Source: Darksidea phi (Eukaryota; Ascomycota; Dothideomycetes; Pleosporales; Lentitheciaceae). Taken from it: DNA of 64,000 nucleotides. How positions within the stretch are numbered: position 1 is the stretch's first letter; each line of letters opens with the position of its first letter. The DNA is taken from positions 248,001 through 312,000 of the forward strand of contig JASJFT010000029.1 in the NCBI GenBank assembly GCA_030770425.1, in the 5' to 3' direction. The notes under the pieces were generated by a model. It saw only the letters and a program-made list of their open reading frames with translations. It was not told the DNA's origin and did not search any database. Positions 1 to 64,000 of the stretch are shown in pieces. The translations under genes and the position numbers were made by a program.

Positions 1-690
1 TCCGAAATGTGAACGACATCCGCTCGAGGGTTTCCGAAGCGGCCAAATTCCTCGGCAACCATATCGATGTGCTTATAAACAATGCAAGTATAGCGTCTCC
101 GTACTGGAAAGATGGCAAAACTATGGAAGATCTTGAAACCTTCGACGAGTGGAAGGCGTACATCGACACGAACCTTACAAGCGCATTCGCGATGAGCCAG
201 GCTTGCATTCCCTTTATGAAGTCTCGTCAATTCGATACAGAGGATGGAGCGCACAAGTCCCAGGGCGCCGGCCCGTGCATTATTCACATCGGCTCGTTCA
301 GGGCAGAGAAGTCCGACCCGAACCAGGAGGGCTATGCCGCGAGCAAAGCCGGTCAGCTCGGACTGATGCAGGCCATGTCGATCAGTCTTGGCCATCTGGG
401 CATCCGAACGAATCTTGTGGCTCCAGGAAGAATTAAAGTTGCGCACGAGTGTAAAGAAGGAGATGAAAAAGGTCAGGACTGGGAGGGTCTTGTTAGCGAA
501 AAGGATGTCGATGATCATCCCACCAATCGAGCCGGGCGACCCAAAGACATTGCCGATGCGTGTCTGTATCTAATTCAAGCTGGATTCGTCAATGGCGTAA
601 GTCCCCTGTATCGTTGTTTTCACATCAAGCTAATATAGGCTATAGACAAGCATAACCGTCGACGGAGGAGCGTTGAGGAAGAAGAGTTAG
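1..690 (+). CDS. Short-chain dehydrogenase/reductase, 3' part
   Basis: This is the C-terminal part of an SDR-family NAD(P)-dependent oxidoreductase; the start and the glycine-rich cofactor motif lie before the window. The reading frame is open from base 3. Visible family marks are the NNAS motif after beta-4 (VLINNAS), the catalytic Tyr and Lys in YAASKAG, and a late VAPGRI segment after the active-site helix. The frame runs to 596 (FVNG), where GTAAGT opens a 49-bp intron ending with TAG at 645. Exon 2 (646-690) restores the usual SDR C-terminal motif SITVDGGA before the stop. Without that intron the protein would end in unrelated residues. The substrate cannot be told from this fragment. 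The family call is secure; the splice is inferred. Confidence 0.85.
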
Positions 691-1645
691 ATATAAGTGG
701 AGGAGAACTTCTAAATTGGAGTTAGGTCAGGCTTGCAAGAATGGAAACGCTACATTATGGAAATACAACAGTACCCAGAAGGGTGGGTGATGCTTTTGTT
801 TGGTTCTCAGAACTTCCAATGGGTATTGTAGTTACCTTCGTGCTTCATCCAATGTGAGGAAATTATCTCGACCAGACGGGAGCCTGATAAACAGTATCGG
901 GCAGGTGTTTCATAGCAATAAAGCATTCACTACTATAACAGATATAATAAAACGAACAGCTATAAATTTGTTTTAAGTACATTTTCGATAACTTTTTATT
1001 ATTAGACCTCTTATTTCTATCCCTATACCCGTGTTACCCTTTTAAGTCGGGGGTATATCGATAGACTATATATCTATATAGAGGGTAGGATTAGATATAG
1101 CTATCAAACTTATAATAGGTACTAACGGACCGATACCAGATCCTCTTAGAATTCCTAGTCCTAGTAGTAGAGGTGGCTATAGTAGACTTTATAATAGATC
1201 CTAAGGAGATAGGTATACTAACTTATCGCTATCGCTATTGGTCTCCCAACTAGGCTCTACAATTTGGTAGTATATATCATTACTCGTGGCCTTAATATTC
1301 GATATTCGAAATATCACCTCGTCACTTACGATCGATAGTACTATATATAGCTCTATAGCTCTATTATCGTATATAAGGTGTAGATATAGTACCTCTACTG
1401 TGTACAAGCTCCTACTATATTTCGTGCGGATCATACAAAAGAGAGTCCTACTATGTAAATTCAAACCAAAAATATTCTTGAGCTTGTTTTGATTTAGGTT
1501 GTCGACCCAACGACGCCGCGGATGCCGTCAAACAGGAGCCGGCCTGGAGCACTTCCTTTGCCGTGTCCTTGCCTAAACCCACAATATCCAATTTACGGTA
1601 TATCCCTATCCAATCTATCTATCCCGCTGGCTTCCGATCGTTTCA
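691..1645. other. Intergenic DNA with AT-rich, RIP-like block
   Basis: No gene is supported here. From about 930 to 1490 the sequence is strongly AT-rich and full of TA dinucleotides and short TATA-type runs. Open frames on both strands (87 and 68 codons) overlap each other and look like chance. This fits a transposon remnant mutated by RIP, but no element can be recognised. Confidence 0.5.
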
Positions 1646-2229
1646 TTACAAGGACACACTCGCAGCAACAGCAGCCATCGCGCCAAAGCCAGCTCCTATA
1701 CCCGCCCTCGGTGTCGGTATAGCACCGTCCGTCGAACTCGCCGTGGACGCCTTCCTCGCGATGACGCTCCGCACGATGCTGTTACCGATCCGAGACCTGC
1801 TGCTCCTTGAAGGCCCTCGCTCCACTCGGCAACGCGGTGTACCCCCAATCCGGTGCTCCGGTGATCGTCGTAGTGGCCGAATCATATGTGACTGCAGCGG
1901 GCATAATGCAGTTCTGGGCGGAGGCGACGAACTCCTTGATTTCGGAGCGCGCGGACGTGAGGGAGGATTGGTAGGGCTCGCTGAGGGGCTGACTTTGTGA
2001 CGTCGGCGTACGCGATTTCGGCATTGAGGAAGACGGAGGTGGTTCAGCTGGAGGCCTGTGGGTGAATTTGTTAGTGTGCAAAGTGATAGAGCTGGGAGAT
2101 GATACATACGTCAGCTGGGTTTGCGAAGCTGGAGATCGCCGTGGTGGCGGTGGGAGTTTCTGTGAAGACCATGAAATCCGCCTGCACGAGGCAGAAACTC
2201 AGCGCAGCTGCACAGAGCACATTCTTCAA
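1646..2229 (-). pseudogene. Decayed small secreted protein with GPI-type C-terminus
   Basis: Reading the minus strand from 2229 gives a signal-peptide-like N-terminus (KNVLCAAALSFCLVQA), but the expected ATG is TTG. A plausible intron (donor GTATGT just after FANPAD, near 2110, ending CACAG) follows. The similarity then moves between frames: a stretch with EIAYADVTKSA in one, SEIKEFVASAQ and TTTITGAPDW in another, and NSIVRSVIARKAS in a third. The end of the last frame (PRAGIGAGFGAMAAVAASVSL without its final residues charged) is a small-residue hydrophobic tail typical of GPI-anchor signals, stopping at 1646. I read this as a gene for a secreted, GPI-anchored surface protein that lost its start and gained at least two frameshifts. 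No family name is offered. Assembly error is an alternative for the frameshifts. Confidence 0.5.
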
Positions 2230-3076
2230 ATACAATGCCGGACGATCGTGATGAAGTTTCGAATTAAAAGCAGTTCAAGGCGAGAAGAGCGGGGTGCATA
2301 GGTATAAACACTGGTACCTGCTTAACCGAGTTGGCGGTAATAGGCTATCCCAGAATAGACTTACTGGACTGCGCGTTAATATCTTCCCCGCTATTAAAAT
2401 ATCCTCCCCAACTTGATGTGGAAAACGTATACATAACGAGGGCTACCTCCGTTAGGTGAACGCCGTCCTGGGCAAAGAGACTCATCCATTATTTGCACTC
2501 GGTTGCTTGCGCGCTGGGTCAGGGTAGAATCGTACGATACGACGATCCCCGTGTTGGCCGCTCAGCCCCAACGACGTTTGGTGGGGTGACAATCCGCCTA
2601 GGTCTCACCACCACAGAGTTCCAAGTGTACTCTCCCGCTGGGTCAGACGATGTATCTCTCCTAAATCCAGGTATTCGGGGTGTTTGATTATTACGCAGCG
2701 AATCACAGTACGGCAAAGCCCTAAGCTCACGCCATGCTTCTCACCTAGTCGCACGCCTGCAGGATTGTGCAATGCTGCTTTCGGTAACATGATCACGCCA
2801 GCAGTTATAACTTCGTGCGTTTCCCATCGGCGGCCTCCGCAAGTCATTTTGAGTGTAGCATCTATACAAAAGGCTTAAACGTAACCTCCTATTCATTTCA
2901 CAGTATCATTCACCATCAATACAGTCCAATCACATACTTCCACCTCTCCCAAGAACCAGGCATCGCTTGAACCCAGCTACCGGTACATCTGAAGCAAGCC
3001 ATCCTTTCGATCCCATCGACGCTGATAGTTCGCGCACTCTACCCACCAACCCGTTACCACCTCACACACAATCAAC
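2230..3076. other. Intergenic DNA
   Basis: About 850 bp between the decayed secreted-protein gene and the small membrane-protein gene. Short open frames on both strands (64-80 codons) have no family resemblance and overlap one another. The last 200 bp is C-rich and CA-rich, as expected of a promoter and 5' UTR for the gene starting at 3077. Nothing else is recognised. Confidence 0.4.
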
Positions 3077-3324
3077 ATGCCTGTCGCCCCCAAGTCATTT
3101 ATGCCTACTTTTGTCGGCTTCCTAGGTGAGTGGAGGTATTTTCTTAATTCCAGTCGCTACTAACGAAATCCCTAGCCTTAGCTATCGGTTACACTACCGT
3201 TGTCGCACGAGGCGAGGGAAATGCCATCGATAATGCCCGAACACGCTGGCAACAGCAAAAGATGCGTGGAGACAACGCTCTGTCGGCAGCTGGCGCACAG
3301 TGGCTCGAGGAGCATAAGCAGTAG
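3077..3324 (+). CDS. Small single-pass membrane protein, unknown function
   Basis: A 65-residue protein is encoded by two exons, 3077-3125 and 3176-3324, split by a 50-bp intron (GTGAGT...CTAG with TACTAAC inside). The ATG lies in the context ATCAACATGC. Residues 8-26 are hydrophobic (FMPTFVGFLALAIGYTTVV) and are followed by a charged, alanine/glutamine-rich tail ending EEHKQ. The layout is that of a small inner-membrane or ER protein with its C-terminus in the aqueous phase. It has the look of small mitochondrial membrane subunits, but I do not recognise a family. The clean intron and the frame agreement across it make a real gene likely. Confidence 0.6.
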
Positions 3325-4099
3325 AGCTTTCGATACAGGGCTGTTGCTTTGAGTGTAAACTGAGTTGGCTGCATATGGATACAGCATTAGGACAAGGAGT
3401 TTGGCGTTTCGATGGGCTTTTCGGTTAGGTATCGGACACCTTTGATTAGTGCCGTTCGACATCAGGCGTTCTTTTCGAAGGCGGGCTTGACCTGTCGGAT
3501 CAAATTATTTTATGATAGTTATTCACATTTACTTGTGCCTGCAAGCTCAGAAAGACCCCTGGCGACCAGAACCCCTCCATCGCGAGTATCATAGCCCGTG
3601 CGCTGTGGCTAATTGCGATCCTCTCTGAAGAGGGCGCAACGCTCCTGCATATGTAAGCGTCGACATTTCGCTGCAGGGAATCAATATTATCCGGGCGTGT
3701 CCCCGCGTCAAGAATACTTTTTTGGGTTTAGGTGGTTGACATACCTCCTTAACTACCTTAGCTTCCCTACCTGCAAGCAAGCAGAGTACCTGCAATACAT
3801 TTAGGATGTCGCGACATTGTGCTCATCAGATCTCTTATTCGAGTACACTTGACCGAAACGTATTTGGTTGATTTTAGATTCCCTACAAGGGTACCAGCGA
3901 TCCCCGCCTTTCGGCACCCTTTACCCCGAGCTTTGGGACCCTGGATTGACACCGTTTTTGCCGGATCAGCGTTGCATGAACAGTTTCGGAGGTATGTTTA
4001 GCGAAGAAGCAGGCATGCGGGATACAAATTCACTATACACCGCTCTGGTGGGTCTGCTGGGTTCAAATCTTCAATTCTGTGGCTCAAGGGTCTTGTAAA
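3325..4099. other. Intergenic DNA
   Basis: About 775 bp holding the 3' UTR of the small membrane-protein gene and the promoter of the sugar transporter. Overlapping frames of 60-76 codons on both strands show no recognisable product. Nothing further is seen. Confidence 0.4.
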
Positions 4100-5787
4100 A
4101 TGGGGCTCTGGAAACATGGCTTCCGCGGCAAGGCGCTGGTATATGCTGTCACTGCAGCGGCATGTCAAGCCTTTTTGCTACTAGGCTTCGACCAAGGTTC
4201 GCACCCTGGCGAACTGTGTTTGACGTACAAGAGTACTGACATGATTCAGGTGTCATGGCTGGCATTATCGGCGCAGACAATCGCTTTGGTCGCGACTTCA
4301 ATCGGCCTGATCCCGACATGCAAGGAAACATCACTGCCCTATACGACATAGGCTGTGTTTTCGGGTCCATCATCTGCTACTTTTTCGGAGAACGCTTCGG
4401 TAGAAGAACGATGCTCATTGCCGGTGGTAGTGTTATGATTGTTGGAGCTGCTATCCTTGCTTCTTCGTCCACTATTGCACAACTGATAGTTGGACGCATT
4501 ATAACTGGTATTGGCAACGGCGTGAATTCCTCGACCGCTCCGGTGTACCTCACTGAGTGTGCACCACCTTCTTATCGAGGCGCCCTCTTGACCCTCCAGG
4601 GTACAGTGACCATACTAGGTGTCGTGATTGCATACTGGTATGTTTCCATTCCTCAGTCTGGATTAGGTTGCTGAAGTGAAACAGGATGGACTATGGCACA
4701 AGCTATACCGATTCTTCCCTCCAATGGCGCTTCCCCCTTGCCTTCCAAGCTGTATTTGCCATCCTCCTTGTCCTCCAAATCATCGGCCTCCCGGAAACTC
4801 CCCGCTGGCTCGTTCAGCATGACAGATATGAAGAAGCGCGCGCTGTGGCCGCTGCCCTCGAAGGCAAAGATCTCGATGACCCTGATGTCAACAGCACTAT
4901 CCTAGATATTCGTGTCGGTCTCGAGGAGGAGCAGCGTGGCGGACCTTTCAGCTTCAAAGAACTATTCAGCATGGGCGAGACGCAGAATTTGAGGAGGCTA
5001 CTGATCGTAATCTCGATTCAGCTTGGGCAACAGTGGACAGGAAGTAACATGATTAACTACTATGCGCCGGTCATCTTTCAGAACAGCATGAGCTTGGACC
5101 GCAACACGTCCTTGATTTTGGGAGGTGCAGCGCAATGTACATACCTCGTGGGCTCAGCCATCCCAGTGCTGCTGATGGATCGTTTTGGGCGGCGCACGCT
5201 GCTCATGTTGTGCACAGCGGGGCTCTGCTTCTGCTTCGTCATGGTCACCATTCTTCTGTCGCTTGGGACGACGGGTCCGGCGTATGGAGCTACAGCATTC
5301 ATCTTCCTGTTCCAGCTTATTTACGGCATAGGATGGGTAAGTTCACCACGTTTCCTCAACCTTTCTCGCCATCTAACTGTCCCACTAGCTCCCTGTGCCC
5401 TGGTTTTACCCTTCGGAAATCAGCACCACCCGCACCCGCACAAAGATGCAAGCCATAGCGTCCGGCTGGAACTGGATGTTTGTCTTCGTTGTTGTGAAGA
5501 TTACGCCTATCTCATTCGATAACATTGGTTGGCGAACCTTTATTATATTCGCTGTGCTCAATGCGGCATTTATACCGATGGTGTACTGCTTCTACCCTGA
5601 GACGAAGGGTATCACACTAGAAGACATTCCACTGCTGTTTGCGAAGGGAGGCATTACGGGAGGCGTTCTGACAAGTAAGGGTGGTAGGACGGTAGTTCCT
5701 CACCAGCATGCGAGAGAGGCGCATGTGGATGAGAAGATGGGGAGTCGGGGAGTAGAAGGGGTGGAACAGGAGGAGAAGGTGGCGTAA
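4100..5787 (+). CDS. MFS sugar transporter
   Basis: A 511-residue hexose-transporter-type MFS protein of the plasma membrane, encoded by exons 4100-4196, 4250-4637, 4685-5336 and 5389-5787 with introns of 53, 47 and 52 bp. Each junction restores a family motif: FDQGVMAG in TM1, IAYWMDYG in TM5 and IGWLPVPWFYPSEI in TM10. Other sugar-porter marks are RFGRRTML after TM2, GRIITGIGNG in TM4, PETPRWL after TM6, QQWTGSNMINYY in TM7, DRFGRRTL after TM8 and PETKG after TM12. Length is usual for the family. The substrate is probably a hexose, pentose or polyol, but sequence alone does not decide. The start is the first ATG that gives a normal short cytosolic N-terminus before TM1. Confidence 0.92.
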
Positions 5788-6805
5788 AGGTGACATAGTT
5801 GAAGTCTTGGAGTATGGGTGAGGTCGCGAATGCCTCTTTGATACGAGAAGAACTGCTGATCACTCAGCTAGCATGGCATTTTCACCTCTTTCCGTGCCTT
5901 CTACTCACAAGAGTTAGTCGAGCATACGATCATAGTTATACACTCAAACACTTGCAGATTAGCGAGCAAATATAATTCGCCATTTGACTCTGTAGGTGAG
6001 TAGACATGCTGCTGCCTAGTACAGTACTATATGTAAGCTGATCAAAGGCTGGACGAGAGGTGTAGGTTGAGACTCATTTCTCCTCTGATGAAACTATTCC
6101 TGAGTCAATGTGCCAATTTGTCCCGTATGTGTTTCGTCATGTATTCTACGTATCACCCTGAACCCCGGGGCTCTAAGTTTTGTGGACACTGATTTTCCGG
6201 GTGGCCAAATTTTTGCGCAGTCAATCCCCGGCATTTGAAGTTTCGTTTAAGTAATTGCTGGTGCACGTCACCAGATTTCCTCGAAATAAATTTTTTGCCA
6301 GGGAGCATTCAGAAATCTTTACAACTCTCTTCCAAGTACATCGCCCGATAAGGACGATGGGGGTGGGGAGTTTAGTCGGCATGGGAACCTAACATCGGAG
6401 CATAATTAAGACGTGGACGGCGCTACCCGGATGGACGGAAATATGGAAGGATGACTGATAGGGACAAAGTGATTAAATGAGCAGGTGAGTCACCGGGGGC
6501 AAGGGACTTAGGTAGTTGAGTAAATCCGAATATGCGTAAAAATTGATCTAGAACGTTTGTAGAGTAGGTAAAAGGTACTCGAAGGGAATTGCTACAACTT
6601 GCCGGTCTAGCGCTAATCAGATAGCGTCTGTATTAATTACTACTTAAATTTATCTGTGCGAAGATCTACCTCTTAGGGAGCCCTTGCACAAGTCATGCAC
6701 CGTAAAGGGACAGCACCATCAGGAAGGAAAATTGAATAGCAACAGTGTCTAGTCGGTCTAAGTATCTATAACTGATAGGCGAGATGAATCAAGGACGGCT
6801 TGCCT
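5788..6805. other. Intergenic DNA between convergent genes
   Basis: About 1 kb between the 3' ends of the sugar transporter (plus strand) and the low-complexity gene (minus strand). No open frame with family resemblance and no obvious repeat is seen. Confidence 0.4.
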
Positions 6806-7876
6806 TTAACAACACCACCCGTTATCATCACCATTATCGTTTCCGCAGCATCCAGTACAACAATCATCCCCGCAACAACCCGAGTCATCACCGCCACAAC
6901 ATCCTCCTCCTTCATCCCCGCAACAACCATTACCATCACCTCCACAGCACCCGCCATCGCAGCAACTATCACCACAGCAGCCATCCCCACAGCACGAATC
7001 GTCTCCTCCGCTTTGGCCTTGATCGTACTGATCATGGTTGTAGGAATTGCCAGTATTGCCACCAGTGAATTGCTGCATCTCCATATTATCGCCATCACCC
7101 TCGTCGTTGTTGTTGTAGTCGTCATTGTCGTAGGCGTCATTGTCGTAGGCGTCATTGTCGTAGGCGTCATTATCGTAGGCGTCATTATTATCGTCGCCAT
7201 CACCATTCCCATACACATCATCATCAATGAGATACTCCGCAGCAACCACGCCGCCAACGACGCCCGCAATGCCAGCGACAGCGGCGATCTTCGCTGCATC
7301 ACTTTCCTTCTTTCTTTCCTCCACGCGTTCCTGTTCCCACTGCGTGCATTCCCATTCGTACCTCTCCCACTGCTCTCTTTCGTACTGCTCGCGTTCCCAA
7401 GTCTGTCTGACTCTCTCTCGCTCCCATTGTGCCTTTTCCCTAGCCCGTCGCTCTTGTTGCTCTCTTTGGAAACGTTCCCGTTCCCTTGTGACTCTCATGT
7501 CATAGGCTTTTAAGTGGGCTTTGTACTGGGCTTGCGCTGCACGTTGTTGTTTGGTATGTGTCTTCTTCATCTGGCGTTGTGCTTGCGCGTGCTGCTTCTG
7601 ATAGGTACGCTGTTGAGCCTGCATAGCATGCTGTTGATGAGCAAACTGCCTTTGCTGAGCTTGTTGGATGTTTTGCATCTGTCTGATCTGATGCTGCATT
7701 GGGGCATTTTGACGGTTCGAGGCGGCGGCATGGTGGTTATTGACCACGTTTTGATGGTTGACTGCATGTTGTTGATGATGCCTAGGAGGCTGTTGGCGGT
7801 AGGCCATTTGGTTCGAGGCTCGAGGCTGATGGCTAACTTGATGAGAGCCACCCCGGTGGTTTCCGTTGGGAGGCAT
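6806..7876 (-). CDS. Gln-rich, Asp/Asn-repeat, CC-rich protein, unknown function
   Basis: A 356-residue single-exon protein with four compositional zones. Residues 1-120 are rich in Gln, His and Asn. Residues 120-190 are a charged helix (RERERFQREQQERRAREK) likely to form a coiled coil. At about 192-210 comes a short hydrophobic Gly/Ala segment (IAAVAGIAGVVGGVVAA) resembling a glycine zipper or membrane helix. After a DNDAY tandem repeat, the last 90 residues hold about ten CC pairs mostly framed by Gly and Asp (CCGDGCCGDSCC), ending WCC. Such CC tails can be palmitoylated or bind metal; both are inference. Frames on the other strand over this region are mirror images of the repeats and are not counted. 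The long frame with consistent layout supports a real gene. Confidence 0.7.
   Translation of the reverse strand: MPPNGNHRGGSHQVSHQPRASNQMAYRQQPPRHHQQHAVNHQNVVNNHHAAASNRQNAPMQHQIRQMQNIQQAQQRQFAHQQHAMQAQQRTYQKQHAQAQRQMKKTHTKQQRAAQAQYKAHLKAYDMRVTRERERFQREQQERRAREKAQWERERVRQTWEREQYEREQWERYEWECTQWEQERVEERKKESDAAKIAAVAGIAGVVGGVVAAEYLIDDDVYGNGDGDDNNDAYDNDAYDNDAYDNDAYDNDDYNNNDEGDGDNMEMQQFTGGNTGNSYNHDQYDQGQSGGDDSCCGDGCCGDSCCDGGCCGGDGNGCCGDEGGGCCGGDDSGCCGDDCCTGCCGNDNGDDNGWCC
7121..7192. repeat. 15-bp tandem repeat inside the CC-rich gene
   Basis: The unit GTCATTGTCGTAGGC recurs from 7121, 7136, 7151, 7166 and 7181 with small changes. On the coding (minus) strand it gives the five-residue repeat DNDAY. 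Copy number probably varies between strains. Confidence 0.9.
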
Positions 7877-8207
7877 GGCGTGAATAGAGTTGACGAGATA
7901 GGGGAGAAGAAGATCTATACAAAGACTGGGGTAGGAACCGCGTTGTAATTGTAGCGCTAAGGTTACGCGAAAATGACGGTGAAATGAAAAGCAGAAAGAG
8001 ACGGAAAGACTGAGTCGCTGCTCACAGCGAAGACATCAAGTATGTAATGCTTATCTCCCGAAGTCAGCTCTCCCAACGACGAAGATTTGGACCCCACATA
8101 ACCTTCTCAAATTGAGCACAGCCCTGACCCTGCATAGTGCGTGCGCCAAGAACTTCCACTTCGGGTTATTCTTAACGAGGCTGAAACAATTTTGGGATGA
8201 AATGGAC
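7877..8207. other. Upstream region of the CC-rich gene
   Basis: About 330 bp holding the presumed promoter of the minus-strand CC-rich gene. No open frame or repeat is recognised before the diverged repeat copy that begins near 8208. Confidence 0.35.
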
Positions 8208-8610
8208 AAAAGCTTTGATTACGGAGGCAGAACGCAAGGCCTTAGCCGCCCCCAATCGGCCTCGCCAAGAACTTTGAGATGAAAAAATAATTATTGATTT
8301 CCGCCTGCTACGCAGGCAACCAAGCTGGGAGTCTATTCAAGCCCCATGAACGCCAATAGAATGGGATTGTCCTCGTATAGCAGGGAAAGCTTGCTGCTAT
8401 ACGCTTACAGATTGGCGTATATATATAGCTGGCTAATATCGCGAGCTTGGTAATCGCCCCCAACCAACCTCACCGACATAAAAGCCTTGATTACAGGGGC
8501 GGAGTAGAAGGCAAAGCTTAGTCGCCCCCAACCAACCTCGCCGACATAAAAGCCTTGATTACAGGGGCGGAGTAGAAGGCAAAGCTTAGTCGCCCCCAGC
8601 TGAACTTGCC
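8208..8610. repeat. 68-bp direct repeat with a diverged outlying copy
   Basis: Two nearly identical 68-bp units begin at 8456 and 8524, each opening GCCCCCAACCAACCTC and ending AAGCTTAGTC; they differ at one visible base. A third copy starts at 8592 and breaks off after about 20 bp. A diverged copy lies at about 8208-8273 (AAAAGCTTTGATTACGGAGG followed by GCCCCCAATCGGCCTCGCC), 250 bp upstream. No open frame is shared by the units. This looks like an old noncoding repeat or element fragment with a recent local duplication. Confidence 0.75.
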
Positions 8611-8892
8611 AACAATGTTGTACGAACGATGCTAGTCATTAAATGTAACACTGTATTCGCGTGGCTGGAGGTCGGCGGTGAGGCTAAAAAAAAACCTGCT
8701 ATGCAGAAAGAGGGCAATTGCGATTGGTGCAAAAACATAATTTGTCACCAGAGGCAGGACCAGTGATCTGGGACGATCCTGTCGCAACAACAACAACTGC
8801 TGCTGCTACACCAAGCTGAAGCCGCCTATCTATTTTCTTTACAAATGTGCGTTTCAACGCCCGAAGGCGGTCTCCTATCTGCTTCGCCAAAC

Positions 8893-8902
8893 NNNNNNNN
8901 NN
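8893..8902. other. Assembly gap (10 N)
   Basis: Ten N characters mark a scaffold gap of unknown true size. It is flanked on the right by C-homopolymer runs, which probably caused the assembly to break. Confidence 0.99.
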
Positions 8903-8929
8903 CAGTTTGCGGGTTGCACCCCTCCTCGC

Positions 8930-9005
8930 TCACCCCCCCCGCCCCCCTCACACGCCCCCCCCCCTATAAGGCCCCCCCCTGTAAGGCCCCCCCCTGTAAG
9001 GCGTC
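8930..9005. repeat. C-rich low-complexity tract with 16-bp units
   Basis: Runs of seven to ten C alternate with TATAAGG or TGTAAGG, forming about three imperfect 16-bp units. The tract adjoins the gap and its length here is unreliable. Confidence 0.8.
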
Positions 9006-9330
9006 TTTGACGTCTCGCTGTAGGTACTTGGTGACGAAAGGACTAAGTTCTTAGGTGGTATAGTAAAAGCTTATTTACTTGGAGTACCTGAGGGTGAGCG
9101 CTTATATCCTAAATATTTAGATAAGTATATTAATATAAAAGATAGAGCGATCGCATCACCTACTTATATAGTAAGAGAGTAGTGTTTTTGGTGTTTCCTA
9201 TAAGGCTTAAGAGCGTCATGATCTATAGATAACTTTAGTCGGCTACTCAGCCTAATTATAACTCTTTTCTTGACTATATTCTCAAGTATAGCTTATAGTA
9301 AAGTAACTAAACTTGGAGTATCGAATAAGT
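9006..9330. other. AT-rich block, RIP-like
   Basis: The composition falls sharply to AT with many TA steps and stop codons in all frames. No gene is seen. It is consistent with a mutated transposon remnant. Confidence 0.45.
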
Positions 9331-9375
9331 GGCAGCCATCGCGTCGTTCAAACTCGCGGAATAACACAAAAAGGT
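9315..9375. repeat. Dispersed repeat fragment, related to 44,020-44,080
   Basis: The core GTCGTTCAAACTCGCGGAAT with flanking TATCGAAT.AGT matches GTCGTTAAACTCGGGGAAT and its flank near 44,020-44,080 on the same strand. The copies differ mainly by single substitutions. An 84-codon minus-strand frame covers 9307-9561, but no product is recognised. Confidence 0.5.
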
Positions 9376-10110
9376 AGGGGTTCGTAAGGTATAGCTAAAA
9401 TTAGAGCAAATTGGGACCATACAGATATCTCGAACGCCCTTGCGCCTCGTACCATCACAATACACGTCGTAAGCGGGTGCACCTCTGGAAAGTTCAATAT
9501 CTGCTCCGCTCGACTTGCCTCGTGTCTGCTGAATTCCGAGGGGCTTACATGGTCTAACCACTATCGAGCCGTATCAATAACTTTGAATTTTATGTCGGCG
9601 TAAAAAAATTCATTGTCACGTTGAAACACTTTCGTGACCGGAATCTTTCAGTATGGAAAGACTAGTCATGGCTACTGCATTGGCCAATGTGGAGATTGGA
9701 AGGTTCTAAGACATACTTGAAAATTTCTGGCCACACACGACTGCTCGAAACTCCATTGACCTTTGATAGATAAGACTTTGGTCCGCCGCATACAGAGCTT
9801 ATTCGCTTAGATTCAGATATTCGCTACCGTACGTGGTAGACGTTGGTAAGAATCTACTACTCGACCTCTAAAAAAGCCTGTATGGCAAAATAAATATGGT
9901 TTTTTTATACCGAGTTAATCAATATGTGTTCTTAAAGACATTATATGGTGGTAAGCATTTATACTTTCCAGGGCACACTTCGTGTCAACTATAGGGCGTG
10001 GTCTAACCTGTTTCGGCCCGGTCTTACTAACGATCAATATTACAAGTAGAATCGCGGATCTGCCCTCTCAAGATCAAGAACCTCCTATCCCCGCACATCC
10101 CCTTCAAAAA
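9376..10110. other. Intergenic DNA upstream of the MFS gene
   Basis: The interval holds the rest of an 84-codon frame of unknown meaning and the promoter of the transporter starting at 10111. The transporter's frame stays open upstream to 9982, but that stretch has no family resemblance and only a GTG at its head. Confidence 0.4.
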
Positions 10111-11478
10111 ATGTCGTCCATAATAACGGAAGAGCGCATCGAGCTTTCATCCCTTCCAGCAACAAGCCGCTTCTCCCTCCCTAGCAACGAACAAAGAGGC
10201 AACAATCCAAATGCCGACGAAGCACCCGAGGATGTAGCATACTTAACAACAGCCATTCCAGACGGTGGCTACGGCTGGACAATCGTCCTATGTTGTTCTG
10301 TAATCGCGTTCTGGAATAGCGGCATCATCAATTGCTGGGGTGTTTTACAAGCCGCGCTCCTCTCTTCAACGCTCAAGACTGCTCCCTTGTCGACACTCTC
10401 TTTCGTCGGCTCGCTTGGCCTTGCGGGTGGTGCGGCTTATGGCCTCGTTGCCATCCGTCTCATGCGATGGGTCGGCACACGAACCACATCTTTGCTTGGT
10501 GTGCTGCTTATGGGCATGAGCCTTGTGGGAAGCAGCTTTTGCACCGACAATATTGCGGGACTGTTCGGAACAGCGGGCGTATTGGCAGGTGTGGGTATGG
10601 CATGCGTGTACACAGTCAGCAACACACTGCCTGTGCAGTATTTTTCTGGACGATTGGGACTCGCGAACGGTCTTGTTAAGCTAGGAGGTGGAATAGGAGG
10701 ATGTGTCATGGCCATTGCGCTTGAAACGCTGAATCGTCACGTGGGCATTGCGTGGACGTTCCGTATTCAGGGTCTATTGACGATTGGGACTGGGTTGCCG
10801 GCTGCATGGCTGCTGAAGGATCGAGTACCGTTGAAGAAGGCGCCTTTTGTGGATTTTTCGATGTTTCGCTCATTGCCATTCATCGCAGTTTTCGTCGCGG
10901 GTGCGATTGGGACATTCGCATTATTTGTGCCGCCATACTTCCTCCCCCTTTTTGCGCAATCCATCGGGAAGAGTTCGAGCACAGGAGCTGGGCTGGTTGC
11001 TGGATTCAACGCCTGTAATGCCGTCGGTCGCTTCCTCGCTGGCCCGCTCTGCGACAAAATCGGCCCTGTCAATATGTTCCTTATCACTATGCTGTTGAAC
11101 GCTATTAGCATGCTGGCCATTTGGCCCGTCTCTAACACGCTCGGTCCACTCATCATATTTGCCGTAATCAATGGAGTCGCGAATGGTGCATTCTTTACGA
11201 CATTGCCTACTGTTGTAGCCGGTATGTTTGGGCCTGGACGAGCCGCTGTGGCAATGACAATGGCGGTCACGGGATGGACACCAGGGGACCTTATGGGTGC
11301 TCCTATCGCAGGTTATTTGTTGCAGGCGGCGGGTGGGAGCCCGGAGGGCAATACAGGGAAAGGTGTTGAGGTTTATCGGCCCGCTATCTACTATGCAGGA
11401 GGCGTTGCTACTATTTCGGCTGTGTTTGTGTTGCTTGCAAGATTGAAGATGACCAAGCAGATGATCAAGAGGGTTTGA
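10111..11478 (+). CDS. Monocarboxylate-type MFS transporter (MCT family)
   Basis: A 455-residue single-exon membrane protein of the MCT branch of the MFS. The diagnostic marker DGGYGW, just before TM1, matches the family signature [D/E]G[G/S][W/Y]GW. A disordered N-terminus of about 50 residues comes first, then about twelve hydrophobic segments, with the central loop near LLKDRVPLKKAP and FLAGPLCDKIGP between TM8 and TM9. Fungal members transport monocarboxylates, riboflavin or unknown solutes; the substrate is not predictable here. I chose the ATG at 10111 because upstream codons back to 9982 lack an ATG and family resemblance. Confidence 0.88.
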   Translation: MSSIITEERIELSSLPATSRFSLPSNEQRGNNPNADEAPEDVAYLTTAIPDGGYGWTIVLCCSVIAFWNSGIINCWGVLQAALLSSTLKTAPLSTLSFVGSLGLAGGAAYGLVAIRLMRWVGTRTTSLLGVLLMGMSLVGSSFCTDNIAGLFGTAGVLAGVGMACVYTVSNTLPVQYFSGRLGLANGLVKLGGGIGGCVMAIALETLNRHVGIAWTFRIQGLLTIGTGLPAAWLLKDRVPLKKAPFVDFSMFRSLPFIAVFVAGAIGTFALFVPPYFLPLFAQSIGKSSSTGAGLVAGFNACNAVGRFLAGPLCDKIGPVNMFLITMLLNAISMLAIWPVSNTLGPLIIFAVINGVANGAFFTTLPTVVAGMFGPGRAAVAMTMAVTGWTPGDLMGAPIAGYLLQAAGGSPEGNTGKGVEVYRPAIYYAGGVATISAVFVLLARLKMTKQMIKRV

Positions 11479-11836
11479 AGGATATTCGTTTTGTTGAACC
11501 TAGTCCCCAAGGAGAGACATTAGAATTGAAAGCGATAGAGGTAGAACGATAGACTTTCTGCCCCATTCTGCATTTTCTCAGAATGTCAAGTTAGCCACTG
11601 TCTAATCTCATAAGCCTGAGCTATATGTAATGGGAACAAGGATGTACTTACTTACGGGTACTCTTTACGTGCTTTCGTATACGGCACGTTGTGCAATTTT
11701 GGCTAACATTGACCTAAAAGAGACCCTAACTGAGACAACATGTGTGGAAATGGCAGGAGAATCTCGCGAGAATGGTCTTTTTCACTCTCTATCTGGTTGG
11801 CTTGGTGGCTCATTACAAATCTGACATAGAGCAGGC

Positions 11837-12651
11837 GTGTATCCAAGGTGCTTATATATTTGCCGTGGCGAAGCCATCGTGGCCGGGCATGGCTTCGTGC
11901 TGGAGGTGCAGTATCCCCGCAGTGCGTCGAGCTCTGCCGAGCAGGTCGCGGGACACTGTGAACGCGTCTCACGGGCAGCCCTGCGCTGGAAGGAGGTCGA
12001 GGAGAAGCCACGCCCGCCACCCTTGCACGGATTCGCCGGTGATGCCGCACCTTTCCTCCACCCCCCGAGCGACGCTTACCCCGACTGCGTCGTCCTCACC
12101 CGGATCCGGGACTGTGAGTGTGAGTTCCGCGACGAGAATACCGGACGTGCCCTCGAGGAAGACCAACGCATGCGCGGGGTGGAGGTCGACGCGTTCACAG
12201 ACAAGTTCGACCAGGCGACGCTGTACATGCCGGTGGACGGTCTGTGGGCGCCCTACGTGGCCCTTGGGTTCCCCGTCCGCGATGGACATGCCCTCAACGC
12301 CCTGCTCCGCATCCCCTCGGCCAGCATCCGCCAGGCCACAGCTGGTACGCTAGAGAGGTGGGAGAAGCGCCGGAGATCGACCCGGTTGGCATTGAGATCC
12401 ACTTCTCCGTCGACCCGCAACAGCACCACACGCGCCCCTTTCTCGACCCCCGCCTCCAGTCCCTATCGCCCGAGTACAACCGTCAGGTGCGGCGCTACGT
12501 GGACGTGTTGCGGTCCGGTGGAAACTTCTACATACAGGTCATCTGGAACGAGGATGAGGCCAGAGGGCGCCACGGCCACACTACGGCGTATCACGAGGTG
12601 GCCCGTCGGATCCATCTCGCGGGCGCTCTGGCGGACTCGGTGGTGGAGTAG
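11837..12651 (+). pseudogene. GC-rich coding region broken by one frameshift, unknown product
   Basis: Two abutting frames have strong G/C bias at third positions, unlike chance frames. The first runs through ATLYMPVDGLWAPYVALGF and RIPSASIRQ to about 12340. The second takes over from about 12345 (REVGEAPEIDPVGIEIHF) and ends at 12651 after HEVARRIHLAGALADSVVE. They differ by one frame, so a single insertion or deletion near 12335-12355 would join them into about 270 residues. A 50-bp intron (GTCCGC...CCAG, 12278-12327) also fits arithmetically, but it would remove codons with strong coding bias. No start codon is evident in the first frame. No family is recognised. It is either a young pseudogene or a sequencing error in a real gene. 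Confidence 0.5.
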
Positions 12652-12825
12652 AGGCGGATGGGACGAGTGCGTAGCGTAAGAGCATCTGTGAGGGAAAGGA
12701 GGGCTGTGCGGAAGCTGGCTAGTAGCCGTAGCCGGGCGGGTTTTGCGCTCTTTAACGTGTCTGCCCTTGAATATGTCTGCCCTCAAACTGTGCCCAGCTA
12801 TTATCGAGAAGAGTTGCCAAAAGCT

Positions 12826-12909
12826 GTCAGCCAATCAGCACCGGTTTACCGGCACAAACAGACAGACTGTCGACCGTTTGTGCCGGTAAACCGGTGCTGA
12901 TTGGCTGAC
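12826..12909. repeat. Large palindrome: 34-bp perfect arms, 16-bp loop
   Basis: The left arm (12826-12859) begins GTCAGCCAATCAGCACCGG. The right arm (12876-12909) is its exact reverse complement and ends CCGGTGCTGATTGGCTGAC. The spacer is 16 bp. Outside the arms complementarity continues only weakly. The structure could be a very short inverted-repeat element (MITE), fused transposon ends, or a cruciform-forming regulatory site. It lies 175 bp past the frameshifted GC-rich gene. No clear target-site duplication is seen. Confidence 0.85.
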
Positions 12910-13757
12910 GCCTTGGGCAGATGCTAACCCTATGCAGCTTAGTAGAGTAATGCTAGTAATATAATGATGCATGCGTAACGGAACGTGTACAGCTATGGAG
13001 TCAAGCTTCAGCTCTTAACTTAGGGCTATTGCAGTGTTTTCTATAGATTTTAAAACCATTCTTTTCTAAGACAGCCCTTCCATCGTCTGAGGTCTCCTGT
13101 ATCCTCATTCTATTTTCTCCAACTGCTGCCTTGGTGAAACGGTATCAGTTGCTTGTATCGTGATGGAACTCTGCTTGTCCTGGACACACCACAACAGCGA
13201 GAATCTTTATTCTTGGAATGATTGCAGGGGTAGTTTCGTAATTATGGCCGGTTTTATAAGACATAAAATCCGTATTTACTGATTCGAATTCATGAGCTAA
13301 GGCCCCGATTACTGCTCACGCTGCACCAATGTCACGTGCAGCTGCGGGGTACAACGGTTTTGCTGCACTAGGAATCAGTCAACAGCACTTTGTGGATCAA
13401 AACTTGGGCGGATATAATTCAGCTCCGATATGGGGCGCCCTTTCAGATCTATTAAGCCGGTTCTCCGCTAGGCGCTAGGCTTCAAGTCAACTTGTGTCGG
13501 AAATTGAGGTTTCTTGGCAAGATGCTGGCGGCAAAGTCCAGCGACAAATGCTGTTCGACGCCCCTGCATTTAGCAATCATGCCGTGTTACATTTTCAGCC
13601 TTCGACAACCAATCAATGCGTAGCACGTAGGTGTTTGCCGTACAACCCCGCATCTTCTCGTCTTCTTAAGCCTCCCACATTGCGAATTGATTTAAGTCGA
13701 GAGTTGACTTTCCTATTCTTTACTCTGCAGAAGTCATCCGAAATCTGTTATATACAA
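12910..13757. other. Intergenic DNA upstream of the BTB gene
   Basis: About 850 bp. A 95-codon plus-strand frame (13494-13781) runs into the start of the BTB gene in a different frame and has no recognisable product, so I treat it as promoter and 5' UTR. Nothing else is seen. Confidence 0.4.
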
Positions 13758-14850
13758 ATGGCTCCAACCTTCGAGGAGTAAGTTCCATTCCTAATGCCGA
13801 CCCGTTGAGCTAAAGCTCGGCAGCTTCATCCAATCACCTCAATTTACCTTCTTCGTCGGCCAAGAGGGAAAGCCCATCGTGGTGCATGCAGCTGCGATTG
13901 CTGCTACCAGCCAGCAACTAGATGCACTTATCAATGGTGGAATGGGGGAATCTGCAACGCGATGTGCGAGGATCGAAGATGTAAAGGTCGACGATTTCAT
14001 CCGGTTTTGCGAGTACGCTTACCGCGGCGACTATACCACGCCGCCGTGGGAAGAAGTCCTGCCGGAACCGAGCTCTACGTCCAGCAAGGGCCAGCAAAAC
14101 GGGGACTACGATTCCTGGGGCGTTCTGACGTCTAAGAAGAAGGAGGGTAAGAAGGGGAGGGTGGTTCCTGCTCCGGACGTATACGAACCTGTTCTGGAAG
14201 AACCCCCTGAAGCTACTGTGGACGAATACCCTGAAGCTACTGTGGACGAATACCCTGAAGCTACTGTGGACGAATACCCTGAAGCTACTGTGGACGAATA
14301 CCCTGAAGCTACTGTGGACGAACTTTCTGAACCTGTTCTGGAAGAACTCTCTGAATCTCCATATAAAGCAGCGCCCATCTCGAGGACCCCGTTACGGACT
14401 CGATTCAACAGCCGAACCTACCTAAACGACGGCGGCCCCAAAGCTCAGATCCTGCAACACTTCGAACCCAAATCCAACACTGCCGTAGACCAAAACTTCA
14501 CGCCAGTCCTCCTTGCCCACGCACGGCTCTACTGCTTTGCGCATTTACGTCTAATAGAGCCACTCAGAGCGCTAACCCTCGACAAGCTGCATAAGACACT
14601 CATGGGCTTCAAGTTGTTCACAAGGCGCGTTAGAGACATCGTTGAGCTCGCGAGATTTGCGTACTCGAACCCAGATCTGCCGGATAGAAGGGGCGACGAA
14701 ACTATCGACGACCTAAGGAAACTGGTAGTTGAGTATATTGTGTGCGAGATTGACACGATCGGAAAATGCGATGAATTTGTCAAGTACATGGAAGAGGGTG
14801 GTGAATTTGTAGGGGATTTCTGGAGAATGGCCAGGGACTATATGGTTTGA
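13758..14850 (+). CDS. BTB/POZ-domain protein with acidic octapeptide repeat
   Basis: Exons 13758-13777 and 13824-14850 join across a 46-bp intron (GTAAGT...GGCAG) to give 348 residues beginning MAPTFEDFIQSPQFTFFVG. Residues 8-75 match a fungal BTB/POZ domain: a beta strand with FFVGQEGKPIVVHAAAIAA, then the helix with LDALINGGM and the VDDFIRFCEYAYRGDY segment. BTB domains mediate protein pairing, often as adaptors for cullin-3 ubiquitin ligases. The middle carries five near-identical EATVDEYP units, an acidic linker. The C-terminal third has helices like those following fungal BTB domains (LYCFAHLRLIEPLRALTLDKL). The start is fixed by the splice and by the BTB N-terminus. The partner is unknown. 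Confidence 0.85.
14206..14328 (+). repeat. 24-bp in-frame tandem repeat
   Basis: Five near-perfect units of CCTGAAGCTACTGTGGACGA plus four bases encode EATVDEYP. Neighbouring codons (EPVLEE, SEPVLEEL) look like older, diverged units. Near identity at the DNA level, including synonymous positions, indicates recent expansion. Confidence 0.93.
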
Positions 14851-14939
14851 TGTAGGTGTACGGTAATGGATCTGGAACGTTAGAAAGAAGGGGTCCTAGA
14901 TATCTAGTTGTAGCTATAGCACACGACTTATGCAGGATC

Positions 14940-15800
14940 ATGTTAAAAATCAGCGTGTTTTAGTCGATTTAAGTCAACGTACCCAGTTTTTCTAGCACCT
15001 AAGGTCTGACGTAAGATACCGAATGCGACCGAAAGGTGTGGGAGCGTTTAGGGATATCTGGATTAATAGAGTTCGTAATAGCCTTAAGTTAGGAGTCTTT
15101 CTTCTAAAAAGTATAGTAGCGTAGTTTACTACCCCCGGTGTCCGATCTAGGAAGTGTTTATATATCTTCTTCTACCCTATACCCTACTCATCTCTTAATA
15201 AGTATAAACGTACTTCGTCTAACTCTAGCTATAGTTTACGCGTTCGTTGGCCGTATATTTCTATACCTTCCTCTTTCTTCTTACTCTTTTTATCCTAGTT
15301 ACTATCTAAGTTAACCGTTTTATAAGAGTAGTATTACTATAGGAACTACTTATCTAGTCTAAATTTAAGTCTCTACGGCTATATAGATTTAACGTACCCT
15401 CTTTATACTAGTATTCTACTAATATCTACGAATCTAGTAATAGCCGTATTATATAAATAACTTTATCTTCTCTACTAAAGAATCTATAACCTAAGAGAGT
15501 AAAGCTAGAAGATTATATTAAGTCGTAGTAATAAATATTTCCTATTATAATTAATAAACTATTTAGATATATTAGTACTAGATCTATACTTAATATTATC
15601 TCTACTTCCAGTCTTTATTCTTAGAGAGGGTTTTATTAGAGGGTATATTATAGCTATTTATATAATAAAATACTCTAGAACTCTATTTAATAAGAAGATT
15701 CCCTGAAAGTAATAGTTAATACCTAATCCCTAGGTAGTCTATACTAGGGACTCTCTCTATATATATAGCTAGATGCTTAGCTTGTATAGGAATTAGAGCA
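14940..15800. other. AT-rich, RIP-like block
   Basis: About 860 bp of TA-rich DNA with stops in every frame, such as runs of TCTATA and TTATAT. It has no gene and its edges against normal DNA are abrupt. I interpret it as a transposon remnant mutated by RIP; no element type is recognisable. Confidence 0.55.
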
Positions 15801-16122
15801 ATCAACTTCCCAAACTACGCAGCACGTGACAGAGATTGTACCAATTATTAGTATTTTCTGGTGTGAATGCGGCATATAAAGAAAGACTTAACAAATGTAA
15901 CTCCAAGCTCTAATCAGATGCGACCTAGATGCCTTCTAATACTGCCAAATTTCCCACTGTAGCACTTCTCCGTAATCACCTTAGACATTAAGTAAGGGAG
16001 CGGTGACTGCTTGCGAACTCGACGATCGGCATTAATGAGAGGGGTGGAAGCGGTGACGACAGCGGATTTGGAGACTAAGTTTCGTCCGTCGACATCCGCT
16101 CTGCAATAAGGCATTAGAAGGA

Positions 16123-17012
16123 TTATGTGCCTGGCGGTGTGTTGGCAACATCGGTAGCCAGCTCGGGAGTTATGGGAGGCATGAGACCGACCATGCGATC
16201 TTCGTCCCACAATGATTCGTGATCTGTACTATCCTCCGAGCCGAGATTTTCGCCTTCAGCATCTTTGTAATTAGCATTAGGCAGTGAGTTCTTCGTCTCT
16301 TCTGAGACAAAATCAATGTCACCCTTCTTTTTCCTGTACAGTGTCTCTTGCAGTGTCTGCATATCTATTTGTACGACTTGTTTAGCTTCAAGGCTAGCTC
16401 ATGTATACTGGTTGAAGCCACAGACAATGGAGCAATATCTTTACCCTTGTCCTTACAAAGAGCAGCAAACAACTTGTGGAGAGTACCTGGAGAATCGTGC
16501 GTAACGAAAGAGGGTCGGTCGGAGCAAATAGACGGTACGGTTACGTTACGACGGTGAGCCCACGTTATGGAGATGGGCAAGCCCTTGTGATTTATGTTGT
16601 TCTCATTGCATTCGTCTTAGACCTTCTCCACTGGGTGCAACGGCGGTGTATCGGGTGGCATGCATGGCGTTGTAGCAGTGAGCTCGTCGATGCAACCTTT
16701 CTTTTTTTTTTCGGCTCCATATTCTGTATTGCGAACGAATAGTGCAGGGTGGGAGGGTCGAGCTCGAGCAATAAGAAAGTTCCAGACCACATTCAGAAAG
16801 TGGAGGAGAAGCTCGTGATGATGTGTTATCCAGGTAAGAGGCTTGTCACAAGCCTGAAGTTCAAGAGAAAGACCTAAGTTCGGTATCGTTGTTTCATCCA
16901 CCTGCAGAGCCCGCTGCTTAGCTTGGTCAATGAGAGCAATTGCCTTCACTGGGCACTCGTGTACCGCTGTTATTGGCCATGCTTCGACTGCAGCGCCCAG
17001 CTCTTGCGTCAA
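16123..17012 (-). pseudogene. Broken gene of unknown function
   Basis: On the minus strand, a frame from 17012 (MTQELGAAVEAWPITAVHE) runs 131 codons to a TAA at 16617-16619. The same frame then reopens from 16616 to about 16395 (SICSDRPSFVTHDSPGTLH, LFAALCKDKGKDIAP). Near 16395 the similarity moves by one base into the frame ending at 16123 (KQVVQIDMQTLQETLYRKKK, DSTDHESLWDEDRMVG). The pieces together make about 290 residues with one nonsense codon and one frameshift. A 39-bp intron starting GTCTAA could remove the stop, but its donor is poor. No domain is recognised. Either a pseudogene or a gene whose introns I cannot place. Confidence 0.35.
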
Positions 17013-17454
17013 CCCTTTGTAACGGCTTGATCTGGGATAGGCTCAAACTATAGTACTCATCAATCCGTTCTGGCAATATGTCTTCTACAGCAGGTGCTTC
17101 GTTGTTTGGAAAGCCAGCTGCTCATGAAATGAGCAAGCTCGGCTTGATGTAGACGGGTGCATTCATTTCGCATGTAGCATACATCAATCTCACCGCCCTT
17201 CAACTTCTACGCGCATGCTAGGACAAGTGGAGAAGGACTTTTTTGTTCATAGAATATGATATAAAACTCCAACAACTGTCATCATCGAGCTGTTGATAAC
17301 AAAGAAATCCACTACGCAACACCTATCCACTCTGAAAAACTTCAATAATCAATGCATCAAAATAACTAGATACATGAATTGGAAAAAATATTTAATAATG
17401 GTTGCAAATGTGATAATTAAGTTAGGTTACTAGCTCCAGCTTCAAACGCATAGC
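17013..17454. other. Intergenic DNA
   Basis: About 440 bp between two minus-strand units. It must hold the promoter of the broken gene and the 3' UTR of the RING gene. No other structure is seen. Confidence 0.35.
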
Positions 17455-18597
17455 TCACAACGCTGGAACACGGTTGCTAGACCGTACCGAGGATCCTGGA
17501 GCCCTCAACGCTTCAATCCCGCGCCAGTAACAGTGAATTGATCGCAGAAGTACTTCCTCGTCTGCCTTGCCTTCGAAATAAGGACGGTGCCTATAATCCA
17601 ACTCTCCCTGTATGGGTTTAATGAAAAGGATCAATAAATCACGTGTCTTCCTCCAATTGTGCTGGAGACCGAGATAGTCAACGTATCGGATCCAAATCTG
17701 CCTAGCTTGAGATTCTGCCAGAGCTTTCTCCTTAGCTAGAAGCGTCCTGCTCTCTAGTACAAGGAGGAAGTGGAATACCCGGAGCTCTTCCTCAAGCGAA
17801 ATTTCGTCCCGTCGGTTCCATCGGCGATAATAAATCATTATGAAATCCCAAAAGAGTTTTGCTGTCGCACAGGGGAGGATTTTGGGAAAGCCGACATGCT
17901 GCACATCGATCATAATCTGGAGCAGACTCCTTATAGGCTCATGACGGGCAGTGTGCGATGCAGCTGCAGTACCAAGGCAAGCGTTAGGATGAAGAGCGGC
18001 GTACTGAAAGTAGCGAATAGCCGGTTGCCACTGTGCGGATCGACCGTGGGAGTTACGTGGTCCAGTCCGAAGTGAAGAAGCTATATTCAGCATGATACCA
18101 CTGAGCAAGGGCTTGAAGTCTGCGGTACTGTTTGTACGACGAAGACAAGCGTAGGGTTGGACGGCGAGCCAGAGCTTCTGGACAATGTAGGTGGTGTCAG
18201 CTTCAGGGAGCTGAACAAATGGTTCAAAGCGTTTCCACCAATCTTCCGCACGTTGAGGATGTTCTAATCCTGGGATCCAAGAAGTCTCACTGGGTCTCGG
18301 GGTTGTTAAAGCACGATTCGCCGATTCCATCCCGTTCAGGTTGAGACGCTGCGTCGTGTTGGCATGTGCATTATTGTTAATAGACGGAGCTGCATACATA
18401 ACGCTACGACAGGTTGGACAAGTGCGAGGCGAAGGTGAACACTCAATAGAAGTGAGAATACACTGGTGACCAAAATGATGACCACAAGCTAAGCGTACAG
18501 AGGGATGTTCTCCACTATACGGACGAAAACAGATGCCGCAGTCTTCGTCTGGAGTATTCAGGCTTCGGATAAACTGGTCCCTTGTTAAGTTCGGCAT
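17455..18597 (-). CDS. RING-finger protein, paralogue 1 (intact)
   Basis: A 380-residue single-exon protein with an N-terminal RING domain, probably an E3 ubiquitin ligase. Candidate zinc ligands are Cys20, Cys23, Cys38, His40, Cys46, Cys60 and Cys63. The usual second His/Cys, three residues after His40, is Gly43, with His44 next to it (CGHHFGHQC), so the zinc site may be altered or use His44. The remainder is a helical region shared with the neighbour at 19099-20169: both have a WxxxxRPFA/QPYA stretch in the middle and EEELRVFHFLLVLE or DEMTILHFLVVIE near the C-terminus. The two lie in the same orientation 501 bp apart and look like an old tandem duplication. Confidence 0.85.
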   Translation of the reverse strand: MPNLTRDQFIRSLNTPDEDCGICFRPYSGEHPSVRLACGHHFGHQCILTSIECSPSPRTCPTCRSVMYAAPSINNNAHANTTQRLNLNGMESANRALTTPRPSETSWIPGLEHPQRAEDWWKRFEPFVQLPEADTTYIVQKLWLAVQPYACLRRTNSTADFKPLLSGIMLNIASSLRTGPRNSHGRSAQWQPAIRYFQYAALHPNACLGTAAASHTARHEPIRSLLQIMIDVQHVGFPKILPCATAKLFWDFIMIYYRRWNRRDEISLEEELRVFHFLLVLESRTLLAKEKALAESQARQIWIRYVDYLGLQHNWRKTRDLLILFIKPIQGELDYRHRPYFEGKADEEVLLRSIHCYWRGIEALRAPGSSVRSSNRVPAL

Positions 18598-19098
18598 TTT
18601 GCTGGTTGCGGGTATCTTGATTGAATTTGAGCCTTCGAGAAGCAGCAGTTGCGTCTTTTATAGTAGCGAGGCGATGTGCACTGTGTCCGCAAAACTCTTG
18701 CAGTGGGAATTGCATTGTGTGGAAAGTGAGGGACGCAACGTCGACGTAGTGCGTGCACAATCATTTCAACAAGTTTGCATTATGTAGATGATTAAAAACA
18801 AAACGTCCTTATACGAATTCATAGATCAGATCTCGTTTGACTGTGTGATGGAGACGATTCAAACACTCATTCAGTACTAGCATAAACGAGAAGATGATAA
18901 AAAAGCCCGCAAGCACAAGGGGTATTACGAGAGAACATTCTGTAAATTGGAGCCATCTATATCTACTATTCAGTTATCATGTGGTGGTAAAGGTAGCAGT
19001 ACTGAAGACTAAATGAAGTAGTGAAATTAATAAGCATAAATCGAATGGCAAAGACGTGTCACTGGTAATACTCTTACCCACTTCACAAAAAGCACGGA
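18598..19098. other. Spacer between the RING paralogues
   Basis: About 500 bp with the promoter of paralogue 1 and the 3' end of paralogue 2. Part of an 84-codon plus-strand frame is antisense noise. Nothing else is seen. Confidence 0.4.
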
Positions 19099-20169
19099 TT
19101 ACCCGTGGGGATGCAGCCGAACTTCATCAGAATTCGCAACGGCATGTCGAACCCGATTCCACAATCGATTCAGTTCTGCTCCTTCTCCAGCCCTATCAGC
19201 AAAGAAGGGCTCACTTCCAAACGTGATATGGCTATACTCTGACACGACGGCGTGTTGAAGACGGTCTATCTCGTCTTTGATTCTAGCTTTGTACGTGGAG
19301 ATTTTATAGTTGAGATGGTGGTCCACATTCCCCCACAGATTATGCTCCCATTGGTGATACTGCTTAAGATAGGCTTCTCGGGGAAGATTGCAATTAATCC
19401 CTTCCGACATAAAATAACACAACGCCTAGTTCTCAATGACGACCAAGAAATGAAGGATCGTCATCTCATCCTCAAAAGCAAGAGGCTCATCCGTAAAAAT
19501 ATTCTTGCAGAAGATGAGGTTGAAATTCCACCATAGGCGCGCCTGGTGGAGAGGTAAACTAGGGGTGAAGAGCATGCCGGAGAAGTTGGACATGAACGTA
19601 ACTAGGCTCCAAAACGGTTCCCGCTTGAAATCCGCGGCGGGCAGGTCCTCAGGATGAGCAATGGCGTAGGAAAGATAGCATCGCACAACATGATCTTCTG
19701 GATTCCAGGCAGCGAACTCGTTGAAATGGCGGTATAGTTTCACCATAATGCCTTCATTGAAACAAGTATGGGAAGCAAAGGGTATGTCCTTGCCGAATTG
19801 AGTTAGCCGAGTCAGAGCGAACGGACGAACCACAAACCAGATGCGCTTTAGCAATGTCATATGCTGGGGGAGAGGTAAACTTACGATCTCCTCCCAGTCC
19901 TGCTGAAATTGACGCGCAGTTTCGAAAGGGATGCTCAAGGGGCGCGGCTGCAAAGCTGCACCATAGACGGGCTCCCGACAGGTGGGACATGTGTCTGGAG
20001 AAGGAGAATGCGCAACAATCTCAATAAGACATGACAAACAATGCCAATGACCGCAACCCATTCGCACCGGTTGACGCTCAGGACTGTACACTTCAAGGCA
20101 TACAGGGCAGCCAGTATCAGCCGGCACGACTAAGCTGCGAACATACTGGTGTTTATTTAGCGGCGGCAT
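19099..20169 (-). pseudogene. RING-finger protein, paralogue 2, with one premature TAG
   Basis: The minus-strand frame opens at 20169 (MPPLNKHQYVRSL) with a canonical C3HC4 RING (CPVCLEVY, CGHWHCLSC, CPTC) and a helical body like paralogue 1. After 247 codons it meets TAG at 19426-19428, directly after HFLVVIEN. The same frame then stays open for 108 more codons to 19099, and the sequence after the stop (FMSEGINCNLPREAYLKQYH) falls where paralogue 1 has its C-terminal 115 residues. So the gene is a full-length homologue of about 356 codons with one nonsense change. A C-to-T change at a CAG codon explains it and is the classic RIP context (CpA to TpA). The product may be a truncated but folded RING protein, or translation may read through. 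Confidence 0.75.
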
Positions 20170-20868
20170 GCCGTAGCTGCTAAGTTCTACTTGATGGTCT
20201 CACTCTATCAGTTTGATTCTAAAGCGAGCTTAGAGTATGTAATCTTTTATAACCTGGCTTCTCTGAAGTTGTGAGCGGACATCGACCGCAGAGACCCTAA
20301 TCCGCCTTTGTGATCGATGTCAGCGAACAATGCAATCCAAAATTAAATCGAATATTGGACGGACGAGATTTAGAGTCCTGCAACGCTTGTGTGATTAGTC
20401 ATAGGATGTTGAGCGGACTTGTTGGTGTACTGCGGCCGATTGTATTATTGTAGTGACTTGGTGACCTTCCACTTCACTTGGCTAATAATGACCAGGAGAC
20501 ATCTAACGAGACTAATCCAGACAACCGGTACACTCCGCCACTTGACGCCCATTTTCTACTTCCATTAACTAGTGCTGTTAACGACTGCTAGTACCCCAGC
20601 GTCGGACTGGAAGCCGCAGAGGTACTGCTAGAGGAAATATTCAAACGCATAGCCTTAATGCATGAAGTGTCCATACAAAATTCTGTACGGCTTCAAGTTC
20701 CTGAGCGTTTTTGTGATTTTTCTTACTAGAATATGTTTCATCAGTTGCGGAATATCAAGACTAGAGAGCGCGCTAACCAAGGTATCAGATACAAGGATCT
20801 GCGGCGTCGTCGTCATCATCATCATCATAAATCGGAACACTCGCATCCATCCCCAACAGTGAAGTGCC
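20170..20868. other. Intergenic DNA
   Basis: About 700 bp upstream of RING paralogue 2 and downstream of the dienelactone hydrolase gene. A (CAT)n-like run lies near 20813-20828. No gene is supported. Confidence 0.4.
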
Positions 20869-22244
20869 TCACCAATCGTCAATCATATCGTTGCTTTCCT
20901 CACTCTCAAAATCCATAACCTTCCGTGCCGCCTCACTCCCCGCCACAGGCAACATTTCCAGTCCATCGCCCTCTCCCTTGAACTCCTCAGGTATCACATC
21001 TGGATCCAGCAACCCCACCTGAAACAATACACTCGCTTGATCCCAATACATACGTTCGTTCCACACCTTACCACCCCTCATGCCCACAATACTGATGACG
21101 ACGATTTCGACTTTTTTGTTGGTAGGAGAGACGGAGGGAAGCACCCAAGGCATGTGACACGTGTGCTTGAACTGGATGTAAAGTTCATCGACGATGCGGT
21201 CGGTTCCGATAGTGCGCGAGATGAGGCGCATGTGGAGGCTAGGCGGGGCGTTGGGGAGAAAGTAATCTTTATAGAAGCGACGGATCTCTGCGGAGCCGTG
21301 GCCACCAGTCATGGTAGGGGTAAAGTTTATGAAGGGCTTGGGTTCAGTGGTGTATGTTTCCATGATCTTCTGGACATTTTTGGCGTGGTACTTGTCTGAT
21401 TGGCGTTAGCATGGCACGTTGAGAGATATTGGTGTAATACTGACGCTCCAGGTTTTCCTCCCACACGCGCTCTAGATTCACCTCGGCGCCAAAGCCGCGG
21501 CGCACCATGCTCAAACTGCGACTCCAGGCCAGCGCATCGGCTACGGCGTCATACTCGTCGAGATCATGCTCGGCGAATCCCGCGTCGACGCCCTCGTACG
21601 TATACACGGGGTACTCAACCTTGTTCTGCAGCCCGCCCGCGCCAATTCCCGGTGTGATCCGCTTTTGCACAGTCCGTCGCTTCCCTTGTATTCCCAGCGC
21701 CTCATGCCTCCGTGAAACCCCGACGGTCGATTCTTCGTGCGAGCCTTGCGCCAGATGAACCAGCACACGGAAAGAAGCGGACAAGCGCCTTTTCGGATCG
21801 GGTATGGTAGAAGGATAGTACGCGACCAAGGAGCAGAGCTTCGATGTCGCCGCCTTGGGCTCAGAATACACCTCGAGACACACAGACGCGGCGTCGCCGA
21901 ACGCTACATGGCAGCTCGTTAGTCTCGGTCGCACATAGCAGTATGACAGTGACACCATCTGCTGCCGGGTCGGGCTCTGTACCTACGATCGCATAGCGTT
22001 CGCCAATGCCCATGGAGTCGCCCAGGTGATGTAGCGTGTTGACGTACGTCTTCCCGCCTTTCCCCATAGGTACGTACTTGACATTGAACCCCTCGGCTCG
22101 CCATGCGCTCAGCGTCTCGACATCGAATTCGTCATCTTCGGCCGTTATGTAGAGTGTGGGTGTACTGTGCCTGAACGACAGCCAGCCGTTGTTGTCGGCG
22201 AGGAATTGGAGGGCCATGCTTGCATTCGCGACGAGGCTACTCAA
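20869..22244 (-). CDS. Dienelactone hydrolase-like / NTF2-like two-domain protein
   Basis: Exons on the minus strand are 22244-21956, 21903-21445 and 21395-20869, with introns of 52 bp (GTGTCA...TAG, containing ACTAAC) and 49 bp (GTCAGT...CAG), giving 424 residues. The N-terminal 250 residues resemble the alpha/beta-hydrolase dienelactone hydrolase family (LYITAEDDEFD, YTYEGVDAGFAEHD with the His-containing loop, and AWSRSLSMVRR). From about residue 250 an NTF2/SnoaL-like domain follows: FINFTPTMTGGHG, FYKDYFLPNAPP, LISRTIGTDRIVDE and MYWDQASVLFQVGLL. This two-domain arrangement is known in bacterial, plant and fungal proteins. The substrate is unknown, and the catalytic Cys/Ser cannot be placed with certainty. 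A shorter 31-bp first intron is an alternative that changes a few residues. Confidence 0.82.
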
Positions 22245-22656
22245 TGGCTAGACTGACGGGATGCGCATGCGACGGGCGGCGTTGATGCGCGCAATTATGG
22301 CGACGGCAGTGGTGCGGGTGAGGCTGAGGACAGAGCGGGTAGAAGGTGTCTCGGGGCGGGCGGTTGCATAACGGGGGCCATATATGTGGGCATGGCCGGT
22401 GTGGCATCACAAGAGCGCGATCCTGCTGGTTACAGAGAGGGGTGGTGGGGTTCACTCGAGCCAGTGTTGATGCAGAGATTGATGACATCATCGAGAGCCA
22501 AGCGTCCCGTCTGGGTTTAGCTGATGGGACTCTCCCACTCTTTCACACTTGCCATTGTGATGCATTGGACACTAACTAGGCCTTGTTCGTACTCAGTCGA
22601 CTACTAAGAGACTCTCCGTAGAAGCAAACCACTCCCCTGGATGACCGGAGGCCAAG

Positions 22657-24141
22657 CTAGACGGTCCCTGAGGCGCTCATCCAGTGTGCTATGACGTCGC
22701 CTGAAGAGCGTACTTCCAGATGGAGCACATTCCTCGTGGGCACCGTGTCAATACCAGTTCCCTCGAGCAGGCGCTTTGCGATACCATCCGGACGAACATA
22801 CTTCAGCTCTCTCACGCGAGCATTATGCCCCAACAGCGCAAACCGACTAACATACAGGAATGTCGAGCTCGTCCCCAACGATCAGATACTTTCTCCGCAA
22901 GCTCGACCAAAAACCAGTAGTCCAGCCATGCCGACGGTCCGGAGAGAGAACCCGCCTGCAAACACCGCTATCGCGGTGTGTGAGAATAGAGCGTCTGATT
23001 GTCACCCATGCCTTTTGTTGCGATAACCACGCGCTTCTGGAAAGTGTAGTTGATAAATTCGATGCGCTAAAGGAGCGACCAGGCATGTGTGCATGTGTCT
23101 CCGAACGCGGCTAAGATCGAGAAATTTCGCCGGGTCGTGCTTTGCGCTGGTTAGAGTGCTCGACGTTGGATTATTCATCCCAGAAGCTGACGTTGATATA
23201 AACTTCGGGTTTCACAGGAGGAAATTGTCGTCTAGTGAGGCCGAGTTATGGAAACGGGCTGGACGATACCGCAGCGCGAGATGATGCAACCCGCTGCCCA
23301 CTTGCCGGTGTTGAATGAGGCCTCGTACCAGCGGCCTATAAGGAGTCTCTGTTGATGATGTAACTGATAACTAACAGAATTTAGTTTCTTCAGTTGAGTC
23401 ATATCAAACGTCTCCCGTACTAGATGATGAACTTGGTGGAACCTATTATTCACGTTTACCCATACGGAGTTACTACCGGGATGCACAGGCACTGTGAACA
23501 TCCGCCCTACGCCACGATCGTTCCAGAGAGGTGAATCCAGATCCTTTCCTTTTCTGTCGTTCAAGATGTCTCTGAGGGAGTATCCGCAGACGGGCCCGCG
23601 GAGCGCAAGCCTTTGAACCCATGATGGCTTTCGATGGCCGTTAGGTTTTGGAACTTTGAAGCGATCCCGTGACCAGCTCCATCCATTGCTCTGATGGAAG
23701 CGGCTATACGCCCTGTACTTATATCGGAGTCACGTACCTACCTTGCATCCACGAGCTGAACTTGACCATCAAGAGATCTGACTCCTTCCTGATCGTGGAT
23801 CACCCCTTGAGCTTCACGTTCTCAATGGTCAGCCTCTTCAGTTGCTTGGCCCACTCCGGGTCGTCGACAATTTGTGTCACCTTCACAACACTCCTTGTAG
23901 AAAGAAGCAAAGCTCCTCCACCAGATGCTTTTTTCCGATCGCCGCGAAGATCCTGCACGTGAGTCAAAAGCTGGCGACGCCGTGCGTGCCTAGATGAGAG
24001 CATGAAATGTACAGAAGTTTCGACAGGCAGGTGTAGACTCTGCGCTGCGGGCTGTATATCTGTGGGAGTCTGCGGTGCGGGCGCGGCACATGGGCGTTTT
24101 GTTGCCGGCGGCTCCAAAGAAAGGGGTCGACGCTCCGACAT
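22657..24141 (-). pseudogene. Degenerate gene, possibly F-box/LRR-like
   Basis: From 24141 a minus-strand frame (MSERRPLSLEPPATKRPC) reads 113 codons, including VVKVTQIVDDPEWAKQLKRL, to a TGA at 23800-23802. The same frame resumes with IRKESDLLMVKFSSWMQ. A likely intron (GTAGGT...) then leads into a second frame, SNGWSWSRDRFKVPKPNGHR to GCIISRCGIVQP, ending at 23232. Further decayed pieces, including VSRFALLGHNARVRELKYVR, run to 22657. The total fits a protein of about 400 residues with one nonsense codon and several frame breaks. The segment QIVDDPEWAKQLKRLTIENV recalls the region after the F-box in fungal F-box proteins; that assignment is tentative. Confidence 0.45.
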
Positions 24142-24229
24142 GACGATGAATAGATAGTTTGATGCAGTTGGTGCTGTGGATGTTGGGGGTCTGTGGGTGA
24201 AACATTTGAAGGGTTCCTCTGATGGTGAC

Positions 24230-25984
24230 CGTGGAAGCCGCGTTACAAATGCTTACGTAACTGCAATCGGAAAAGGTGGGAAGCTGCAGTGACCAGCAGC
24301 CTGATTAAGAAGGGAATGCACGGGAGTCATGACTAAAAGCTCTTTTTGGTTGACGCCCGGCAGACTAAAGTTGGCTGCGCCCATTTACCCCTGGACCAAG
24401 CGTTCAACAGCTCCAGGTCCGATGTCACCAATCCTTTCCCTAAATAAGCCATTCAGCTAAATCATCACTATACGCACGTTGTCCGATGGAAGCGACGTTT
24501 AACGAGCAATGTATCACTACCTATAGTACCCTCTTGCGCCGTAATCCGCTACATGAGCCCTATCGTTTCATTCTCATAACACATTCATGCAACTGGCATG
24601 AGTGTCACTTTGTCCTCAGGTGAGATCAGGCATCCGTATGCATAGTGTTTTCAATTACTGGAACCTTAATTGAACACTAGCTTCTAGAATAGTGTACTAG
24701 CAAGATGCAGGGTCCATACGTAATCAGCCTCTTTATTGAGACTCTCTTCAAAGCTCATCATACCTGTGAGGAAAGGCCTCCTCCGTATAGCTTCACGAGA
24801 ACCAATAAGTACATTTTCAGATTCAACTTTTGCTATTAAGAGCCTGGAAACTGCTTGAGGCGTACGAATTCAACCAGGCCTATAAGTTCTTCAGTTACGC
24901 TCTCCTTGTCTAGATAGCTGGTTAGAGTTGTGGGAAATCGATAACGAAAGAGGACGTGCATTGAAAGATGTCTTCCCTGACAGAATTGAGTGCAGTTCTT
25001 GCCAAAAACGCGCTTAGTTCCGATAAAAAAAAACCTGTGGTAAGCTGTTACAAAGGCCTGAAGGGTTTGGGTGACAGGTAAAACGTAGTCGATCTTCCAC
25101 GGCGCTAATTATTTCCCCGTGCCTTGTCCTATAGGCAATTGAGACATAGTTCGAATCCATATACTTGCTCCATATGTCGCTGAGTCTCGGCATCCCTATA
25201 TTACAATGGGAAAATGCATCGAGACCACAGGATGACCAAGTGCCTTGCTCGTGAATGCGAAGCATAACAACAATGGCCGCGCTTGATAAGAATCTAGCGA
25301 ACCACCGGACATAGATACGTAGATCTACTAGATTAAATATGCGTAAGAATTTAGGCAGATCTGAACATACTTTTGTATGATTACGGATACCGATGCACTA
25401 GGAGGAGAGATGTATACCTTGACGCTGGAGTGTTTCGCACGTGGAGACAGATCGAGTGGGAAGTGAACCATAGAATTATCTAGTACTATTATACTCTCCA
25501 GCAGCTATAGTAGAAATTTTTGATTGAGATCTGCTGGAGTAAGACCAGAATACCTAGATTGATAATATTATGGATCCCCGTCCCCGGGACGCCAACAACT
25601 AAATCTACATCGCGCCGCATGTTGCATCCTTCTAAAGCCCCCCCATGATACCCATATGCAGCCTCGCTGGATATTAACCCAAGCAACGTACAACAATAAT
25701 CTCGCTCGAAGCAAACAGCGCACTGTTCTAATTACTAAGAGCAGTCCCATAGGAACCAGCTGATCAAGATAACACAACCCCATGGCCAAAGCGCTGAAAT
25801 AAAGCCACAACGTTAGACTAAAGGAGGCCGAGTCCAAGTTTGATCCTCATGATGGAGCAAGCCCGTTTGTTAGTTTCCGTTGCCGCACGGTTCATTTAGT
25901 ATATTTCCGTCTAGGGAATGTAAATCTCTTCCACTTTGCGGCTCTCGGGTATCACTTCTTCCTGATTGTCTTTATCGTTACCTA
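24230..25984. other. Gene-poor interval
   Basis: About 1.75 kb with no convincing frame. Minus-strand frames of 65-89 codons (25014-25837) overlap each other and have no family marks. Composition is mixed, not uniformly AT-rich. Nothing is recognised. Confidence 0.4.
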
Positions 25985-26158
25985 AAAATCTCGTTCCTTT
26001 CGCCAAACGCTAGCGGGGAGGGTCGACCCGGGGTCCGATAAGACGCTATAGATAGCTTTGATCGAGTTTTGACCGCTCTTGCCTAGCAAATTTGCTTATT
26101 TACGGGATCCTGCCGCCCCCTACTACCCTACTAGCGTTTGGCGAAAGGAACGGCATTT
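25985..26158. mobile_element. MITE-like element with terminal inverted repeats
   Basis: A 22-bp perfect inverted repeat, CGTTCCTTTCGCCAAACGCT plus AG (25992-26013) and its reverse complement (26131-26152), bounds about 160 bp. The arms extend imperfectly outward (AAAATCT on the left, ATGCC and AAA on the right) to a TA dinucleotide on each side (25983-25984 and 26159-26160), which could be the target duplication of a Tc1/mariner-type element. The 117-bp centre has no coding capacity. It is thus a candidate nonautonomous element; the superfamily is inferred only from the TA. Confidence 0.75.
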
Positions 26159-26160
26159 TA

Positions 26161-28170
26161 CGGTAGTAAGCGAAGTGTCTAGGCGCCCGTGGATAAATCT
26201 ACAGGGAGCTTGGCTAGGCCGTCGATCATAGGGTAGAACTGTTTGGGAGAAAGGAACGCCAAGAGTTTCGAAGGAAGGACTGAAGTGGGGCGAACGGGTC
26301 ATATGCGCCCGCTATTCGGGGGCGGAAATGTGAGCGTGGAAGTTAGGATCTGCGGAGGGCTCACTAGGTAGACGGGTTAGGTTCGCACAGTGAACGCTCT
26401 AAGATGGTTACACCGCGGCCCGCAAACGGGTATTGGGGGTCATAGGGAGAGATGGAGTCTAATAATCTTCCCACATTTTGAAGTATTCGTGATGAAGTAT
26501 CTTTCTATACTATCATTTTAGGTTATTTCGCGAGTTCCACGACGCAATATTACTATATATTAATTAATCGGCGAGCAACCCACTCAGCCACCTTGCGCTT
26601 AAACGGCCGTCAGGCGCACCACGCATGCATGTCATCACGAAGCCCAGCCACTCATTTCATGCGCGTATTCACCGGTCAGCCCAATCCTCCAGCTGCCCGC
26701 TGCACGCTACCCGCCTAGTCTTTTCTCGACCGCACCTATGCAGTGGCATCTTGGTGCTTTCCGAAGCGCGAAGATAGAGCTCTAATTGTTTACATCTCGT
26801 ATCCTGTGTAGGATATAACTGCAGTTTGTAGTTGTGGCCTATTATAATGCACATGTGGCTCAAAGAATGGGTGTGGGTAGAGATAATAGATATGTTGGAA
26901 TTAAAACTGCTGTCAACCCCCAGATAGTCACGGAAGCTTACTCTACGGCGACATTTTCGCGCTGTCAGAGCCAAGACGATGCATGCATTGTACCAGACCC
27001 CAGGTAGTAGCGCCACCTTTCTTTACAGGTCGCTCAAGCCTTAATAGTGCACACTGTATGTAGGTCAGTCGTAGAGCGCATCCCTACCGCTAAAATCACT
27101 CCACGTATCCGAAAACGGAACAAGGAGATGACTGAAGCATGCACCTGTATAGCCGATCGGTCAGCACGCCTTACTTAATTAGGTAAGTCGATAATCGTAA
27201 ACGGTAGCTTGCATGTACGATCCTTATGCGGGGGTCTCAGCATATGCACCCTTCTTGGGGCGGCGGAGGCGAGCGTCGGAAATAATGCCCGCGATACAGT
27301 CCGACCGACACCTTAACCAGTCACCTGTAACATTGACGCTCCTGAGTCAAAACGCAGCGCATGTAATAAGTTTTACTAGCTGATTCCTGGCATTTCATGA
27401 CTGCTTTTGAGTTGCTGCTGGTTGTTACTAATGTGCACTAAAATCCCGACCCGCCCGTTGCAGCCATAGAACGTCACATCCCCATGGTATGGTACCACCT
27501 GTCTGTAGACAGACAGGATCGCGATCATGGTGAGACCGTATCCCCATGCGGAATATAAGCATTGAAAGTCCCATTGCTAAACCCTGCCTAGGCAGCTCTC
27601 TAATCGGCAGTTGCTCAAGAATAAGGCGCCATGGGAGGTACGTAAGCTTTGGGTGGTCAGCATATTATATTGGTGAAACGCGAAACGCACCTTACAGCTA
27701 CGGCTGCTTAACACTTTCAGGTTATCACGCGAAGATGGGCCTAATATTCGACCCGGAGTGTAACATTGAAGAAACAAGAGAGCGGATCGATTGCACGCAT
27801 GCGGTGTTCGTCCGACCCAGAAAATAAACCAGCGTACAATGCACAACGCCAATTGCCAAGTGTCCTGAGTACTGTATCGGACCCCGAAGAATCCCCTTCC
27901 CCCTTATTTTGCCTTTCCCGTGGGGCGGCTGACGCTATCCACTCATCGCATCCCGCATCCTGCCCATATAATCCCAGCGTGGCAAATAGGAGCGCAAGAA
28001 CGATAAGCATGGGGGTATAATGCGAGAGCGCCACATAGAAAATAGCCCAAAGCTACAGTCCTACCTACACATTTTTGCCAGTTTGGCCGTCTGTGGGTGT
28101 GCGTTTCAATTTCGCGACGAGGCTTCTACATACCCACGAGTCGAACGCGCATCTTACTTACCATTGAACG
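26161..28170. other. Gene-poor interval
   Basis: About 2 kb. Frames of 84-115 codons occur on both strands (for example 26669-27016 minus and 27546-27827 plus) but overlap one another and show no family resemblance. A short perfect palindrome (CCTGTCTG, TAGA, CAGACAGG) lies at about 27496-27516. The end of the interval is the promoter of the rhodopsin-like gene. Confidence 0.4.
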
Positions 28171-29578
28171 ATGGATCTCATTACGATACCGACGATTATA
28201 CCCCCGTATAATTATATTTCTTCGCAGATTACTATGTGTACCGTTACGCTGGGCATTATCAGCGTCAGGTTATGGGCAAACTACAGTCACTCGAAAAAAT
28301 TGCTAGCTGATGACTGTACGTAAGAAACTGCCTCTGCAGGGTGGCTGGCAGCTGTCTTGAGATGTGGGCTAAGACAATGTACAGACTTTTGCGTCGTCGC
28401 GCTGGCCTTGGTAGCAAGTTACTCGGCAACATCGTCAATGATGAATTGGGGTAGGTCTTATGTTTCCTAGGGGAAAGCTGCCATCGCATAACCAATTTCT
28501 TTGCGGCTTAACGATATACACCCTATGTTTTATCTCCTAAGTGTCTGAATGGAAGCGCTAACATTTTACACAGCGTTCAATTCAGACCCATCAACCATAT
28601 CCATAAAATACATCACTCGAGTGCGTCGCACCCCCAAAAGCAGCGTCTTTCCCACACACTAACAAGCACAAAAAGCTAGCAGCGGCATGCATCTTCACCG
28701 CCACCTCCGCCATGTACTTCTCCAAGCTCCCCCTCCTCATCCTCTTCCTGCGCACCTTCGGCATCAAGCGCTGGGTACGCTACACCTGCTACTCGCTCAT
28801 GGTCTTCACAGCCATCGGCTTCCTCGCCTCCGCCATGTACACCGGCATCCGGTGCAGTCCCGAGATCTACACTGCCGACGTGCCCTTCCTCTTCCAATGC
28901 GTCTCCGCAACCTTCTACACAACCGTATCACGGAACGCACTATCTCTCGCCGTCGACGTAGTAATCTTCGTGCTTCCGCTACCCATAATATTACGGCTGA
29001 AAATGGCGCTACACAAGAAAATCGGTATAGCGTTAGTTTTTCTCACGGGCAGTTTCGCGCTGGCTGCCGGGGTGGTATCTTTGTATTTTCAGTCGAGTCA
29101 GATTAAAAGTACTTCTTCCAATATTACTAATGCTATGCTGGCTACGTGAGTTCCCCCTTCCCCTTCCTACCTTTCCTCTTTCCCCCCCTCACCCCTCCTC
29201 TCCCCTCCCCTGTTTTTTCCTTCTTCATGCCTTCTGACCCTACGTACCAGCGTCCTCGAATGCTGTATCATCATCATAGTAAGCTGCGCCACCGCCATGC
29301 ACCTCTTCTGGCGTAACCACCTTCGCAAATCCGTGCTCTTTTCTCGCTTTGCTTTTAGCGCGTCGACCATCGGTGCGCGGTCCAAGAAAGGCCAGTCCGA
29401 TGGCACGCCGCTGGGTGGCCGGTCCAAGGATTCTTCGGGGCCGATTCGTGTTACGACTGATCATTATATTGAGTTGAGGGATCAGCAGGGTGGTGGAAGG
29501 GAAGATGGGAGCGAGAGTGGAAGGGGGATGGGGTATGAGGCAAAGGCGACGGGGAAACGGTATGAAGGGTTTGTTTAG
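28171..29578 (+). CDS. Fungal rhodopsin-like integral membrane protein
   Basis: A seven-helix protein of the fungal rhodopsin-like domain family (found in many ascomycete membrane proteins; signalling or unknown function). Proposed exons are 28171-28315, 28385-28450, 28574-28624, 28683-29145 and 29251-29578, about 350 residues. Exon 1 carries TM1 and the start of a family motif (LIISVRL-type helix, then KKLLADD), completed by exon 2 as ADDYFCVVALALV. Exon 4 has SAMYFSKLPLLILFLRTFGI, SRNALSLAVDVVIFVLPLPI and GSFALAAGVVSLYF; exon 5 begins with the last helix (CCIIIIVSCATAMHLFW). The tail is hydrophilic and Gly-rich. The exon 3 donor is uncertain: GTGCGT at 28621 is the better site but breaks the frame, while GTCGCA at 28625 keeps it. 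The intron before exon 3 has an ideal GCTAAC branch. Confidence 0.8.
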
Positions 29579-30005
29579 GGTGTTATTTTTCAGGAAGGGT
29601 TGGGGGAGGGATGCATTTGGCATACTGGGGCGCGGTTCTGGTGGGATATAGCTTCCTATTTGAGTTTGGGCAACGATTCGCGATTGTTACAATGATGGGG
29701 TTTAATATTAAGGAGATTATAATGAGGCAAGTTTACACTGGTCTTGCTTTACATGCCTCGAGAATTTGTTCATTGTGGTTTTCATTATAATTAGGTTGAT
29801 GTAACAAATGCTACACTTGCTCTTTTTCCCTGACGGAAATAATCACAGTATCAGCCCAGGGGGAGGGGAAAAAAGGCCAGTATGAAGCAGATTGTACACA
29901 AGCCTCTAATGCAAATATAATCATTGTCATAGAATCAAGTTCTACATGTCCGAATAACGAAAAGAGGGCGAATACAATTTGCCGGATCCTCCACCAGCGC
30001 AAGAC
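29579..30005. other. Intergenic DNA between convergent genes
   Basis: About 430 bp between the 3' ends of the rhodopsin-like gene and the P450 gene. No gene or repeat is seen. Confidence 0.4.
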
Positions 30006-31683
30006 TTATTTTGGAGCCAACTCCACTCCAATCCGGTCAAGAATTTCGGCGAAGTTGACGTTGTGAGTGTCGCATTCCGTCATGACAATGTCCTTCACCC
30101 ATGGACCTCTCGGTTTGAAGGCAGCCTTGAATGGGAGTGGCTTCGTTACGAGGCCATCAGTGGCAGCCATAGGATCCACGGTAAATGGCTCCCCAGTTTC
30201 TGACAGGCCCGGCTCGATGTCGAATGCCCATAGGACTTGAGCAATGGTAATCCATAGGACATTGCGTGCGACATGCCGTCCGGGGCAGAGTCGTCTTCCA
30301 TAGCCAAAACCTACTGTCGGGAGTTCTCTGAGCCCACTGGAGGTGCTCTGGGTCCCCTGCCCCGGGCTCTCAGACGGAAGCCATCTTTCGGGCTCGAATG
30401 CTTCTACGTTCGAACCGAAGACTTCTTCCTCTCGTGTCATCGACCAATGATTCGGTATCACGACCGAGTTTGCCGGAATTTTGTATCCTTTGTAGCTGCT
30501 CTCCACTTTTGTAAAGTGGGGGACGCCAGCGGCGCCAGCAGGTCGCCATCGAAGGAGCTCCTCAACAATCGCGTCGATATACAGCAGCTTTTGTCGGTCC
30601 GCGAAGTTGGGCAGCCTTTTTCGTCCAACCACGGAGTCGAGATAATTCTGGGCTTTAGCTATGAAACCCTGATTCGACGTAATGCACGCAACCACGAACC
30701 ACATCAGGGTTTCGGTGCTAGCATCTAGAGCGGCGTCCGCCATGATACCCACGTCAAGGGCAAGCTCCTCAATGGACATGTCGATTGCCTCGTTGTCCAA
30801 TGTCTTTTTCATGTGCTTAGAGAAGTTCCAGCCACTAGCACCGTACCCTTGCTGCAGATTTCCGACGTGCAGGGCGCGCTGTCGCCCCCAATGTTGCTCA
30901 GCTTCGGCTTTCCAGGGGGCTAGGAAGGCAGGGAGGTTGTTCAACACGGGGAGTGAGTCGACAAGGTACTTTCCGACCTGGGCCAGCTGATCAAACTCAT
31001 GGTTGACGGAGTGGGCAGCAAGAAGCACAGGGTCTGATGCAGTTTTAAGACGGAATCCGTAGAATAGCGCGTAGATGATGCTGGCCGTGGTGCGCTCAAA
31101 GTGGCCATGGCAATTGCCTCCAGAGCCTCCGGCGTTGTTGAGAAGGTCGTACAGCAGCTGCTTTGACTCGAGTTCCTGGAATGGAAGGTATGCACTGGCT
31201 GCTCGCATGCTCAGCACGGGGCTTTCCAGCTTCTGGTGCAACCTGAAGCGCTCGTCATATGGTCTTAGTAGCATGTGCATGCCTTTCAGGGCCAGCTCAG
31301 CGGCCACCTAGAAGGCAAATACACGTCAGCAGCCATCTTACGAGAGTTGCCCGGCGGTTAAAAGAACGTACGACAAATCGTGGGCGGTCCGAGAAAGTCG
31401 CACCCCGCTTGGCGAGGAGGTCGTGGGCTGCAGCCGACGTGGACAAGACAATGACGGGTTGGCCCAACATGTTCAGGTGCATGATGGGCCCGTACGTCTT
31501 ACTCCAGGCGTGATATTGCAGCCATGGATGCGATTTTGGTGCCTGGTGGACATTTCCGATAATAGGAAGGGCAGGAGGGCCCGGGGGTAGAGGCAGAGAC
31601 GATTTTGCCGCATACGCTCGGAAAAGGTACAAGGATAGAAGCGAGGCGAGGAAGACGGCAGCGTAAAGTGCTAGCGAAGCCAT
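30006..31683 (-). CDS. Cytochrome P450 monooxygenase
   Basis: A 537-residue microsomal class II P450. Exon 1 (31683-31372) encodes a membrane anchor (ALYAAVFLASLLSLYLF), the proline-rich hinge PLPPGPPALPIIGN and the SKTYGPIMHLNMLGQPVIV strand. A 64-bp intron (GTACGT...CTAG) precedes exon 2 (31307-30006). Exon 2 holds the I-helix region (ADAALDASTETLMWF), ExxR in EELLRWRP (about residues 354-357), the PERW motif (FEPERWLP) and the heme loop FGYGRRLCPGRHVA with the axial Cys near residue 445. The framework resembles fungal secondary-metabolism P450s of the OrdA/CYP64 type, but I do not assign a CYP family. It is divergent from the lyase-prenyltransferase gene across 573 bp, so the two are probably co-regulated and act in one pathway, with this enzyme oxidising the prenylated product (inference). 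Confidence 0.93.
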
Positions 31684-32256
31684 TGTGGGTCAAATGGTGT
31701 AGAAAGTGGAACGGAGTGCAATCGAGTGAGATGAGAAGGAATCGAGTCGGCAGAGGGTGGGGGTAATTGAGTTCCGGACGAAAGTGTTGGGCAGGAATAC
31801 CGGTGCAGGAGGCATGATCAGTGCGGACTCGGTGCACAGCATGGGTTCTTCTTACCCGCAGCCTCTGCCGCAGCCCTCGTCGCCCCGCCGCCTACGCCGC
31901 AAGCCCTCGTCTAGGCGCCGTTACACACGGTCTATGCGTTTACCTTGGCATTGCTACATCCCTACCGCCGGTAAGCGACTCAATAGGCGCTTCGGTCCCC
32001 GGCCCCCTGCAGTTAGCCGCATCTGTCGAGTACCCATTTTTTGGCCAAATTGAAGCCAGCAACGGCTCAGATCATGCGGAGTCGCTGCTGTTGGCATTGC
32101 TAACTACTTTCTCAACTTGCCCCTCGCGGCTGGCTACTAATGGTTTATAAATGCTCGCTAGCCGCGTATGAGCTTGTGTTTTCCCCTGTCCGTGCTAACA
32201 TCTCTACATTGATCTTTCTTAGAAGCCAGTCCGCTACAGCAAGTTCGCATTAAAAT
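31684..32256. promoter_or_regulatory. Shared divergent promoter of the P450 and lyase-prenyltransferase genes
   Basis: The 573 bp between the start codons at 31683 (minus) and 32257 (plus) must contain both promoters. It is GC-rich on the P450 side (CGCCGCCTACGCCGC) and includes spaced CGG/CCG triplets of the kind Zn2Cys6 regulators can bind. No single operator can be named with confidence. The head-to-head layout itself suggests common control. Confidence 0.5.
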
Positions 32257-35142
32257 ATGAGTGTCCTGGCAGCAACGAATACTCCTCCACCACCCTCGCA
32301 TAGTGCTGTGGTGGTGAGGTCTCTGCTGGCAGTGAAGCCCGAGGAGCGTGAACAAATCCTCAAAGATGTCGAGTACAACATATTCGCCTTCCCGGCTGGA
32401 CTCCTCACCTGCGATTATCTCTCGGATTCTGGCACCTCGGCCATGACAGACACGCAGTGGGCTGCCCGTAAGTTTTCCGCGACTAACACCGACAGATGCC
32501 CCAGCTCGACTTACTAGCTTCTTTCTTGTTCTTCTAAAAAGACCCTGTATTAATCTATGACGCAGTGATGCGAGGAGACGAAAGCTACGGCCGAAATTGG
32601 GGATATTACTGCTTGCTGGACACTTTCCGAGACATTTTCGAGCGTGGCAACAACCCCCAACATGCCTTCCAAGGCATCATTACAGGCATGATTGACAGCG
32701 AATACTACCGAAACAAGCTCCTCGTATCCTCCCGAGACGGCTTCGTCAACGGGGGACCTCACCAGCTTGAGCGTCCAAACTTCTTCATTGTGCCGCAGGG
32801 GCGCTGCGCCGAGGCCCTTCTCTTCTCTACCATGAGCAGTATGATTGCCGAAGGAGCACCAGGAAAAGCTTCGCCTGCAATTATCAGCAATGGCTTCTTC
32901 GACACAACAGGCGCCAATGCTGCCGTCGTTGGCTTTGAGCTCCAGACCTTTACTCAACCAGGCTTGAGCGACGCATTCCCCCAGGAGCTTGTTGGGAAAA
33001 AGAACTATTTCAAAGGTAACCTGGATGTAGCGGCGACAGAAGCCTACCTGGATCGACACCCAGGCCACGTTGCCATGATCTTGATGACCATCACAAATAA
33101 CTGGGCCGCTGCCCAACCCGTCTCGATGGCCAACATCAGGAATACGGCAGCACTAGCCAAGCGCAAAGAGATTCCATTCTTCTTCGATGCCTGTCGATTT
33201 GCAGAGAACGCCTTCTTCATCCACGAGTATGAAGAGGGCTATGCCAACAAGTCGATTGCCGAAATCGTTCAAGAAATGTTCTCATATGCTGAAGGCTTCA
33301 CTATATCTTTGAAGAAAGATGGGCTTTCAAACATGGGAGGCGTGCTATGCTTCCGAGACAAGGGAATGTTCACTCAGAGATACGAGGGCATAGGCCTTCG
33401 TTTGAAGGAACGGCAAATTCTAGCCTATGGAAATGATTCCTACGGTGGCAGTAAGTCTTCTTTCTTCAATTGAAGCGATTATTTCTCTCTGAAAAAGAAT
33501 GTTTCTGCCATTTCAGGACGTTGATAACTAATTATAATTATCAGTGAGTGGCCGCGATCTCATGACAGCTGTAATGGGTCTCTACGAGGTCACAAAAGAG
33601 ACCTATCTCCGTAACCGCATCGGACAGGTTCAATATTTCGCTCAAAAACTCCAGTCCAACGGGCTATCCGTTATCCTGCCCCCAGGAGGGCACGCTGTCT
33701 ATCTCGAAATGGAGGAATTCTTCTTTGGCTGCGACAGGAAGCCGGATGACTTCGCCTCAGTTGGTTTCACCATCGAGCTGATCAAAGACTTCGGCATCCG
33801 CGCTGCAGAAGCGGGCCCTTTCGGGTGGGAGTGGGACAAGAAGTCGCCAGAGGAGCGCAAAAAGATTCCAAACCTTGTCCGATTTGCCGTCCCACGCCAT
33901 GTTCAATCCGAAGAACATATCAACTACACAGTTGCGGCCATTAAATTGCTGCACAGCAGAAGGCACACGATTCCAAATGTGGAAATAGCAAGGGGAAAGG
34001 ACATGAGACTCCGGCACTTTTCAAGTGGCCTGAGACCCATCCCAGTGACCCAAAGCATCTCCGGTAGCTACATAGACGAGGCTACCAAGCAATTGTCACG
34101 TCTTTCCCAGGCCATCAATCTGGATCCGGCGGTGAAAGAACAGCTAATCAAGGCTTTGACGCTATCAGGGGGCGAATTTGGTCAAAGGCCAGTACCCAAA
34201 CAGCTCGATCCCTCAGCATGGATCTCGAACGTCAGCAACGATAATGCATTCTACGAGTACTCCGTGGCACTGGACCAGAAGACCGGAGATGCCGAACTCC
34301 GCTTTCTCATAGAAGCTCAAGCAGACGGCAACAGGCTGACCAAAATGCAAGAGAGCGCAGTCCGCCTAAACCATGAGATCGCAAAGAACTACAGCTCAAC
34401 CGTATCACTCGACCGTATGAATGATATCCAAGACCTCTTCCTGCCTGCCCAACCTGAAGGCATGTTTGCCGCATGGCACAGCTGTGCCGCCACCAAAGCA
34501 GGACCGGAATGGAAGATCTACCTCAACCCCTGCGCAACGGGCCCGCAGCAAGCCTCCTCAGTAGCCCGCGAGGCATTCGAGCGTCTCGGCCTAGCCAGTG
34601 CATGGCAGCTCCTGGCCAGCATCATGACACCCGACGACCCCGTGCTCTACTTCTCCCTCGACCTATCCCCGCACCACGTCCACTCTCGCATCAAAATCTA
34701 CATCGCACATCCAAACGCCACCGCCTCAACTGTTGCCCAAAAGCACACCCAGATCTGCCCCAACGCCTGCGCTTACTCCATCCAACAATTCTGCGCCTCC
34801 ATGGCCGGCGGCTCACTGGGCCCGTACACGGCAAAGCCGCTGTTATCCTGCTTCGCCTTCACGACCGAGGCGCCTGATCACCCGGTCAGCACTGTGCATT
34901 TCCCCGTCGTGGCGTACGCGGATAATGATGCGGAGGTCCAACGCCGCATGCAGCATTACATCAGTGTGGCGAGTCTCCCGCCGGCTTATCAACAGCGTTA
35001 TGCGAAGATTATAAGCGCGGTCCAGCGGAGGCCGCTTGACAAGGGGCGCGGGATACACGCTTGGGTTAGCTTGAAGCAGAACGGGAAGGGGAAGAGATCA
35101 AATACTTTTTATCTGTCGCCGGAATTGTTCGGGCCGTTGTGA
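32257..35142 (+). CDS. Tryptophanase-type lyase fused to DMATS-type aromatic prenyltransferase
   Basis: Exons 32257-32467, 32566-33450 and 33545-35142 (introns 98 and 94 bp) encode 897 residues. Residues 1 to about 530 are a complete PLP-dependent beta-eliminating lyase of the tryptophanase/tyrosine phenol-lyase family: LLTCDYLSDSGTSAMTDTQW, GDESYGRN, the pyridine-binding Asp in FFDACRFAENAFFI, the Schiff-base Lys in SLKKDGLSNMGG (about residue 321), YGNDSYGGMSGRD and the family C-terminus MRLRHFSSGLRPI. From about 535 to the end is an ABBA-fold indole/aromatic prenyltransferase: KEQLIKALTLSGGEFG, WKIYLNPCATGP, FERLGLASAW, YFSLDLSPHHVHSRIKIYIA, TVHFPVVAY and YLSPELFG. The lyase would release indole or phenol with pyruvate and ammonia; the second domain would prenylate the freed ring. 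The fusion keeps both domains at near normal length, closest in style to short bacterial DMATS enzymes. Which amino acid is used is undecided. Confidence 0.9.
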
Positions 35143-35979
35143 GGGAAGTTGGCATTCTCCACTCGGAGGTTCTGCGGCGAAGTTGGGTCTTGGAAGGTCT
35201 AGGGAGGGTTGGATAGGCTTCGGTCTGGCTGGAGTCTTAGAAACACAATAGAAACCCTTACCAACATATATATTATGGGGCAAAAGGGCTCACAATATAG
35301 TGGTAGCTACTAGAATACACGAAATACAAAAGGGGTAGAACGAACCCAGCTTTGGCCGTATATCTAGGTTAAGTTTCTTCGGTATAAACCCCTATGCGAA
35401 TATGCTACAAAATAACCATGAGCTATTAATAGAGATAAGATAATAAATCCATCTCTTCTATAAAACAGGATAAATTCTATTATTCCTAGAAGAAAAGAAA
35501 GATAATTTAGAGATAGATAAAAATTAATATTTAGACTAAGCTAATTAGGTAAATAACTCTATTCTTACTTCCATAATTAAGTAGTATATAGAATCATTGT
35601 TGTCTTTGCCTCCAAGTCTTCTGCGCTGCCAATGATCGGCGACAATCCAGGTTCTTCGAATATTGTGCGTTTAGTGCACGGTTTGTTTCTTCTAGGTATT
35701 GAGATTTACGCCAAAGAACGAACAGGTGGTGTTTACTGTTCGAATGACGACGAACAACGGAGCATAGACGCAATATGGCGGAAAGATTGTGGAATGCATT
35801 TTTAAGATGTAGCGAGCTGTTGAGAAGCGTGTAGGGAAGAGACTTCGTTTAATGTGTCTTGGGACGAGGAAGACACTAGCCGGAAAGGTGCTAGCTCCTC
35901 ATGACGTATAGTCTAGGAAACAGTCGATTGAGTGCTGCATCGATCGAGAATACCTTTTCCATCAACAGCTACCACCGCA
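35143..35979. other. Intergenic DNA with AT-rich block
   Basis: After the 3' UTR of the fusion gene, about 35240-35600 is AT-rich with many TA steps and stops in all frames, resembling a RIP-mutated remnant. The rest is unremarkable. This block separates the gene pair from the next genes. Confidence 0.45.
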
Positions 35980-36342
35980 ATGGCAAATACAATACTAGCC
36001 TCCTCCTCTACTGCATGCAGCCCATCCTCTCAGTCAGCGGCTCTCTAACGAACCCGCGCGAACCTCGCCTTCTTCGTCAACCCCTCCACCGCACCAGCAC
36101 CTGAATCCCGCCGCACTCGCGCTTTCCTCCGCACCGCTCGCTACACGCTCAAATTCATCTTCTGGTACCTTGTCCGCTACGCCAAATATGCTGCGATAGG
36201 CTCACTTGCTGCGCTCGTTGCGGGCTCGGTGATAGGGTCTGTAGCATCGGGCGCTGCCTTCTTCATTGCGCCTCCGGGGATTGTGGGTGGGGCGGTGGTG
36301 GGACTCCTATGGGCATGGGGAAATATGGGTGGAGGCGGCTAG
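35980..36342 (+). pseudogene. Small glycine-zipper membrane protein gene with in-frame TAA
   Basis: The frame from ATG 35980 (MANTILASSSTACSPSSQSA) meets TAA at 36046-36048 after 22 codons, then stays open for 97 codons to TAG at 36340-36342. The second part is strongly protein-like: ANLAFFVNPSTAPAPESRR, then RYTLKFIFWYLVRYAKYAAI and a Gly/Ala-rich membrane segment (AALVAGSVIGSVASGAAFF, IVGGAVVGLLWAWG). No in-frame ATG follows the stop until near the end. A single C-to-T change at a CAA codon would explain the TAA. A 64-bp intron (GTCAGC...CACCAG) could also remove it, but its branch site is badly placed. Function unknown. Confidence 0.55.
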
Positions 36343-36519
36343 CAAAAAAGGCGGGCAAGAGAACGGGCGATCTGAGGAGAGATGGGAAGGATGATGCGCA
36401 GGCTGAAGAAATAAGGGAGGTACAAGAAAGGGGAGAGGGAAGGGGATTAAGGAGTGATTCCTGGTGATTCCCGACATTATCTCGGCCAAGCCCAAGATGG
36501 GAATGCCAGTTTTTCGCAC

Positions 36520-37236
36520 CTATTCCTCCACTTTTCCCAGCATCAAATCGACAGCCTGCCTCCCCTCTGTGCTATATCCCTCGACAAACCGATCCCCGAA
36601 TCCACTCACCCAACTTAAGTAAGTAACCTCGGGTTTCTCCCTGCAGAAGCCACACATGAGCTCTTTGATATGCCCCTTCAAACCCCTCCTCGGGAACTCC
36701 TCTGCAATCTTATTCAGCTCATCTTGGTCGACCTGCACGAGTGCCTCGCCAATAGCCTGTTTCCCGTACTCAGCGCCAAACAGTTCAACCGCAATGCCCG
36801 CATTTGTAAGTGCAACTTCTGGCTCCTTGTGTGCAGCAACGATTGGGTAGGTGTGCAGCGCTATGCTGTCCCACACTAGCTGGATACGGTGTTTGTCCCA
36901 ATCCGCTGCATGACCCTCGCGGAGGATGAAGTCTCGTGCGGCGTTTGCGCCGTCGACTTCGAAAATCTTATCTTGCGAGCGGAACTCAGGGCTATGACTC
37001 CAACCAAGATCATGAAGGATTGTTGCAACGGAGAATGCTTCGAGATCGATGGCTTCACGCTGGGCTGGTGGGAGACGCGAGATGATGAGCGTTCCGACAA
37101 CCCATGATCGTGCGACGTGCCTATAGCCGATAGGATCCATGGAGTTCTCAGCAAGCTTAAGGGCCTTGTTGACGAGAGAAGTAGAGAGCACGGTGACGCC
37201 GGCTACAGTGCGCGTTGGAAGCTGTTGAGTGGACAT
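36520..37236 (-). CDS. HD-domain hydrolase, cyanamide hydratase-like
   Basis: A 238-residue single-exon protein with an HD metal-binding domain: His in YRHVARSW, the HD pair in TILHDLGW and a later Asp region (VDQDELNKIA). Resemblance is to the fungal HD proteins related to cyanamide hydratase (Ddi2/Ddi3 of yeast), which hydrate cyanamide to urea through a zinc site. Family features seen are LEAFSVATILHDLGWS, FEVDGANAARDFI and LVWDSIALHTYP. Its true substrate could be another nitrile-like compound. It is the next intact gene after the lyase-prenyltransferase, 1.4 kb away on the opposite strand, but membership in that cluster is only a possibility. Confidence 0.85.
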   Translation of the reverse strand: MSTQQLPTRTVAGVTVLSTSLVNKALKLAENSMDPIGYRHVARSWVVGTLIISRLPPAQREAIDLEAFSVATILHDLGWSHSPEFRSQDKIFEVDGANAARDFILREGHAADWDKHRIQLVWDSIALHTYPIVAAHKEPEVALTNAGIAVELFGAEYGKQAIGEALVQVDQDELNKIAEEFPRRGLKGHIKELMCGFCREKPEVTYLSWVSGFGDRFVEGYSTEGRQAVDLMLGKVEE

Positions 37237-38240
37237 TGTAATGATCGTTTCGCGACGGATGTGATGAGAAGACTTTGTTGTAGAAACTGCGAGTTGTAGT
37301 TTACTGTTGCTTGCATAATATCCATCGCGACATCTTTATACCACAGATCTTTCATTTCAGCGGAAGTCGTCCGCTCCATTCCCTTATGATCACTATTCAA
37401 TCTTCTCGACGCCGCCTTTCGTAGAGTGCCTGAATGCTTCAACACCACCCTCGCAACCAATCATTGGCAGAGAGGCTACTGATACTTACTGATTCTGAGG
37501 GGTAGATCGGCTCGGAGACCATATTACAGCCGCTCCGAGCGGCGGTCGAACTTCCGATGCTGACAGGCCGACACGGAACGCGCCGTTTCAGGACGGAATG
37601 TCGCCGAATGATGGCTGACTTCTTTCTCCAGACTCGTTACGTCTGTCTCTGACCAGCAAAATTTTTGGCGGAACACTTCGACCAATCATGCCCCGCCGTT
37701 CCATCTAACCGAATATGTTGTGGAACTCAACAGCAACATATATCTCTCGCATCATTCGCAGCTCTCCTTTCCTCCAGCATTGTCGCAAGTTATGGCCTGA
37801 TTCAGTGCTCAGCTCCCCTGGCCCGGAACTGGCGGTCTGCAAGGAGCAGCCAATGGGGTCCTTGCGGCAGCGTTTCCATAAGCTTAAGAGTTGCACAGCG
37901 TGCGGAGATGGGGATGGAGAGCCGATAAGAAAAGCGCGTCGGTTGTGGAAGAAAACGCTCACTCTTTCTACTTCCTTTCCTTCTCTCTCTGTCTTCCCCC
38001 GAACTTTCTGTCGCAATTACACTATTTGAGAGTCCGGCATTTTTTGAAATATATAAGAGTGTGATCACGTGACTGGCACATTCACATACGTCCGAGCTTC
38101 GGCAACCGAAACAATCAGGATCCAACAATCCCGGATCAGACGAGCTCAACATAAAAAGCGGTGTCAACATAAATCCACAAGGTCATTTTCATCACATCCT
38201 TTTGAATTCCTTGGAACTCATCCATTTATAAACGATTGCA
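37237..38240. other. Divergent intergenic region
   Basis: About 1 kb between the divergent starts of the HD-domain gene and the small gene at 38241. Two overlapping frames of 103-122 codons on opposite strands (37705-38170) show no family marks. C/T-rich tracts near 37965-38000 look like promoter DNA. Confidence 0.4.
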
Positions 38241-38468
38241 ATGCCCGGTCCTCAAACCCGCGCTCTCGAACTCATGGTCCTGCAAGCGCACCGCGCCAAA
38301 GGTGTCCGCTACCCCACCGCCGCCCAGAAAGATTGTTTCAAAACGTGGTACTCGTATGCGCTCAAGCAGGGCGAGGTCTGTAAGACTGAACCGAAAGTTA
38401 TCCAGGAACATGGGAGGCATTTGAAAGAGACAAGGGAGCAGGCACCGGGCGGGAGGACGTATTTGTAG
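38241..38468 (+). CDS. Small basic protein, unknown function
   Basis: A 75-residue single-exon frame starting MPGPQTRALELMVLQAHRA. It is helical and basic, with no signal peptide or membrane segment and Cys at about residues 32 and 47. It begins just after a TATAAAC-like sequence (38226-38232). The regular protein-like composition and the 5' context suggest a real gene, but no domain is recognised. Confidence 0.5.
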   Translation: MPGPQTRALELMVLQAHRAKGVRYPTAAQKDCFKTWYSYALKQGEVCKTEPKVIQEHGRHLKETREQAPGGRTYL

Positions 38469-38842
38469 ATTTGAGGTTAGTACTTGAACGAAGATGAGAG
38501 ATAGATCCTAATATTTGCAAACAGGGGTGATTATGGTAACAAGCAGATCACAGTGTACGGGAAGGGATGAAGACTGATACCTGTTACCATCACGTGGGAA
38601 TATTGTGTCTTCGGGTTAAAAGCTGAGCTTGGTGATGGAAAAGGGTCAGGCAGATATCTTGCGAAAGCACTCAAGTATCCTTCCTTTCTTTCGGAGTCAA
38701 TGATCTTCCATCTCAGTCTTTTCTATTGAGATCAAATTTGTAGCACATATTGCCGACCCAAGAAATGCTCCGCCTTTCCCCTTTCTTACTTCAGACAATA
38801 CCGTAGCCCAGCGCAAACTACCGAAACCACTCCTCCTTCACG
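38469..38842. other. Intergenic DNA
   Basis: About 370 bp between the small basic-protein gene and the decayed MFS gene. No open frame or repeat is recognised. Confidence 0.35.
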
Positions 38843-40203
38843 ATGCCTGAACATGAAACCCTCCGCACACTCTTCGCCCTCCACCGCCACCCAAAGAATC
38901 CCCAACGCACCTTTGAAGTAATTCGTCGAGCCACAGCCACAGTTCCAACCCAATATGATGCCGAGGACGAAATATAACCGCAGCCGTCAGCCACCATCGA
39001 CGTCGAACAGCCATACGAGATCTCACTTCTCCCAAGGGACTCTAAGAAGCCTAAGCCCTTAGAGCGCCCGTACAATGACTACCCACCAACATTCATACCG
39101 CTCCGTCGATGGTGGCTACTTAGTGTGTTCCGCATCGCACTACTGATACTGAGTGCATTCATCGGGCATTTCAAAGCACATATTTATGCAAGATCTTCGC
39201 ATGGGAAAGGATCAATGAGTACACTTAGGCATGTACTGAGCAAAAATCCTATATGGTTATTGTGCCCCACTCGTTGCATGGTTTTCCGACCATACTACAC
39301 CCCGATGCAGGGCATTGGCAATTGTTTGCATCATCTCAGGGGTTTGTGTGATCTCACTGGCCTTTGCGCCAAACTCTGGTGTATTCCTCTTTTGTCGGAT
39401 AATTGTTGGGATGGGGCATGCGGCAGCGGAGGCCTTTCCCGTATCGCTAATCTCCGATTTCCTTCCTTGGCCGGAAGTCTTCGTTGGTGTGAGCGGGTTC
39501 TGCATCTCGAGATATCTAGGGTATGCGGTCAACGAGAGTTTGGTTGGTATCCTTGAGACCGGGAAGTTGAAGGGCTGGAAACCTACTATAGGCGCTACAG
39601 GCATTGCTGGTACGGTGATTGCAATCTTCATTGCATTTGTGATCAGGGAACCAAAGCAGCAGAAGAGCTTGGCTGTAGGCTTAAATGAAGAAACGACTTC
39701 GAGGAACACTACTAGCAACAAATCCACCACGTGGACAAACATCAATACAACGATAAAATATATAGTCCAACCCAAAAGCCTTTAGCTCCTTATCATCTCC
39801 ACTACCCTCCTTACCACCGCCTCGACAACCATCCATGCCTACCTTCCCGTCTACGTTCATAATCGCCCTTATTCACCCTCGCTACAAAACCCTCGGATTC
39901 ACCATATGCACTTTCATCCAATCAAGTATTTCCGCCGCAGCTATTGACTTGGTGCGGATAGGGATGCATCACGGAATTCGCTTCCGCCAGGGCTTCAAGG
40001 AGAGTCTAAAAAGATATCTGGCTGCTATCGTCCTGGTGTGCTATGTGCTCACTGCGGTCTGTATATTTGCGGCAGCTAGGCTGATACGGATGGATATGGG
40101 AAGCGCTGATGAGTTGGGTGGGCGGAGGACGGGGTTTGCGATGGGGATAGTGGCGGTTGTGGTGTTGCTTGTGGCAGTATTTCCGTTTAGTGTGAAGTAC
40201 TAG
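38843..40203 (+). pseudogene. Decayed MFS transporter gene
   Basis: From ATG 38843 (MPEHETLRTLFALHRHPKN) the frame meets TAA at 38975-38977, then continues through LRRWWLLSVFRIALLILSAF to about 39230. Similarity next moves to another frame: YGYCAPLVAWFSDHTTPRC, FLFCRIIVGMGHAAAEAFPV and GATGIAGTVIAIFIAFVIRE. After a stop at 39783-39785 it continues in a third frame: YKTLGFTICTFIQSSISAAA and YLAAIVLVCYVLTAVCIFAA, ending at 40203. The helix pattern and the SDH loop after TM2 fit an MFS transporter, perhaps of the Spinster type. At least one nonsense codon and two frame breaks make it nonfunctional unless introns are hidden. No good splice sites were found. Confidence 0.55.
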
Positions 40204-40539
40204 TCGGGGGGCTTGAGTAGGCCATTATTGTACGACTGCGTGCCCTTTCCGACGAACAAGCCCCAAGCATGGAATACCGCTCCGAAAGCTATTGTAGCCT
40301 AGTTTAATTGCCTTTAAGGATGAATAGCTGCCCGTAACAATGAATGAGCTTTTGCCCCCAGTCACCCAAGTCCGATTGCTTCTTCTCTAGGGTCCAATGT
40401 TCCCCACGCAGCATGATGAATAAGACCCCCAATCCTATAGTATATATCATCCTTTTCACAAGCAGTACCCCGATTAGTTCATTCTTCTGTACCATTCTTC
40501 CATATTCTCATTTCCAACCCCTTGTCCAATGTCCTGTTT
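40204..40539. other. Intergenic DNA
   Basis: About 335 bp between the 3' ends of the decayed MFS gene (plus strand) and the two-exon small gene (minus strand). Nothing is recognised. Confidence 0.35.
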
Positions 40540-41026
40540 TCAACATATTTCCCCATCCCACACGAAGACGAGTTCGTTTATAGGCTCGCTCCTGTAGTTT
40601 GCAATAGTCGTAATGGGGCGATATACATGTCGCCAACTGGAATACTCCTTAGGCAGAAGGTCCATTTCTATCCACAGTTTTTCGTGGTAGGATCCCAGAG
40701 TCGAATTCGCGGATGTGAAGGGTTGAAAGGTATAGCCCTGTCTGAAAAACACACGGTGGCTACTCGTGAATGGAAGCAGAGAAAACGAGGACCAACGCGT
40801 ACCACTGGCACTTTTTAATCAGACAATCTTGCAAGCCGTGAAGCGCTAGGAAATCTACGTCACTGGAAAGCAACAGCTCTTCGTGAGAGAGCAAAGTTTC
40901 AATGGCCGTTTGCGCTTCTTCAGCATGGGAAGGTCCGTCAATGGGTTCTAAGTCTTCGTAAAACTGAGACAGCACTAAGGGCTCTATAGGTACTATTCCA
41001 GCAGTGTACACACTAGAAGGAGGCAT
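40540..41026 (-). CDS. Small two-exon protein, unknown function
   Basis: Exon 1 (41026-40812) encodes MPPSSVYTAGIVPIEPLVLS to GLQDCLIKK. Exon 2 (40741-40540) continues QGYTFQPFTSANSTLGSYHE to NELVFVWDGEIC. The 70-bp intron ends TTTTTCAG and uses GTGCCA as donor. The better-looking GTACGC donor 8 bp further in would create a stop. The 138-residue product is acidic, with no signal peptide or membrane segment. Both halves look protein-like and have no lesions, but I recognise no family. It could also be part of a longer gene whose upstream exons I missed. Confidence 0.5.
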
Positions 41027-42950
41027 GGGAGATTCTTTCTAATTATTTAAGCCATCTTCACCTGAGTGTATGAGGGGAAAAGTGCGCGCTTGTACGACAA
41101 GCAATAGACTAACCAGCGCTGTTCCATAGTACGATGAGCCAGAGTGACTAGACCCACAAACGAGAAAGCCTTGCCATTCAGCCGAAGGCCAATACGGGAA
41201 TGGAAAACCATGCTGAATACCCGCCCTGCATCTCATCTTGCTGCATGGGTTTCAGAACAGAGAAGCAGGAAAGGTTTACGGGCAAGACTGCAAATGTAAG
41301 ATCCGGCCTCAGACTTATTGGTGACGGTGATAATTCCATATAGGGTCTTTAGAATGCCCGAGCCATGCGTGAAGTTTCTGTTGGTGCACATTTTGGCACA
41401 TCGGAATACTCTACCGGTGAACTGCATGTCATGCGTGTCCATGTTCCGAAGCGTCCTAGCTGGTAATGTCGATCAGAGGACAGTCCGCGTCTGGCGATGG
41501 AGGTATCAAGCTTTGGGTATGGGCCACCAATGCAGCGATGCGTATCCTCAAGACAGAGGTCTTCGCATTGGCTGACCGCCGAGCACAGTAGTAGACCTAG
41601 TGTTTGGTGAAAACAAACATTCGCCGAGACATAATTATTCCAACCAGGCGAACATCTTTTTGAAAATATTTGTTTATTTGCTTGCTCACTGACCAGAATG
41701 TACATTATACACCTAGGGGTTACCTACCACTTTTGACAAGTTCAACCACGGCCGTACCAAGAGGACGATCAGAGTACAGGGGGAAAATTCGGGCTCGATA
41801 CGGCAAAATGTAGTTCGCCGACTTTCTACTCGGGGTGTTGGAAAAGGTTTCGTCCTACGACTATTCTTATACCCTGTCAGTCCAGTCTGCACGTCTTTAC
41901 TATAGTAACTCTATGCCCGGGGCTTTTAGACCCCTTTTTGGAGGGTTTCTATCGCCGCTTGTAGAGTTACTTGCACCCAAAGTGTCAAGTCCAACCCTTA
42001 CAACCTCGCCAGCTTTTCTTGCCTAGTCCCCACGCCGCCTTATGCTATCTCGTTTCATACTTCCTAGATTCTAAGATTCACAACAACTAAATGAGCCCAA
42101 AATGTACCCACATCCATCCTATTAATATATTACCGACACCTCGTCTGCCATACAGGCCTCACTAGGATATGGTTAGTAAGCCGTTGTGGTAACGTCATCC
42201 GAAATCCCAAACATTAAACACCACACAATCACAGCCACGTAGATGAGACTTGCTCACGGAAGGATTATGTTCTGGCTACAGCCCTATTCCTGCTGCTGAA
42301 ATAGCAGTCTATTTTCATTCCTTTCGTCAGCAGCCGAGACATGTTGAATGCAATAAGCTTTGTGGGGTTTCGTTGATCCAAAGTCTTAACTTACTCAAGC
42401 CGAGCCACGTCTTACGTCAGAACTTTGTCTCTCGTCCATCGCCTGCTTTGGGGCCACGGCTAGCAATACCTTCGTGGTGCCGCATACCCAGCGTGGCCTA
42501 GTCTCAGACGTGCGGGGTCATTGGGCCGACTTGGACTATCTTGTTGTACACAAGAACATCTTGCTGATGTTATGTAAGATCGTTTTGTTTCATAGAAGAA
42601 CATGTTGACGAATTCATGCGGTGAGGTGGGGAAGGGTATGGAGACGCCGTTGTACAACGTCAGCGTGTTAATGGGTGTGGCAAAGCTACGCCATCTTGCT
42701 ACGCCGGTTTGCATCCGTTCTCAGACCTTGGGGATAAGCACACTTTGAGATTAAGAAAACTAGACGATGTAGACAGACATATAAAAGGCCGGGCATCGCA
42801 GCGAAGGTGATCATCATCACTACGAACGATCATTCCAAGCTCTCTCAATCAAAAATTTCCTCCTATTCTCTCTCGCAATATCTCTTTTCACCATCTCCCG
42901 TCAGCACTCCTAGAGTCTTTATCCTTTTCTTTTTCTAGAGACAAACCACC
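41027..42950. other. Gene-poor interval, then promoter of the secreted-protein gene
   Basis: About 1.9 kb without a supported gene. A 118-codon minus-strand frame (41349-41705) has five Cys but no signal peptide or family marks. Near the end, ATATAAAAGG at 42779-42788 is a good TATA box, about 170 bp before the ATG at 42951, followed by a C/T-rich leader. This suggests strong, regulated expression of that gene. Confidence 0.5.
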
Positions 42951-43502
42951 ATGAAGGCTACTGCTATCATCACTCTCACCACTCTCCTTGCCGGTGCCCT
43001 TGCCGCTCCATCAACAGCCACCCTCCGCCACGCCAAGCGTCAATCTCCTCCATCTGCAGATCAAGTCACAACCGCCATCAAATCCTGGTTCAACGACGTC
43101 ACAAACGTAAATACTTTCCTGAACTTGGCGCCCAGCCAAAACGCGTTCGACCTCCTGAACGCCGCGGAAGAGGCCCTCCTCAACGCCAACGATGAGCCCA
43201 ATGAACTTACCATCCTCGCCGGTCTCGGCGACGCACTCGGCACTGCGGGCCAACAAGCCGTCGTAGCACTGCAGGAGATCTTTGGAAACGTGCCGAGCAG
43301 CTTGCAGAATATCATCGATGATCCGGGAAATGCGGCGCGCGTGGAGGTCCAGTTGCAGCAGATCAATGGAGCAAGGTGCTGCACTGTGCTGCCGAGCTTG
43401 GACACGCTCTGGCCGGCGGCCGCCGCCGCGGCGGGCGTGAGCAACCCGGAGCCGGTAGTCCCGAGGCCGAATGCGTGCACCGATGGCACTACCGTTTGTT
43501 GA
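42951..43502 (+). CDS. Secreted protein, unknown function
   Basis: A 183-residue single-exon protein with a clear signal peptide (MKATAIITLTTLLAGALAA) and a dibasic KR site at residues 29-30, a possible Kex2 cleavage point. The mature part is Ala/Asn/Leu-rich and helical (AFDLLNAAEEALLNANDEP, QQAVVALQEIFGNVPSSLQN). It has four Cys near the C-terminus: a CC pair (ARCCTVLP) and two in PNACTDGTTVC, which could form two disulfides. It is expressed from a TATA-box promoter. Small secreted proteins like this are common in plant-associated ascomycetes, but an effector role would be speculation. No named domain is recognised. Confidence 0.82.
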   Translation: MKATAIITLTTLLAGALAAPSTATLRHAKRQSPPSADQVTTAIKSWFNDVTNVNTFLNLAPSQNAFDLLNAAEEALLNANDEPNELTILAGLGDALGTAGQQAVVALQEIFGNVPSSLQNIIDDPGNAARVEVQLQQINGARCCTVLPSLDTLWPAAAAAAGVSNPEPVVPRPNACTDGTTVC

Positions 43503-45903
43503 GGTTTCTAAGGAGGGTTTGGGTGATTGGCAGTGCTCTTGAGCTGAGGTGAGCTAAAGTTCGGGACAGGGAAATGGGTCTTTAACTCCAGTCATTACAT
43601 TGTGCGGTTTTTCTTCTTGATTCTTCATTTGTAAAGGCATCTTCGCTCATTCAACCTACTGTTTATAAGTTAGCATGGTGTACATTCATTAATCTTTTCT
43701 TGAAAGAAAACTTGGCTACCTTTACGTTTGCACTTGTCCAGCTCGCTTCTCCCGAGAATATCAGTAGATAACCGAAAATCCACGGTTATCCGCAGAATCC
43801 CTGTAAGAGGGTTTCGTGAGCTGGATTGCACCTCGATCTTTTCCCCAGTTACCGAGAGATTATCTCATAAATCAGACTCTCAGGGAGTTGCAGCCGAAAT
43901 TACGCTAAGCCAATCCAAGCCAATAAAGCCTTGTAATTAGTTCCAACCAGTCAGCTAGATGAAAGATTTCGAGGGGAGCAATCTCCGCGAGAGTTTAAGG
44001 AAGTTTAGTTCATCTTTATCGAATGAGTAGTAGCTACCGAGTCGTTAAACTCGGGGAATAACCTAAAAGAGTAATTGGTTTGGATTTTCATAGTGGGAGT
44101 CTCTTTTGAAGGTCCGTACGAAACATAGTAGAGGTGCTATACCCACACCTTACACACGATTCCTAACATTGTATAAGTTCCATTGGGGAGAAATCTCTTC
44201 GATATCTTCACTGTTTCCGCAGAAGTAGTCGGTGCTGTCTGTTTCGTGCTTGTTTATAAGGGTTTTGCGGATATCGAATGTGAGATATGTCGAACAGAGA
44301 CTAAGGGTCTTAGCCTTGCTAGGAGTCTTGGAAGCCTGCCTGCTGTGAGCTCGACGTAGAAGGTCGATGCCCCTAGAAGTCTGGCTTGATGACCGAAGGT
44401 TGTGCCGAAAGATCCAGCGCATACACTCTTTATCTTACCTGTGTCTTGTCGAGCTATATTCTTGAGTTTGCTGAGAAAGTGAGGCTGCCGCCCAATGGAC
44501 AAGGCTAAAATTGGGGTTGCATGTCTTCTCCGGCTATGCAGGGCTTCTTCATTGATTGGACTTTTCAAGAAGTAAGGCTGCTTTCTAGAGCGCTATCGTA
44601 TAATAGCAGCCGTATATACAAGTCGCTCTAAAGAGTACTCGGTCAGGTCTGTTGTAAAGCCTAAAAATCTGGAGGCATTAACAAATAGTGACTAATTACA
44701 TTATTACGTCGCATGAATAAATGGCTAAGAAGGAAGATCTAGCGATGGAGATTATTCAATGCACAGGTCTGAACGACAAAGTGTATGTGATATATGGAGG
44801 AAGAGTAGCATCAAGAGGTGCTAAGTGGAAGTGCTTAGTAAATGAACGCTAACCTAGAACGGTAGTTGCCTCCACGTGAACGAAAAGCTCTCGAAATGTG
44901 TCAATCCCTTCCAAGTGTTATTAGATACCAAATGCTATGTCTTTTGTCAAGTAAAGGAAGACGTGGCTGTAGTGTGATAGAGCATATGGACGCGCACCAC
45001 GGATACATTGCCGACTCAGCGCGTGCACGGATCGTCTGTCTAAAAGAGGAAGTGGCTGTGCCGGTTCGCCCTCCATCCGAAGCAATGAAACACTTCAACA
45101 CTCCTCCGACGCCTCAGCGGCACAGTCGAGAAGGCTTCAGCGGGAACACGTCTTCCGCGACTATTTTCTAGTGCCACAAGCTACTATGGCTACCATGCGT
45201 TTCGCCTCGGGTGGTCATGAGATGTGCATGTGCACGCATGCCTCGTCCTCTAGTGAAAAGTGCAGAAGCTTTCACTTGAGCTAACCACTCGACTGATCTG
45301 GCTTCCGACGCCTCTGCTACACTGCAGACATCTCTAACCATAGGCTATACACGTCCCTGACGTGGATCTCCTGGCTACAATCTCGAAACACTCGGCCCGT
45401 CAGCACACTGCCCTCGGATACGTGCCCTCAACAGGAAAAGCGCGTTTCTGCCATCTCCCAGAAAAGTTCAACTAAGCTTCTGGAGTTGAGATCAAGCTTT
45501 CAGGTCCTCGCGCTTACAAAACAGCCCGCGAATGAGAGCTGCCGGGCACCCTATTTTCAGAAGATTCCTTTTGTTTGGCCGCCCAACGTCTGACCTCAGC
45601 CTTCCAACTTCAGCACCACAATCTCGGCAGCGCGTTTTTCCGGCACACCTGTGGCCACGGTGACCCATCTTTGGGTACTTTGATGAGGCGCGTGCTGTTG
45701 TCAGCAGCCTTCTCTTGAGCGGGTGGCCTAGCCGCTGGTTCAAAGGATGCGCAGCATCCGTTTGCAGAGGACGCTACGAGCCGCAGATGCTGATGCGTGT
45801 ATATAACACAATCCCCTTGAGTTCCGAACATTAGTTTCATCATCCATCTCATCTTCCGCTTTCCTCACCTCTTTCTTAATCCTAATACCAGTTTACAAAC
45901 AAA
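43503..45903. other. Gene-poor interval with repeat fragment and promoter
   Basis: About 2.4 kb. A repeat fragment near 44,020-44,080 matches one near 9,315-9,375. AT-rich patches occur around 43,650-44,800. Frames at 44150-44568 and 44866-45171 have no recognisable product. A TATA box (TATATAAC, 45800-45807) lies about 100 bp before the ATG at 45904, followed by C/T-rich DNA. Confidence 0.45.
44020..44080. repeat. Dispersed repeat fragment, related to 9,315-9,375
   Basis: The stretch with GTCGTTAAACTCGGGGAAT and the preceding TATCGAATGAGTAGTAGCTA aligns with GTCGTTCAAACTCGCGGAAT and its flank at 9,315-9,375. Similarity fades on both sides. The two are diverged copies of one repeat of unknown type. 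Confidence 0.5.
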
Positions 45904-46995
45904 ATGCGTGCTTCAGTCATCTACACTGCTGCCCTTGCAGGCATTTCGTACGCACTCCCGACCAAGAGCAGGCGCACCGATTTCTCCGACTTCTCTCCAG
46001 ATGGCAAATACTTCCCGCTCGAAAATGGGTTCCCCAATCCTAGCCAAGATCAGATCCTCGGCATCCAAAAGCAAGCCGCCGGCACCCTTCCCAACGGTCC
46101 ACCACCCCCAATCCTCAGCGCAGAGGGTGTTATCAACCTCCAGCTCATTGCGCTGAACGAGCTTTTCGAAGTCGCCTACTTCTCTGAGCTTCTGCACAAT
46201 GTAACCAACAAGGTGCCGGGCTACGATCTCGGGTACGGACAAGAGTACGTCTTGGATACACTCAATGCGATTGTCGCACAGGAACAGCTACATGCTCTTA
46301 ACGCGAACGGCGCGTTGAAGAACTTTAAGCAGCAGCCAATCGAGGCTTGCAAATACGCCTTCCCCGTCACCGACTTCCAATCCGCCATCGCGCTCGCTGG
46401 AACGTTCACCGACGTCGTCCTCGGTACGCTCCAAGACGTCAACCAGAAGTTCGCGCAGAGCAGCGATTTTGGCCTTGTACGCGCCGTTTCTTCTGTCATC
46501 GGCAATGAAGCAGAACAGGAAGGCTTTTTCCGTCTCGTCCAGAAGAAGCGCGCTTCCGCCCAGCCTTTCCTCACCACCTCTACACGCGACTTTGCCTTCA
46601 CTGCTATTCAAGGCTTCATCGTTCCCGGCAGCTGCCCGAACATCGATACGATCCCGCTCAAGACGTTCAAGCCGCTCAATGTACTCAGCAAGGATATTAA
46701 GGCCGAAACGCAGAACATCCGGTTCAGCTTCGCGAAGGCTGATGCCGGTACCGAAGACTGGGCTTCTTTGTCCCTTGTCTGGATCAACCAGCAGAACGTG
46801 CCAATTGTTAAGGCTCTTGCCAACCCGAAGGTTGAGGGCGATACTGTCACCTTTGATGCCCCGTTCCCTTACGACGAGTTTCTCATGAACGGCCTCACCA
46901 TCGCGGCCGTGACTTCCGGCCCTAAGGCCTTCGAGACCGCTGACGAGGTTGCGGCCGCTGCCATCTTTGGCCCTGGTCTCATCGAAATTGACTAA
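45904..46995 (+). CDS. Ferritin-like secreted protein (Rds1 / late sexual development type)
   Basis: A 363-residue single-exon protein with a signal peptide (MRASVIYTAALAGISYALP) and a ferritin-like four-helix domain at about residues 75-230. Candidate metal-ligand positions are in LIALNELFEVAYFSELLHNV, IVAQEQLHALNANGAL and SVIGNEAEQEGFFRL. This matches the fungal family that includes Aspergillus LsdA (late sexual development protein) and fission yeast Rds1 (stress responsive). The C-terminal 130 residues form a beta-rich domain typical of the group. The role is probably in stress or development at the cell surface, with the metal centre unproven. A TATA box about 100 bp upstream and a long C/T-rich leader suggest high expression. 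Confidence 0.88.
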   Translation: MRASVIYTAALAGISYALPTKSRRTDFSDFSPDGKYFPLENGFPNPSQDQILGIQKQAAGTLPNGPPPPILSAEGVINLQLIALNELFEVAYFSELLHNVTNKVPGYDLGYGQEYVLDTLNAIVAQEQLHALNANGALKNFKQQPIEACKYAFPVTDFQSAIALAGTFTDVVLGTLQDVNQKFAQSSDFGLVRAVSSVIGNEAEQEGFFRLVQKKRASAQPFLTTSTRDFAFTAIQGFIVPGSCPNIDTIPLKTFKPLNVLSKDIKAETQNIRFSFAKADAGTEDWASLSLVWINQQNVPIVKALANPKVEGDTVTFDAPFPYDEFLMNGLTIAAVTSGPKAFETADEVAAAAIFGPGLIEID

Positions 46996-47525
46996 ATGTT
47001 GAAAAGGGGATTTTTCGCATAGCGACGGCGTTAATGGGTGGCTTGATTTATACCCTGTTGATGATTTTTCATTATAGAAGTCCTTGTATTGTTAATACCC
47101 TTTACGCGAGATAATAATATAGTGTCTTCAGCTTCATCAGCACGATACGTCACACTTTACTTGGAATGCCGTGCGATGTAATGCTGACACGCTACGCCCA
47201 CGGAGTAACGCTTGCCTTGATCGAGATCATTTTACGAGCACTCTAGATGGCATCCCTCGCGCTCACTATTCGGTTGGCAAGCAACAATTCGCGAAAAGAC
47301 GGACCATGCTGTATGCGCGCTTTTCACTTCGAGGAGATATCGATTGATTTCTGAAGCTAGCCCGGGTCATGGAGTAAATAGGTGGTAGGAAAACGACGTA
47401 CCGCGCCGCGGCACTTTGCGGCACTTTTTATCGATAAGCGATACACTACTACGTCATCATAACATATCTGCACAATCCACCCCATTAACTATCCTGCTAA
47501 ACACAATTCATCTCATTATCCTTCT
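46996..47525. other. Intergenic DNA
   Basis: About 530 bp between the ferritin-like gene and the SDR gene. No open frame or repeat is recognised. The last 100 bp before 47526 is C/T- and AT-mixed promoter-like DNA. Confidence 0.35.
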
Positions 47526-48486
47526 ATGAAAATGCCGGTCATACTGATCGTTGGTGCCACACGCGGCCTCGGAGCTAGCCTAGCAAAGTTGTACGCCTCA
47601 GATGCGAATAATCACGTATTGGCGACGGCGAGGACATCGAATCCTCCTGCTAATGGTACATCCTACTGCGCCTTTGTACCCTCACCGGCCTAGTTCATCG
47701 AATATGATGTACTAACAGCTCCTTTTCGAAGCCAAAAACCTGACCTACATTCCTGGCATCGACCTAGCATCGCCAGATGCCAGCAAGAACTTGCTCGAAT
47801 ACCTCCACACAAACTCAACTTCCCACATCGACATCGTGATTATAACAGCTGGTTACTTTGCAACCGAATCCCTTCAAGAACCGTCGTTCGAAGCCCAAGA
47901 GAAGATGTATCGTACCTGCGCCATCGGTCCAACCATATTGGTCGCCAATCTCGCAAACGATTCCGAAACACTTCTCAGCTCCAGCTCAAAAGTCATCTTC
48001 GTTTCTTCAGAGAGCGGCAGTATCACGCTCAGACATGAGAGCGAGGGCGGCGGCAACTACGGACACCATGCGAGCAAGGCCGCTCTAAATATGAGCGCGA
48101 AGCTATTGAGCCTAGATCTAAAGGAGAGAGGTGTTGCGGTTGCGGCGGTGCATCCAGGGTTTATGCGCACGGAGATGACAAAGAACGTCGGCTTCGACAA
48201 GTTCTGGGACGATGGTGGAGGTATGCTGTCTTGGCTAAATGAAAGAGAAAATACTAATCGTATTTAGCTGTCACGCCTGACGTCGCTGCGAAATCGCTTG
48301 TTGAGTGGATATCATCATTCGATATCGAAAATACAGGCCAATATTGGGCGCCGCGAGGCGCAGTGTAAGTTATTTTAGGAAATCTCTGGGTTGTGTCGAG
48401 CTAATTCCTTTAGCGATATTGGGACTGCTGAGCCGGTACTTGGTGCAAAGGACGAGCTTCCAACTCCCCTCCAGCTGCCATGGTAG
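47526..48486 (+). CDS. Short-chain dehydrogenase with His at the usual Tyr position
   Basis: Exons 47526-47655, 47732-48220, 48268-48364 and 48414-48486 (introns 76, 47 and 49 bp) give 262 residues. The N-terminus has the Rossmann cofactor motif GATRGLGASLAK. IITAGYF stands for the NNAG motif, and VIFVSSESGSI contains the catalytic Ser. The usual YxxxK is read as HHASK (NYGHHASKAALNM), so the Tyr four residues before Lys is His; the neighbouring Tyr lies three residues further upstream. VHPGFMRTEM follows as in classical SDRs. The C-terminus (QYWAPRGAVDIG, then LPW) is restored by the last two introns. Related fungal SDRs of the C-factor type may share this variant. Activity and substrate are unknown. 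The second ATG at 47532 is an alternative start. Confidence 0.85.
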
Positions 48487-48662
48487 ACCACAGCCCTAAC
48501 CCAGATGAGCGACGATGCCATGGAGTAAGATTTGTGGTTATTTCTTAGACCGACATGCTCAATTGATGCCAACAAATGCTAAACCGACGTTGCCGCCCAA
48601 GTTCGATAAATGGTGAATATCCCTATTTATAATATAAAATTTCCCAACTCCAACAAGGAGAC

Positions 48663-49834
48663 TCACGCCTCTTGCTCCGTCTTCGGCTGATGGATGGGTT
48701 GGGCGCCGCTCTGGTAGTCCTCTTTCCCTTGCCGAGCAATCCAAGACTCGCAGTCGCCCAGTCGATCAGCAGTCAAGCCCGCAGAGCCAGGATTCCTCAT
48801 CTCAGCCTCCAGTTGTCGCTGATAGCTCACCTTCCTTAACCCATTCGCTTCTCTGGGAGTAAGGTGTAACTATAACACAATAAGCAAGCAGTTCACAGTA
48901 GTGATCAAGAACGTTGACTTACATAAATCTCAATACCAACCGCATGTATGATCAACGCCACCTAGAGCGCCATGCCAAAACTCATATCAAGCGCCGCGCC
49001 AATTTCAGACGAGTGCTCTCCGTGGAAGTCTGCATGTACAACCGCTTCTTGCGCCGAATTAGTTCCGTTGAAATAAGCTACACATCCAGGATATGTCACG
49101 AGTGTTTCAGCATCGGAATACATGACAAAATCGATTTTGCCGCAGGGCCAGGACATGTAGTACGAGTTGATAGAGGACATCACCATGGCGGTGATGATGA
49201 GAATGAAGCGGTTCGTGATGATAGAGCCAGCCTACAACGCGTTAGTATCGGATCGTAAGGGAGAGGATTGAGGATATGAACTTACGTAAAACCACCCTCT
49301 CAGCATCCACCCCCTATGCTGCTCAATCTGCAACCTCTTAATATTCACCACCGCCAAGACGAAGCACGTCGAACTCCCAATCCCGACAGTCCCGATCCAA
49401 GCCTGCACGTCAAGCCCGCCCCCAAAAGCACGCCGCACGATCATAAACGCACCAACAATGCCGACCGTATATAGTAACAATGTAGTATGTCCCCCTATTC
49501 GGTGTACAATTATTGCTCTAAGGCGAATAAACGGTGTGAATTGGAACACGGCGATGAGACTTGCGGGCAATACGCCACCCAGATGGAGGTAGATGCCAAC
49601 TTTGTACCAGCTGAAGTTGCGGTAGTAGTAGCATTCGCCTGGGGCGGCGCCGGTGGCGCCACCATCAGGGGGACAGAAGCTGTTGAAGTTTAGGTACTGG
49701 AGACGGGCGAGGGTGAAGCCGAGGAAGGCGCCGGCAAAGATGAAGTAGAAGATGAAGTTGTAGACCTTTGTGAAGCCGATTGGGATGCAAATGCGACGGG
49801 TGAACGAGGTTTTCAGGGGAGGTGACGTGGTCAT
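48663..49834 (-). pseudogene. DUF2306 membrane protein gene with one premature TAG
   Basis: Exons 49834-49286, 49231-48923 and 48869-48663 (introns 54 and 53 bp, consensus ends) encode 354 residues of a DUF2306-type integral membrane protein. Several hydrophobic segments and family motifs are clear: KVGIYLHLGGVLPASLIAVF, RIGGHTTLLLYTVGIVGAFM and QIEQHRGWMLRGWFY, with the paired His typical of the family. One TAG at 48962-48964 interrupts exon 2 between FGMAL and VALIIHAVGIEIY. The frame then continues through a good GTAAGT/TATAG intron into LTPREANGLRKVSYQRQLEA, ending naturally at 48663. Everything but this codon looks functional. CAG to TAG by C-to-T is the simplest explanation. Loss-of-function allele, readthrough or sequencing error are all possible. 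Confidence 0.75.
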
Positions 49835-50825
49835 GATGATGGGCAGTTTGGTATGAGTTGTGAAAGCTATGGAAAAGCAGGATGAAAGATGGTACGATAG
49901 TATCTACTCTGTGTGTTGCTTTTCGGAGCGGTGTGTCTTCATCTTAATACATGTGGAACCTTCGCATTCGCTACTCGATCCACTGGACTACCCACATCTA
50001 CCGTATTGCGTTTCGAGAGATAGCACCGATGGCGGCATTAGACTGTAAGCTACCTATCTCTGTTGCTACAGGCTCTCTCCCTCGCCGCGCTCAAATGCGA
50101 ATATAGGGTCTGTAGATCCTACTTCGCCCATACACTAGCCGTGTTGCGATCTATGACTGGTTGTGGGGTGGCATCCCATCTTCCCTAGCTCACTCACGTC
50201 ACACAACGCACGACAGTGTGGCTTCAAGTTTCCAATTTGCTAAGTGCTAGGTACTAAGTCCTAACTTGAACTAGTTCCCCGCCGGTGCGAGATCGTCCCC
50301 GCCATTCAAGACGCTCTAGCTCAAACAGGTAAGGACGAGGATGTAAGCTTAACGCTAATCTCCGCTGGCGATCGAGACCTTGTTCCGCACGCCCATGTGG
50401 AGAAGAACATTGTGCTTTTGCACTTCCCTAATATAATCTTTGAACTAGAGATATGTTCCATAGAAAAGAGCGTGATAAAGAGTGAGAAGGGGAGAAGCTT
50501 CATTTATCCATCTTTACCCGTGGCAAGTACGAGAACTCAAATCTGGGTGATGACGATGTTGTACGAAACCACCAATACCGCGGAGAGGAACAGGGTCGTC
50601 CGTATGCGAGATCGTCGTTGGGGCGTGCTATAACAAGGCTATACCGGGAACGGTATGGCGTGACCTTGGAAGTGCTTCGAACATCGCCACAGATATTTAC
50701 CGTGCCGCGAAGTACGCTTGCTACCATGTTATGCAGCCTGCTTTTCTTTTTTGGAGCATTTCGCGATCTTCTGTGAGTGGGTAGATACGAATAACTATTT
50801 TGGAAAAACAATATTGTGTGTTGAG
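49835..50825. other. Divergent intergenic region
   Basis: About 990 bp between the DUF2306 gene (minus) and the Zn2Cys6 gene (plus). Short frames on both strands have no family marks. It contains both promoters; no operator is recognised. Confidence 0.4.
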
Positions 50826-52579
50826 ATGGTTGGTGTTCCAGGTAAGCAGTACTCTCGTATTCATTAGTTGCTACCTACGTATCCGAGGCATAGGATCAGT
50901 AAACAATCTTTGCTGTACTACCATACCACCTTCTTTGAAGTCTCGCTTTAACGAGGCCTTCCTCTTGCAACGGGGCTCTTCACATTGCGGTATTCGTGCT
51001 CGTTCGTGCTAACTTCTAAAAGGCAGATCGAAGGGTTGCATTACGTGCAGGAAAAAGAAGAAAGGAGTGAGTAACCATATACCTGTTGTGTAGAAAACTA
51101 GACACGACTGATGAATGGTAGTGTGATCTGAAGCGCCCTACATGTGGGCAATGTGACGCTAGAGGTCTGTCATGCGGCGGGTATGAAGACGGCCGCATCT
51201 TCATCAACCACTCCGCAAGAGCAGAGCCAGCTACTTTACGATACGCACCCACGTATTACGCGGATACCGGGACTATCGCCAACATCGCCTCTACTCCGGA
51301 GCCTTCTATGCCTGTACACTTTCGGACCGTCAATCTATGCGACATCGATATCGTTCTTCCCCACAGCCTGGCACGCACCGCGCATAGCGAAAAATTTCTC
51401 CAAAATTTCTTCACCATGTATCCACCTAGCCAAAATGCCGCAAAGGGCTCGCAAGCGTTTGTCTCGGAGAGACTTTCCTTCACTGGCATCTTGTCGAACC
51501 TGTATGGCCACGATGAAGCACTTAGGCTTGCCCTTCTCGCCGTGGGCACAGCCATGCAGGGGACGGCTAGCGGAGATGAGAACATGGTGAAGCTGGGAAG
51601 AATGTTCTATTGCAAGGGGTTAAAGGAGATGCAACGCGCGATAAGCGATGAGAGGAGAGTCGGTAGCGAGGCGTTGGTCGCCGCACCCCGAGTTTACGGG
51701 ATCTTCGAGATGCTGTTCGGCGTGGACGAGCCTCCGGCGGGGCAAGCGAAGAACTGGAGAAGCCATGCCTATGGAAAGCTGGCGTTGATGGGAGCTAGAG
51801 GGCCGAAGTTCTTTGCTGATGGCATGGCGCACCAGATCTTTGTGGAGGGCAGGATGGTTCCTGTGGGTTGCTTTCGCTTTTACAGAGTCCCCCGCTGACC
51901 AAGTTAGATATTCGCCTCTATATATTTGAGGAGAGCAACACCAATGAATGAACCGGCATGGAAACAGATTCCGTGGGAGAAAAACCCAAAGAGACCAAAG
52001 GACCTACTGGTTGACATCATGGCTGAGTTCGGCGGCTTTCTCGAAGATCTGGATAAGCTATTTGACATAGAAAGACCGTTCGAAAGTGACTTATACACAC
52101 ACTGCATTAGGGCATGCAGACGGCTTGACAAAGCATTGAAATCGTGGGCCACCACGTACAAAGACCTGATCTACGAGCCTGAAACCGAAGAAATCGTCCC
52201 CTACAAATTTCCGAATGCGCAACTGGGCCTTCTTTCAGTTTTATATTGGACCTGTGGCGTCGTTCTTTACGAGGCCTTTCCGGCAGCGCTGGACCAAAAC
52301 GACCCACTCAACAATGCTCGGTTCTACGCTCGTCGTGTCGCGCTGAGTGTGCCATATTATTTCGAGAAGACATGCGGCGTGTGGGGCGCCATTATGGTCT
52401 CATTCCCTATGGCTAATGCCATTTTGCATCTTAGGAAGTATGGCTTAGCGGAAGACAGAAAGCACGTGGATGTTCTCATGGTTGCTTGCCGCGATCCCAA
52501 GATACCGAATGCGATAAAAAGGTTTCTGGATAGTATCTGGACAGGAGCGAGTGAACAATGGCACGCCACATCAGCGTGA
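50826..52579 (+). CDS. Zn(II)2Cys6 transcription factor
   Basis: Exons 50826-50841, 51023-51066, 51122-51862 and 51908-52579 (introns 181, 55 and 45 bp) give 490 residues starting MVGVPGRSKGCITCRKKKKG. The zinc cluster has perfect spacing C-x2-C-x6-C-x6-C-x2-C-x6-C (CITC, CDLKRPTCGQCDARGLSC) and is assembled across the second intron. The rest is the helical fungal regulator region with FLQNFFTMYPP, ALLAVGTAMQG and, after the last intron, the motif WKQIPW. Most such proteins bind CGG-type sites as nuclear regulators. The very short first exon and its consensus donor (GTAAGC) fix the start. Targets are unknown; no biosynthetic gene adjoins it. Confidence 0.88.
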
Positions 52580-53107
52580 GACCCATGCCGCGACCAAGAG
52601 TCTTGAACAGATGGAAATGCAAGTGCTGAGCTGAAAGGTTGTGGCAATTAATGGGCTCAAGTCACAGTAAAGAGCTACCAGCAAAGCATCGCTCGCTTCC
52701 CAAGTTCCATCTCCCCCGCATCTTCCCGTGTCCTTTCTCTTGGCTTTCTCTTCTTTGTACAAGGTCGATCTAAAGACTACTGCAAGCCTTGCATCTCTTG
52801 CATTAGCTCGTTAGCCCCGCGGTCCCCAATCTCCTCACACTGTAACAACGGTCTAGCACAACCCAGGGAACTTCCGGCCGAGAAAACTGAACAGCAGAAT
52901 CATGAATCAGGCCGCTCAAGTAGAAATTGCGCTGCCACAACCGAGGTCTGGAAGGCGGGGATACCGGAAGCGCATTCCAAACATGTGCGAATCTGGTCCA
53001 ACAATCTCGACCGGCACCACAAGAGAACGAGAAGAGTTATCCGATTGCATTACCGTTGTTAGAATACTAAAAGTCGCCTCCCCTATATGAGTCCTATTTC
53101 ATGCTGA
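52580..53107. other. Intergenic DNA between convergent genes
   Basis: About 530 bp between the 3' ends of the Zn2Cys6 gene and the disordered-protein gene. A 62-codon frame at 52902-53090 has no support. Nothing else is seen. Confidence 0.35.
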
Positions 53108-54598
53108 TCATTTGACTGCGGTATTATCTGATGGCTCAACAATAACATCCGGCGCAACACTAAGACTACTGCTCCTCCTCACCACCTGTCTGCCACCCTG
53201 CTCTACGAAGGGATTCTTGAAAATAATCTTGATCCCATCCCTTACTACCTCAATGAACCTGCCCGACTGATGTAGCGCCGTAGTGTCGTGCACTTTCTCT
53301 GTCTCTTCTCTGGTATGTGACAAATGAGACGATGATATTGGCGTAGTGAGAGACGATGTAGGCTTGGATTTCGAGATCAAGCTCTGGAGGGAGATAGGAA
53401 GGGATGGTATTGAGCGGGCAGGCGAGATGTCCTTGAACGTATCATCGACCGAGACGCGGCGAGGGGCTGGATATTCGTAGCAGTTTATGGAGGGAGTGCT
53501 TGGTGTAATTACGTAGCCATACGGCAGGCATATGGCGTCTCTACGTTCCATCAAAAGCGGACTGGTCGGACTGATCGGTCGGAGAGGGATCGGCGAAAGC
53601 GGTGTCTCATGCGATGAGCCCGTTCGCTCGCGCCGCATTACCATCGGCGACGTGGGCTTCGAAACCACTGAATTCGCTCTGCGTTTGTAACTGAAGTAGT
53701 CGTCTCCACTGCTCACCACATCTTCAACGCCGTCGAATAGTTTGGCCATAGGATTGCGGCTGCGGACGAGGATAGATTTTCGGCTCTCCTTTTTCTTCAG
53801 GTCCTGCCTGGGGGATGCGACGGTCAGGAAGGTCTTGCGCTTCTTATCATCGCTTTCCCTTTTCCGCATAGGGCTGGGGCTGTTCCCGGCGCGGGGTTGT
53901 ACGGTCCGCGGGCTCATCGTGCTGTTTCGTGAGACCCTTTGAGTCTCCTCATGCCCCACGGTGGCCGGCGGGCTACTGGGCCGCGCATAAAACCCAAGTT
54001 CGGCTTCTACCCAAGGGGCCACTTCCGTAATATCTGAAATGCGATTGATGCTTGCATTTGACATTTGATTTTGCAATGTCAGAGGGTGTGATGGTGAGTC
54101 GCTGTGCGATGACTCAGATTTGCTGTACTGGGTCGTGGGCCTTATGGTGGTTTGCGTCGGGACCCCGAGCATACTCTTAGGTAGAGCACGGAGTATCTCT
54201 TCATCTTCGACTTGGGGGTGTGGTAGGCCTACAGTCCCTGCTTGGCGCGAGGGCGGTCTTGACGGTGGCTCAGCGAACGGTGTAATCGGGTCCTTGAACG
54301 TTGTAGTGCGTGAGGCACTTGCGGATCCCTTGGATTGAGTCATCGGTAAAGAGACCGGAGGCGGCAGAGGTGAAATCGGTGGCGCGACCTTCGAGGGAAG
54401 AGGTCGTGCTTCTAGTTTGCCGAAGCCCGCATGTCCTCCATCACGTTGCATTTCACGGTAGACCTTTCGGAGACGTTTGTACTCCGTATATTGATCGACC
54501 TGGAACGTTGTTGGGATTTTGACGACTTCCTCCATTGGCACAGGATCTCTTCTCTCGAGTTGGACGTCTGAGCACCGTAGAACGTTAGCAAAGCTCAC
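53108..54598 (-). CDS. Large disordered Ser/Pro-rich protein
   Basis: A 496-residue single-exon frame. A short ordered N-terminus (VVKIPTTFQVDQYTEYKRLR, predicted helical) is followed by about 350 residues rich in Ser, Pro, Arg and Lys with many SP/TP sites (PLSPIPLRPISPTSP, NSPSPMRKRESDDKKRK), typical of phosphorylated scaffold or signalling proteins. The C-terminus regains order (GRFIEVVRDGIKIIFKNPF). No catalytic domain is seen and no family is recognised. The long uninterrupted frame with consistent codon use supports a real gene. The SRA gene lies 42 bp upstream on the same strand, so the promoter must overlap its 3' end. Confidence 0.75.
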   Translation of the reverse strand: MSFANVLRCSDVQLERRDPVPMEEVVKIPTTFQVDQYTEYKRLRKVYREMQRDGGHAGFGKLEARPLPSKVAPPISPLPPPVSLPMTQSKGSASASRTTTFKDPITPFAEPPSRPPSRQAGTVGLPHPQVEDEEILRALPKSMLGVPTQTTIRPTTQYSKSESSHSDSPSHPLTLQNQMSNASINRISDITEVAPWVEAELGFYARPSSPPATVGHEETQRVSRNSTMSPRTVQPRAGNSPSPMRKRESDDKKRKTFLTVASPRQDLKKKESRKSILVRSRNPMAKLFDGVEDVVSSGDDYFSYKRRANSVVSKPTSPMVMRRERTGSSHETPLSPIPLRPISPTSPLLMERRDAICLPYGYVITPSTPSINCYEYPAPRRVSVDDTFKDISPARSIPSLPISLQSLISKSKPTSSLTTPISSSHLSHTREETEKVHDTTALHQSGRFIEVVRDGIKIIFKNPFVEQGGRQVVRRSSSLSVAPDVIVEPSDNTAVK

Positions 54599-54640
54599 TG
54601 GTAAGTGTGCGTGTACTGTTGCATCTCCCTAGATGCGCTG

Positions 54641-55713
54641 CTAATTCTCGAAATGTTGCGTGCACGGCATTCCGGCGGAACGGAGATACGAACCGTATAC
54701 AATATCCCCAGCTCGATACTCATCATTAGAAATCTTGGCAGTCTTCATTTGATGAACGGTCCAGCCTACCACATTGTACCTGCGCGTCTGTGAGCAGATG
54801 CAGCTCGAACCTGTGTTGCACTCACAATCCTTCGTATCTCACCCCAGCTTTGGGGCCCCAGATACTGTTAATGCTATGGCTCCGGAGAACCCTAATAGGA
54901 GTCCTGCTCTTCGCTGTAGCGGCAGTCAAACGAAACCTTCCTTTGTCTTCTCTGCCGCAGCGGTACTTGAAGGTGGTCTCTGACGGCGCCTCGATCTCGC
55001 CGGTGTCCTTGAGTAGCATTGCGTATGCGCCGTTCTTGTCGTAGCAGATACCGCCCTCCGTCGAGTCGATGTCTATGATCCCGGCATGACACGCAAATAA
55101 GGGATTAATCCACCACCCAGATCCGCCTATGTTAGCAAGACTGAATGACAATGGCGCTGAAAGACTCACTCGCCGGCACGAAAGCCCAGGCTACCGTGTC
55201 GATGTGACCTTTTCGGTGAGATTTTGTCCGGACATGTGGTTTGCCATCGCTTGATGAGGGCCTGGCAGGCAGTAGAGTTAGTGCCGTGCTATCATTCGGT
55301 AGACACAGCAAACTGACCTGCTTGGACGTCTGCTCGACGGAAGCGATGCCCTCCAGACACCCGCCTCTGCCGTACAAAAAGGGACGGAGATCTTCAAGTC
55401 GGCCGAACTTGGCAGTCCAAACACTGATGATCTTGTCGCAGTCGTCGCATAGGCGCCCCGGCCATCGAGTAGCTATGCCCGAGATGTCTAAGATGGCCTT
55501 GTGGATACCAGTGGCGCGTAGGTCCAGTGCAGTAATAGACGAAGATGTACACAGAGTTTGAAACATATCGTGCAGGAACAAGACGTCATCTGCCCGAAGG
55601 TGTTCTGGCCCTTCGCGAGCGATGACGGGGTCGAGCTCGTCTCGGATCCAATATGTGACCTGACGCAACCTTGAACGGGTGACATCGCCTGCGCGAGACG
55701 AGCCTGGGTACAT
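54641..55713 (-). CDS. SRA (YDG)-domain protein
   Basis: Minus-strand model: 55713-55318, 55261-55180, 55126-54826 and 54779-54641, about 305 residues. The SRA/YDG domain is clear in the last two exons: WWINPLFACHAGIIDIDSTE, GAYAMLLKDTGEIEAP, FKYRCGREDKGRFRLTAATA, then IRVLRSHSINSIWGPKAGVR and, across a 46-bp intron, YEGLYNVVGWTVHQMKTAK. SRA domains bind modified or hemimethylated DNA in plants and animals; in fungi they are little studied. The N-terminal 130 residues are helical, with CDDCDKI. The 56-bp intron at 55317-55262 (GTCAGT, CACTAAC, CCAG) gives QALIKRWQ and is preferred. Without it a donor at 55169 gives a 327-residue variant. The third-exon junction is the least certain point. Confidence 0.78.
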
Positions 55714-56187
55714 GGTCGCGTCAAAGCTATGTCGAGTGATTCTGTGCGAGCAGATATGTTGTTGAGGGTGCGGCTGTAAAGACGAGAAGGTGAGAAGCAA
55801 GCGTGATCACGCGGGGTGGTGAGGAGCACCTTCCGCACGAGTTAGGCAGTGTTGTTGTTTTGACAGAGGGCAGGACTTGCAGGATTATGTATCACAGGCC
55901 ATGCGCAGCTAGCTCTCGAGTAATTAAGTGAAGGCCGAGGTGACGGCGGTCGGGGGAGGTGTTGCATTCGGGGTAGGCAGCACAGAATGCTCCTACCTCC
56001 TGTTAATAAGCCAATGAAAGCGCATGCTGCCCACCGCTCCCACATCGCTTTCCACGCCTGAGGGAACAGCTACGGTGTGACGGTTCTCTTCAAGCGAAGC
56101 CGTCTGCATGAACTGCGAGTATAGGGCTACACCGGAAGCTGATGGTATACTCGTGCAGTTGTAAGGACTGTGAAAATTCGAAGCAAC
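55714..56187. other. Intergenic DNA
   Basis: About 470 bp upstream of the SRA gene and downstream of the methyltransferase gene, both on the minus strand. Short overlapping minus-strand frames here have no resemblance to known proteins. Confidence 0.4.
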
Positions 56188-57977
56188 CTACGAATCCTTT
56201 CCTTTTCTCCTTTTCTTCTTCAGCCGCTTAGACGTCACAGGCAATACTCCCTCCACAGCTTTGCTCGCAATGTCTCCATCTTCGTCGCTGAAACCACTCC
56301 ACCCCCCATCCTCTTCCACGGCACCGTCTCGACTTAAGAGGGCCGCTTCTTGCTCCAAGTCATCGAGTCGGACAAAGGCTGCTACGAAGAAACCCATTGT
56401 GCCTTCGTCAGTGCCCTTTTCACAGCGTATGCATGACTCGCGAATCGCTTCTGCATACTCGCTGCTGAGATTAGCATCCTCTCCAACCTTCTCGGCCTCC
56501 CAAATGCCTCGTCTATTCCATTTCTTTAGGCCCTCGACTTGATGCTTTCTTTCTAAAATGTGCCACCCTCTCTCCTTTGCAACTGGTGAAGCGAGTGCTC
56601 GTGCCGCGACGCCTTCGTTCTCTTCAAAGTGGATAGAACAAGTAGAATACGTAATTTTGCGCGCTCCTGGGAAGCGCATCGCATGTGTGAGGATCCGCAA
56701 TTGAAAAGTGGAGAGCGCAGTGAGCCGTCCGGAGGTCCCGTCCTCAATAGGCGTCTCCTCGGGGGTCGAGTCCTCTAAAGCCACGCTAAGAGTAGTGTTT
56801 TTGTCTAATGTATCGTTCTTTCCATGGTCTCGCTTCCTTTTCTTGCTCTTGGTACCGTTTGTTGATGATGCAGATCCCACTGCTGCCTCGGGCAAATGCA
56901 TCCGCATAGCATCATCCCGTCCCACGATCCCGCTACCAGAGCAACTGGGATCAAGCAGAATCGCGCGCACATTGGCAAACTCTTGCGAGTCAGGATCAGC
57001 TGCCAGAAAGTCGGCCCCTGCCTTGACCTTGACGAGCGCATTCGCGGATGCCAGCTTTACCATCTTTTGCAGTGTACCAGCTCGGGTTTTGTCCCTCTCG
57101 AAAGCAATAACCTTTGACTGTTTCCCAGCTGACATCCTCTCGGAAACAATGGCTGCTAAATGCGTGGTTTTATTCCCTGGGGCAGCGCATCCATCAATCA
57201 CATCTCCATCCTCCGGTGTCACATCTAACAAATACGCTGGGAAACATGACGCCTTGTCCTGGAGAATGATGTGGCCGCTCGTATAAGCTAAAGACTTGCT
57301 CAAATCTATCCTGGGCGGAAATGCGAGTAGATTCGGAATGTTGGGGTCTTCGAAGTATATCTTTGTAGAGCCTGCTGCAGCCATAACCGCATTTATGTCG
57401 TCTGCCCTTGTGTATCCCGCAAAGGTAGTAGACAGTAGCTGTTCTAAAGTCGATTTGAGTGTGTTGACGCGAACCCAGCGCGGGTGTCTACCGCCTCTCT
57501 GTGTGGCTTCCTGGCCCTCTTCCAGCTCTCCATCATTCACAGCCTGTCTGAACGCTTCCATCGTTGCGTATCCACGCCGGACGCGCTCCTTCGTGAACTC
57601 GGCACTTAGTCTAGCTTTATGTCTTTGTATAGCGAGCTTAAGGACATGGCCTGCCGGTGCAGCAACCCCGCCCTTCGAAACCACCAAATCGTGCGTGAGA
57701 AGTAAAGCGAGTATTGGAGTGAGCTGCACATCGCCGTCAGCCAGCCATCCAAGATCCCCCAGAAGCCCTTACTAACTTTCCGCTCGGCTCCAAGCACTCC
57801 ACACCTCTCAACCACACCCTTCAACACCACGCTCCATTTCGACGCCTCGCTGATTAGCGCAAACAGCTGCGCAGGTGCACTCTTCAAACCACTGTTGTTA
57901 TATATGCGCGACTTGAGAGAACCGCCAGCGCTGGACGTGTTGGCGAGGACCGAGGCGGCCTCATAGTAGAGCGACAT
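56188..57977 (-). CDS. rcm1: 25S rRNA cytosine-C5 methyltransferase, Rcm1/NSUN5 type
   Basis: Exons 57977-57777 and 57723-56188 (53-bp intron, GTTAGT...GCAG) give 578 residues of a NOL1/NOP2/Sun-family SAM-dependent RNA (cytosine-5) methyltransferase. Motifs are the SAM site DGCAAPGNKTTHLA, IAFERD, the catalytic LLDPSCSGSG and the second catalytic Cys in ITYSTCSIHFEENEGV. The N-terminus (SLYYEAASVL) and the RWVRVNTLKSTLEQLL stretch match the Rcm1/NSUN5 branch, which methylates a single cytosine of the large-subunit rRNA in the nucleolus. A Lys-rich insert (KSKKRKRDHGKND) before motif TCSIH and a basic C-terminus (SKRLKKKRRKGK) fit a nucleolar location. Nop2 or other family members are less likely because of overall length. 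Confidence 0.9.
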
Positions 57978-58329
57978 TGGTGGTTGATGGCGTTCGGGAT
58001 ATTTTTTTTGGTGGTGAGGTGGTCAAAGCTTTAAGCTTGAGCTTGGGCAGCCCCACTCCGACCTATGGTAGAGACGAGATAGCAGGACGAGCGCGGACGT
58101 CGGTGCTAATGGAGGGATCTCAAGCTTATGTACGCATGTTCATGCAGTGTGATTCGATGTTGGAACTCCTATTCTCCGAATGGTTACTAAAATCTATACG
58201 CCATTTCGTACATCTCTCCTCATCGCTCGAACCAAAACCACGGCATATGCCAAACCAGCAAGAGAACCTAGGGTATATCAACTACCAACCTCCAGCTTCT
58301 AATTCGAACCACCCATCCACTCCTCACCA
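57978..58329. other. Intergenic DNA
   Basis: About 350 bp upstream of the methyltransferase gene and downstream of the GTPase gene, both on the minus strand. A plus-strand frame through it (57977-58729) is antisense noise over the GTPase gene. Confidence 0.35.
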
Positions 58330-59077
58330 CTACCGCATAACCGGTGGCCTACTCTCCTTATTCCACCTAACTCTGCTACACAACCATTCCACAGCTTCCT
58401 GCACTCCCGTCCCCGTCAATGCACTACACGGTAGTACCCTACTATCCCTCACACTGTCGCCCTTCTCCCCCTCAAAAACTTTTCTGACGAAACCCTCCTT
58501 GATCCTTACAACTTCCACACAGTCCTCTCTATCCTGCTTATTCGCTAGTATCAGTATCGGAACCCCACTCGCATCTTCATTTTGTAGCACACTCTCTAGC
58601 ACTAGCCTACACTCCTCTAACCGTCCATCATCATCGTTGGTGGGGTTCGTAGAGGAGAGGTCCGCGAGGGTTGCGTTACCAACGTCTGACGAGTCGATGA
58701 CGAAGACAATGGCGTGGCAGGAGGAGTAGTAAGATTGCCATAGCCCGCGCAGGCTATGTTGGCCGCCAACGTCCCATATCTTTAGGTAGATGGGCGGATT
58801 GGGAGGTGGGAGGGTGACGGTTGCGACGTTCTGGCCGACGGTTGGGACGGTTTTTAAGTTCGGGTTTAGGGAGCTGTAGGAGGCTTTTATCTGTTCAAGG
58901 AGGGTTGTTTTTCCAGCGTTGTCGAGGCCTAGTAGCAGAATAGAGTACTCTGGCGATGGGTAAGCTTGCGCCTGGTGCTGAAAGGCGTCTGGTTTCGTGG
59001 ACCGTAGGAGGAACAAGGTGGTGCGTACCTTCTTTACTGGTTGCATGCAGGTATATTGACTTGAAGAGGTGGTACAT
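58330..59077 (-). CDS. arl3: ARF-like GTPase, Arl3/ARFRP1 type
   Basis: Exons 59077-59029 and 58988-58330 (40-bp intron ending AAACCAG) give 235 residues. The start MYHLFKSIYLH resembles the ARFRP1/yeast Arl3 N-terminal helix, which lacks the myristoylated Gly2 of true ARFs and is N-acetylated instead. G motifs are complete: GLDNAGKT (G1), the switch-I region TVPTVGQNV (G2), WDVGGQ (G3), NKQD (G4) and CSAL (G5). This GTPase acts at the trans-Golgi, recruiting Arl1 and golgins. The protein is about 30 residues longer than usual, from inserts near QHQAQAYPSP and after SSTNPTND. The acceptor was chosen because the alternative CAG nearby breaks the frame. Confidence 0.88.
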
Positions 59078-59489
59078 TGTCTGATGGAGCTGGCTGCGGG
59101 TCTTCACATGGTCGTGGTTCGCTGACGATGCCTGGGAACCGGAGATAAACAGTGGGGTTTAGCGGGTGGTCCGAGCTTCAGAGACAACTTGATTCCCTAA
59201 CGGTCAACCTTTCCTTCCCCACTCCCGCTGTCTTACCGGAGCTCGTCAGTAAGGTTTACCTTCCTATTCCCCCGAATGATGCGTCGAAGTCTTCATATGT
59301 TGTTATATTGTGACATACAAGCCGTTCGGGGATTAGTCCATGCGTGATGTTGGGGCAGTCACCAATCAAGCGTCTGAACACGGGAAGGGGGTTGTGGTAC
59401 CATGGCAACCCATAGATAAGGCGAGGTCACAATCTCCCTCTTCTTAGAAACAATTTCTCTTTCAATATCTTCTCATATCCAGGACGGAT
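59078..59489. other. Intergenic DNA
   Basis: About 410 bp between the GTPase start (minus) and the NACHT-ankyrin relic (plus). It must hold the GTPase promoter; nothing else is recognised. Confidence 0.35.
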
Positions 59490-61860
59490 TCGGACAATGC
59501 GAACAATCCCCGAACAAACCTTGGAGTCGGTGTTGCAGCTAGCATACTACAGCCGATCGAATGTAGTGTAACTGTGGTCAAGCGACTATCAGACTATCAA
59601 AACACCCCATGCGCTCTCAAGAAAGTCATCGTTGAGGTGCCACTACTCAAACATACGCTCCAGAAGCTACACGATGGGTGTCAAAACAGTAACATGAGCC
59701 CCGATTCACAAGCAACCATTTCCCCCATATTGAAAGTCTGTGACCAAGAAATCGAGTGGGTCATCCTGGAGGGTATTATCCCCTAATCCTGAAGATTCGA
59801 AAACAACAACGCAAATCTGCGCTCGGAAGAGTCTGCATTATGACGCGAAGGTGGTCAAGACGATTCGCTAAGCTCGGAAGTACATACGAAGTTTTGTATT
59901 TACATCACTATTCTTAGAATGCTTCAAAGGTACATACGCCCCGTAATTTGAATAATTTCAGTTAAGAAAACTCAGATACCAGACTTGTGATAACCCGAGA
60001 GAGGATCAGAAACTTTCACGCACCTGACCTTCACCTTTTCCTTACAAGGCTCTAAAGCGTCGTCATCCTAGTGGAGGGTGATGGTTTCTCGACAATAACC
60101 GCTATGCTTCGTGGAAGTCAGAGCCAAAGTCGATCTTATGGTTATTCGGAACCCCAGGGTGCGAGAAATTGGCCCTGAGCTCTAGCATCATCAATCAAAT
60201 CCAGAAACAAATCACTCGAAGTCTAGACCAGACGTTGGCATAATTTTATTTCGCGTTCAATGGTGCCAAGATGCAAGATCCCGAAGCCATGGTCATGTCC
60301 CTCATTGATCAGCTCTCGTGCTACGGCTTACAAGTCCCGGTCGAAGTCAGCAGATGGTTTGAATCGTGCGAAAATGGCTAACCACAAACTTTTATCCCCC
60401 TGACGTCTCGATGAATGCTCGGATAGGAAGGCGCTCCTGGAAATCCTCCCATATATGCGACATTGATGAGTTTGCCAACTTGCACCTACTGGCTACTTCT
60501 CGAATAGAAAAAGACATTGAAACTGCTTTGATGTCTGTCATTTCTCCGGACTCATCATGTGTCTAATAAGCGATCTCGTGGAGCATGGCATCGAAACCTT
60601 CGTTCGCGACAGTCTATCGCAGTCGTACAAATGGCGCCACGATGCCTGGATACGCGAGGAAGTCCAAAGAACTATATGCAAACAGTCGCAGGGAATTTAG
60701 GTACGTTTGCGGAGTAATAGCTTCCAAAATATAATCCCTTGCGGTAGGTTCTGCTGGGCTGCTTGTCAAGTTGAAGTACTCGAGAAAAGTCTCGGCAAAG
60801 CACATTTACGACGGTTACTGGAAACATTTCCGAGGACACGCGACGAAACCTATGAGCGGATGTTATCGCTGTTTGAGAAAGATTGTAAGCAACATGCAGT
60901 AAGATTACTGCAGGCTCTAGCATTTTCCTTCCGACCTCCAGAGCTCAAGAGCTCGCCAAGATCGTAGCAATTGACCGCCATCGCCAGACTACATATGATG
61001 AGGATGAGAAGCTTTAAGATCCGCTCGATGCAACGAACACCCTCCACAGTCTCGTCACTGTTCTCTCTCTCGGAAATGAGGCTATTCGGCTCGCGAAGTT
61101 AGACTTTGAAGGGGAATTCCCTAAGCACCGGATGGAGTTGAACCCAATAAACCATGTTATATTGTCTCACTTCTCGATCAAGGAGTACCTATCGTCCGAC
61201 CGCATACGCGACAGTCGTGTGTCTGCGTATTGGCTCATTGATCAGCCATCCCACCATGGTCTCAGTGAAAGCCCGCCTTTCTTAGTTGCTGCAGTGGCCT
61301 GGCCCTGATGTATGTCTACTGAAAATACAACAAAATTTTAACTTCGCTCAATACGCCGCCAACTTCTAGGTCCAGTACGTCAACGCATCAGAGCCAAACA
61401 GTGATCGAACAATCCTCCTAGTGGTTAAATTTGTTGCAAATCAAAGTACATGCCTCCGACTCCGGTGATCCACCACCGAGCCCAGTACATCTGGCTTGTT
61501 TTGCAAGCTTGATCATCGATAAGCGAGGAAATCCATACACAACATCCTTACGCAATGGTGGCTAAAATTAATCATCTTACGAATGGACGTCCTCCAGTTC
61601 CTCTGACGGAGAGGAAAGCTACATCGTTGCTATCGAGATTATTGAAACTCTAGAGTGCATCATATTTAAAGGAGCGGATGTTAACGCAACCGACAACTTT
61701 GGAAACACGCCACTCCATTATACAGCCCTACTACTTCATGAAAGCGATGCAGATCTCCTATTAAAGCATGGCGCCAACCTAACATATCCAACTATAACGG
61801 TCGGACCCCACTAGACATCATCTCGCAAGATTCGCTGGATATGAAGGAGTACCTTGAAGG
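59490..61860 (+). pseudogene. Wrecked STAND (NACHT-ankyrin, NLR-like) gene
   Basis: Pieces of a fungal NLR-like protein appear in order on the plus strand in changing frames. The N-terminal domain comes first (VAASILQPIECSVTVVKRLS, LKKVIVEVPLLKHTLQKLHD), then NACHT remnants (WGTPGCEKLALSSSIINQI, FYFAFNGAKMQDPEAMVMSL, HLLATSRIEKDIETAL). The post-NACHT region follows (FCWAACQVEVLEKSLGKAHL, RDETYERMLSLFEKDCKQHA) and finally ankyrin-type repeats (GADVNATDNFGNTPLHYTAL, NYNGRTPLDIISQDS). Many stops and frame changes separate them. Intact relatives act in non-self recognition and programmed cell death in fungi. This copy cannot make a full protein. Boundaries are approximate. Confidence 0.75.
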
Positions 61861-62140
61861 CTTCGGTTGTGACACTGTACCTCGAGGAAGCGTTAGAGAA
61901 GAAACGAATTCTTTTATGAAAGTCCCAGTCATCAGATGTACAGTAATGAGCCTCCATGTTCACGTACATCAGGTAACGGGACAGAGAAGCGCATCGCATA
62001 CGATCAACCATGGCAAGTATGCAACTGCGTACAAGATCTCACACGCGATCCCACAGACTAATCTCACGCTCGCGCAGCAGGAACCAAACGTCTAGACTGC
62101 ACAACCTTCGCACAAAGAAGCCGGCCTCCAAGCACGTTGA

Positions 62141-62563
62141 GTGTGGCACTTCTCCAACGGCTCGTACATCGCGGATGCTATGACTCTAGCCCCGGTGCCG
62201 GTTTACCGCGAGACTTGCAAGCATGAGAGCTACTATGACTGCAACAGCACTATTTCACAAGCACACTTTCGACAGTACGTCGCGGTGTCTATCGAGGGAG
62301 TGCTGGATGAATCGAAAGAAGGTCAGTTTCAGGACTGCATTTGGCATCAGTGTAGGGAAAGAAGGCATTGGTATAATAGGCAAGATATGTGGATTGCGCC
62401 TGGTGAGCCGTGGCGGGCGACGCCCATTGTGACGGCGGAAGGAAATGATACGGGACCGACGAGGGTGCCATGGGCGAAGCCGGGGCCTTCATGTGATAGC
62501 GTGGCGATGAAGACTGCGGAGAATTGGGCGTCGGAGCTGACGGGAGTTGATGAAGAAGAATGA
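62141..62563 (+). CDS. Unknown protein, probably only its 3' exon seen
   Basis: An open frame of 140 codons ends at 62563. It starts without an ATG (GTG at 62141; first in-frame ATG at 62177, within DAMTLAPVP). The sequence is protein-like, with five Cys (CKHE, YDCNS, FQDCIWHQC, SCDS) and Trp-rich segments (RHWYNRQDMWIAPGEPWRA), suggesting an extracellular or disulfide-bonded protein. Upstream exons probably lie before 62141, but the preceding DNA is the decayed NLR region and no donor is evident, so the gene may be truncated. No family is recognised. Confidence 0.45.
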   Translation: MWHFSNGSYIADAMTLAPVPVYRETCKHESYYDCNSTISQAHFRQYVAVSIEGVLDESKEGQFQDCIWHQCRERRHWYNRQDMWIAPGEPWRATPIVTAEGNDTGPTRVPWAKPGPSCDSVAMKTAENWASELTGVDEEE

Positions 62564-63034
62564 GGCACGAAACCTGCACATCTGCGGATAATTTGAAAAC
62601 AGCCCCCCAAGGCATCTTTAGAGCTTGGTAAGAAGTGTTGTAACGCCTAGGTTAACTAGATGGAAGGATGCAAAAGATTGATTCCTTCTAATGCCGCTCT
62701 CTTGCATACTTACAATATTGATCTTGAGGCGTGGTGTTTGGTATTTGCACTCAAGGAATCTTCCGGCTGCGACACCTGCACTGATTCTCCGTTCACCAAC
62801 GGGGAATACCACATTTGTAGTAGTGGGAGAATATAATGATTGCACCTTCATAATCGTACGTGGATGCAATGAAGACCAACTAGAGAGGAATCAGATGGAG
62901 CTGGGAGAGTCAGTATGGCTTTCGGACCGTCGTTCTTCCACTAGCGGCTTGGCTGCAGCGAGCATCGTGAATGATCCTATGCTGCGAGGTCGTATAAACT
63001 CACACCCTCCTTCGGTAGAGGTCAATTGCCTACC
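62564..63034. other. Intergenic DNA upstream of mss51
   Basis: About 470 bp. A 115-codon plus-strand frame (62691-63038) overlaps the mss51 start in another frame and shows no family marks. Read as promoter and 5' UTR. Confidence 0.4.
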
Positions 63035-64000
63035 ATGAGGTCTTCGTATACCTGCAATAGGTGCCTCTCCCTCATTAAAGCCTCGTGGCCTCGCTTGCGG
63101 CCCTCGCCGGCCCTCCGCATCGCTCCCCAAAACTTCGCTTCGCGCAATCACTCCACCAAAGCTCCAGCACAATCTAAGCTCTCCCTGCCCCGACGAGGCA
63201 TATCCACAACCCCGAGCCGGCAATTTGAACAATCATTCGAACCTGTTGACTATGTGGACCCGGAAGGCATTCAGCGGAAGCTCGTTCTCACCGAGGATAA
63301 CCTCTTCCACTCGTTCACGCACTCGCCGATACCTGAGATCCGCAAGCGCGCCGCTTTCATGCGACAACATGCCCATTGCCCGCATCCCTCGCACAAACCG
63401 ACACGTGTAGCGAACCATGCGAATGACCCCGAGAGCCGCAAGTCGTCCGAAACTGGCGCCCCGCCCGCGCACGTAAACTTCGAGTGCCCAGATTGCGGTA
63501 TCCCGGTATATTGTTGTGAGGAGCATTGGGCGGATGACTATGAGGCACATCTGGAAGTGTGCGACATTATGAGGCAGGCCAATGAAGACGACCACGATCT
63601 GCGGAGTGGAAGGTTCTTCAAGGAGTTCCAGTTCGCGGAGCCGCAAATCGAAGAGATCTTGACCAACATGAGCAGCTGGGATACGTATTTGTATACCCGC
63701 GACTTTGATGCTTTAAACAAGGATCGAGAGATGCGGCAAGCGACGAAGCTGTTGACCTATCCTATGACGATAGCGAGTGTGATTAACGAGCTAAGTCCCT
63801 ACAACATCCGGAAAGGAGGACGCATGACACCCGAGGGCCTTAAGAGCTTCAGCGGTATGCATTCTAGACTCCCTGTTGAATGCTTTGACTGACCACACAC
63901 AGCACTGCGACACTCCCTCCATCCTGCCCGTACCGGTGGCGGCGATTCCTGGAAGAATGCCCGCCTCGCACCACCATCCGTTCGTATATTTGTCCTCGGC
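63035..64000 (+). CDS. mss51: Mss51-type mitochondrial translational activator, 5' part
   Basis: Exon 1 (63035-63854) and the start of exon 2 (63903-64000), joined over a 48-bp intron (GTATGC...ACACAG), encode the N-terminal 306 residues of an Mss51 homologue; the gene continues past the window. The first 60 residues are basic and Ser/Arg-rich (RRGISTTPSR), a mitochondrial presequence. NLFHSFTHSPIPEIRKRAAF and the Cys/His cluster (HCPHPSHK, CPDCGIPVYCCEEHWADDYE, LEVC) are family marks, the latter a MYND-like zinc module. After the intron, LRHSLHPARTGG and VRIFVLG match the family core. In yeast Mss51 activates translation of COX1 mRNA and couples it to cytochrome oxidase assembly. The ATG at 63035 is preferred over TTG 63026. 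Confidence 0.9.

Follow-up and report, generated by a model that had tools for sequence, protein, structure and literature searches.

A tryptophanase-like lyase fused to a DMATS-type prenyltransferase in Darksidea phi and other fungi, a candidate route to prenylindoles

The locus described here raises the question whether a tryptophanase-like lyase and a DMATS-type aromatic prenyltransferase are encoded as one protein in the fungus Darksidea phi and, if so, what such a protein might make. The window, by which we mean the whole stretch of DNA analysed, comprises 64,000 nucleotides of contig JASJFT010000029.1 (Table 1). After splicing of two GT-AG introns, the gene encodes a product of 897 amino acids with no internal stops. 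The end of the first intron was set at 32565 because aligned relatives (e.g., MTDVQWAALMRGDESYGRNWGY) lack eight extra residues; across the join of exons 1 and 2 the aligned relatives read QWAALMRGDESYG or near variants of it. An alternative acceptor at 32541, which would place these eight residues after QWAA and give a protein of 905 amino acids, was ruled out by the same relatives. A Pfam search with hmmscan, run on the 905-residue version, matched both families named in the initial annotation, PF01212 (Beta_elim_lyase, residues 53-503, E 1.2e-47) and PF11991 (Trp_DMAT, residues 584-847, E 1e-10), with no further Pfam domain at E-values up to 1. All six sequence motifs cited in that annotation are present in the translation. 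Since the junction between the two halves lies, without a splice, inside a single open exon of 534 codons (33538-35139), the fusion of lyase and prenyltransferase in one protein is real.

Table 1. Features of the fusion locus, in window coordinates.
Feature	Position	Strand	Basis or remark
Fusion gene exon 1 (lyase N-terminus)	32257..32467	+	GT at 32468-32469; matches relatives up to ...QWAA
Intron 1, 98 nt, GT-AG	32468..32565	+	8 extra residues absent from relatives
Fusion gene exon 2 (lyase core: Asp183, PLP Lys321)	32566..33450	+	
Intron 2, 94 nt, GT-AG	33451..33544	+	reading continues YGGMSGRD, like relatives
Exon 3 (lyase C-terminus with His523, junction at about 34027, DMATS-type domain, stop codon)	33545..35142	+	stop-free; PF11991; phmmer to PDB DMATS entries; P0002 structure model
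Predicted DMATS-type tryptophan prenyltransferase domain, 371 aa	34027..35139	+	phmmer matches; E603, R618, K689, R747, K749, Y751, Y888
Divergent cytochrome P450, 537 aa, intron 31308-31371, haem motif FGYGRRLCPG	30006..31683	-	PF00067 on both exons
Divergent intergenic region P450/fusion, 573 bp	31684..32256	.	gene models

The fusion is widespread in fungi, contrary to any hint of rarity in the initial annotation. Searches of about 5.8 billion proteins returned 102 proteins for the DMATS half and 6551 matches for the lyase half, of which the best 120 were taken; among the 168 proteins from both searches, 74 carry both domains, 56 the lyase only and 38 the DMATS domain only, many of the last being metagenome proteins of 520-590 amino acids, roughly as long as one exon of the D. 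phi gene. Fusions were found in Massariosphaeria (DMATS half 87% identical to that of the window), Lentithecium, Corynespora, Xylaria and relatives, Podospora anserina (PODANS_4_1090) and relatives, Diaporthe, Colletotrichum, Metarhizium and Mycena pura, a range which we take to extend from Dothideomycetes through to one basidiomycete, M. pura. The PLP lysine is kept in all 72 aligned fusions, the window included. Mean identity among fusions is 69% for the lyase half versus 47% for the DMATS half. Distances in one half go with those in the other (r 0.86, a value reached in 0 of 2000 permutations), which indicates that the halves have travelled together. By a rough motif measure, readable in 44 of the 72, the spacer is exactly 11 residues long in 33 fusions and 12-14 in five, with six outliers. 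Among the database proteins labelled just 'tryptophanase' are fusions such as P0089 and P0095.

The lyase half scores best against the tryptophanase subfamily model NF009709 (458.8 bits, cut-off 285). PF01212 itself is matched with 163 bits (cut-off 27), and the equivalogs for tryptophanase (TIGR02617, 259.1 vs. 825.8) and tyrosine phenol-lyase (TIGR02618, 253 bits vs. 720.7) are both matched below their cut-offs. Five residues discriminate indole-lyase (Asp137, Phe304, Val394, Ile396 and His463) from phenol-lyase (Thr124, Met288, Met379, Arg381 and Phe448), according to published work (PMC5805759). With E. coli TnaA and Pantoea tyrosine phenol-lyase as controls, these sites read Asp183, Asn360, Ala453, Ala455 and His523 in the window protein, which thus has none of the five phenol-lyase residues; the Pantoea enzyme reads T, M, M, R and F. 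Relative to TnaA, Asp and His are kept, Phe304 is replaced by Asn, as is common to the long-type tryptophanases examined, and Val394 and Ile396 are both replaced by Ala. Indole-lyases share a PLP Lys, a Tyr, an Asp and a His, all of which are retained. The lyase half consequently reads as a predicted tryptophan indole-lyase rather than a tyrosine phenol-lyase.

Judged from residue size, the ring-side pocket of the lyase would be wider. At the Ile396 site, 70 of the 72 fusions have Ala, Ser or Thr; at the Val394 site, 39 have Ala and 12 the bulky Phe. A small residue at the Ile396 site is frequent in lyase-only proteins as well and so not specific to fusions; because many stand-alone lyases share it and 12 fusions carry Phe at the Val394 site, the pocket is only suggestive of prenyl-tryptophan cleavage. 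The His523 site is Val in nine of 74 fusions, including four from Colletotrichum (P0089, P0088, P0094, and P0115), which suggests that the lyase chemistry may have been altered in that lineage.

The DMATS half matched PDB entries 6zrx (E 7.1e-33), 7w8u (E 8.1e-30) and PriB (E 4.9e-27) in phmmer, and its nearest solved prenyltransferases are the L-tryptophan enzymes PriB, IptA, 5-DMATS and CymD. In the structure model of a relative, P0002, the C-terminal half takes the PT fold with high confidence; this protein is 25-30% identical to bacterial prenyltransferases of free L-tryptophan over about 340 residues. Both the PT-barrel fold and the PF11991 match that mark a DMATS-type prenyltransferase are present, and the fold is common to PriB, 5-DMATS SCO7467, 6-DMATS, IptA and CymD. 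In TleC, the catalytic Glu and the basic/Tyr pyrophosphate site comprise Glu106, Arg119, Lys187, Arg248, Tyr252, Tyr317, Arg378 and Tyr382, as given in PMC4786772. The window protein has E603, R618, K689, R747, Y751 and Y888, the TleC numbering being mapped by motif and not by alignment to TleC; counterparts were assigned to all of these sites but Tyr317. Across 72 aligned fusions, the catalytic Glu is kept in 69, Tyr751 in 68 and Lys689 in 67, with Arg at the R747 site in 57 and Lys at the K749 site in 61. Bacterial DMATS proteins have the catalytic Glu and most of the Lys, Arg and Tyr positions in common with the fusions. However, the presumed Arg378 site is Ser884 in the window, and Arg occurs there in only one of 72 fusions (two have gaps), whereas all 28 bacterial and metagenome DMATS proteins carry this C-terminal Arg; the bacterial free-L-tryptophan enzymes are, moreover, stand-alone proteins. 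The DMATS half is closest to these enzymes.

Canonical fungal DMATS enzymes, several of which are encoded in this genome, belong to the same PF11991 family as the window domain, but the four best other matches of the genome reach 254-331 bits and this domain 42. In trees that included 21 of 75 fusions (the window among them; one long sequence, L005, was left out), the DMATS halves of the 21 formed one clade (97/100) separate from the canonical enzymes, although an AU test did not reject joining the fusions with the canonical DMATS of this genome (p 0.52). Other partners of the domain were also seen: in the 195-genome search of bacteria, DMATS is fused to the iron-containing redox domain PF14518 at L046:6462-8630, L047:7051-8862 and L048:6761-8677, an arrangement found too in the metagenome protein P0099. 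Another metagenome DMATS protein, P0100, carries PF14028, presumably the lantibiotic dehydratase C-terminal family.

The fusion gene is flanked by a divergently transcribed cytochrome P450, and the 573-bp region between them could serve as a shared promoter. The top three P450 homologues by E-value come from Massariosphaeria (88%), Lentithecium (82%) and Biscogniauxia (75%), all of which host close fusions. The best 120 of 379 P450 matches were compared with 109 fusion or DMATS proteins. Thirteen of the 120 lie on a contig identical in length to one that bears a fusion in the same source, linkage being read from this match in length; eight of these contigs are below 500 kb, and five measure 0.7-7 Mb, where sharing says little. 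Ten of the 13 belong to the 45 P450s with at least 59% identity. The other 35 of these 45 have no fusion on a same-sized contig among the proteins listed; this may be due to the clustering of sequences at 90% identity or to a true lack of the fusion. The P450 and the fusion of Monosporascus have locus tags two numbers apart (DL768_007193 and _007195). Some sources label such P450s fumitremorgin C synthase, which we take as a transferred name. On the other side, the fusion adjoins an HD-domain protein (36520-37335, minus strand) whose matches to Pfam HD and to a cyanamide hydratase family stay below the cut-off and which has no match in the PDB. Elsewhere in the window, a run of 10 N at 8893-8902 marks an assembly gap.

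The two domains in one frame, their joint conservation, the indole-lyase-type residues and the kinship of the DMATS half were computed here; the catalytic order, the role of the P450, the final product and any channelling are inferred. With a probability of about 0.6, the protein is a bifunctional enzyme of secondary metabolism that prenylates L-tryptophan and then cleaves it to a prenylindole, which the P450 finishes. The C-terminal DMATS domain would attach a dimethylallyl group, taken from DMAPP, to the indole ring of L-tryptophan in its free form. From the resulting prenyl-tryptophan, the PLP-dependent lyase at the N-terminus would release prenylindole along with pyruvate and ammonia, and the adjacent P450 would oxidise the prenylindole. 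That prenylation would come first is suggested by the kinship of the DMATS half and by the lyase pocket, and position 5 or 6 of the ring as the site of prenylation is guessed from the closest enzymes.

A known system with the same two activities is provided by the actinomycete type A clusters, e.g., of Streptomyces sp. SN-593, in which tryptophan is the substrate prenylated by IptA and the occurrence of a tryptophanase has been put forward to explain 6-prenylindole. Prenylation comes first in these bacteria and the product, 6-DMAI-3-carbaldehyde, is of the prenylindole class, according to the same report (PMC3617294). The initial annotation had correctly pointed to such side-by-side genes, and we found them likewise at loci L021 and L052, which contain a P450, as does the surrounding of the fungal fusion. 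The fungal protein would fit type A chemistry within one chain. The type A clusters, however, have two separate genes and a short-type tryptophanase, whereas both predicted activities are encoded by one fused gene in fungi, and common descent of the tryptophanases tested was contradicted by the trees. Myxococcaceae-type loci (L016/L036 and L038) also have DMATS adjoining a tryptophanase, but as separate genes on opposite strands, with a short-type tryptophanase and a long extra N-terminal region on the DMATS. In one of them (L016:7167-14650, a Myxococcaceae MAG), DMATS and tryptophanase are accompanied by a styrene-monooxygenase-like FAD enzyme and a P450, possibly a bacterial prenylindole pathway.

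Bacterial DMATS genes were collected from one locus on genome contigs, from 10 of 195 genomes of the phylum of that locus and from nine plasmid records (seven used). A tryptophanase was found in the flanks of four of 25 distinct loci scanned (L016/L036, L038, L021, and L052); these enzymes are 30-36% identical to the window lyase, against 55-56% for archaeal long-type tryptophanases. In lyase trees into which 23 and 11 fusions were taken, the fungal lyases formed one clade (100/99) adjoining the long type, P0155 grouping among them; 'fungal' is partly assumed here, as the clade includes some unnamed metagenome proteins (P0125 being the earliest to branch off) and a protein from a liverwort. 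The sister group, long-type tryptophanases of prokaryotes (Promethearchaeota and others; Butyricicoccus 8sl7), shares the Asp, Asn and His of the window lyase, but its members have no DMATS half and often carry Cys or Leu at sites that are Ala or Ser in most fusions. The DMATS-neighbour tryptophanases fell into the other main clade. AU tests rejected a single clade of the fungal lyases with all four of them (p 1.9e-52) or with two Streptomyces proteins (p 4.5e-43), the latter tested with the SN-593 tryptophanase itself absent from the tree. Transfer of an actinomycete operon into fungi followed by fusion is contradicted by these results, and since the four tested tryptophanases are rejected as the source of the fungal lyase, the tryptophanase/prenyltransferase pairing probably arose more than once. 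Lyase-only proteins are dispersed among the fusions in the lyase tree, a pattern suggestive of several losses of the DMATS half, though some of these proteins may be truncated gene models. The liverwort protein, P0109 of Riccia sorocarpa, lies on a 52-Mb contig and is 67% identical to the window lyase half, reflecting either plant acquisition or an assembly problem.

Among other readings, the reverse order of steps is unlikely but has to be taken seriously: the N-terminal half would free indole from L-tryptophan and hand it directly to the DMATS half for prenylation. A fusion is, as a matter of general knowledge, the classic layout for a volatile intermediate, and the retained Lys, Tyr, Asp and His of indole-lyases would agree with such a start. 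However, the nearest solved prenyltransferases act on L-tryptophan, the ring pocket would be enlarged in many fusions, and prenylation precedes cleavage in bacteria (PMC3617294). The channelled volatile intermediate envisaged in the initial annotation is therefore doubtful in so far as it has the lyase release indole first. Less probable again is that one half is catalytically altered, the DMATS domain using another aromatic acceptor or donor or having degenerated beside a tryptophanase that is still active. The near-absence of the Arg378 equivalent, the faster divergence of the DMATS half and the dispersal of lyase-only proteins would agree with this; the retention of Glu, Tyr751 and Lys689 in nearly all fusions and the high-confidence PT fold argue against it.

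The prenylphenol product that the initial annotation had kept as an alternative, made by a tyrosine phenol-lyase joined to the prenyltransferase, is very improbable. The fold family is the same and TIGR02618 is matched, albeit far below its cut-off, but Asp, His and a residue other than Arg stand where phenol-lyases have Thr124, Phe448 and Arg381, and the Pantoea enzyme groups with short enzymes outside the fungal clade; a tyrosine phenol-lyase identity was rejected on the diagnostic residues. Hardly credible, finally, is a merging of two neighbouring genes in the prediction: the junction lies within a stop-free exon and both halves recur together in 74 of the 168 retrieved proteins. We return to prenylation of L-tryptophan followed by cleavage as the preferred reading.

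In agreement with the initial annotation, which knew of no characterised fungal single-chain version, none of the titles or abstracts listed by full-text searches of the open-access literature describes the fusion; among open-access papers on tryptophanase and prenylation, only PMC3617294 was on topic by title or abstract. The tnaA genes of Colletotrichum, Podospora and Metarhizium have been treated as plain, horizontally acquired tryptophanases, and neither 'prenyl' nor 'dimethylallyl' occurs in the main text of the paper concerned (PMC8537960). We give even odds to the wider proposal that fungi independently built a single-chain 'prenylindole synthase' out of a tryptophanase of the long type and an L-tryptophan prenyltransferase resembling those of bacteria, with the lyase re-tuned for prenyl-tryptophan; together with the P450 this would form an unrecognised pathway converging on the actinomycete one, and many 'fungal tryptophanases', such as those of the three genera just named, would be bifunctional.

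If this is true, many fungal genes annotated as tryptophanase would encode biosynthetic bifunctional enzymes, and fungi would possess an extra route to prenylindoles, which has so far been known from bacteria, with its genes separate. As the pair of tryptophanase and tryptophan prenyltransferase recurs in lineages that are not related, the two reactions seem to belong together, and the fusion represents a ready one-protein candidate biocatalyst.
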